The notes: a model not told the origin generated them from the letters alone. DNA of 32,116 bases from Bacteroidales bacterium (GCA_016936695.1 JAFGXK010000295.1:1-32116); one strand, 5' to 3'; positions 1 to 32,116 are shown, counted from the first letter of the stretch. Numbers and translations: made by a program.

Positions 1-694
1 ATGCAACATGCGCCAGTGAGGAATAGAACACCCTTCCCTTGCCATAGACCTTTTTCCAGACTACCGGCACCACATTTCCTCCAATCCATTCAGAGTGTTT
101 GTCGGTGAAGGTTGTTGTGGCAAGAACCTTTACGTTGGGATCCACATGAACGTAATACTGCTCGGAGTGCATGTCGAAGTCCTCTAGGCCCTTTGTTACC
201 GGATCAATGTGGTCCGTAATGTTCACCCTGTAATCAATTACACCTCCCGGATGTGCAACCCATTGTCCACCAACCATGAACTGGTATTCGGTATTGTTCC
301 TGAATGAGTCGCCGAGACCTCCGTGCCATCCGGCAATTCCCGTTCCTGACTTGACGGCTTCAAGAAGGGCTCTTTCCTGGTCGTTCTTGATTGTACCCAT
401 CGTCCATGTCTGAATGATCAGGTCGAAATCCTTCTTGAGATCGAGCTGGGTATAGGAGTCGAGGGTATCGGACACAAGCACCTCCGCACCTTCCGATTTC
501 ATCCATGGGACAAAGATATCGCGGCACTTGTCGGGTTCATGGCCCATCCATCCGCCCCAGACGAACAGAACCTTCTTTCCGTTAAGTACAGTTGCCGGGG
601 GTTCCGGGAATTTCATCCCTGCCACCCGGGGAGCAATTATTGCACCGGCTGCAAGAGCAGCGCTTTTTGAAATAAATGACCTGCGTGAAACCAT
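1..694 (-). CDS. ThuA-domain protein, Tat-exported (3' part missing)
   Basis: The gene starts at 694 and runs off the left edge, so only about 231 N-terminal residues are visible. The start MVSRRSFISKSAALAAG is a twin-arginine signal (SRRSFISK), so export in folded form is expected. After it comes the trehalose-utilisation (ThuA-like) fold: VLFVWGGWMGHEP with GlyGly and HisGlu near residues 45-56, a DLIIQTWTMG strand, and GIAGWHGGLGDSF with the WHGG motif, followed by a VAHPGG loop and a YYVHVDPNVKVLATT segment. The fold is related to class I glutamine amidotransferases. In Bacteroidota it is common among exported sugar-modifying proteins, but its substrate is usually unknown. The next gene, DUF5916, is divergent. 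Family assignment is strong; function is open. Confidence 0.85.
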   Translation of the reverse strand, partial: MVSRRSFISKSAALAAGAIIAPRVAGMKFPEPPATVLNGKKVLFVWGGWMGHEPDKCRDIFVPWMKSEGAEVLVSDTLDSYTQLDLKKDFDLIIQTWTMGTIKNDQERALLEAVKSGTGIAGWHGGLGDSFRNNTEYQFMVGGQWVAHPGGVIDYRVNITDHIDPVTKGLEDFDMHSEQYYVHVDPNVKVLATTTFTDKHSEWIGGNVVPVVWKKVYGKGRVFYSSLAHVA

Positions 695-901
695 GTTTTA
701 AGATTTTCACGTAAGATAATAAATTTAATTTTCTGATATCCATTGATGGGCATAAAACCTGATTATTGCTCTTCATATGGAGCCTGGTAATGTACAGGTT
801 AAGGCAGCTCTTTTGTTTAAAATTATTCTTAATTAAATTTTCTTTGAAGCAAAACCATAATTTATCCGTCTTTAATGCGGACATGAAAAGAATGACAACA
901 A

Positions 902-3556
902 ATGAGAAAGAATAGCCTGGTTTTTATCTGTTTGCTGCTTATATCCGCAGTCGTAACCGGACAAACGACTGAAAAGAAGAGATATACAGCAACAAAAGTA
1001 ACAAGCGCCCCTTCAATCGACGGAATTCTGGATGACGAAACCTGGAAGGAGGGTACGTGGATAGATGACTTTACCCAGTTTGAACCATACAACGGAGCAA
1101 AGGCATCGCAGAGGACTGAGTTCAAGATCCTGTTTGACAATGACAATATCTATGCTGCCTTCAAGGCTTATGACACCAGTCCCGACAGCATTGTACACCG
1201 TTTAACAAGACGTGATGAACCTGACGGCGACCTTGTTGCAGTTATATTCGACAGCTTCCACGACCTCCGCACCGCTTTTATGTTCGGAATTGCTTCAAGC
1301 GGAGTCAAGTATGATCAGATGCTGACCAACGATGGGGATAATGAGGACACCTCGTGGGATCCCAACTGGTGGGTGAAGACATCGGTTAACAGCGAAGGCT
1401 GGATAGCCGAAATGAAGATACCTTTCAGCCAGGTGAGGTTTGAAAAGAATTCGGGGGAAATATGGGGCCTTGAGGTTGTACGCAGTCTGTACAGGAAAAA
1501 CGAAATGTCCTTCTGGCAGCATATCCCTAAGGATTCCCCTGGTCTGGTTCACATGTTCGGGGAACTTGCCGGACTGGAACAGATTAAGCCGCGGAAGATT
1601 TTCGATGTTACCCCCTACGGGGTGGTGAAGCTCGAATCGTTCAGGGCTGAACCCGGAAATCCGTTTCTTGCCAAAGGAAGAAAGTACGGCATTAACGGAG
1701 GGATTGATGCCAAGATCGGGGTGACCAACAATATGACAATGGACCTCACAATCAATCCTGACTTCGGGCAGGTGGAAGCTGACCCGTCGGAAGTGAATCT
1801 TTCAGCTTATGAAACATTTTTCAGTGAAAGACGGCCTTTCTTCATCGAGGGTAACAATATCACCAATTTCAACCTGGGAATCGGCGACGGCGACGTGGGA
1901 AATGATAATCTCTTCTATTCCAGAAGGATAGGACGACGTCCACAGGGGAATCCCGATCTTGAGGACGGGATGTATTCAGACGTACCGAATTTCACTACAA
2001 TTATCGGAGCAGCCAAACTCACAGGAAAAACCAAGAACGGGCTTTCACTCGGATTCATCGAAGCGGTTACAAGTGAAGAAAAGGCTGAGATCGATAACAA
2101 CGGAGAAAGAAGTTATGAAACCGTCGAGCCTTTAACCAACTACATGGTTGGCCGGGTTCAGAAGGATTTCAATGAAGGGAAGACAATTGTGGGAGCCATT
2201 TTCACAGGCACAACACGGAATCTTGATGAAAACCTGGATGATATAATGCATAAGTCGGCCTATTCAGGCGGAGTGGACTTCACCCAGTACCTGAAGGGAA
2301 AGGACTGGATGATAAACATCAACACCGCTTTCAGCCAGGTGAGGGGAACAACCGACGTCCTTGAACGCACACAGAAGTCATCGGCAAGGTATTTCCAGAG
2401 GCCTGATAAGGATTATGCAATATACGATCCGACGCGGACATCTCTATCAGGAGCTGGAGGAAGAGTGCAGGTCGGAAAACTCAACGGGCATCTGAACCTT
2501 ATGAGTGTTGTTTTATGGAAGACTCCCGGATTTGAAATCAACGACATCGGATACCTTATGCAGGCCGACAGAATTATGCCCTTGCTCTGGGCAGGTTACA
2601 ACCAGTGGGAGCCAAAAGGTATTTACCGCAGCTTCAATGTGAACACCGATATCTGGTCAATGTACAACTTTGGCGGAGTTAAAATTCAAACCGGACTGGA
2701 GGCAAACATCAGAATGACATTCAAAAATTTCTGGAACGCATGGATATATGGCAACATCCAGACAAACGCCAACGACCCGTCGCTTCTGAGGGGAGGACCG
2801 ATAATGATTACTCCCGGCCGTTATTTTACAAATGCAGGATTCTCGACAGATGACAGGAAAAAACTGGTGTTGATTTTCTACGGGAATTACAGCCGGGGAT
2901 TTGAGAACAACCAGGATAACCTGAATCTCGGAACAGGACTTTCATACAAACCGACCAACTACCTGAGAATTTCGCTGAACCCTGGGATTTCAAAATCATT
3001 CACTGAACTTCAGTATGTTACCAAAATAAACATAGGCGACAACGACAGATATATCTTTGCCAGCATCGACCGAAGAACCATAAATACATCCCTGAGGGTG
3101 AATCTAAACCTCAGTCCCGACCTTACCTTACAATACTGGGGCCAGCCCTTTATAGCTTCCGGAAAGTATTACGACTATAAATATATTACCGATCCTGTAG
3201 CAGATCAATTCAGGGACAGGTTCCATATCTATTCAGGTAATGAAATAATCCGGGCTGAGAATTCTGCTGAAATTGATGAAAACCTTGATGGAACAGTCGA
3301 TTACAGTTTTAGCACCGGAGACTTCAATGTACAGGAAATCCTATCAAACCTTGTGGTAAGGTGGGAGTATTCTCCCGGTTCATCCCTGTACCTCGTATGG
3401 AGTCAGACCAGAAGCGGATTCAATCCGTCGGGACAAATGGAATACCTGGATAATATGGGCGATCTCTTCAATCGCAGTCTTTTCCGCAACGACGACGATT
3501 ACCGGTTGAAGAATGTGTTCCTTGTAAAATTCAGCTACAGGTTCGGGCTGAATTAA
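902..3556 (+). CDS. DUF5916 domain protein with N-terminal CBM9-like domain
   Basis: This 884-residue protein has a hydrophobic signal peptide (MRKNSLVFICLLLISAVVTG, then Q). Residues about 27-200 resemble the carbohydrate-binding family 9-like module (TSAPSIDGILDDETWKEG near the start, NIYAAFKAYD, then WIAEMKIPFSQVRF). The rest is DUF5916, with the hallmark FFSERRPFFIEG at 306-317. The long C-terminal part is rich in alternating aromatic and polar strands and ends FLVKFSYRFGLN, as outer-membrane beta-barrels often do, so an outer-membrane location is an inference. The family is frequent in Bacteroidota and its function is not established. An upstream ATG at 883 is out of frame and stops after ten codons, which supports the 902 start. 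The protein length is usual for the family and nothing is broken. Confidence 0.9.
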   Translation: MRKNSLVFICLLLISAVVTGQTTEKKRYTATKVTSAPSIDGILDDETWKEGTWIDDFTQFEPYNGAKASQRTEFKILFDNDNIYAAFKAYDTSPDSIVHRLTRRDEPDGDLVAVIFDSFHDLRTAFMFGIASSGVKYDQMLTNDGDNEDTSWDPNWWVKTSVNSEGWIAEMKIPFSQVRFEKNSGEIWGLEVVRSLYRKNEMSFWQHIPKDSPGLVHMFGELAGLEQIKPRKIFDVTPYGVVKLESFRAEPGNPFLAKGRKYGINGGIDAKIGVTNNMTMDLTINPDFGQVEADPSEVNLSAYETFFSERRPFFIEGNNITNFNLGIGDGDVGNDNLFYSRRIGRRPQGNPDLEDGMYSDVPNFTTIIGAAKLTGKTKNGLSLGFIEAVTSEEKAEIDNNGERSYETVEPLTNYMVGRVQKDFNEGKTIVGAIFTGTTRNLDENLDDIMHKSAYSGGVDFTQYLKGKDWMININTAFSQVRGTTDVLERTQKSSARYFQRPDKDYAIYDPTRTSLSGAGGRVQVGKLNGHLNLMSVVLWKTPGFEINDIGYLMQADRIMPLLWAGYNQWEPKGIYRSFNVNTDIWSMYNFGGVKIQTGLEANIRMTFKNFWNAWIYGNIQTNANDPSLLRGGPIMITPGRYFTNAGFSTDDRKKLVLIFYGNYSRGFENNQDNLNLGTGLSYKPTNYLRISLNPGISKSFTELQYVTKINIGDNDRYIFASIDRRTINTSLRVNLNLSPDLTLQYWGQPFIASGKYYDYKYITDPVADQFRDRFHIYSGNEIIRAENSAEIDENLDGTVDYSFSTGDFNVQEILSNLVVRWEYSPGSSLYLVWSQTRSGFNPSGQMEYLDNMGDLFNRSLFRNDDDYRLKNVFLVKFSYRFGLN

Positions 3557-3558
3557 GA

Positions 3559-3588
3559 GGTACCAGGTATGCGGTACGAGGTACGAGG
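3559..3588. repeat. 7-bp tandem microrepeat (GGTACGA-like, 4 copies)
   Basis: Four adjacent heptamers follow the DUF5916 stop: GGTACCA, GGTATGC, GGTACGA and GGTACGA, ending in GG. The array lies in the short gap between convergent genes. It is low-complexity intergenic sequence with no coding potential seen. A role is not evident, and it does not form a convincing terminator. Confidence 0.7.
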
Positions 3589-3639
3589 CGATCTTACCGC
3601 GAATCGCATGCTGAATAGCGCAAACCGTATTTCACGGTC

Positions 3640-4758
3640 TCATGGCTTCTGATCAGCAAGTATGAGCATTTCTTCGTACAGAGCCCTGAAACAATTCGCA
3701 GGTGTATTGCTGCCTTCTTCCTTTCTTCGGTCGTAGTATGTATCGAGGAACTGGCTGCTGCCCGACCATACGGTCTGAACCATTCCAAGGAATCGTCCCT
3801 TCATTTCCTGGGTTGAGCTGTTCCTGAACTTTAGCATATCTCCTGCCTGAATAACGGCGTTCTCAGGCATGCGCCAGGGACAGGTCACCACCCTTAATCC
3901 CTTCATTGCAAAATATACAGCAGTCTGATCGGGGCGCTCATAATGCCAGTCGCATATTACAACATCCTTTGGGATCATGTCGACAGCCCTGTAGGTATTG
4001 TTGAAGCTTGCTTCCCATTCGCCCAGTCCTGTTGTCTTACCATCAATCAGCCTGTCACCCCATATCCATAACTCTCTCCCCTTGAGAGCCAGGTGATCCC
4101 GGATCTTTCTTACCTCCCCTGCGAAGAGCTCCGCCGGGTCCCTTCCCGAGCATCTCGGGCACTGACGCTCGCCGATGTAGAACACCTCATCCATACCAGC
4201 ATGGAAAGCATCTGTTTCGAAGGCATGGCATACCTCATCGACCAGAGCGAAAACAACATCATGCACATCCGGATGAAGCGGACAGTAACTCTTGCAATAC
4301 AAGCCGTCGGGATTCGGCCAGACATACTTTTCAGGCATTTTTACATTTGGCGTCTCGTCAAATTCAGGATATTCCCTCAGCAGATTGCCGATCGTGCCCG
4401 CCCACGACTGATGCCCCAGTAGGTTTATCTGGGGAATTATCCGGATATCATGCTTGCGGCATTCCGTTACCAGCCGTTTCACATCCTGCATCGACAGGGC
4501 AACGGAATCCCTCAGTTCAGGATGGCTTTCGTAATGAAAATTGAAATCAACCCTGAGAATCAGTGTATTTACCTTTCGCGGTGCAAGCTCTTCCCCGATG
4601 AACTTTATGAATTCATTCAGCCCATCGGGTTGGGGCGCCCCGATGCAAAAACCCCGCACCGGAAAAATTGAATCAATCTTTTCGGTGTTTCCCGGCCATG
4701 CTTCTGCCGGATTGATAAAGAATAGTGCAGCCAGCACTGCAATAATTGACTTCTTCAT
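3640..4758 (-). CDS. GH20-like exported glycoside hydrolase
   Basis: This 372-residue protein has a signal peptide (MKKSIIAVLAALFFINPAEA). It has a TIM-barrel pattern close to glycoside hydrolase family 20 (beta-N-acetylhexosaminidases): a strand with RGFCIG at 35-40, KHDIRIIPQINLLGHQSW at 102-119, and the Asp-Glu pair in HAGMDEVF at 186-193 (D190, E191), which matches the family H-x-G-x-D-E signature. Later aromatic strands such as WIWGDR and VVICDWHYE fit the substrate pocket. It is shorter than many GH20 enzymes and has no separate N-terminal GH20b domain. It begins 11 bp after the epimerase gene, so it is probably co-transcribed with the murein-peptide genes. A role in removing GlcNAc from wall fragments is an inference. 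Confidence 0.8.
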   Translation of the reverse strand: MKKSIIAVLAALFFINPAEAWPGNTEKIDSIFPVRGFCIGAPQPDGLNEFIKFIGEELAPRKVNTLILRVDFNFHYESHPELRDSVALSMQDVKRLVTECRKHDIRIIPQINLLGHQSWAGTIGNLLREYPEFDETPNVKMPEKYVWPNPDGLYCKSYCPLHPDVHDVVFALVDEVCHAFETDAFHAGMDEVFYIGERQCPRCSGRDPAELFAGEVRKIRDHLALKGRELWIWGDRLIDGKTTGLGEWEASFNNTYRAVDMIPKDVVICDWHYERPDQTAVYFAMKGLRVVTCPWRMPENAVIQAGDMLKFRNSSTQEMKGRFLGMVQTVWSGSSQFLDTYYDRRKEEGSNTPANCFRALYEEMLILADQKP

Positions 4759-4769
4759 AGCAGGAATTA

Positions 4770-5915
4770 TCAGATTTTTGTTATTCCAAGTCCCGGCCTG
4801 TAAGGCAGGGCAACTATACCATCAACGACACTCAGGCCTGAGAAAGGATCGTTGCTTATCAGAAGGTTGCCATCGAGGTCGCACCAGTCGACCAGTGGTG
4901 AGAGTTGCGCGGCAGCAGAAATGGCGCATGATGTTTCGGTCATGCATCCTATCATTACTTTCATCCCGAAGGCCCGTGCCACATTCACAAGTTTCATTGC
5001 AGCATTCATCCCTCCGCATTTCATAAGCTTAATATTGATGCCTGAGTAAACACCTTTATTATCCAACAGGTCGGAGATATTCTTGATGGCTTCATCCCCG
5101 ATTATCGGAATGGGACTTTTCTCCGTAAGCCAGGCATTGTCATCCTTCATTTCCTTCGGAAGCGGCTGTTCAAGGAAGAGAACTCCTTTTTCCTTTAGCC
5201 ACCATGCCATTTCGAGAGCGTGATTACGGTCCTTCCATCCCTGGTTTACGTCAGCGCAGAGCGGTTTGTCGGTTATCGACCGGATGACCTCAATCATTTC
5301 CCTGTCGTTATCCCTTCCAAGTTTGACTTTAAGAACCTTGTAGGGTTCGGCCTCGAGTACCTTCTGCCTGATGACCTCAGGGGTATCAAGGCCTATTGTG
5401 AAGCTTGTGAGAGGTGCTTTTTCAGGATTAAGTCCGAACAATTTATAAAAAGGCTCACCGACCAGTTTTCCAATCAGGTCGTGCAGGGCAATGTCGATCG
5501 AAGCCTTGGCGGCAGGATTGCCCGGCATCACATTTTCGACATATTCGAGTATGTCGACCAGAAGGAAGGGATCGCTGAACTGCGAAAGGTTGACCCGTGA
5601 TAAGAATGTTGCCACCGATTCGTGGCTCTCTCCAAGGTAAGGCGGCATTGAGGCCTCGCCATACCCTATCACCCCATCGAACTCAACCTCTGTAAGCATC
5701 ACGGGGGTTGTGGTCCGCGAACTTGTGGAGAGAGTGAATGCGTGCCTGAGCTGAAGTGTATACGGGGTGAAAGTGAGTGCGAGCCTTCCGCCGGCTTTTC
5801 TTTTCCGTCTTAAGCTGGGGCTTATAAAAGAAGTCTCAGCGGCAGCGGCCTGAGTCCCTACCAATGTGCCGCCTATCAGGTAGCTGCTGTATTTTAGAAA
5901 ATCTCTTTTATTCAT
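4770..5915 (-). CDS. L-Ala-D/L-Glu (dipeptide) epimerase
   Basis: This enolase-superfamily enzyme of 381 residues belongs to the muconate-lactonizing subgroup. All catalytic elements are visible: K-V-K at 196-198, metal ligands D222 (ADVNQGW), E249 (FLEQP) and D274 (IIGDEA), and the second catalytic lysine K296 (INIKLMK). The Asp-Leu-Asp at 346-348 corresponds to the D-x-D that binds the dipeptide amino group in Ala-Glu epimerases and separates them from other subgroup members. The first 26 residues look like an export signal (SSYLIGGTLVGTQAAAA), which is unusual because Bacillus and E. coli homologues are cytosolic; a periplasmic location is suggested. It lies 41 bp after the NlpC/P60 gene and 11 bp before the GH20-like gene. 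The substrate is expected to be L-Ala-D-Glu from murein. Confidence 0.88.
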   Translation of the reverse strand: MNKRDFLKYSSYLIGGTLVGTQAAAAETSFISPSLRRKRKAGGRLALTFTPYTLQLRHAFTLSTSSRTTTPVMLTEVEFDGVIGYGEASMPPYLGESHESVATFLSRVNLSQFSDPFLLVDILEYVENVMPGNPAAKASIDIALHDLIGKLVGEPFYKLFGLNPEKAPLTSFTIGLDTPEVIRQKVLEAEPYKVLKVKLGRDNDREMIEVIRSITDKPLCADVNQGWKDRNHALEMAWWLKEKGVLFLEQPLPKEMKDDNAWLTEKSPIPIIGDEAIKNISDLLDNKGVYSGINIKLMKCGGMNAAMKLVNVARAFGMKVMIGCMTETSCAISAAAQLSPLVDWCDLDGNLLISNDPFSGLSVVDGIVALPYRPGLGITKI

Positions 5916-5956
5916 GTTAAACTTTAATTAAAATTAACTACCAGCCATCAAATTAA

Positions 5957-7162
5957 CTAAAAATACCAATGGTGTTCCAGCAGGGGCATGGCTCCCTTCC
6001 CTGACGGTGTCCCGATCATCCTTCTTGCCCCCAGGTAGGAATCCCTCCGCGATTCGCTGAAATTGGTCCTTGTAGAATCGAGACTATTAATTTTTACCAT
6101 TCCTGAACAATGGATGAATTCACCGTTTCCGATATACATCCCCACATGGGTTGCCCTCGGCCGTCCGCGCCGTGATGACCCGAAGAACATCAGATCGCCT
6201 GTCTGGAGCGAATCGGGGAATGACTCCCTCCTTGCCCTGATTCTGATGCCGTTCTGAAACTGCTGCGATGCATCACGATCGAGGATTATTCCATTAAGAT
6301 AATAAACAGTTTTTACAAAGCCGCTGCAGTCGAATCCCTTCAGGGAGGTGCCTCCCCAGAGGTAAGGAATACCCATGAACGACTCTGCGGAAGAAACAAG
6401 GTTTTCCGGTGTAAGAAGTTCCCCGGCAGAAAGTTTTTCAAGACTGACAGCCCTGCCTGCCGGAATAAATCCACGGCGTCCGTCGGGAAGCTTAACATCA
6501 AATCCCTCACTGCCTGTTCCGGCGATTTCAACAATACAGCCGGCAACGATATCGGATATTGGCTTTTTCATTGATCTGTCAGCAAAGACATCACCCGTTT
6601 TGTCTGTATATAAGAGCCTTTCTGATGATCTCCACAACCTGTGTTCTTCAACTGATTTAACTGCAATGGCATCACTATCGACCCAGCCCAGGTACATATC
6701 GGGAGTCTGAACAAGAAGCCATCCTCCGTTCTGTTTGAAAATCTTCATGGGAGTACCCATCACTGCCTGGCTTACCATTTCGGCATCATACGATGATGTG
6801 AACCGGATATTGCAAACGCTCACAGTCACCAGTCCCCATGGAGAGGCTGCCAGCCCGGCTTCAGGCAGCACGATAAGGCTGTCCTGGAAAGTCACTCCCT
6901 TTTTTTCGAGAATGCCGGTTATTGCATCTTTTGATTCAGGAACCGTGGTTTCTCCCCTGAGAACAAATCCCGATTCAGAAGAGGTGAGTTGCACATCGAA
7001 GATTCCTTCCCTCAGATCAGGCACCCAGTCTATCCCTATAGAATCGATCAGATGGGTGAGATCTGGAGCAGCGCTTTCCTTCCGGGCACACCCGGTTGTT
7101 AAAAGAATAACAATGGGAAAGATTAATCCATTTAACCATGCTTTATGCCGTATCGTTCTCAT
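5957..7162 (-). CDS. NlpC/P60 lipoprotein with SH3-like domains (YkfC-like murein endopeptidase)
   Basis: This 401-residue protein has a lipoprotein signal ending LLTTGC (C25). Residues about 110-240 hold two bacterial SH3-like segments (VSVCNIR, then GTPMKIFKQNGGWLLVQ and the second starting near ERLLYTDK). The C-terminal NlpC/P60 cysteine peptidase domain runs from about 255, with catalytic C279 in GFDCSGF, H339 in ATHVGMYIG and a third polar residue H351 in FIHCSG. This architecture matches YkfC-type gamma-D-glutamyl-diamino-acid endopeptidases, which release L-Ala-D-Glu from murein peptides. That product is the substrate of the neighbouring epimerase. The start overlaps the upstream transglutaminase gene by 4 bp (ATGA), so translational coupling is likely. 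Confidence 0.9.
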   Translation of the reverse strand: MRTIRHKAWLNGLIFPIVILLTTGCARKESAAPDLTHLIDSIGIDWVPDLREGIFDVQLTSSESGFVLRGETTVPESKDAITGILEKKGVTFQDSLIVLPEAGLAASPWGLVTVSVCNIRFTSSYDAEMVSQAVMGTPMKIFKQNGGWLLVQTPDMYLGWVDSDAIAVKSVEEHRLWRSSERLLYTDKTGDVFADRSMKKPISDIVAGCIVEIAGTGSEGFDVKLPDGRRGFIPAGRAVSLEKLSAGELLTPENLVSSAESFMGIPYLWGGTSLKGFDCSGFVKTVYYLNGIILDRDASQQFQNGIRIRARRESFPDSLQTGDLMFFGSSRRGRPRATHVGMYIGNGEFIHCSGMVKINSLDSTRTNFSESRRDSYLGARRMIGTPSGKGAMPLLEHHWYF

Positions 7163-8508
7163 CTATCGTATATTATTTCCATTTCGTAATCCCACTTGTC
7201 AAAATAGAGGTTCCCTCCCTTCCATTCAACCTCACCCCTCTGGAAATCGAAGGGCTCGCTTCTCATAAAGGTCTTTTCGGGCCACAATATGCCTGCCACA
7301 CCTTTATTGATTATCAGCCTGTACGAATCGATTCCAGAAATATAGAATTCCCTGAGTTTCCTGTCGTCTGTATACTGAAGTCCGTAAGATATATCGGCCG
7401 GGATCCATCCGGTACCTTCAAAATAAACCTCGCACCAGTCGTGAAGGTTCTTCCCTCCGGGTGGCACCTTCCACCCGCTCTGCCATCGCACAGGGATTCC
7501 CTTGTAACGCAGCATCGACATCAGCAGGAAGGTCTGCATACCACAATCTCCCCTCCTGTTCTTAATTACATATTCCGGAATGTTGCTCATTAATGAGTAC
7601 TCCTGAGCGCCTGCCCAGGGTATGTTGTCAGTGAACCACAGATAGATCTTCCTGTAAATTTCAAAAGGGATTCCTTCCTCACCGGCAATGGAATCGGCAA
7701 GCCTCTTTACGTCCTCAGTAAAACAGATATGAGGGAGCTGTTCTGCAGTATACTTCATGTAAATCGATGAGGCCGTATCATATGGAAGAGAGCTGATTTT
7801 GACGGGATCGAAATATTGTCCCCGGGCTTCAAGGCTGAAGGATGTATTAAAGACCACCGGTTTTTCCTTTTCCGCCTTTGCCTCGAGATAGAGGGTCCGG
7901 TGAACAGCTGAATCGGGGGCAATCAGATAATTTCCCGGCAAAGCTGATATGAGTTTTACATTACCCTGTCTGGGATGATCCTCCCTGGGATAAGGCAGCC
8001 AGCATCTGACAGTCTCTCCGTGCGGAACTGCATCGGGAAACACGGTAAGGGTGTAGTTAATTGTCATGTTCATCGGGAGAACAGGGTTTGCTCCCGTTTC
8101 AGAGTCATTTATTATCGATTTTGTATGACTTTTTCTGTGAATGATCTCAGGCAGTGAAGCTTCTGCGCTGTCGCGTGAAGCCCGGTTAAAGTGAAAATCC
8201 ATCATGAGCTGAAGATTCAGGGCTGCCCTGCTAAAGTATCTCTTTTCCCCCTTTATTACCTTGTATTCCAGCCAGTTTCTTCTTTCCATTTCAGTCTTTT
8301 CCTCAGCAGTCAGCTTTCCGATCCTCTTTCTCAGTTGCCTGTCGATCTCCATCCCGGTATAAGGGAAATCAAGTGCAATCCTTTCTTCAATGATTGCTAG
8401 GGTATCGGAAGGTAAAACATGCTTTGTTGCAATTTCAGGAGACTGCCCGCATCCTGCCGTAATTGTCAGCAGCAATAGTGAAGCCAGTTGAAAAAGGTTG
8501 ATTTTCAT
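7159..8508 (-). CDS. Transglutaminase-like lipoprotein
   Basis: The chosen start at 8508 gives a 449-residue protein opening MKINLFQLASLLLLTITAGC, a clear lipoprotein signal (C20). A longer in-frame start at 8559 would bury that signal behind 17 residues. The N-terminal half has no recognised domain. The transglutaminase core lies at about 285-385, with C322 in RRGDCGMQTFLL, H356 in NLHDWCEVYF and D372 in WIPADISYG, the Cys-His-Asp triad. Bacterial members are usually proteases or peptide-modifying enzymes of the envelope. It overlaps the NlpC/P60 gene by 4 bp and leads the set of murein-peptide genes, so it may act on wall peptides. That specific role is inferred from position only. Confidence 0.85.
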   Translation of the reverse strand: MKINLFQLASLLLLTITAGCGQSPEIATKHVLPSDTLAIIEERIALDFPYTGMEIDRQLRKRIGKLTAEEKTEMERRNWLEYKVIKGEKRYFSRAALNLQLMMDFHFNRASRDSAEASLPEIIHRKSHTKSIINDSETGANPVLPMNMTINYTLTVFPDAVPHGETVRCWLPYPREDHPRQGNVKLISALPGNYLIAPDSAVHRTLYLEAKAEKEKPVVFNTSFSLEARGQYFDPVKISSLPYDTASSIYMKYTAEQLPHICFTEDVKRLADSIAGEEGIPFEIYRKIYLWFTDNIPWAGAQEYSLMSNIPEYVIKNRRGDCGMQTFLLMSMLRYKGIPVRWQSGWKVPPGGKNLHDWCEVYFEGTGWIPADISYGLQYTDDRKLREFYISGIDSYRLIINKGVAGILWPEKTFMRSEPFDFQRGEVEWKGGNLYFDKWDYEMEIIYDR

Positions 8509-8602
8509 TTGTTGATTTCGCAAGCGTAAATTTATAAAAATAGGAATACAATCATGCATGACATTCCTTCTCCTGATAATATGTAGCTCCTTACCTGAGA
8601 CT

Positions 8603-8884
8603 CTAGTATTTAACCCTGAAATCCCTGTGATTCACAGGCGGATAAACATCTGTAGTGACCGATTCCACATATCCGGGCCCCTTTCTGCACCATTCGGTGA
8701 AATCCCTCAACTGCTTTCTTGTTCCCTCGGCCTCGATATAAACACTCCCGTCGGGCATATTTTTCACATACCCCTTTATCCCGCGGCTTGCAGCTTCCCT
8801 TACTGTCCGCCAGCGGAATCCCACTCCCTGAACATAACCCGTAACATGGATGCGGTACTGAAGTAATTCATCATTTTCCTTCAT
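8603..8884 (-). CDS. acyP: Acylphosphatase
   Basis: The gene encodes 93 residues, the usual size for the family. The two signature regions are complete: GYVQGVGFRW at 16-25 with the phosphate-binding Arg24, and KGYVKNMPDGSVYIEAEG at 37-54 with catalytic Asn42. It hydrolyses carboxyl-phosphate bonds of acyl phosphates in the cytoplasm. It lies 94 bp upstream of the transglutaminase-like gene on the same strand and is divergent from the GH10 gene. A functional link to the murein genes is not evident. Confidence 0.95.
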   Translation of the reverse strand: MKENDELLQYRIHVTGYVQGVGFRWRTVREAASRGIKGYVKNMPDGSVYIEAEGTRKQLRDFTEWCRKGPGYVESVTTDVYPPVNHRDFRVKY

Positions 8885-9025
8885 AATGAATGACGATGGG
8901 GTTTTGAGTATTAAAATTACTAAAAATTAAAAATCCGGGAGTAGTTCTTATAAAAACATTCCATCCATCCGGAACCTGAATTCAAAAATCCATTACCTTT
9001 AAAATTCAAGAAACACTTCATCATC

Positions 9026-10327
9026 ATGGAAAAAAGAATTAAAACCTGTCTGCCGATAATTCTGGCAGTATCTATGTTCATTCCCTGCCTGAGCCATGCT
9101 TCCGGACCGGGAATTGATGAACCAGTTCAGTCCGGTCAGGAAAGTCTGAACAAGTCATTAGACACTAACCGGAAAGGGAAAATAATCGTCAGTGCCCGAC
9201 CGGGTGCAAAGATCAGCATTGAACAGCTGCGCCATGAATTCTGGTTCGGGTGCGCAATAAGCAACGGGCTTTCTGACGGCTGGATGAAGGAAGAAGACCT
9301 GAAACAGTACAAGGAAAAATTCCTTCAGAACTTCAATTCGGCCGTAACTGAAAATGCGGTTAAGTGGTACAGCATGGAACAAAAAAAGGATCAGGTGAAT
9401 TATGCCATCGTAGACGGGATACTTAAATGGACCGATGAAAACAACATACCGCTCAGGGGGCACAATCTCTTCTGGGGCATTCCAAAATTCGTTCAGCCCT
9501 GGATCAAGGAGCTTAACGATGAGGAACTAATGAGGAGGATAAAGGACAGGGCAATAACCGTTACTTCAAAATATAAAGGCAGGTTTGCCGGCTACGATCT
9601 TAACAATGAAATGATCCACGGTAATTATTATGAGGAGCGTCTGGGTCCGGAAATCACAAAGCTCATGGCACAATGGGCTCACGAGGGCGATCCCGACGCA
9701 CAGCTTTTCGTTAACGATTATGAGATTCTCACCGGGAAGCGGCTGGCCGACTACATGGCTCATATCAGATCTCTCCTCAGGCAGGGAATTCCCATTGAAG
9801 GCATTGGCGTCCAGGGCCACTCTCATTCAGACACCTTCGACCGCCGGCAGCTTCAGATAGCACTCGACTCACTTTCAGTTTTTAAACTTCCGATACTTAT
9901 CACCGAATTCAATATGCCCGGACAACGGTCAAAGTACTATAATGAGAAGATCATGACCATGACACCGGAAGAAGAAGAACAAAAAGCAAGGGAACTGGTT
10001 GATTTTTACAGGATCTGTTTTGCTCATCCTGCAGTTGAAGGAATACTTATGTGGGGATTCTGGGAAGGAAACAACTGGATACCCGTTTCATCGCTTTACC
10101 GCCGCGACTGGTCGCCCACACCTGCAGCCGGGGCTTACCATGACCTAATCTATAAGGAATGGTGGACCAGCGAGACTGGGACTGCCGGAGCAAACGGCAC
10201 CCTTACGGTTCCTGCCTTCTTTGGAAGGTACAGGATCACGGTCGACGGGGTATCCGCCGAAGTTGAACTAAGCAAACAAAAAGGAAGTGTTGATATTGAT
10301 CTCAGGTTAGCTTCATCGGTGCTATGA
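9026..10327 (+). CDS. GH10 endo-1,4-beta-xylanase-like protein
   Basis: This 433-residue protein has a signal peptide (to about residue 25, ending HAS). The glycoside hydrolase family 10 barrel covers about 70-385: EFWFGCAIS, then VKWYSMEQ, RGHNLFW (H146), the acid/base glutamate E195 in DLNNEMIHGN, and the nucleophile E294 in PILITEFNMPG. The closing WEGNNWIPVSSLYRRDW also fits. Short beta segments flank the barrel at about 50-70 and 380-433 (GTLTVPAFFGRYRITVDG) and probably pack together as a small accessory domain. It would cut xylan or a related beta-1,4-glycan outside the cytoplasm. The aldo/keto reductase gene follows 32 bp later on the same strand, so the two are probably co-transcribed. 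Confidence 0.92.
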   Translation: MEKRIKTCLPIILAVSMFIPCLSHASGPGIDEPVQSGQESLNKSLDTNRKGKIIVSARPGAKISIEQLRHEFWFGCAISNGLSDGWMKEEDLKQYKEKFLQNFNSAVTENAVKWYSMEQKKDQVNYAIVDGILKWTDENNIPLRGHNLFWGIPKFVQPWIKELNDEELMRRIKDRAITVTSKYKGRFAGYDLNNEMIHGNYYEERLGPEITKLMAQWAHEGDPDAQLFVNDYEILTGKRLADYMAHIRSLLRQGIPIEGIGVQGHSHSDTFDRRQLQIALDSLSVFKLPILITEFNMPGQRSKYYNEKIMTMTPEEEEQKARELVDFYRICFAHPAVEGILMWGFWEGNNWIPVSSLYRRDWSPTPAAGAYHDLIYKEWWTSETGTAGANGTLTVPAFFGRYRITVDGVSAEVELSKQKGSVDIDLRLASSVL

Positions 10328-10359
10328 CAATATAAATAATTTAATAAACCCTCAATACA

Positions 10360-11331
10360 ATGAAATACAGAATATTCGGAAGGACAAACTGGAAGGTCAG
10401 CGAGATTGGCTACGGGATGTGGGGAATGGCAGGCTGGACCGGTTCAGATGATGAAGAATCGCTGGAATCACTTCAGCTTGCTGCCGACCTGGGCTGCACA
10501 TTCTTCGACACTGCCTGGGGATACGGTGCAGGTAAAAGCGAAGGACTGCTCGGAAAACTGGTAAGGGCAAATCCTGATAAAAAGCTTTACACGGCTACCA
10601 AGATGCCGCCAAAGAACTTCAAATGGCCGGCAAGAAGGGAATACACACTCGACGACTGCTTCCCTCCCGACCATATCGAGGAATACGTAAACAGAAGTCT
10701 TAAAAATTCAGGACTTGATTCGTTCGATCTGATGCAGTTTCATACATGGGAAGACAGCTGGCTCGAGGATGACCGTGGAATAAAAAAGATGCTCGAACTA
10801 AAGGAACAGGGCCTGTTTCATGCCATTGGCATCAGCGTTAACCGCTGGGAACCATGGAACGGAGTAATAGCAGTGAGAAGCGGACTGATCGATTCAGTGC
10901 AGGTTATTTACAACATCTTCGATCAGAATCCCAAGGATGAGTTATTCCCTGCCTGCCGTGAGATGAATGTGGCCGTAATTGCCCGTGTTCCCCTCGATGA
11001 AGGCACTCTTACCGGAACACTTACCAAAGATTCAAAGTGGCCCGAAGGCGACTGGCGTAATACCTATTTCGTCCCTGAAAACCTCAATGCCAGTGTTGAC
11101 AGGGCTGAAGCCCTCAGGCCACTGATCCCTGAAGGTATGACCATGCCGGAAATGGCTCTCCGGTTTATTCTTGGCGAACCGACTGTAAGCACTATTATCC
11201 CCGGTATGAGGAAGCCATCGCATGCAAAGGCAAACATAGCTGCAAGCGATGCCGGTCTGCTGGAGCCTGAACTGATGAAGCAGCTCGAAAAACACCGCTG
11301 GGACAGGAGACCGACGAAATGGTCGCAGTAG
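10360..11331 (+). CDS. Aldo/keto reductase
   Basis: This 323-residue aldo/keto reductase has no signal peptide. The catalytic tetrad is visible as D50 and Y55 (FFDTAWGYG), K81 (TATKMP) and H128 (LMQFHTW). The C-terminal NADP-binding part contains the typical ALRFILGEPTVSTIIPGMRKP stretch, whose Pro-Gly-Met-Arg motif grips the cofactor phosphate. Substrate specificity cannot be told. Its position directly after an exported GH10 enzyme suggests sugar or sugar-derivative oxidoreduction, but this is inference. The gene ends 39 bp before a strong hairpin terminator. Confidence 0.92.
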   Translation: MKYRIFGRTNWKVSEIGYGMWGMAGWTGSDDEESLESLQLAADLGCTFFDTAWGYGAGKSEGLLGKLVRANPDKKLYTATKMPPKNFKWPARREYTLDDCFPPDHIEEYVNRSLKNSGLDSFDLMQFHTWEDSWLEDDRGIKKMLELKEQGLFHAIGISVNRWEPWNGVIAVRSGLIDSVQVIYNIFDQNPKDELFPACREMNVAVIARVPLDEGTLTGTLTKDSKWPEGDWRNTYFVPENLNASVDRAEALRPLIPEGMTMPEMALRFILGEPTVSTIIPGMRKPSHAKANIAASDAGLLEPELMKQLEKHRWDRRPTKWSQ

Positions 11332-11370
11332 TGTAAACCGCCCCGGCCGGGTTCAGGACAGACGAAAAAC

Positions 11371-11396
11371 GAAACGGCCTTTTCTGAGGCCGTTTC
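11371..11396. terminator. Bidirectional rho-independent terminator
   Basis: A perfect 10-bp inverted repeat (GAAACGGCCT / AGGCCGTTTC) has a 6-nt loop. On plus it is followed by TCTTTTCTTC; on minus it is followed by GTTTTTCGTC. It sits between the convergent aldo/keto reductase (ends 11331) and agarase-like gene (ends 11409) and can serve both. Confidence 0.9.
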
Positions 11397-11408
11397 TCTT
11401 TTCTTCAT

Positions 11409-13280
11409 CTATTGGGTCTTTGCTACCCTGTCAACAGGAGGGATCTTTCCGGAATGGATTTCATAAAGCCTCGCATTAGTCTCCCTTGCCGCATCAATAA
11501 GCTCCCCGTATGGCCTGTCGGCGACATCGACCATGCCGATATTGTAGTTCTCCCCGTCACCTCTTCCGGTTGAGGGCTGGTCCCACCACTGGAACCAATG
11601 TGTTCCTATCAGATTAGGATGAGCAACAGCATTCTCAACATAATAACGGTATGCAGCTCCGCGTTCCTCCTGGCTGATGGTCTGCCTTAAACCGGGTGAC
11701 AGTCCCCTCTCGGTGGTCCCGAAATGAAATTCTCCAATTATTATTGGAAGACCGGTAAACTCAGCAATCCTGTCAAGCCTCCTGTGATCAGCGAAATAGC
11801 TGTAAATATTAAGGCTGAACACATCAAAGCCCACTGAAGCAGAAGATTTAACAAGATCTTCCGGAGGGTCACCTCCGAAACGCAGTCCGAGGTTCAGGTG
11901 ATTCGGGTCATGCTTCCTTATCGATTTGTTCACAAGGGTGATAAATCTGGTATAAGTGTCATAAACAAAAGCCTTCCGGCGTTCGGGAGTATCGCCTCCC
12001 TTAAGAAATTCCTGAAGAGCCTTCTTCATGGGAGTGTCATCACCTTCCAGGATAACCCTTACCAGCTCCATCTCCCTTCCGGGCCATGGTGGTTCATTTC
12101 CTACAAAATAACCCAGCAGGAAGGGATCGTTCCTGAGAGGCTCACACTGACGGGCGGCAGCAGCATCAACCATAGCCTCGTAATCAGGGGAATAGACATC
12201 AGGCATACCCATGGTTTTTGCATCAAAACCCCACCCCGACAGTGTTGCCACATAAGGCATGCCGACTGCTCGTCCCAGGGTGGGATCCGACCAGTTGGCA
12301 ACTGTATTCAGCCCCCAGTCGTCCATGCGCCTGGCGGTAAACTCCATCCATTTCTGGTAATAATCTGGACCAAACCTCCTGTAGAGATTCCAGGTAAAGA
12401 ATGAAGCCTTCCCAAGCCTGCGGTCGGAGGTTTTAAGTTCTTCGGGAACAAATGATTTGTAAATATATTCCCTTCCTTCTGTGCGGGCAAATGAACCACC
12501 CGCACTTATTCCGGTACTGCCGGCAGAAATGAAATAATGGCCCTGCGGGTCGATGAACCACCATATTCCGTCGATCTTCTCCACCCTGAAAAATCCGGTA
12601 GCTGCGGCCCTGGTTTCAAGATAACCTCCATAATCCGATACATTGAACCGATCGGTCCGGAGAGCCTTGTCTTCCTCATTCCAGGCAGCCTGTAGATCCT
12701 CAATGGCAGCCGCTTTGCCCGGCCATCCGGCGGGGATCCATTGTCCGAATTCATCCACAAGGGGGACCGGGCTGAGAACTGAATCCTCTGGCGTCATTGT
12801 AAGCCGAAGATTTCTTATTTCAAGGACAGGAGAGCCAATGGGCTGGTCCATAAGGAATCCTATTGAATCGACCTGGTTTATGGTTCCGACACTGCCGCTG
12901 AAACCGAGGCCGTAGCCGGGCATCCCCTTTTGTCCTATTGCGGCCATATCGTGCCCTATAACGTTCCTAAACTGAAAGTTGGCAAGGGGAATGGAAGCCC
13001 TTACCCATGCTCCCTGAAACGGGAGAATTCTGAGCCTTCTGACCCCTCCTGTATCGTAAAGACTTACATGGAAACGTTGTGTGGAGGAGGCCCTGAAATC
13101 AATTGTCAGAAAGCCGAACGAGGACCAGTCAGCCGGCAGATCCGGATTAAGATCCTTAACAGCCCATTTCTTCTCAAAGGACTTACCTTCGAAAGTAACT
13201 GTTTTGACATCATCGCTCTTTCTGCAGGAAGTCCCGGCAATCAGAGACAGAAAAATAAGAATAAAAGGAATCTTTTTCAT
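11409..13280 (-). CDS. Agarase-like (GH50-like, clan GH-A) lipoprotein hydrolase
   Basis: This 623-residue protein has an N-terminal signal that may be lipidated (SLIAGTSC, C19), followed by a beta-rich region to about 230 that resembles a carbohydrate-binding module. The catalytic TIM barrel runs from about 235 (GIWWFIDPQGHYF). Candidate catalytic residues are E395 in GYFVGNEPPW (acid/base) and E516 in PIIIGEFHFG (nucleophile). A closing segment with HWFQWWDQPSTGRGDGEN and the final DRPYGELIDAAR resemble proteins annotated as beta-agarases. Real substrate activity is unproven, and related clan GH-A families remain possible. It is monocistronic, with its own promoter upstream and a terminator shared with the convergent gene. 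Confidence 0.75.
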   Translation of the reverse strand: MKKIPFILIFLSLIAGTSCRKSDDVKTVTFEGKSFEKKWAVKDLNPDLPADWSSFGFLTIDFRASSTQRFHVSLYDTGGVRRLRILPFQGAWVRASIPLANFQFRNVIGHDMAAIGQKGMPGYGLGFSGSVGTINQVDSIGFLMDQPIGSPVLEIRNLRLTMTPEDSVLSPVPLVDEFGQWIPAGWPGKAAAIEDLQAAWNEEDKALRTDRFNVSDYGGYLETRAAATGFFRVEKIDGIWWFIDPQGHYFISAGSTGISAGGSFARTEGREYIYKSFVPEELKTSDRRLGKASFFTWNLYRRFGPDYYQKWMEFTARRMDDWGLNTVANWSDPTLGRAVGMPYVATLSGWGFDAKTMGMPDVYSPDYEAMVDAAAARQCEPLRNDPFLLGYFVGNEPPWPGREMELVRVILEGDDTPMKKALQEFLKGGDTPERRKAFVYDTYTRFITLVNKSIRKHDPNHLNLGLRFGGDPPEDLVKSSASVGFDVFSLNIYSYFADHRRLDRIAEFTGLPIIIGEFHFGTTERGLSPGLRQTISQEERGAAYRYYVENAVAHPNLIGTHWFQWWDQPSTGRGDGENYNIGMVDVADRPYGELIDAARETNARLYEIHSGKIPPVDRVAKTQ

Positions 13281-13312
13281 TTAGTCAGGCTTTTCAAGGT
13301 TATCAGTAGGCT

Positions 13313-13344
13313 TAAAGTTATGAAAACAATGGCAGAAAATCAAC
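13313..13344 (-). promoter_or_regulatory. Bacteroidota-type promoter of the agarase-like gene
   Basis: Read on minus, GTTG (13341-13344) is followed after 20 nt by TAACTTTA (13313-13320), one mismatch from the consensus TAnnTTTG. The start codon lies about 33 bp downstream. Spacing is right for the major Bacteroidota sigma factor; the match is good but not perfect. Confidence 0.5.
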
Positions 13345-13363
13345 ATCCGGTCTGGCGAAGAAA

Positions 13364-13393
13364 TGTTCTGCCGGTTTTGCTGTTCTGCCGGTT
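13364..13393. repeat. 13-bp direct repeat
   Basis: TGTTCTGCCGGTT occurs at 13364-13376 and again at 13381-13393. It lies in the 321-bp gap between the agarase-like gene and mazE. This gap contains no gene; it holds this repeat, the TCTGCG repeat, a hairpin and two promoters. Confidence 0.6.
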
Positions 13394-13425
13394 CTTCTGG
13401 TTAAACAGATTCAGCAAGCATATCA

Positions 13426-13464
13426 TCTGCGAAACTTCTGCGAATAAATCTGCGTTAATCTGCG
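13426..13464. repeat. TCTGCG microrepeat, four copies
   Basis: TCTGCG occurs at 13426, 13437, 13449 and 13459, that is, at 10-12 bp spacing or about one helical turn, with A/T-rich linkers such as AATAAA and TTAA. A degenerate relative (TTATCCGCGT..TTAATCTCCGGGAA) is at 21209-21234. The regular spacing suggests a microrepeat family; no function is assigned. Confidence 0.55.
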
Positions 13465-13491
13465 AGAACTTTTTTCTTGCCAGCCCTATTA

Positions 13492-13519
13492 ACCATACAC
13501 GATCATCTCTATGTATGGT
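13492..13519. promoter_or_regulatory. Inverted repeat upstream of the mazEF promoter
   Basis: The perfect 8-bp arms ACCATACA (13492-13499) and TGTATGGT (13512-13519) enclose a 12-nt loop. They end 20 bp before the -33 element of the mazEF promoter. They could be a protein-binding site or a weak terminator; the stem is short and A/T-rich. Confidence 0.4.
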
Positions 13520-13539
13520 ATCTTTCTGTTCAAATAAAA

Positions 13540-13571
13540 TTTGCATAACAAAATTATTATTGATTCCTTTG
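13540..13571 (+). promoter_or_regulatory. mazEF promoter
   Basis: TTTG at 13540-13543 is followed after exactly 20 nt by TTCCTTTG at 13564-13571, one mismatch from TAnnTTTG. Transcription would begin near 13576-13580, inside the palindromic operator, 20-30 bp before the mazE start. Confidence 0.65.
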
Positions 13572-13589
13572 TTATAACAATGTTATAAC
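13571..13589 (+). promoter_or_regulatory. Twin palindromic operator of mazEF
   Basis: Two identical self-complementary octamers GTTATAAC lie at 13571-13578 and 13582-13589, centre to centre 11 bp, so on the same face of the helix. They start at the last base of the -7 element and cover the expected transcription start. This fits autorepression by the MazE dimer or the MazEF complex. Confidence 0.65.
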
Positions 13590-13601
13590 ATCGTCTAACC
13601 A

Positions 13602-13811
13602 ATGGAAATACAGGTAATTCAGATCGGGAATTCAAAGGGGATCATTCTCAGCAGAGCGATCCTCGAGAGGTATAACATCCAGAACAAGGTAGTGCTTGAG
13701 CTGAGGAAAAACCATATCAACATCACGCCGTTAAAACAGCCGAGGGAAGGCTGGGATAAGTCACTTACCGACATGAATGCAAAGGGAGAGGATATTCTGC
13801 TTTTGAAATAA
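13602..13811 (+). CDS. mazE: MazE-type antitoxin (AbrB/SpoVT fold)
   Basis: This 69-residue protein has the swapped-hairpin AbrB/MazE fold at its N-terminus: IQVIQIGNSKGIILSR, where the GNS(K)G-I-x-L motif and following Ile/Leu pattern are typical. A short acidic/aromatic tail (REGWDKSLTDM onward) should bind and inhibit the toxin. It is expected to bind DNA as a dimer and neutralise the MazF-like toxin encoded 27 bp downstream. The upstream promoter and twin palindrome fit autoregulation. Family call is firm from the N-terminal motif and the toxin neighbour. Confidence 0.88.
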   Translation: MEIQVIQIGNSKGIILSRAILERYNIQNKVVLELRKNHINITPLKQPREGWDKSLTDMNAKGEDILLLK

Positions 13812-13838
13812 ACAACCATTCAGTAAAACCGAAATGTA

Positions 13839-14162
13839 ATGGAAGCAAACCAGTACAGCATAGTGCTTGTAGCTCAGGATTCAGCATCAGGCAACGAACC
13901 ACCCGACAGCATGCAATGCGTGGTCATCTCTCCCGCTGAGATGAACAAGTCTCTGAGAACAGTTACAGTGGCTCCTATTGGAGCTGATACGGGAGATTAC
14001 CCGACCAGGGTGAAAATAAAAGCAGGTAACAAACCGTCCAGAATAATGCTCGATCAGATCATCACTATAGAAAATAAAAGGATCCTGAAAATCACTGGCG
14101 ATCTGGCGCCTGCAGAAGTAAAGAAGGTAAGGTCGGTTCTGAAGGAAATCTTTATCGATTAG
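13839..14162 (+). CDS. mazF: MazF/PemK-type endoribonuclease toxin
   Basis: This 107-residue protein matches the MazF/PemK fold: a first strand YSIVLVAQ, then an insert and CVVISPAEMN (the P-x-(V/L)VIS-type strand), TVTVAPIGADTGDYPTRV (typical VAPI(T/G)S...PT.V strand), SRIMLDQIITIENKRI (the LDQI-T-I motif) and a final helix that starts at LAPAEVKKV. These proteins cleave mRNA at short specific sequences; the specificity cannot be inferred here. The N-terminal loop lacks the usual GSEQ-G-x-R-P and has NEPPDSMQ instead, so a key arginine is not obvious. It follows mazE and shares its promoter. Confidence 0.82.
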   Translation: MEANQYSIVLVAQDSASGNEPPDSMQCVVISPAEMNKSLRTVTVAPIGADTGDYPTRVKIKAGNKPSRIMLDQIITIENKRILKITGDLAPAEVKKVRSVLKEIFID

Positions 14163-14224
14163 CACAACTCCGTGAATATTATCAATATTTTAATCTTCAC
14201 TTTGTAAAACTGTAAAGAGTTACC

Positions 14225-14821
14225 ATGAATGGCATAAAAAGGATATCGGTCTTTTGTGGCTCAAGCCGGGGGAACGATGATATCTTTGAAAAGCAGGCAT
14301 TCAGATTGGGCGAGACACTTGCTTCAAGGAAGATAGGACTTGTTTACGGGGGTACGAAAATCGGTTTGATGAATGCGGTCGCAAACGGCGCTCTGAGCAG
14401 AGGCGGAGAGGTTACGGGAGTCCTGCCGCGGTTCATTAAAGACAAGGGAATAGCACACGACAACCTTACCGAACTTGTCCTGGTTGATACAATGCATGAA
14501 CGAAAGACCAGAATGCACGAGCTGTCCGAGGGGATAATTGCCCTTCCCGGAGGCTTCGGCACTATGGAGGAATTCTTTGAGATACTCACCTGGGGCCAGC
14601 TCGGACTTCACAGAAAACCCGCGGGACTGCTTAACATCAACGGATTCTATGATCCGCTTATGGCTCTTGCATCGACAATGAATGCGTATGGTTTTATCAG
14701 GGAATCGAGCAGGCGGATGCTTCTCATAAGCGACAATATCGACACACTTCTTGATATAATGGAGGATTATACTGCTCCGGCAGTCGACAAATGGTCAGTT
14801 AAAAAGGATTTGCAGGCATGA
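14225..14821 (+). CDS. LOG-family (TIGR00730) nucleotide phosphoribohydrolase
   Basis: This 198-residue Rossmann-like protein has the LOG signature. It shows VFCGSSRGND at 9-18, LVYGGTKIGLMNAVANGAL at 39-57 and the active-site pair MHERKTRM at 90-97 plus LPGGFGTMEE at 107-116. These correspond to the catalytic Arg and Glu of cytokinin-type riboside 5'-monophosphate phosphoribohydrolases, often misannotated as lysine decarboxylase. In bacteria it is thought to split nucleoside monophosphates or be housekeeping. A -7-like TCACTTTG lies at 14197-14204 but without a clear -33 partner. It is followed at 34 bp by the SDR gene. Confidence 0.93.
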   Translation: MNGIKRISVFCGSSRGNDDIFEKQAFRLGETLASRKIGLVYGGTKIGLMNAVANGALSRGGEVTGVLPRFIKDKGIAHDNLTELVLVDTMHERKTRMHELSEGIIALPGGFGTMEEFFEILTWGQLGLHRKPAGLLNINGFYDPLMALASTMNAYGFIRESSRRMLLISDNIDTLLDIMEDYTAPAVDKWSVKKDLQA

Positions 14822-14855
14822 CCTTCGATCTTAAAACAAATAACAGCTTCAATAC

Positions 14856-15554
14856 ATGACAAGCAAACAGGATAAAAAGAAAAAAACTGCAGTTGTTTTC
14901 GGAGCAACCGGCCTTATCGGGAAAGAACTTGTAAAGACTCTTCTCAACGACGATTCATACGAAAGAGTAACGGTTGTTGTAAGGAGCCCTCTGGCTCTTC
15001 CCGACTCAAAGCTAAGCCAGATAAAGCTTACTGATTTCTCAAAGCTTTCTGAACTGAAGGGACATCTGAAATCAGGCAACTGGTTCTGCTGTCTTGGGAC
15101 CACAATCAAAACTGCAGGTTCCCGGGAAGCCTTTGCCAACGTCGATCTCGAAATGCCGAAAGCGATTGCCGGACTTGCCGAAGCTGCTTCCGCAGAATCG
15201 CTGGTAGTTATATCATCGATCGGGGCTAATGCTTCTTCTTCAAATTTCTACCTCAGGACCAAGGGAGAAATGGAGATGGCTGTGATGGCTATCTACAAAG
15301 GGAACCTCAAATTCGTACGACCCTCTCTGCTGATGGGCGACAGAGTCGAATTCCGCCTTGCAGAAAGTATTTCAGCCGTTTTCATGAAAGCATTCGGATG
15401 GATGATGATCGGAACCCTGAGGAAATACCGGGGCATTAAGGCCGGTGATCTGGCCAGGGCAATGATAATAATTTCAAATGGCCCTGCTGAAAAAGTAACC
15501 TATGAATCGGATGAACTGCAAAAAGTTGCAAAAGAATCAAATATGTTGAAATAA
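14856..15554 (+). CDS. NAD(P)-binding oxidoreductase (atypical SDR, HTATIP2-like)
   Basis: This 232-residue protein begins with a lysine-rich stretch and then the nucleotide-binding motif FGATGLIG at 15-22. A VVISSIGAN strand at 117-125 and the Tyr-x3-Lys pair Y132/K136 (FYLRTKGE) match atypical short-chain dehydrogenases of the HTATIP2/NAD(P)H-binding kind. The VRPSLLMG segment fits too. The natural substrate is unknown. It has no signal peptide or membrane segment. It lies between the LOG gene (34 bp) and the peptidase gene (29 bp) on the same strand, so all three are probably one transcript. Confidence 0.85.
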   Translation: MTSKQDKKKKTAVVFGATGLIGKELVKTLLNDDSYERVTVVVRSPLALPDSKLSQIKLTDFSKLSELKGHLKSGNWFCCLGTTIKTAGSREAFANVDLEMPKAIAGLAEAASAESLVVISSIGANASSSNFYLRTKGEMEMAVMAIYKGNLKFVRPSLLMGDRVEFRLAESISAVFMKAFGWMMIGTLRKYRGIKAGDLARAMIIISNGPAEKVTYESDELQKVAKESNMLK

Positions 15555-15583
15555 GAAATACAATCTTATAATACAATCCAAAA

Positions 15584-16819
15584 ATGAAAAGAATAATCAT
15601 ACCCGTAATTTCATGTATCCTGCTGGCACCGTTTGTCAGCGGGCAGAACAGGGACAAGGCAGTTTTCAGGGAATCGAAGCCTGGATTTTATCAGAATTCA
15701 ATAATGAAGGATGACCGTGAAGTAAGGGAAAAAGCCAGTCCGCTCCAGGTCACAAGGACTTTTTCGGTTGACCTGGCCGGAGCATCGCTACCCAACAAGA
15801 TCGACCTTTACAAGAACCAGTGGCATACTCCCCCTGTGTCGCAGGGAAACACAAGCACATGCTGGAGCTTCAGCACCACATCATTCCTTGAATCAGAGGC
15901 ATACAGGATAAGCAAGCAAAAGGTAAAGCTGTCGGAGATGTACACCGTTTACTGGGAGTATGTTGAAAAAACAAAGCGTTTCGTGAGGGAAAGAGGCAAC
16001 TCGGCATTTGCCGAAGGTTCGGAAGCAAACGCCGTCACAAGGATGTGGAAGCTTTACGGGATAGTGCCCCTTGAATATTACACAGGTCTGACCGGCGGCC
16101 GTAAGTATCACAATCATGAGGATATGTTCAGCGAACTGAGCGGTTTTCTTGCATCTGTAAAGGCAAATTCTTTGTGGAACGAAGATTATGTAATCGAGAC
16201 CATAAAATCGATAATGAACCATCACATGGGAGTGCCGCCCGCTGAGATCACGGTAAACGGCCGGAAGATGACTCCGCTTCAGTACCTGACCGATGTGCTC
16301 AGGATAAATCCCGATGATTATGTCGACATCCTCTCCTACCGGCAGGAACCATTCTACAGGCAGGTTGAATACAAGGTCCCGGATAACTGGTGGCACAGCG
16401 ATATTTATTATAACATCCCGCTCGATGAATTCATGTCAGCCCTTAAAAATGCAGTCAGGAAAGGCTTCACTGTAAGCATAGGAGGAGATGTGTCGGAACC
16501 AGGTCTTGACCGCACCACACAGTGCGCGGTAATACCTGATTTTGATATCCCGGCTGAATACATAAACGATGATGCCCGGCAGTTCAGGTTCTCGAATCAC
16601 ACTACCACCGACGATCACGGGATGCATATCGTGGGTTACGCCGAGAAGGACGGGAAGGACTGGTACATGCTGAAAGACTCGGGCGCCGGATCAAAGAACA
16701 ATGATCCCAATGCCAGGGAGTGGGGCTATTATTTCTTTTCTGAAGGCTACGTGAAACTTAAGATGATGGATTTCATGGTCCACAAGGATGCAGTAAAGGA
16801 AGTTATGGCAAAATTCTAA
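15584..16819 (+). CDS. C1B (bleomycin hydrolase/PepC-like) peptidase, exported
   Basis: This 411-residue protein has a signal peptide (ending VSGQ). The papain-like fold shows the oxyanion Gln87 and nucleophile C93 in VSQGNTSTCWSFS and the catalytic His348 in GMHIVGYA. The site that is normally Asn (N-S-W-G) reads KDSGAG, so D365 replaces the third residue and the following Trp is absent. This makes it a variant of aminopeptidase C/bleomycin hydrolase enzymes, here exported. A long middle insertion (about 130-300) is normal for the family. It is the last gene of the LOG-SDR-peptidase run. Confidence 0.87.
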   Translation: MKRIIIPVISCILLAPFVSGQNRDKAVFRESKPGFYQNSIMKDDREVREKASPLQVTRTFSVDLAGASLPNKIDLYKNQWHTPPVSQGNTSTCWSFSTTSFLESEAYRISKQKVKLSEMYTVYWEYVEKTKRFVRERGNSAFAEGSEANAVTRMWKLYGIVPLEYYTGLTGGRKYHNHEDMFSELSGFLASVKANSLWNEDYVIETIKSIMNHHMGVPPAEITVNGRKMTPLQYLTDVLRINPDDYVDILSYRQEPFYRQVEYKVPDNWWHSDIYYNIPLDEFMSALKNAVRKGFTVSIGGDVSEPGLDRTTQCAVIPDFDIPAEYINDDARQFRFSNHTTTDDHGMHIVGYAEKDGKDWYMLKDSGAGSKNNDPNAREWGYYFFSEGYVKLKMMDFMVHKDAVKEVMAKF

Positions 16820-16879
16820 AATTACTGCACTCCTGATTCAGATGCTTCGTTCATCGATTGCCTGCATTCAGGACTTCTT

Positions 16880-17062
16880 TCACCTTTTACGGTAAGAATA
16901 AGCATCCCTGTAAACCTTGTTGATGCCGTCGGCCCGGTACGACTTTTTCTGAAAGGCTGACGATGTAACATTGTTTGCAGAATCGCTGTATGCAGGACAT
17001 ACCTCACTGTTGCACGAAGCAAGAAGGATAACGGCCGATATTATCAACAGAAATTTCTTCAT
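16880..17062 (-). CDS. Small lipoprotein, unknown function
   Basis: This 60-residue reading frame opens MKKFLLIISAVILLASC, a textbook lipoprotein signal with C17. A short mature part of about 43 residues follows (NSEVCPAYSDSANN and a basic tail ending YSYRKR). The CPAYS motif recurs in small Bacteroidota lipoproteins as I remember them, but I cannot name a family. It faces the peptidase gene tail-to-tail and is divergent from the DoxX gene. Signal quality supports it as real; nothing else can be said about its job. Confidence 0.7.
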   Translation of the reverse strand: MKKFLLIISAVILLASCNSEVCPAYSDSANNVTSSAFQKKSYRADGINKVYRDAYSYRKR

Positions 17063-17154
17063 AGGTGTAAATATAAATATTCAGACTCAATTATCTTACA
17101 ATTTCTCCATCTGAACATTTATATTATTCCCTTGTTTAAATAAAAAAGCTACCT

Positions 17155-17658
17155 ATGAAACAAGCGTCTGGCATACTTACAAGGATCGTTAATACAACAG
17201 ATGACAGCAAACTTGTTTTTGTGAGGATGATCGTGGGGGTGATTTTTGTCTCTGAGGGAATTCAGAAATACCTCATTGTTTCCCTTCTCGGACCTTCCTA
17301 TTTTCAGGATATCGGGTTCGGACATGCAATGTTCTGGTCTTATTTCACAGGTACCTTCGAGCTTTTATGCGGGCTGCTTGTGATTGCGGGTCTTTTTACA
17401 AGGCTTGCGACCATTCCGCTGCTGACAATAATGATAATAGCTTACTTCACTGCCAAACTCCCCGTGCTTATAGACAAAGGATTTCTGTCGTTCGCCCAGG
17501 TTTATAGGATCGATTATGCTCTTACGATACTGATCGTAATGCTGTTGATCTATGGCGGCGGACGATGGTCAGCTGATCTCAGAATACTAAGATCTCCAAA
17601 GAAGAGAGACATGGGGGGACAGGACAGCAAAAATCCTGGGAATAAATTACCTGCGTGA
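17155..17658 (+). CDS. DoxX-family membrane protein
   Basis: The protein has 167 residues with about four transmembrane segments (about 20-42, 58-80, 84-102 and 118-138). The first carries the DoxX pattern RMIVGVIFVSEGIQK, and the second has FTGTFELLCGLLVIAGLFTRLA. The tail from about 142 is polar (GGGRWSADLRI then Lys-rich). DoxX proteins sit in the cytoplasmic membrane and are linked to thiosulfate oxidation or oxidative stress in a few species; the role here is not known. No clear promoter was found upstream. Confidence 0.9.
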   Translation: MKQASGILTRIVNTTDDSKLVFVRMIVGVIFVSEGIQKYLIVSLLGPSYFQDIGFGHAMFWSYFTGTFELLCGLLVIAGLFTRLATIPLLTIMIIAYFTAKLPVLIDKGFLSFAQVYRIDYALTILIVMLLIYGGGRWSADLRILRSPKKRDMGGQDSKNPGNKLPA

Positions 17659-17915
17659 AAAAGCACTTAATGACACCTGAAAAAAGTACACTTTTATTTA
17701 GCCGCCTTATTGTTGAAAAAGAAAGGTAAAATTTAGCTATGTGATGAACGGATGTTTTTCATTGATGAAGGCACATATTTCTTTGACTAATGAGATTGAC
17801 TTTGGCAGCGCAATTTCTGAAATTTGTATGTGAATCTCAGTGGGAGCATCACAGTTCTCTCAAGATGTTGATAATTTCTGCGCACCACAAAGAATTAAAT
17901 AGTATAATCTGGTGA

Positions 17916-18170
17916 ATGTCATTCAAATCTGAAATATATCAAAAGGATTACCTGTTCTGGATAACACCTTTTGTTATTCTCTTTGCAATATTCTGCATGA
18001 TAAAGAGGGATAACAGGGACAGGGAATCAGCAATATTGCATCACGACAGTTTTCGCTCCGACACCACTCTCACCCTGAATATAAACAAAACAGAAGGAGT
18101 AAATAAAATCTTACCTGCCGACAGCACTTTCGTGTTTTTCGCAGACATAAATGGGAAGGTATCGAGATAA
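17916..18170 (+). CDS. Small membrane protein, unknown
   Basis: This is an 84-residue frame I do not recognise. One strongly hydrophobic segment (FWITPFVILFAIFCMI at 14-29) is followed by a polar region, so it would be a single-pass membrane protein with a periplasmic or cytosolic tail of about 55 residues. It ends 23 bp before a perfect hairpin terminator, which supports it as a transcribed gene. The 257 bp upstream (17659-17915) show no other gene. It has no similarity to its neighbours that I can see. Confidence 0.5.
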   Translation: MSFKSEIYQKDYLFWITPFVILFAIFCMIKRDNRDRESAILHHDSFRSDTTLTLNINKTEGVNKILPADSTFVFFADINGKVSR

Positions 18171-18193
18171 CACTTTCCCGCCTGACAATTAAA

Positions 18194-18223
18194 AACACCC
18201 TGCAGTTTTCACTGCAGGGTGTT
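18194..18223. terminator. Bidirectional rho-independent terminator
   Basis: A perfect 12-bp inverted repeat AACACCCTGCAG / CTGCAGGGTGTT has a 6-nt loop (TTTTCA). On plus it is followed by ATTTTTAT; on minus it is followed by TTTTAATTGT. It lies between the small plus-strand gene (ends 18170) and the DUF2202 gene (ends 18244 on minus) and serves both. Confidence 0.92.
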
Positions 18224-18243
18224 ATTTTTATCCGGTAAACGGA

Positions 18244-19005
18244 TCACCATCCATTTCTGTTACGGTTACCGAAGCGGCCATTGCCCTGCCCCTGAGCCCG
18301 GGAACCTCTGCCTGTTTCATTCGGCGAGCTGGTAATCTCGTCGTATTCTTCCTGAGTTATATATACTGGAGTATAGGTCGCTCCTATCCTCTCCAGCTGA
18401 CGGGTGAATGCCCTTAAATGGTTCCTGGAACCCCTGAGCAAATTTTCGAAAACCAAAAGGATATTCTCGTTGGAAGCCACACCAAGATACTCTTCAAGAT
18501 CTTTGATATCCATATCTTCTATCAGCGCGCCCGTTTTGAAAGCAGCTTCGATTGATTCAGAACCCTGCTCTACAAGTTCTCCGTACAATTCCTGAAAATC
18601 AGGATTTGTAAAAACACCCGGGTCGCCTGCCAGTTTGTATTCATCACCATAACTTTGCAGAAGCAATAATACCGCATTCATATGGGTTTCTTCAGCACTT
18701 GAAATATTTGAGAAAATCGGTGTTCCCCATTTTTCATATAAGGCGGCATAGACATCTCTTGCAAGTTTTTCTTCTTCTTTCATGTGCATAAGAATATCCA
18801 GCTCACCATCAGTGAAAGAAAGATCATCCGTTAAGCATGATCCAAGGCTGCTCTGAACCATTATGGTTGTTCCATCGGCTGCAACTTCGATAATACTATC
18901 GGTCATCAAGTCAGCCTGGCCATTATTGTCCTTTGTGCATGAATTCATTCCGAAAAGCAGGCTTGTCATAAAGCTGCCAAGAACTATAAACATTTTGAAT
19001 TTCAT
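18244..19005 (-). CDS. DUF2202 ferritin-like lipoprotein
   Basis: This 253-residue protein has a lipoprotein-like signal (FGMNSC, C23). Residues about 64-215 form the DUF2202 four-helix domain: KEEEKLARDVYAALYEKWG at 76-94 with E79, and SSAEETHMNAVLLLLQSYG at 102-120 with E106 and H108. Later, FENLLRGSRNHLRAF at 186-200 has E187 and H196, giving a plausible diiron or metal ligand set like rubrerythrin-type proteins. The C-terminal tail is Gly/Asn/Arg-rich (GRGSRAQGQGNGRFG), like the tail of the next gene. It is the last gene of the ECF sigma operon, 21 bp after the EF-hand protein, and ends at a strong terminator. Exact function is unknown. Confidence 0.85.
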   Translation of the reverse strand: MKFKMFIVLGSFMTSLLFGMNSCTKDNNGQADLMTDSIIEVAADGTTIMVQSSLGSCLTDDLSFTDGELDILMHMKEEEKLARDVYAALYEKWGTPIFSNISSAEETHMNAVLLLLQSYGDEYKLAGDPGVFTNPDFQELYGELVEQGSESIEAAFKTGALIEDMDIKDLEEYLGVASNENILLVFENLLRGSRNHLRAFTRQLERIGATYTPVYITQEEYDEITSSPNETGRGSRAQGQGNGRFGNRNRNGW

Positions 19006-19026
19006 AATTTCTGGGTTTTTAAGTTT

Positions 19027-19374
19027 TTACTTTTTATTGGTTGTTTCCCTATAGTCACAGATTCCGTTTTTATCAGCGTCGGCAAAGTTCCCGTTTCCGT
19101 TACCATTTCCCTGTCTCATGCCTCGCTGACCCTGTCCATTACCAAGACCATCGCCGGATCCTCTGCGATTGATCCCTTTTCTTCCGGTTTGCTGATTTCT
19201 TGCGTTACTATTCTCAAAGTTGTCGCAAACACCATCTTTATTGGCATCCACAAAAGCAGCAGTGGCGTTGCCTTTTCCGTTCATCGACCGTTGTCCCGCT
19301 CCCTGATTCTGAGCGCTTGCCATTGTTGTTATTGCCACCAGGGCAATTCCTGCGATAAAAAGTTTTGTTTTCAT
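19027..19374 (-). CDS. Small exported protein with two EF-hand-type calcium loops
   Basis: The start at 19374 gives 115 residues with a clean signal peptide (ends TTMASAQ); an ATG two codons earlier is also possible. Two 12-residue loops are exact EF-hand patterns. Loop 1 is D43-A-N-K-D47-G-V-C50-D51-N-F-E54, and loop 2 is D99-A-D-K-N103-G-I-C106-D107-Y-R-E110. Each has Asp at 1, Glu at 12 and Gly at 6, and each has Cys at position 8. The stretch between them is Gly/Asn/Gln-rich and probably disordered. It sits between the Spy-like and DUF2202 genes, suggesting a periplasmic metal- or calcium-binding partner. No full family is recognised. Confidence 0.8.
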   Translation of the reverse strand: MKTKLFIAGIALVAITTMASAQNQGAGQRSMNGKGNATAAFVDANKDGVCDNFENSNARNQQTGRKGINRRGSGDGLGNGQGQRGMRQGNGNGNGNFADADKNGICDYRETTNKK

Positions 19375-19400
19375 AATCATAAATTTTTCAAGTTTGATAA

Positions 19401-19955
19401 CTAATTAATAAATCGTCTTCCTCTTCCCCTTCCGGATGGACCACCGGGTTCGTGTTGTCCCGAATGAATATCCGTGGTAAACATCTCCGCGAATAATTGG
19501 TCGAGTCTTTCTGTCTGATCCTTGTTGCATATTTCCTTAAAATCCAGATAATACCTGTATGTCAGCTTTTTAAGATCAGCATGTAAATGTCCGACTGAAT
19601 CGGACAACAAATTCAGTTTTGATGAATCAACGATGGATGATGACATCTCTTCCAGCATTCTCCCTCTGATGTCATTGAGTTCAATATTGATATCCCTTAC
19701 ATGGTGCCTGAAATCAGGATTGAACTCCCTGAAACGGGCCATCTGTTCGTTGGTAAGGTTAAGCTGATCACGGAAATAACGGCCGCTGTACTCGAGGGAA
19801 GCCACTTCGTCCCCTATCGTGCCGGATTCCGGAACCGTTAATTCCAGCCTTTTAGGATTTCGGTTATAGACAACCGTGGCAACTGTGGCAATATTCAATA
19901 AGGCCAGTGCAATTATTGCCCAAATCATCCATCTGTTTCTGCTTTCAGGTTTCAT
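19401..19955 (-). CDS. Spy/CpxP-like periplasmic heavy-metal-sensor protein
   Basis: This 184-residue protein has an N-terminal membrane anchor (about 9-30, IWAIIALALLNIATVATVV). The rest is a helical hairpin with an LTxxQ-like motif (QLNLTNEQM, 64-72) and a charged helix (DFRHHVRDINIELNDIRGRM), as in Spy/CpxP/CnrX proteins. A His pair (HH) there could bind metal. The C-terminal tail is Gly/Arg-rich. Because it follows the anti-sigma gene by 10 bp, it likely acts as a periplasmic sensor or chaperone in the same system, as CnrX does next to CnrY/CnrH. The ligand is not evident. Confidence 0.82.
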   Translation of the reverse strand: MKPESRNRWMIWAIIALALLNIATVATVVYNRNPKRLELTVPESGTIGDEVASLEYSGRYFRDQLNLTNEQMARFREFNPDFRHHVRDINIELNDIRGRMLEEMSSSIVDSSKLNLLSDSVGHLHADLKKLTYRYYLDFKEICNKDQTERLDQLFAEMFTTDIHSGQHEPGGPSGRGRGRRFIN

Positions 19956-19965
19956 TGTCAGCCTC

Positions 19966-20391
19966 CTATTCTATTGAAAGAACATCCACTGATTCGAGAA
20001 CTGCATCATTTATAAGCGCCAGTTCAACCGGGATTTCGGCCGTATTTCCGGCTGGACGAGATAAATTACCTGCCAGAACACCCAGAAAGACAGCAGCTGC
20101 CATTGATGCTGCTATTAGTACCGGCCTGAGCATCCGGATAAATCCCGATTCACTTTCATGACCGGCAGTTTCGAGGGAAGCGATCCCTGCCATCACTCTT
20201 GTGACAAGAAAAGGATCCGTATCCGTATTCCTTTCCATTTCGACTACCCTGTCCGCCAGCAACAATACATTGTAGATTTGTTTACATGAATCACATGTTT
20301 TTAGATGTGACTCAACCTGATTCCTGATATCCGGGGACAATCTGCCCTCGTGATAAGCATCCAGATTTTTTTGACATAACTGACAATTCAT
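19966..20391 (-). CDS. Anti-sigma factor with zinc-finger (zf-HC2) domain
   Basis: This 141-residue protein begins with a zinc-anti-sigma domain: C3-x2-C6, then H29-x3-C33-x2-C36 (HLKTCDSC). A transmembrane helix at about 89-110 (PVLIAASMAAAVFLGVLAGN) follows, and a short periplasmic tail. It should bind the ECF sigma factor encoded 52 bp upstream and hold it at the membrane until a signal is received from outside. The Spy-like gene follows by 10 bp. Confidence 0.88.
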   Translation of the reverse strand: MNCQLCQKNLDAYHEGRLSPDIRNQVESHLKTCDSCKQIYNVLLLADRVVEMERNTDTDPFLVTRVMAGIASLETAGHESESGFIRMLRPVLIAASMAAAVFLGVLAGNLSRPAGNTAEIPVELALINDAVLESVDVLSIE

Positions 20392-20443
20392 TTTTGATTG
20401 GTTTTTATGATTAGAAACAAAACTTGACTTTTTCCTTCGTTCA

Positions 20444-21022
20444 TTACGGATTTTTCCCCCTTCCTGCCGATAATTTTCCCCTGAGATTCCTTTTAGCTCT
20501 CTGCAGAAGTGACTCTACGGCGCCTTCGCTAATATTCATTATCGCTGCAATCTCCTTTTGTGAAAGATCGTCGTACTTGCTAAGGATAATTGCAGTCCTT
20601 TGATTTTCGGGCAAAGAATCAAGAGCTTTCTGAACCCAGCTGATATGTTCCTTACGGACCAGGATGTCTTCAGGATTATCTGAATCAGCTAGTGATACAT
20701 GGATATCATTGGTTTTTTCAGAACCAAATAATGAATTGAATCTCTGAATTATGAAATTTTTCGATGATCTCCTGACACTATTGAGTGAAGCATTAACGGC
20801 AATCCGGTAAAGCCAGGTTGAAAAAGCTGAATCACTCCTGAACCGCGACAATGACTGATAAGCCTGAATAAATACTTCCTGGGTCAGGTCGTCAGCATCG
20901 TCTTTGTCATGGACAAATCCAATGCAGGTCCTGAACACCAGAGGTTGGTACTTTTCCACAAGCAACCTGAATTTCTCCCTGTCGCCATCAAGAATATCCC
21001 TGATTATTTCACTCTCATTCAT
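20444..21022 (-). CDS. ECF sigma factor (RNA polymerase sigma-70 family)
   Basis: The chosen start at 21022 gives 192 residues (MNESEIIRD...). Region 2 shows DDLTQEVFIQAYQSLSRF at 44-61, and region 4 shows LPENQRTAIILSKYDDLS followed by an HTH with IAAIMNISEGAVESLLQRA. Longer in-frame starts up to 21154 exist, but a promoter -7 element (TACATTTG at 21113-21120) falls inside that extension, so 21022 is better; 21037 (MHEGI) is also possible. It drives an envelope-stress regulon, probably including this operon. Transcription continues through anti-sigma, Spy-like, EF-hand and DUF2202 genes. Confidence 0.9.
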   Translation of the reverse strand: MNESEIIRDILDGDREKFRLLVEKYQPLVFRTCIGFVHDKDDADDLTQEVFIQAYQSLSRFRSDSAFSTWLYRIAVNASLNSVRRSSKNFIIQRFNSLFGSEKTNDIHVSLADSDNPEDILVRKEHISWVQKALDSLPENQRTAIILSKYDDLSQKEIAAIMNISEGAVESLLQRAKRNLRGKLSAGRGKNP

Positions 21023-21112
21023 TATTCCTTCATGCATCGAATTGAATCTCAATAAGGAAAGATAATATACCCACCCCAACTTAAAAATTTCTGTCCCTAA
21101 GTAAGTCCGCTG

Positions 21113-21120
21113 CAAATGTA
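21113..21120 (-). promoter_or_regulatory. Promoter -7 element of the ECF sigma operon
   Basis: TACATTTG on minus is a perfect match to the Bacteroidota -7 consensus TAnnTTTG. It lies 90 bp before the chosen start at 21022. No TTTG is found 19-21 nt upstream, so the -33 half is weak or the promoter uses another sigma, possibly the one encoded here. Confidence 0.5.
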
Positions 21121-21261
21121 AATATAATAATGAAATAAATCGCTTTAATATCACCCTTGGCTCCAGGATCGCGATTTTATTTGATTCTCGAGAAAACTTC
21201 GCCCGTTGTTATCCGCGTGGGTTAATCTCCGGGAAAAACTGCTTTGGTTGTTCCGGAAAAC

Positions 21262-21663
21262 TCAGCCGGTAATTTTTTTTACAATTTCCATGGTTTCTCC
21301 TGATGCAGCCTTCATCACCCGTGCAACTTTTTCAGGCATCTGGTCTGACATTTTGGCTTCGTTCATAACGGCTGCATAGATAAGCCCGTCGTCCTTGAGA
21401 TAAACTGAGATACGGCAAGGCATCATTACCGACATCAGCCGTTCGTCGTTAAGTTCGAGTATCTGGCCTGAATAAGCCGGTTTGCAAATCTCGATCACCT
21501 TGACCGGTAATACTGTTTTTCCAGCTTTAGCAAGTGAGAGTTGGAGATCGTGAATGGCCGGAACCTTCCAATCCCTCGATTCAGCTTCTTTTACAATCAT
21601 ATTGACTGTAGTATCAAAATCGAATCCGGAGGGTTGTTCGATTACGAAACTGTTTGTATCCAT
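21262..21663 (-). CDS. DUF302-domain protein
   Basis: This 133-residue cytoplasmic protein has the DUF302 pattern: FDTTVNMIVKEAESRDWKVP near the start, PVKVIEICKPAYSGQILE in the middle and MMPCRISVYLKDDGLIYAAVM late, with the conserved PCR-(I)-(S/A)-V-Y motif at about 81-87. Function of the family is not settled; it is often met beside redox, metal or stress genes. It has its own well-matched promoter (21706-21737). It ends 107 bp before the long form of the sigma frame and is not obviously in the same transcript. Confidence 0.9.
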   Translation of the reverse strand: MDTNSFVIEQPSGFDFDTTVNMIVKEAESRDWKVPAIHDLQLSLAKAGKTVLPVKVIEICKPAYSGQILELNDERLMSVMMPCRISVYLKDDGLIYAAVMNEAKMSDQMPEKVARVMKAASGETMEIVKKITG

Positions 21664-21705
21664 GGCACCTGTATATTAGTCAGATTACTTTAAATATTCC
21701 TGCTG

Positions 21706-21737
21706 CAAAGATATCCTCTTTATTCAGTTAGTACAAA
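21706..21737 (-). promoter_or_regulatory. Consensus Bacteroidota promoter of the DUF302 gene
   Basis: On minus, TTTG (21734-21737), 20 nt, then TATCTTTG (21706-21713): an exact match to TTTG-N20-TAnnTTTG. The start codon lies about 40 bp further at 21663. Confidence 0.8.
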
Positions 21738-21787
21738 AACAGCCTTATTAGTCTTTCAGACAGTTGCGACCGCTTAACAAACAGAAA

Positions 21788-21813
21788 CAGGGATGATTTA
21801 GTTATCGTCCCTG
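21788..21813 (-). terminator. Terminator of the hydrogenase operon
   Basis: Inverted repeat CAGGGATGAT / ATCGTCCCTG (plus-strand reading) has a 6-nt loop. On minus there is one C-A mismatch, and the hairpin is followed by a U-rich run (GTTTCTGTTTGTTAA). It lies 25 bp after the stop of the zinc-ribbon gene, the last gene of the operon. Confidence 0.7.
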
Positions 21814-21837
21814 CTTTCAGTTACTGCTAAAATGTTT

Positions 21838-22251
21838 TCAGAGGTATTTCCTGTATTCTTCCGGAACATCAAAATATTTAGTATACCTGGGAGCATCCGG
21901 ACCTGCGATCTCAATATTATCCTCTCCCAGCTTGAAAGTACATTTTTCGCCGCCAATATCTGAAAAATATACATCATACTCTTTCCCGTCCTCTTCAACC
22001 CGGATTATCCTGACCAGGTGCTTGTATTTTCCACTGTTGAGCTGCGAATGGCATATCGGACAGGTATAGACGTATTCTGCATCTTCCTCGATTTTGAATG
22101 GGGGGTGCGTTGTGGTAGTATAGTTTCCCAGTTCGGGGTCAAGAAGAACCAGTCCTCTTTGCGAACTGTTCATTTTAGATGCTGCAAGGATAATAGATGT
22201 CTTTACCTTCAGGTGTCCCTTGCACATTTTACATAAATAATCGACTGCCAT
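21838..22251 (-). CDS. Zinc-ribbon protein at the end of the hydrogenase operon
   Basis: This 137-residue cytosolic protein has two CxxC pairs, C7/C10 (LCKMC) and C64/C67 (TCPIC), which together make a zinc-ribbon or rubredoxin-like knuckle. The mid-part has QRGLVLLDPELG. The C-terminal half (about 75-137) is a beta-rich region ending DVPEEYRKYL. I do not recognise a named family. It starts 2 bp after the maturation-protease gene, so it is certainly co-transcribed. Its last place in the operon suggests a maturation or regulatory role for the hydrogenase, but this is inference. Confidence 0.75.
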   Translation of the reverse strand: MAVDYLCKMCKGHLKVKTSIILAASKMNSSQRGLVLLDPELGNYTTTTHPPFKIEEDAEYVYTCPICHSQLNSGKYKHLVRIIRVEEDGKEYDVYFSDIGGEKCTFKLGEDNIEIAGPDAPRYTKYFDVPEEYRKYL

Positions 22252-22253
22252 GG

Positions 22254-22706
22254 TTACCTCCTCTTGTTTATAAGGTTAATAATCTCGTTTGACACAATTC
22301 TTACAAGGTAGGAAATATTTTCACCAAAGTCAATACTCACCGGCTGAATCCCCAGAATGTAGACTTCAGCGGTGAAAAAGTCCGCTATATTCTTAAGAGA
22401 TATATTATGAGTATTGAATGTAAGGTCCATCACCCTTTCAACTGGCAGAAGCACAGCGCTTCCGGGGGGGGAACCCGTGTTCATACAATCGATAAGGACC
22501 AGGATATCAGGGTTCAGGGAATTGATTTTGCCAATATAATTCTCGATGCTTACCTCCACCGTGAGCGTTCCGATATTGTCTCTCTCAACAATCCTGTTGC
22601 TTATATAAACTCCGGCACCGTCATCCTGCTTAAGGACATTCCCGATCCCGACAAAAAGGATCTTCCTGCCGGTTTGTGTCAGAATTTTCTCAAGGTCTTG
22701 CAGCAC
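22254..22706 (-). CDS. hycI: HycI-type [NiFe]-hydrogenase maturation endopeptidase
   Basis: This 150-residue protein has the M52-family fold: VGIGNVLKQDDGAGVYI at 19-35 with the Ni-sensing acidic pair D28/D29, DILVLIDCMN at 67-76 with D73, and NTHNIS at 98-103 with H100. These match the metal-binding residues of HycI/HybD proteases. The enzyme would trim the C-terminal tail of the hydrogenase large subunit after nickel insertion. Here the target is the gene at 29387-30589, which still carries a tail. It starts 5 bp after the 4Fe-4S subunit gene and is followed at 2 bp by the zinc-ribbon gene. Confidence 0.88.
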   Translation of the reverse strand: MLQDLEKILTQTGRKILFVGIGNVLKQDDGAGVYISNRIVERDNIGTLTVEVSIENYIGKINSLNPDILVLIDCMNTGSPPGSAVLLPVERVMDLTFNTHNISLKNIADFFTAEVYILGIQPVSIDFGENISYLVRIVSNEIINLINKRR

Positions 22707-22711
22707 TCCGT

Positions 22712-23320
22712 TCAGAGATATTTAACCAAAACTAGTCTCAGGCAGTTCGGGCAGAGTATATTGAACATGTCCTTTCTCTTCAGCCCGTCACGGACCTCTA
22801 TCTCAACATCCTGTCCTTCTGAAAGTTTCAGTTTTTCGTTCAGCATGTTGAGGTTCAGGATGGATGAAAATGCCTTAGGCCCCAGTTTCCTGTGAAGAAA
22901 CTGAAGATGTTCCCTGGTAGTGATAACAGCTCCGCAGTTCGAGCAGATAAGAAGTTCCTTTTCCTGGTATTCTACTACCTGTGTCCGGTCCAGGGTGGCC
23001 ATGTCGAAAATAAGGTCGGAGAGAACCACCCCCTTTCCTGTAATACAGTGCTCCTCGCATTGTCCGCAAAAAATGCATTTTCCGTAATCCCTCACTATAG
23101 TACGGATTCTCTTTTCGGGATCGTCGGTAAAAGTTATAGCCTGAGGCGGACAGACGTTTGCACAGGTTTCACATCCCACGCAGTTTTCGTTATCCACTAC
23201 CGGTTTACCCCTGAATTTCTCGAATGGAATATGTTCTTTAAAAGGGTATTTAGTGGTATAAGCCGGCGTAACGAGAGAAATAACGGCCTCCTTCAATTCT
23301 CTTAGCTTTGGATACTTCAT
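22712..23320 (-). CDS. 2x[4Fe-4S] hydrogenase subunit (MbhN/HycF/NuoI-like)
   Basis: This 202-residue protein has two ferredoxin motifs: C47-x2-C50-x2-C53-x3-C57 (CVGCETCANVCP) and C82-x2-C85-x2-C88-x3-C92. They place two [4Fe-4S] clusters on the electron path between ferredoxin and the catalytic site. A C-terminal extension contains two further pairs, C126/C129 (ICSNCG) and C190/C193 (LCPNC), forming a likely zinc or iron site as in HycF-type subunits. It overlaps mnhG by 4 bp (ATGA). The N-terminal 35 residues link to the membrane part as in NuoI. Confidence 0.9.
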   Translation of the reverse strand: MKYPKLRELKEAVISLVTPAYTTKYPFKEHIPFEKFRGKPVVDNENCVGCETCANVCPPQAITFTDDPEKRIRTIVRDYGKCIFCGQCEEHCITGKGVVLSDLIFDMATLDRTQVVEYQEKELLICSNCGAVITTREHLQFLHRKLGPKAFSSILNLNMLNEKLKLSEGQDVEIEVRDGLKRKDMFNILCPNCLRLVLVKYL

Positions 23321-23634
23321 TTTACAACATCCTTATAATCATCCATAATGCTCTTATCGCTCATTTTCACTCCAAAACGGTATGTACCCCGTACCAGGGC
23401 GTGTGCTGCAACCGTTGCACTGAAGAAGAGCAGGGGAATAGCAATAATTGCCTTAATGCCTGCCGCTGAAATCCCATTATGAAGGAATACTCCCAATAGT
23501 ATACTGCAGCATCCGAGTGTAACACATTTTGTTGCTGCCTGCAATCTGTTATAAACATCCGGAAGCCTTAATAATCCTATGCATCCGAACAGGTTAAACA
23601 GAACACCAATGCTTATTACTATTATAGCTGCCAT
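23317..23634 (-). CDS. mnhG: Mrp antiporter subunit G-like (MnhG/MbhC)
   Basis: This 105-residue membrane protein has three transmembrane segments and the MnhG pattern: LFNLFGCIGLLRLPDVYNRL, then QAATKCVTLGCCSILLG, then AIIAIPLLFFSATVAAHAL. In Mrp antiporters it is an accessory subunit; in Mbh hydrogenases it is MbhC, part of the sodium-translocating unit. It begins 1 bp after mnhF and overlaps the next gene by 4 bp. Confidence 0.93.
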   Translation of the reverse strand: MAAIIVISIGVLFNLFGCIGLLRLPDVYNRLQAATKCVTLGCCSILLGVFLHNGISAAGIKAIIAIPLLFFSATVAAHALVRGTYRFGVKMSDKSIMDDYKDVVK

Positions 23635-23635
23635 A

Positions 23636-23902
23636 TCATTGGTTTAATTGTTTACCGCTCAGGTATTTTGCCAGGGTCAGTGTGCCGATAAAACTCAGAA
23701 TTATCCATGCAATACCAATATCCAGTATAAAGCTTTTGCCGGTTTGAACTGAGATAATGGCACATATACCGACTACAAGAATGCCGAAAATATCAATGGC
23801 AACCATTCTGTCGGGTATCGTTGGGCCCCTTATGATCCTGTACAGACAGAGTCCGCTGAGGCCTATCTGGAAATACAGCAATATTTCAAGCCATGTGTTC
23901 AT
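23636..23902 (-). CDS. mnhF: Mrp antiporter subunit F-like (MnhF/MbhB)
   Basis: This 88-residue membrane protein has three helices, with the MnhF/PhaF segment RIIRGPTIPDRMVAID at 22-37 and a following helix that contains GILVVGICAIIS. It is the MbhB-type subunit of the hydrogenase ion-pumping arm. It overlaps mnhE by 4 bp (start inside the mnhE stop) and is followed at 1 bp by mnhG. Confidence 0.93.
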   Translation of the reverse strand: MNTWLEILLYFQIGLSGLCLYRIIRGPTIPDRMVAIDIFGILVVGICAIISVQTGKSFILDIGIAWIILSFIGTLTLAKYLSGKQLNQ

Positions 23903-24384
23903 TCAACAAAATTTTTAATATATTTTTCAAATACCCCGGTGATCATCCTGGTATATGTTTCGGGATCTTGTGAACGTATATAAATCCAGTGTATGTAATA
24001 GTCGTCTCCTATTATATCGACTGTAAGTGTTCCCGGAGTCATTGTGATTGAATTGGCAAGAAGCATCCTGGCAAATTCCGATTTAAGTGTGGTTCTGACT
24101 TTTACAATCCCCGGTTTTATAGGCATCCGGGGATGCAGTACCCTGTAGGCAACGTCAAAATTAGCCTTAATACACGACCAGATAAAGACTGACAGGTAGG
24201 CCAGGAACCAGAACCAGCGCCGTGGGTTGATCAGCTTGCCTGTATTTTCAAAAAAATACCTTGCAAAGATCAGGGTACAGATCAGTGATGCCGCTGATCC
24301 GACAATAACATTCTGCAGGGAAATCCTGAAGGTTAAAAGAAGCCAGAAAACAAGACCGAGTATAAAAAACGTCAGATATCTCAT
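23899..24384 (-). CDS. mnhE: Mrp antiporter subunit E-like (MnhE/MbhA)
   Basis: This 161-residue protein has two N-terminal hydrophobic segments, a short third, and a cytosolic domain. Family marks are IWSCIKANFDVAYRVLHP at 68-85 and NSITMTPGTLTVDI at 111-124. The subunit (MbhA) takes part in Na+ translocation in Mbh complexes. It starts 1 bp after mnhD and overlaps mnhF by 4 bp, consistent with one transcript and coupled translation. Confidence 0.93.
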   Translation of the reverse strand: MRYLTFFILGLVFWLLLTFRISLQNVIVGSAASLICTLIFARYFFENTGKLINPRRWFWFLAYLSVFIWSCIKANFDVAYRVLHPRMPIKPGIVKVRTTLKSEFARMLLANSITMTPGTLTVDIIGDDYYIHWIYIRSQDPETYTRMITGVFEKYIKNFVE

Positions 24385-24385
24385 A

Positions 24386-25924
24386 TCATATCTTTAATAT
24401 GGTTGAAGAGTACGTTTGAGGATCTGTCAGGACATTTATGGCAGGGGTCAGGAAAAGGTCGCGCACCTGCGGAATAGCGACAAGGCTCAAGATGACACAA
24501 AGAATACTTAGAACAACCATGCTGAAGACCATGGGAAACGGCACTTCCTTAAGGTTTTTTTGCTCTCCGTCCTGTTCCTTGTTATAAAAGGCATACCTCT
24601 GGAATTTAAGGAATGAGGCAAGGGTGATTATGCTTACAATAACGGCAATAAGAGCAAGAAGGTAAAACTTACCCATTACAGCCGCAATTATTATAATCAG
24701 CTTGCTGAAGAAGCCGTTGAAGGGTGGTATTCCGGAAATAGACATAGATGCAATGAATGAGGTCGCGGAGGTTGCCGGCATATACCGTGCAATCCCCCCC
24801 ATCTCCTTCAGATTCCGGGTCCCTGTCCTGTATTCAATGGCTCCGGCGTTAAGGAAAAGAAGACTCTTGAACGCTGCATGATTTATGAGATGAAAAATAC
24901 CTCCGGCAATTGCCAGAGATGCGATTTCAGGGTTTGTCCCCCTGGCAAGGAGTATCATCCCCATCCCGACTGATAGTATTACATAACCCATCTGACTTAT
25001 GCTGTGGTAAGCCAGCAGCCTCTTGATGTCCCACTGTCCGATAGCCAGGAAAACGCCGGTTACCATCGACAGGGCACCAAGGGTGGTAATCAGCACTGCA
25101 ATTTCATTGCTTATGAGGAACATGTTGAAGAAGATCCTTATCAGAACATAGATCCCGACGGCCTTTATCAACACACCCGAAAGCATGGCCGAGATCGGAG
25201 AGGGAGCTGATGAATGAGCATCGGGCAGCCATGCGTGAAATGGTATTACTGCGGCCTTCAGTCCGAATCCGCAGAGAAACAGAAGCTGGATAAGCATATA
25301 ATGCACCTTGTCGGGACTGCTTCCCATAGCAGCTTTGACATCCGCAATGTTGAGGGTTTTTGCCTTCCAGTAAATAAGTCCGATTCCAAACAAGATCAGC
25401 AATGAGGCCAGCCCTCCCAGCACCTGATATTTGAAAGTAGCTTCAAGCTGTTCCCTTTCAACTCCGAATGCGACGAGTGCATAGGAGGAGATCGCAGCAA
25501 TCTCGAGGAAAACAAAGATATTGAAGAGATCGCCGCTCAGAACAACACCGTTCATCCCTGCCACCATCAGACAGAAAAGGGCGTAATAATTACTCTCCGA
25601 TGTGTACCGGCTTATATAGGTGAGTGAATAAACTATTGAAAGAAAACCGACAATGTTGATAATACACAGTAAAAGTGCTGTGAAGTTGTCCATTACCATG
25701 TATATGCCTATTGGAATGCCGTTGACAGGTTCCCATCCCCCGACTTTATAGACTGAAATATCTCCCCTTGCGGTGGTTATTGCAATAAGGCTCATGGCTG
25801 CAAGCAGGAGCAGCACCAGAAGACCGATATACTTGTTGATGTTCTTCAGAAACCTGTCAAGGATCATTGTCAGGAAGGCTCCGGCAAGTGGTACTGCTAC
25901 AAACCAGGGGATCAGCGAATTCAT
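24386..25924 (-). CDS. mnhD: Large antiporter-like subunit (MnhD/MbhH)
   Basis: This 512-residue protein has about 14 transmembrane helices. Key ion-path residues of the ND2/ND4/ND5 family are present: E141 in VFLEIAAIS (TM5), K223 in GFGLKAAVIPFHAWLPD (TM7) and K254 in GVLIKAVGIY (TM8). It is the MnhD-like/MbhH-like subunit and one of two large antiporter subunits in the operon. It begins 2 bp after mnhC and is followed at 1 bp by mnhE. All residues needed for proton or ion movement look intact, unlike the other large subunit at 27529. Confidence 0.92.
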   Translation of the reverse strand: MNSLIPWFVAVPLAGAFLTMILDRFLKNINKYIGLLVLLLLAAMSLIAITTARGDISVYKVGGWEPVNGIPIGIYMVMDNFTALLLCIINIVGFLSIVYSLTYISRYTSESNYYALFCLMVAGMNGVVLSGDLFNIFVFLEIAAISSYALVAFGVEREQLEATFKYQVLGGLASLLILFGIGLIYWKAKTLNIADVKAAMGSSPDKVHYMLIQLLFLCGFGLKAAVIPFHAWLPDAHSSAPSPISAMLSGVLIKAVGIYVLIRIFFNMFLISNEIAVLITTLGALSMVTGVFLAIGQWDIKRLLAYHSISQMGYVILSVGMGMILLARGTNPEIASLAIAGGIFHLINHAAFKSLLFLNAGAIEYRTGTRNLKEMGGIARYMPATSATSFIASMSISGIPPFNGFFSKLIIIIAAVMGKFYLLALIAVIVSIITLASFLKFQRYAFYNKEQDGEQKNLKEVPFPMVFSMVVLSILCVILSLVAIPQVRDLFLTPAINVLTDPQTYSSTILKI

Positions 25925-25926
25925 TT

Positions 25927-26265
25927 TCAGCCTCTTAGATTATTAATTTCTCTGATATCAAGCGTCTTGTATTTCCTGTAAATCCTTATTATCACAGACA
26001 TCAGCATTGCGGTGGTGGCAAGACCAATCACAATGGCAGTAAGGACCATTGCCTGCGGCAGGGGATCGACATAGATAGCGTCAGGGCTGGCCGGATCAAC
26101 TATCGGTGCTTCACCATGATGGACATATCCTATCAATGCCAGAAAAAGGAAAACGCTGAACTCCATAACCGATAGTGAAATGACTATCTTGACAAGGTTT
26201 CTCCTGGTAATGACTCCATAAAGTCCGACCAGGAAAAGAATAAAGCAAAGAAGGTAAACTGTCAT
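25927..26265 (-). CDS. mnhC: Mrp antiporter subunit C-like (MnhC/NuoK/MbhG)
   Basis: This 112-residue protein has three transmembrane helices of the NuoK/MnhC type. The family marks are VISLSVMEFSVFLFLALIG, with the buried acidic residue E35, and DPLPQAMVLTAIVIGLATTA. It is MbhG in the Mbh complex. It overlaps mnhB by 4 bp and precedes mnhD by 2 bp. Confidence 0.93.
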   Translation of the reverse strand: MTVYLLCFILFLVGLYGVITRRNLVKIVISLSVMEFSVFLFLALIGYVHHGEAPIVDPASPDAIYVDPLPQAMVLTAIVIGLATTAMLMSVIIRIYRKYKTLDIREINNLRG

Positions 26266-26699
26266 TTTGTTATTTCTTCCTTAAATATTACCAGTGCCAG
26301 AAAAATTGTCAGTATCGAAGCCGCAACTTCAATCCCTACGCTTATATTGAAGAGAGGTATCACACCTGCGCTTATCAGTTCTCCGACTTTACCTGCCGGC
26401 AGCCAGTTATTGAAAAAGATCCTGGCTCCAAGAAGCATCCCTGCCAGGGCGATAATAAGAACAAAGAGTATCGCCAGATTCTCCGTTATAGTCGTGCCTG
26501 TTTCTTCCCTGGTCAGGTTTATGAACTCACTTCCATTTGCCAGGATAAGAAGGATGAATGAACCTGCAATTATAACACCTCCTGCAAAGCCCCCTCCCGG
26601 GGAAAGATGTCCATGGATTATCACATATATACCGTAAAGAAATACTATGCCAGCTATAAGCTGGGTCGTCTTCTTTACTATGATTGTCATTCCTTTCAT
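26262..26699 (-). CDS. mnhB: Mrp antiporter subunit B-like (MnhB/MbhF)
   Basis: This 145-residue protein has four transmembrane helices, with the MnhB signature HGHLSPGGGFAGGVIIAGSF at 29-48. It is MbhF in the Mbh complex. It overlaps mnhC by 4 bp. Upstream it is separated by a 252-bp repeat-filled gap from the MbhDE gene, the largest break in the operon. Confidence 0.93.
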   Translation of the reverse strand: MKGMTIIVKKTTQLIAGIVFLYGIYVIIHGHLSPGGGFAGGVIIAGSFILLILANGSEFINLTREETGTTITENLAILFVLIIALAGMLLGARIFFNNWLPAGKVGELISAGVIPLFNISVGIEVAASILTIFLALVIFKEEITK

Positions 26700-26750
26700 T
26701 GGAACTCAGTTTTTCTCCGTTTTACTATCAGTTTTCTTCGGTCTTAAAAG

Positions 26751-26966
26751 AACCCACCCCTACCCCTCCCGGGAGGGGATCCTTATTGTTCCTGCCCTAT
26801 GCTCTGTGCCCTGTGCTTTTCTTTCTCACTCTCACTCTGTTTTAACCCATCCCTACCCCTCCCGGGAGGGGATCCGTATTGTTCCTGCCCTGTGCTCTGT
26901 GCCCTGTGCTTTTCTTTCTCGCTCTCACTCTCACTCTGTTTTAACCCACCCCTACTCCTCCCTGGA
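26751..26966 (-). repeat. 93/99-bp tandem repeat with 16-bp palindromes
   Basis: Three copies start at 26751, 26844 and 26943 (the last is partial). Each has AACCCA(C/T)CCCTACCCCTCCC..., and copies 1 and 2 carry the perfect palindrome CCCCTCCCGGGAGGGG (26763-26778 and 26856-26871). This is followed by about 60 bp rich in CCCTGTGCTCTGTG and CTCACT. Copy 2 has one extra CTCACT-type hexamer, hence 99 versus 93 bp. Copy 3 overlaps the 3' end of the MbhDE gene and supplies its last codons and stop. It fills the gap between MbhDE and mnhB. Confidence 0.85.
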
Positions 26967-27515
26967 GAGGATTCGTCCGGGCTTATCTTCCTTCTTTCCC
27001 TTTAATCTCAGTATCGTCAGCACTCCCAGAACCGCAGTGATCAGGACAGTAGCCTCGCCGAGAGTATCGAAACCCCTGAAGTCAAATATTACTCCGGTTA
27101 CGAGATTTGCACTGCCGGTCTTCTCCGCGGCGCCGGAAATATAATACTCAGACATCCTGAGCGATCCTTCACCGAAAGCATCGAGCGATCTTGTTGCAAG
27201 GCTCAGGAAATAAAAGATCACGCCAACTATCAGTATTGCTGTTGCCATTGTCACATATCCCTGCCTGTCAGATTTAGTGTATGGTTCCTCCCGTGTACTG
27301 TCGATTACCACTGCCACCATTAAGACCAGGGAAATTGTTTCCACGACAATCTGGACTATTGCCAGGTCGGGAGCTTTCAGCAGCAGGAAGCAGATAACAA
27401 GGCCGTATCCCACAATACCGCAGGCAATTACTGCCGAAAGCAGGTCTTTTGCATGAATTGCAAAGATGGCCCCGAGGATCATAAAGACAAGAATTACTGA
27501 AACAGCTGCTTCCAT
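26952..27515 (-). CDS. Fused MbhD-MbhE-like subunit (MnhA C-terminal type)
   Basis: This 187-residue membrane protein joins two parts. About 1-70 is a DUF4040/MbhD segment ([15 protein letters not shown], then [20 protein letters not shown], residues 42-65). About 75-175 is an MbhE-like region, with [19 protein letters not shown] at 137-155. In Pyrococcus these are separate genes; in Mrp operons they are the end of MnhA. The last residues PGRILSREE are encoded by the adjacent repeat, which also gives the stop. It begins 13 bp after the large antiporter gene. It links the hydrogenase arm with the Mrp arm. Confidence 0.85.
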
Positions 27516-27528
27516 AGGGTAATCTTAA

Positions 27529-29382
27529 TTATATCATAATCAATAACATAATGATTAATCCGGCAAATATCCAGATAATATAGCCCGACAGAACTCCGGT
27601 GTGAGCCAGACTCAACCGGTGACTGGACCATAACACTATTCCCTTTGACAGGTCATAGATGTCAAACCATTTCTCCCTGGCTCTGTTGTAAACAGCTGAC
27701 AGGAATCTGAATTCAGTAAATGTCTTGTAAAATTCAGGTGTCGGATAACCCGCAAGATCATGGAACTTTTCTCCGCCGATAAAACTGTCTGAAGTCCTGA
27801 ATTTTTTAATGTCAGATGCGAGATAGATAATTATCCCGGCCACAATTGACAACAGAACCATTACCGAAACCATCCCGGAATTCCAGTAACCTGAAAACTC
27901 GAACTCACCGGTTACCGGCATGAATAGCTTCGGTACTACCTGGTTTGTCGCAAAGACACCCAGTAAAATACAGAAAAGTGCAAGCAGGGCAACCGGGATC
28001 CACATAGCCCAGGGCACCTCCTTTACATCCGCCAGCTCTGCCCTGCGCCTGCTGAGGAAAACGCCGCCGATAAACTTGATGAAACTGGCCAGTGTAAGTG
28101 CGGATCCGAATACTGCTAGTCCAAGCCATATCACCCATAGTTTGTTCGGTATGCCTGGCTCTCCTCCAAAATCAATAATCGCCTGGTAAATCATCCACTT
28201 GGATGCAAATCCGTTCAGGGGAGGGATCCCCGATATCGACATTGCGAAGATGAGAGCGGCAATAAATGTTACGGGCATAGCCTTTGACAATCCCCCCAGG
28301 TCGTCTATTTCACTAAGGCCTGTACGGTGTTCTATTGAACCGGCAGACAGGAACAGACCGCTCTTATAGATTGCATGGTTGACCATATGGAACAATCCTG
28401 CGGCGATGCCAATCACTGATCCCAGACTCAGTCCGAGTATCATGTATCCGACCTGAGATACGGCATGATATCCGAGCAGCTTTTTATAGTTATGCTGAAT
28501 CAGGGCCATCATCACCGCTGTTATGATGGTTGTTACGGCGATCAGGAGTAAGATTAGAGTCATCCATTCGCCAGTGATAAACATTCCGTTGATGATCCTG
28601 GCCAGGAAGTATATACCAAGGAGCTTATCGAGTGAGGCCGGCAGGAATGCAGAAGATGAAGCCGGAGCATCCTTTGCATAATCCGGCACCCAGGTATGGA
28701 AGGGGAAGGCTCCTGCCTTTGTGAAACTTCCCGCAAGAAGAGCCAGGAAGGCGGTAACGGTAAGAGCATTCCCGGTTGAAAGGGAAATTTCGCTCATATT
28801 AAGGGTTCCCGTGATCTTCCAGACGATTGCAATCCCGATAATCATTATGCTGTCGGAGGCTCCTATCATAATAAGAGTTTTCTTGGCTGTTGCCGAGCTC
28901 TCTTCATCACTGCCCTGGATAAGCTTGTAAAGGGTTATACCCAGTATTCCCCAGAATGCAAGGAAAAGAAGAAGATTATCGGCCAGCACGGCACCATAGG
29001 AACAACCCATTGTAACAAGGATCCAGGAATAGTAGTTCCTTATCCTCTTCCCCTTCATGTATACTATTGAATACAGAAGTATCAAAATGGAGAAGAGACT
29101 GATGAACATAAGAACCAGCCTGCTCAGGTTATCAATTCTGAGCGTAAGATACCTGCCAATGTTCCAGAGCTCAGGCATAAACATCTGCGCATCTGATGTA
29201 TAAATTCCGGCTGTCAGTACTCCTGCAGTCACAGCTGCAGCGAGAGCAAGGATCCCTTTGGCAAGGGAAGCCTTATCCGGAATAATGAACAGGATGATCC
29301 CGGCAATAATCGTTATCAGAATTGCGGATTCAAGGTTCGCCATCACGGCATTATTGGATATGAGGTCTATAAATTCCTTCAT
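27529..29382 (-). CDS. Second large antiporter-like subunit (NuoL/MnhA/MbxH'-like)
   Basis: This 617-residue protein has 14-16 transmembrane helices of the ND5 type. K222 in FTKAGAFPFHTWVPD (TM7) and K253 in LDKLLGIYFLARI (TM8) are present. The TM5 glutamate normally found in FWE(L/I)xSLxSY is replaced by glycine: FWGILGITLY (G145). This suggests that its ion channel is altered or inactive, or that it serves a structural role. The C-terminal part has a longer soluble piece (about 530-590) and a last helix. It starts 4 bp after the large hydrogenase subunit gene. Confidence 0.9.
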   Translation of the reverse strand: MKEFIDLISNNAVMANLESAILITIIAGIILFIIPDKASLAKGILALAAAVTAGVLTAGIYTSDAQMFMPELWNIGRYLTLRIDNLSRLVLMFISLFSILILLYSIVYMKGKRIRNYYSWILVTMGCSYGAVLADNLLLFLAFWGILGITLYKLIQGSDEESSATAKKTLIMIGASDSIMIIGIAIVWKITGTLNMSEISLSTGNALTVTAFLALLAGSFTKAGAFPFHTWVPDYAKDAPASSSAFLPASLDKLLGIYFLARIINGMFITGEWMTLILLLIAVTTIITAVMMALIQHNYKKLLGYHAVSQVGYMILGLSLGSVIGIAAGLFHMVNHAIYKSGLFLSAGSIEHRTGLSEIDDLGGLSKAMPVTFIAALIFAMSISGIPPLNGFASKWMIYQAIIDFGGEPGIPNKLWVIWLGLAVFGSALTLASFIKFIGGVFLSRRRAELADVKEVPWAMWIPVALLALFCILLGVFATNQVVPKLFMPVTGEFEFSGYWNSGMVSVMVLLSIVAGIIIYLASDIKKFRTSDSFIGGEKFHDLAGYPTPEFYKTFTEFRFLSAVYNRAREKWFDIYDLSKGIVLWSSHRLSLAHTGVLSGYIIWIFAGLIIMLLIMI

Positions 29383-29386
29383 TTCG

Positions 29387-30589
29387 CTATCCTTGTGGTT
29401 TTCTGAGCTGTTTGGTAAGGCTGACCGACATTTCTATCAATTCTTTTGCATTGTGGATTTTTAAACCCGTTTCCGTATCGTAGGCTGCAGCAAGCCTTTC
29501 CGTGCAGCAGTAGCATGGATCAACTGCAGCAAGTGTTATGGTTGCATCGGAGATAGTCTGTCCGATACATGATTTTTTGAACGTGGCGATGTTCACATAG
29601 CTCGGAGCCCTTATTTTATGCCTTAACGGAGAATTGGAACCATCTGAGAATACACAATGGAACACCTCTCCCCTTGGAGCTTCGGCTCTGCCTGTACCAA
29701 TTCCTTCGGGTATCTCCTTAACCTTTACGGAAATGTCACCTTCCTTTTCATTTTTGATCTTTTCAAGACATTGCTCAATGATCGAGACTGATTCAAACAT
29801 TTCCAGAAGTCTCACTTCCGTTTTGGCAAATACATCACCGGTATCTGCAGTAATCACCTTCCAGTTCACGAGCGGATACGCGGCGTACGGATCATCCCTC
29901 CTGATGTCGATTGCCAGCCCGGAGGCTCTTGCCGTCGGACCGACGGCGCCATAATCGATCACATCCTGTTTTGTAAGGACTCCCACTCCCTTGGTTCTTA
30001 AGTGTATAACCGGGTCATCCATTACTGCACCTGTAAGAAGTGAAAGCTTCTTTTTTAAATCCGACATTGCCTTAAGAATCACCGGTATCTTTGATTCTTC
30101 AATATCACGTCTTACCCCTCCGACCTTGAACATCGCATAGCTGTTCCTGTTACCCGTGATCATCTCGAACAGATCGAGGACAGGCTCACGGTATTTCCAT
30201 GCCCACATGAACACAGTGTTGTAGCCCAGGAAGTGTCCTGCCAGTCCAAGCCAGAGCAGATGACTGTGAATACGTTCAAGTTCGCCAATTATACTTCTTA
30301 TGTATTTGGTCCTGTCTGTTATATCAATCCTGCATATTTCCTCAACTGCATTGGCAAAGGCAAAGGGATGGGATGTCGAACAGATCCCGCAGATCCTTTC
30401 AACCAGAAAAAATACCTGGTCGTAGGTCTTCGATTCAGCAAGTTTTTCAATACCCCGGTGGTTGTAGCCGGTTTCCCATTTTATATCCTTAACAATTTCA
30501 CCGTCACAATAAAGCTTGAAAAGCTCAGGCTCTTCCTGGAGCGGGTGATACGGACCAATGGGTATGAAAAATTTCTTGCTCATGATCAT
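29387..30589 (-). CDS. Group 4 [NiFe]-hydrogenase large subunit (MbhL/EchE/NuoD-like)
   Basis: This 400-residue protein has the NuoD/HycE fold. The Ni-Fe site cysteines are complete: C67 and C70 in RICGICS, and C359 and C362 in DPCYCCTER. Residues 366-400 form a tail after CTER that matches the usual HycI cleavage point (after R365). A complete set of four cysteines separates this protein from NuoD of complex I and from sulfane reductase (Mbx), which lack some of them. It starts 2 bp after the NuoC-like gene and is followed at 4 bp by the large antiporter gene. The catalytic reaction is expected to be 2H+ + 2e- = H2 with reduced ferredoxin. Confidence 0.93.
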   Translation of the reverse strand: MIMSKKFFIPIGPYHPLQEEPELFKLYCDGEIVKDIKWETGYNHRGIEKLAESKTYDQVFFLVERICGICSTSHPFAFANAVEEICRIDITDRTKYIRSIIGELERIHSHLLWLGLAGHFLGYNTVFMWAWKYREPVLDLFEMITGNRNSYAMFKVGGVRRDIEESKIPVILKAMSDLKKKLSLLTGAVMDDPVIHLRTKGVGVLTKQDVIDYGAVGPTARASGLAIDIRRDDPYAAYPLVNWKVITADTGDVFAKTEVRLLEMFESVSIIEQCLEKIKNEKEGDISVKVKEIPEGIGTGRAEAPRGEVFHCVFSDGSNSPLRHKIRAPSYVNIATFKKSCIGQTISDATITLAAVDPCYCCTERLAAAYDTETGLKIHNAKELIEMSVSLTKQLRKPQG

Positions 30590-30591
30590 TT

Positions 30592-31041
30592 TTATTTGAA
30601 CTCTTTTCTATAAGGATAAACTCCCTCTGCCCAGTTGCCTTCGGAGATTAGTTTCTCCTGGTTTGGATGGTTAAGGAAATCGATCCCGAAAAGCTCATGC
30701 ATCTCCCTTTCTATCCAGTTGGAGGCGTTGAACATATTTGAAAGTGATTCTATTTGCGGTTTGTCTGATTTGAGAATAACGTGGATGTTAAGCACAAGTC
30801 CGATCTCATCCTTGCTGAAATGATAGTGAATCTCGAATCCTTTCCTGGTATGGATTGCGGAAGCTATTATAAACCTGAGCCCGGCCTCCCTGTAAAGATG
30901 ATCTGCAACCTTCAGGAGGGCATCGGGTTCTATCATGACCGACCATCTTGTGTCGCTCCTCTTCTCGGTTTCAAGAACATCACTCCCGAGCTTAACCTTT
31001 ATTTCTTCTATGATTGCTTCACTGTTCATCATGTCCGTCAT
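30592..31041 (-). CDS. NuoC-like (MbhK/30-kDa) hydrogenase subunit
   Basis: The chosen start at 31041 gives about 149 residues (MTDMMNSEAIIEEIKVKLG). A longer frame to 31182 would be translated from the 14-bp repeat (Gly/Lys/Arg/Ala-rich) and from the end of the next gene, so it is rejected. The family mark is WIEREMHELFGIDFLNHP near residue 110-128, the NuoC (complex I 30 kDa) motif. It makes the bridge between the large subunit and the membrane arm. It ends 2 bp before the large-subunit start. Confidence 0.9.
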   Translation of the reverse strand: MTDMMNSEAIIEEIKVKLGSDVLETEKRSDTRWSVMIEPDALLKVADHLYREAGLRFIIASAIHTRKGFEIHYHFSKDEIGLVLNIHVILKSDKPQIESLSNMFNASNWIEREMHELFGIDFLNHPNQEKLISEGNWAEGVYPYRKEFK

Positions 31042-31070
31042 TTCATTTTCCTTATACTTCAAACCTTTTG

Positions 31071-31114
31071 CCCTTGCCCTTCGCCCCTTGCCCTTCGCCC
31101 CTTGCCCTTCGCCC
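31071..31114 (-). repeat. 14-bp tandem repeat with G-runs on the mRNA strand
   Basis: The unit GCCCTTCGCCCCTT (plus strand) occurs at 31076-31089 and 31090-31103 and continues at 31104-31114, with a further CCCTT to the left. The transcript strand reads GGGCGAAGGGCAAGGGGCGAAGG... with seven runs of three or more G spaced by 3-4 nt. It lies 30 bp before the NuoC-like start and 8 bp after the stop of the NuoB-like gene. Confidence 0.85.
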
Positions 31115-31121
31115 TGCGCCT

Positions 31122-31535
31122 TCATTTGCTCTTCACCAGCGCCATAATGCCTGCTATTATTGCTTCCGGCTTGGGAGGGCATCCCGGTATGTATGCATCC
31201 ACAGGAATTATTTTATCGACAGGCCCTGCGAAAGTATTTCCCTCGGCGAAAATGCCGCCGGTACAACCACAAGCGCCGATGGCAACAACCAGTATCGGCT
31301 TCGAAGCCTGGTGATAGATCTCCAGCAGCCGCTCCTTGTCACGTCTGTTAATTGATCCGTTTACCAGGAGCACATCGGCATGCCTGACGCTGCCGACCAG
31401 CAGAATACCGAACCTTTCAAGATCATACCGTGGTGTGAGGCAGTCGAGTATTTCAATATCGCAATTGTTGCATGAAGCTCCTCCGAAATGGAAGACCCAT
31501 AATGATTTTTTGAAGCAAAAACTTTTAAAGCCCAC
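31122..31535 (-). CDS. NuoB-like small subunit of group 4 hydrogenase (MbhJ), GTG start
   Basis: The coding region begins at the GTG at 31535 (VGFKSFCFKKSLWVF), giving 137 residues. The longer frame to 31703 overlaps the NuoH-like gene and has no family likeness there; no ATG is available between them. Family marks are C22/C25 (ASCNNCDIEILD), C89 (GACGC) and C119 (IPGCPPKPEAI), which hold the proximal [4Fe-4S] cluster next to the Ni-Fe site. The following gene is NuoC-like after an 80-bp gap with a repeat. The upstream gene ends 11 bp before this start. Confidence 0.88.
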   Translation of the reverse strand: MGFKSFCFKKSLWVFHFGGASCNNCDIEILDCLTPRYDLERFGILLVGSVRHADVLLVNGSINRRDKERLLEIYHQASKPILVVAIGACGCTGGIFAEGNTFAGPVDKIIPVDAYIPGCPPKPEAIIAGIMALVKSK

Positions 31536-31546
31536 GGTTTTATCTG

Positions 31547-32116
31547 TTATAAGCCAAAAAATGCAAGAACTATAGCAACAATTGCAATAAGATTCATCCA
31601 TATCATGAAGAAACTTATTGCCTGCCTGATCTTGATCCTCGGATTCGTGTTCCGGATCAGTGTCAGCAGGAGCACAACACCTGCTACTTTGAGAAAAGCC
31701 CACAGGATGTTTATCCCGCGGAGGTTAAAGCCTTTCATCAGTAATGCAACAAGGAAGCAGGGCAGGACAAGGAGCATTATATATTTCGTGAGTTTGATAA
31801 GTGCATAGGGCGGACCCGAATACTCAATGAATGAACCTTCTGACAGCTCGGTCTCTGCTTCAGCCATATCGAAGGGGACAAGGCCAAGTTTTGCCTGGAT
31901 GCAGAATATGCCAGCAATGAAAAGCAGGATTCCCGAGATGCTTCCTATGAATGGTGCTCCATCCTTCTGCAACTGTATAATGGAATAGAGGTCAAAATTC
32001 TGTGAAGCTTTTACAATTATGCCGGCGACAACCAGAAAGAAGGTAAGCTCATAACTCAGAATCAGTTTCATTTCCCTCGAAGCTCCCACCGAAGCAAGAG
32101 GGTTTCCTGATGCCAC
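31547..32116 (-). CDS. NuoH/MbhM-like membrane subunit (5' part missing)
   Basis: Only the C-terminal 189 residues are visible; the start lies beyond the right edge. The visible part has about six transmembrane helices and the NuoH/EchB/MbhM motifs: ASVGASREMKLILSYE near the left, then VPFDMAEAETELSEGSF with the conserved acid-rich loop that leads protons or ions toward the catalytic part. It anchors the NuoB/NuoD-like module in the membrane. The gene ends 11 bp before the GTG start of the NuoB-like gene. The operon promoter and any further 5' genes are outside this window. Confidence 0.9.
   Translation of the reverse strand: MASGNPLASVGASREMKLILSYELTFFLVVAGIIVKASQNFDLYSIIQLQKDGAPFIGSISGILLFIAGIFCIQAKLGLVPFDMAEAETELSEGSFIEYSGPPYALIKLTKYIMLLVLPCFLVALLMKGFNLRGINILWAFLKVAGVVLLLTLIRNTNPRIKIRQAISFFMIWMNLIAIVAIVLAFFGL

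Follow-up and report, generated by a model that had tools for sequence, protein, structure and literature searches.

Envelope ECF circuits with CnrX-like sensors are best known from Cupriavidus. In CnrYXH of Cupriavidus metallidurans, as in the NccX systems, an ECF sigma factor, a membrane anti-sigma factor and an anchored periplasmic helical sensor are encoded in one operon. The release of CnrH by Co(II) or Ni(II) in CnrYXH has been described (PMC7689651). The Bacteroidales locus presented here has the same three components in one operon; however, their order is sigma–anti-sigma–sensor rather than the Y-X-H of cnr, and the cargo is a secreted EF-loop microprotein and not an RND pump.

The locus lies in a 32,116-nt stretch of DNA (hereafter, the window), which forms a single contig of a 3.15-Mb assembly that is fragmented and 89% complete. 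The nearest named record is the Bacteroidales MAG UBA8908, with a DUF2202 identity of 65%. On the minus strand, from 21022 to 18244, five ORFs follow one another in the 5'→3' order ECF sigma factor, zf-HC2 anti-sigma factor, Spy-like protein, EF-loop microprotein and DUF2202 protein. The features are as follows:

21023..21261, minus strand: upstream intergenic region, the expected site of the operon promoter (motif comparison with shuffles)
20444..21022, minus strand: ECF sigma factor, 192 aa (Pfam Sigma70_r2 and r4_2; orthologue in 14/15 modules)
19966..20391, minus strand: anti-sigma factor, zf-HC2/ZAS (Pfam zf-HC2; motif and TM segment in homologues)
19401..19955, minus strand: membrane-anchored Spy/CnrX-fold putative sensor with an RG-rich tail (Pfam Metal_resist; Foldseek)
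19027..19380, minus strand: secreted EF-loop microprotein, 117 aa (sequence, family alignment, loop statistics)
18244..19005, minus strand: DUF2202 putative lipoprotein (Pfam DUF2202; MJ0754 homology; conserved residues)
18194..18223, minus strand: Rho-independent terminator, 13-bp stem and U-run (folding energy compared with shuffles)

The initial annotation had described five minus-strand genes spaced by 10–52 bp and closed by a strong terminator, and all of this was confirmed: the five ORFs were recovered at the same coordinates, the intergenic gaps are 52, 10, 20 and 21 bp along the operon, and the stem at 18223–18194 folds at −29 kcal/mol versus a shuffled mean of −9.2 (z = −7.6). The data support the interpretation of these genes as a single operon-like unit organised as a transmembrane ECF circuit. 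Immediately before the sigma gene of the window, no match to a sigma-70-like promoter was detected. A search for a shared ECF promoter motif revealed no excess over shuffles of motif pairs upstream of the module sigma genes and standalone EF genes, and in a MAFFT alignment of the upstream regions the gene start was the sole conserved part. No Rfam elements were found at 15–24 kb of the window. All three exported products (18244–19005, 19027–19380 and 19401–19955) have G/R/Q/N-rich low-complexity tails or linkers, as do the fourth-slot proteins of related modules. Upstream of the operon, at 22254–32116 on the minus strand, a membrane-bound hydrogenase/Mrp-antiporter-like cluster can be noted from ORFs read by eye.

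The sigma factor gene, read from the ATG at 21022, encodes 192 aa; a longer GTG frame begins at 21154. The protein matches Sigma70_r2 (1.5e-20) and r4_2 (3.5e-19). The anti-sigma factor had been called a membrane zinc protein, and this description holds: it matches the zf-HC2 profile (3.2e-8), its sequence contains the zinc-binding motif H29-x3-C33-x2-C36, and one TM segment is predicted at about 90–108, followed by a periplasmic tail of 33 residues. The H-x3-C-x2-C motif and one predicted TM segment are present in all 22 anti-sigma homologues scored, with tails of 31–47 residues. The short periplasmic tail is a further likeness to CnrYXH, whereas the zf-HC2 motif is absent from the CnrY sequence. 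In two related modules (L034 and L035), a Crp/Fnr-family regulator gene ends 31 bp before the sigma gene start, and the module may be co-transcribed with it.

The third protein consists of an N-terminal membrane anchor and a helical-hairpin domain matching Metal_resist (PF13801, 1e-7). A plasmid search with this protein gave no match. Since phmmer against the PDB returned only weak matches, a fold comparison was needed. The AlphaFold model was built from a shallow alignment of two sequences (the window and L021 only) and has a pLDDT of 64.5. In the Foldseek search of the PDB, the top matches were CnrX (2y39, 3epv, 2y3b) and NccX (4clv), followed by CpxP, ZraP and Spy; the best, CnrX 2y39, had a probability of 1.00, a TM-score by target of 0.82 and an rmsd of 2.0 Å. 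The fold E-values are 0.02 and up, with 0.02–0.1 for the top matches to CnrX and NccX, and weight was placed on the consistent ranking, not on the E-value. The Spy/CpxP/ZraP LTxxQ proteins are of the same fold class and appear among the fold matches of this Metal_resist protein; unlike them, the Spy-like protein is membrane-anchored and stands beside a sigma/anti-sigma pair instead of serving a two-component system.

The CnrX sequence of pMOL28 was used for the residue comparison. The CnrX ligands H42, H46, E63, H119 and M123 align with G58, R62, N79, Y135 and F139 of the Spy-like protein, so that none of the five metal ligands is kept, albeit in a weak alignment (fold-match identity of about 12%). 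The positions of Y135 and F139 appear fairly secure, being flanked on both sides by LTxxQ-like stretches. Because all five CnrX ligands are replaced, sensing of Co/Ni is not supported. However, Y135 is invariant and N79 nearly invariant in the family alignment, and for this reason the CnrX-type site may have been repurposed. For the periplasmic Spy/CnrX-like sensor proposed earlier, the likeness to CnrX and NccX in fold is borne out, and the protein is membrane-anchored, whereas metal sensing by the CnrX mechanism is not supported. The unit is built like CnrYXH, yet judging by the residues it would not be filed as a Co/Ni CnrX member.

The recurrence of the locus was analysed in 117 genomes of the family, which were searched with a DUF2202 profile and with Spy-like and EF alignments; the loci of relatives were fetched and then annotated with profiles built in this analysis. 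Fifteen modules with a close Spy-like protein were detected in 14 genomes. The anti-sigma gene, preceding the Spy-like gene, and the anchored Spy-like protein are present in all 15, and the sigma gene in 14 (it is missing from L135). The EF microprotein gene directly follows the Spy-like gene in 12 of the 15 modules (the window, L035, L041, L132, L135, L136, L137, L138, L139, L141, L142 and L143). L133 and L034 have no EF gene after the Spy-like gene, and in L134 an EF gene is found some 1.4 kb off, at the edge of the contig. Only three modules contain DUF2202 (the window, L035 and L034), and in L034 it comes directly after the Spy-like gene, without an intervening EF gene. In view of these neighbourhood counts (EF in 12/15, DUF2202 in 3/15), the conserved unit is sigma/anti-sigma/CnrX-fold sensor/EF microprotein, not the EF/DUF2202 pairing, and DUF2202 is a passenger. 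In the co-occurrence check proposed in the initial annotation, DUF2202 was thus found with the anti-sigma gene in three of the 15 modules; the first four genes are conserved in order in many relatives.

A looser three-gene core of sigma, anti-sigma and Spy-like genes recurs across the class. Related families often have, at the position following the Spy-like gene, a gene for a second secreted protein that is soluble and has an RG-rich tail; one of these proteins shows weak LTXXQ/Metal_resist matches. Genes adjoining the modules include those for an ABC-3 permease, an outer-membrane efflux protein and a thioredoxin reductase fusion. The Peptococcaceae UBA2264 record (L022, DDXI01000119.1) appears to contain the operon of the Bacteroidales record L021, with equal scores, which is probably due to contamination of the Peptococcaceae MAG.

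The EF microprotein starts at the ATG at 19380 or 19374 and comprises a signal peptide, two D-x-[ND]-x-[DN]-G-x-C-D-x-x-E loops and a G/R/Q/N-rich linker. Each of the 12-residue loops (DANKDGVCDNFE and DADKNGICDYRE) conforms to the canonical EF pattern and has Cys as its eighth residue. No accepted Pfam family was found for the protein; the best match, EF-hand_1, has an E-value of 0.18 and 11.9 bits, compared with a cut-off of 25.4. The family alignment contains 31 members and thus 62 loops, and all members have a signal-peptide-like start, two loops and the G/R/Q/N-rich linker. Canonical EF loops carry a hydrophobic residue at position 8, whereas Cys occupies this position in 60 of the 62 loops here. 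Both loops contain it in 29 of the 31 proteins, and 23 of those 29 have no other Cys. Among the loops from the window's genus and its ECF modules, 38/40 retain Glu12 (24/24 of the ECF-module loops themselves), compared with 8/22 in a sister genus, where it is lost in 14/22; Fisher's test gives p = 9e-7, which is only indicative since the sequences are related. In the ECF-module copies, the calcium-loop ligands at positions 1, 3, 5, 9 and 12 are kept nearly throughout, and these copies may still bind calcium.

A small calcium-loop protein had been proposed for this gene. The two EF-type loops, with the twelve-residue pattern D-x-[ND]-x-[DN]-G-x-x-D-x-x-E of EF-hand calcium loops, agree with that description, but the match to the Pfam EF-hand profile stays below the cut-off. 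The calcium reading appears doubtful, because the branch of the family adjacent to CopA genes retains Cys8 but has lost the calcium ligand Glu12, which is thus dispensable there. More distant relatives in the phylum (L242–L252) have a single Cys loop plus GxCDGTGP at the C-terminus; several of them are paired with a small protein bearing cysteine-free DxDGDGxND loops and with another secreted protein gene. Secreted proteins with QTQ/QNQ-type repeats are encoded next to the EF microprotein genes in L041, L142, L145 and L146. A search of the available papers found none on a cysteine EF-loop copper protein.

The CopA-adjacent branch belongs to the sister genus (g14). In 12 of the 12 two-loop loci fetched from it (L152–L162 and L124), the EF gene is located outside an ECF module, directly downstream (about 115 bp) of a CopA-type P-type ATPase gene. 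The three ATPases tested against the Cu-translocating TIGR01511 profile all scored above the cut-off, and the YN and MxxSS signatures of Cu+ pumps were found in all ten full-length copies. Weaker second EF copies such as L151 do not adjoin CopA. The link to CopA was observed within one genus, so the 12 cases cannot count as independent, and the EF copies involved lie outside the ECF module. A more distant EF gene, from a different family (G475), has DUF2202 and a CusA/CzcA pump as neighbours.

A palindrome close to TGAACATATGTTCA is present upstream of several standalone EF genes, including that of contig C168 of the window's own genome, and also precedes DUF134 and DUF5320 genes. Perfect or close sites are located at G000:C168:3495 (L149/L225), at 4193 in L140, 5171 in L147 and 5638 in L150, and in L227–L241. 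The perfect TGAACATATGTTCA palindrome occurs at 23 sites in 16 of the 62 genus genomes, while the reversed control occurs at none. It is present in 11 of the 15 genus genomes with EF and in five of the 47 without it (Fisher p = 8e-6, only indicative since the genomes are related). The sites look like a DUF134 regulon, and the DUF134 protein may bind TGAACATATGTTCA.

Taken as a whole, the locus is probably a sigma-induced envelope metal or redox response with a two-cysteine EF effector, run by a CnrYXH-like ECF circuit; which metal and which chemistry are involved we infer. The zinc-binding domain of the anti-sigma factor would hold the sigma factor at the inner membrane, and the Spy-like CnrX-fold protein in the periplasm would be coupled to the anti-sigma factor, probably via the short periplasmic tail of the latter. 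Envelope stress would free the sigma factor, a thiol- or metal-type insult such as copper being the most likely inducer. The freed sigma factor would then transcribe its own operon and so increase the amount of the secreted EF-loop microprotein, which, in the envelope, may buffer or clasp metal ions or form a disulfide that depends on metal or redox state. In the window and two related genomes, the DUF2202 ferritin-like lipoprotein may serve as an accessory metal or oxidant handler. The sensing and sequestering of metals or oxidants had already been proposed for this operon. The metal or redox theme stands only indirectly, through the neighbours found in relatives: CopA, CusA/CzcA, ABC-3 permease, thioredoxin reductase and DUF134.

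A general envelope-folding stress unit would account for the same genes differently: the Spy-like protein would be a chaperone or misfolding sensor of the Spy/CpxP type, the sigma factor would answer protein damage, and the EF protein would be calcium-stabilised, with no transition-metal role. The missing CnrX ligands, the presence of CpxP, Spy and ZraP among the fold matches and the second soluble RG-tailed protein often found after the Spy-like gene in related families are consistent with this, as is the retention in every ECF-module EF loop of Glu12, which is needed for calcium binding. However, it leaves unexplained why EF genes directly follow a Cu+ ATPase in every two-loop sister-genus locus fetched, why others lie behind a palindrome common to DUF134 genes, and why Cys8 outlasts Glu12 in the CopA-adjacent branch. 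We consider it rather unlikely.

The DUF2202 putative lipoprotein has a lipobox-like Cys23 and an MJ0754-type domain at residues 68–227, and its Pfam match is strong (6e-54, 182.6 bits versus a cut-off of 22). Its AlphaFold model, from a two-sequence alignment, was poor (pLDDT 31.5), and sequence homology to MJ0754 was used instead: the E-value against the PDB entries 3q4n/3q4o is about 5e-52 over residues 65–233. The protein thus resembles the MJ0754/DUF2202 family (3q4n, 3q4o, 3q4q, 3q4r) very closely and shares its conserved E/H/D residues; unlike MJ0754, it is a putative lipoprotein that is extended at the N-terminus, has an RG/Q/N-rich tail and is encoded inside an ECF operon. E77, E78, E79, E105, H108, E163 and H196 are conserved in 34–35 of 35 sequences and would be compatible with a ferritin-like metal site. 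The same search of available papers found none on DUF2202 or MJ0754, and the PDB codes led to unrelated papers only.

The conserved acidic and His residues and the MJ0754 homology would suit a system devoted to sensing and sequestering metals, with the EF-hand protein and DUF2202 working as one functional pair; the window and L035 have these genes side by side, and in G475, from a different family, they adjoin each other and a CusA/CzcA pump. As a core pair they were nevertheless rejected by the neighbourhood counts. DUF2202 is missing from 12 of the 15 modules, and one of the three that have it, L034, lacks EF. Most DUF2202 genes of the family and class are located outside such modules: about 30 further loci have no ECF module of this kind, and among them only G475 has an EF gene beside DUF2202. 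Elsewhere, DUF2202 was found near CusA/CzcA pumps (L060, L071), cytochrome c (L068) and, as judged by eye, other redox genes. On the FastTree phylogeny, the DUF2202 proteins of the window, L035 and L034 group together, and DUF2202 was probably acquired once as a passenger of the module. The pairing is therefore improbable as a system. A chance run of unrelated co-directional genes, for which the failure to find a shared promoter motif might speak, is refuted by the order of the first four genes, which is maintained in many genomes at Spy-like identities of about 47–66%, and by the gaps of 10–52 bp with a single terminator at the end, and can be given virtually no credence.

Within the sigma-induced metal or redox response, a bolder but less probable proposal about the effector can be made: the EF microprotein would not be a calcium protein and would found a family of secreted proteins with two cysteines and the core [DN]-G-[VI]-C-D, acting as metal buffers or as metal-gated disulfide clasps and attached to three control points, namely the CnrX-type ECF circuit, the CopA gene and the DUF134 regulator on the TGAACATATGTTCA operator. 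What is new here is the two-cysteine microprotein, together with the repeated location of its gene at metal-related control points. This uncultured Bacteroidota lineage has a version of the envelope ECF circuit without the CnrX metal site, the main cargo of which is an uncharacterised two-cysteine microprotein. The placement of EF genes beside the Cu+ ATPase genes of the sister genus leads to a concrete prediction: the microprotein would carry out Cys8-dependent copper or thiol chemistry.
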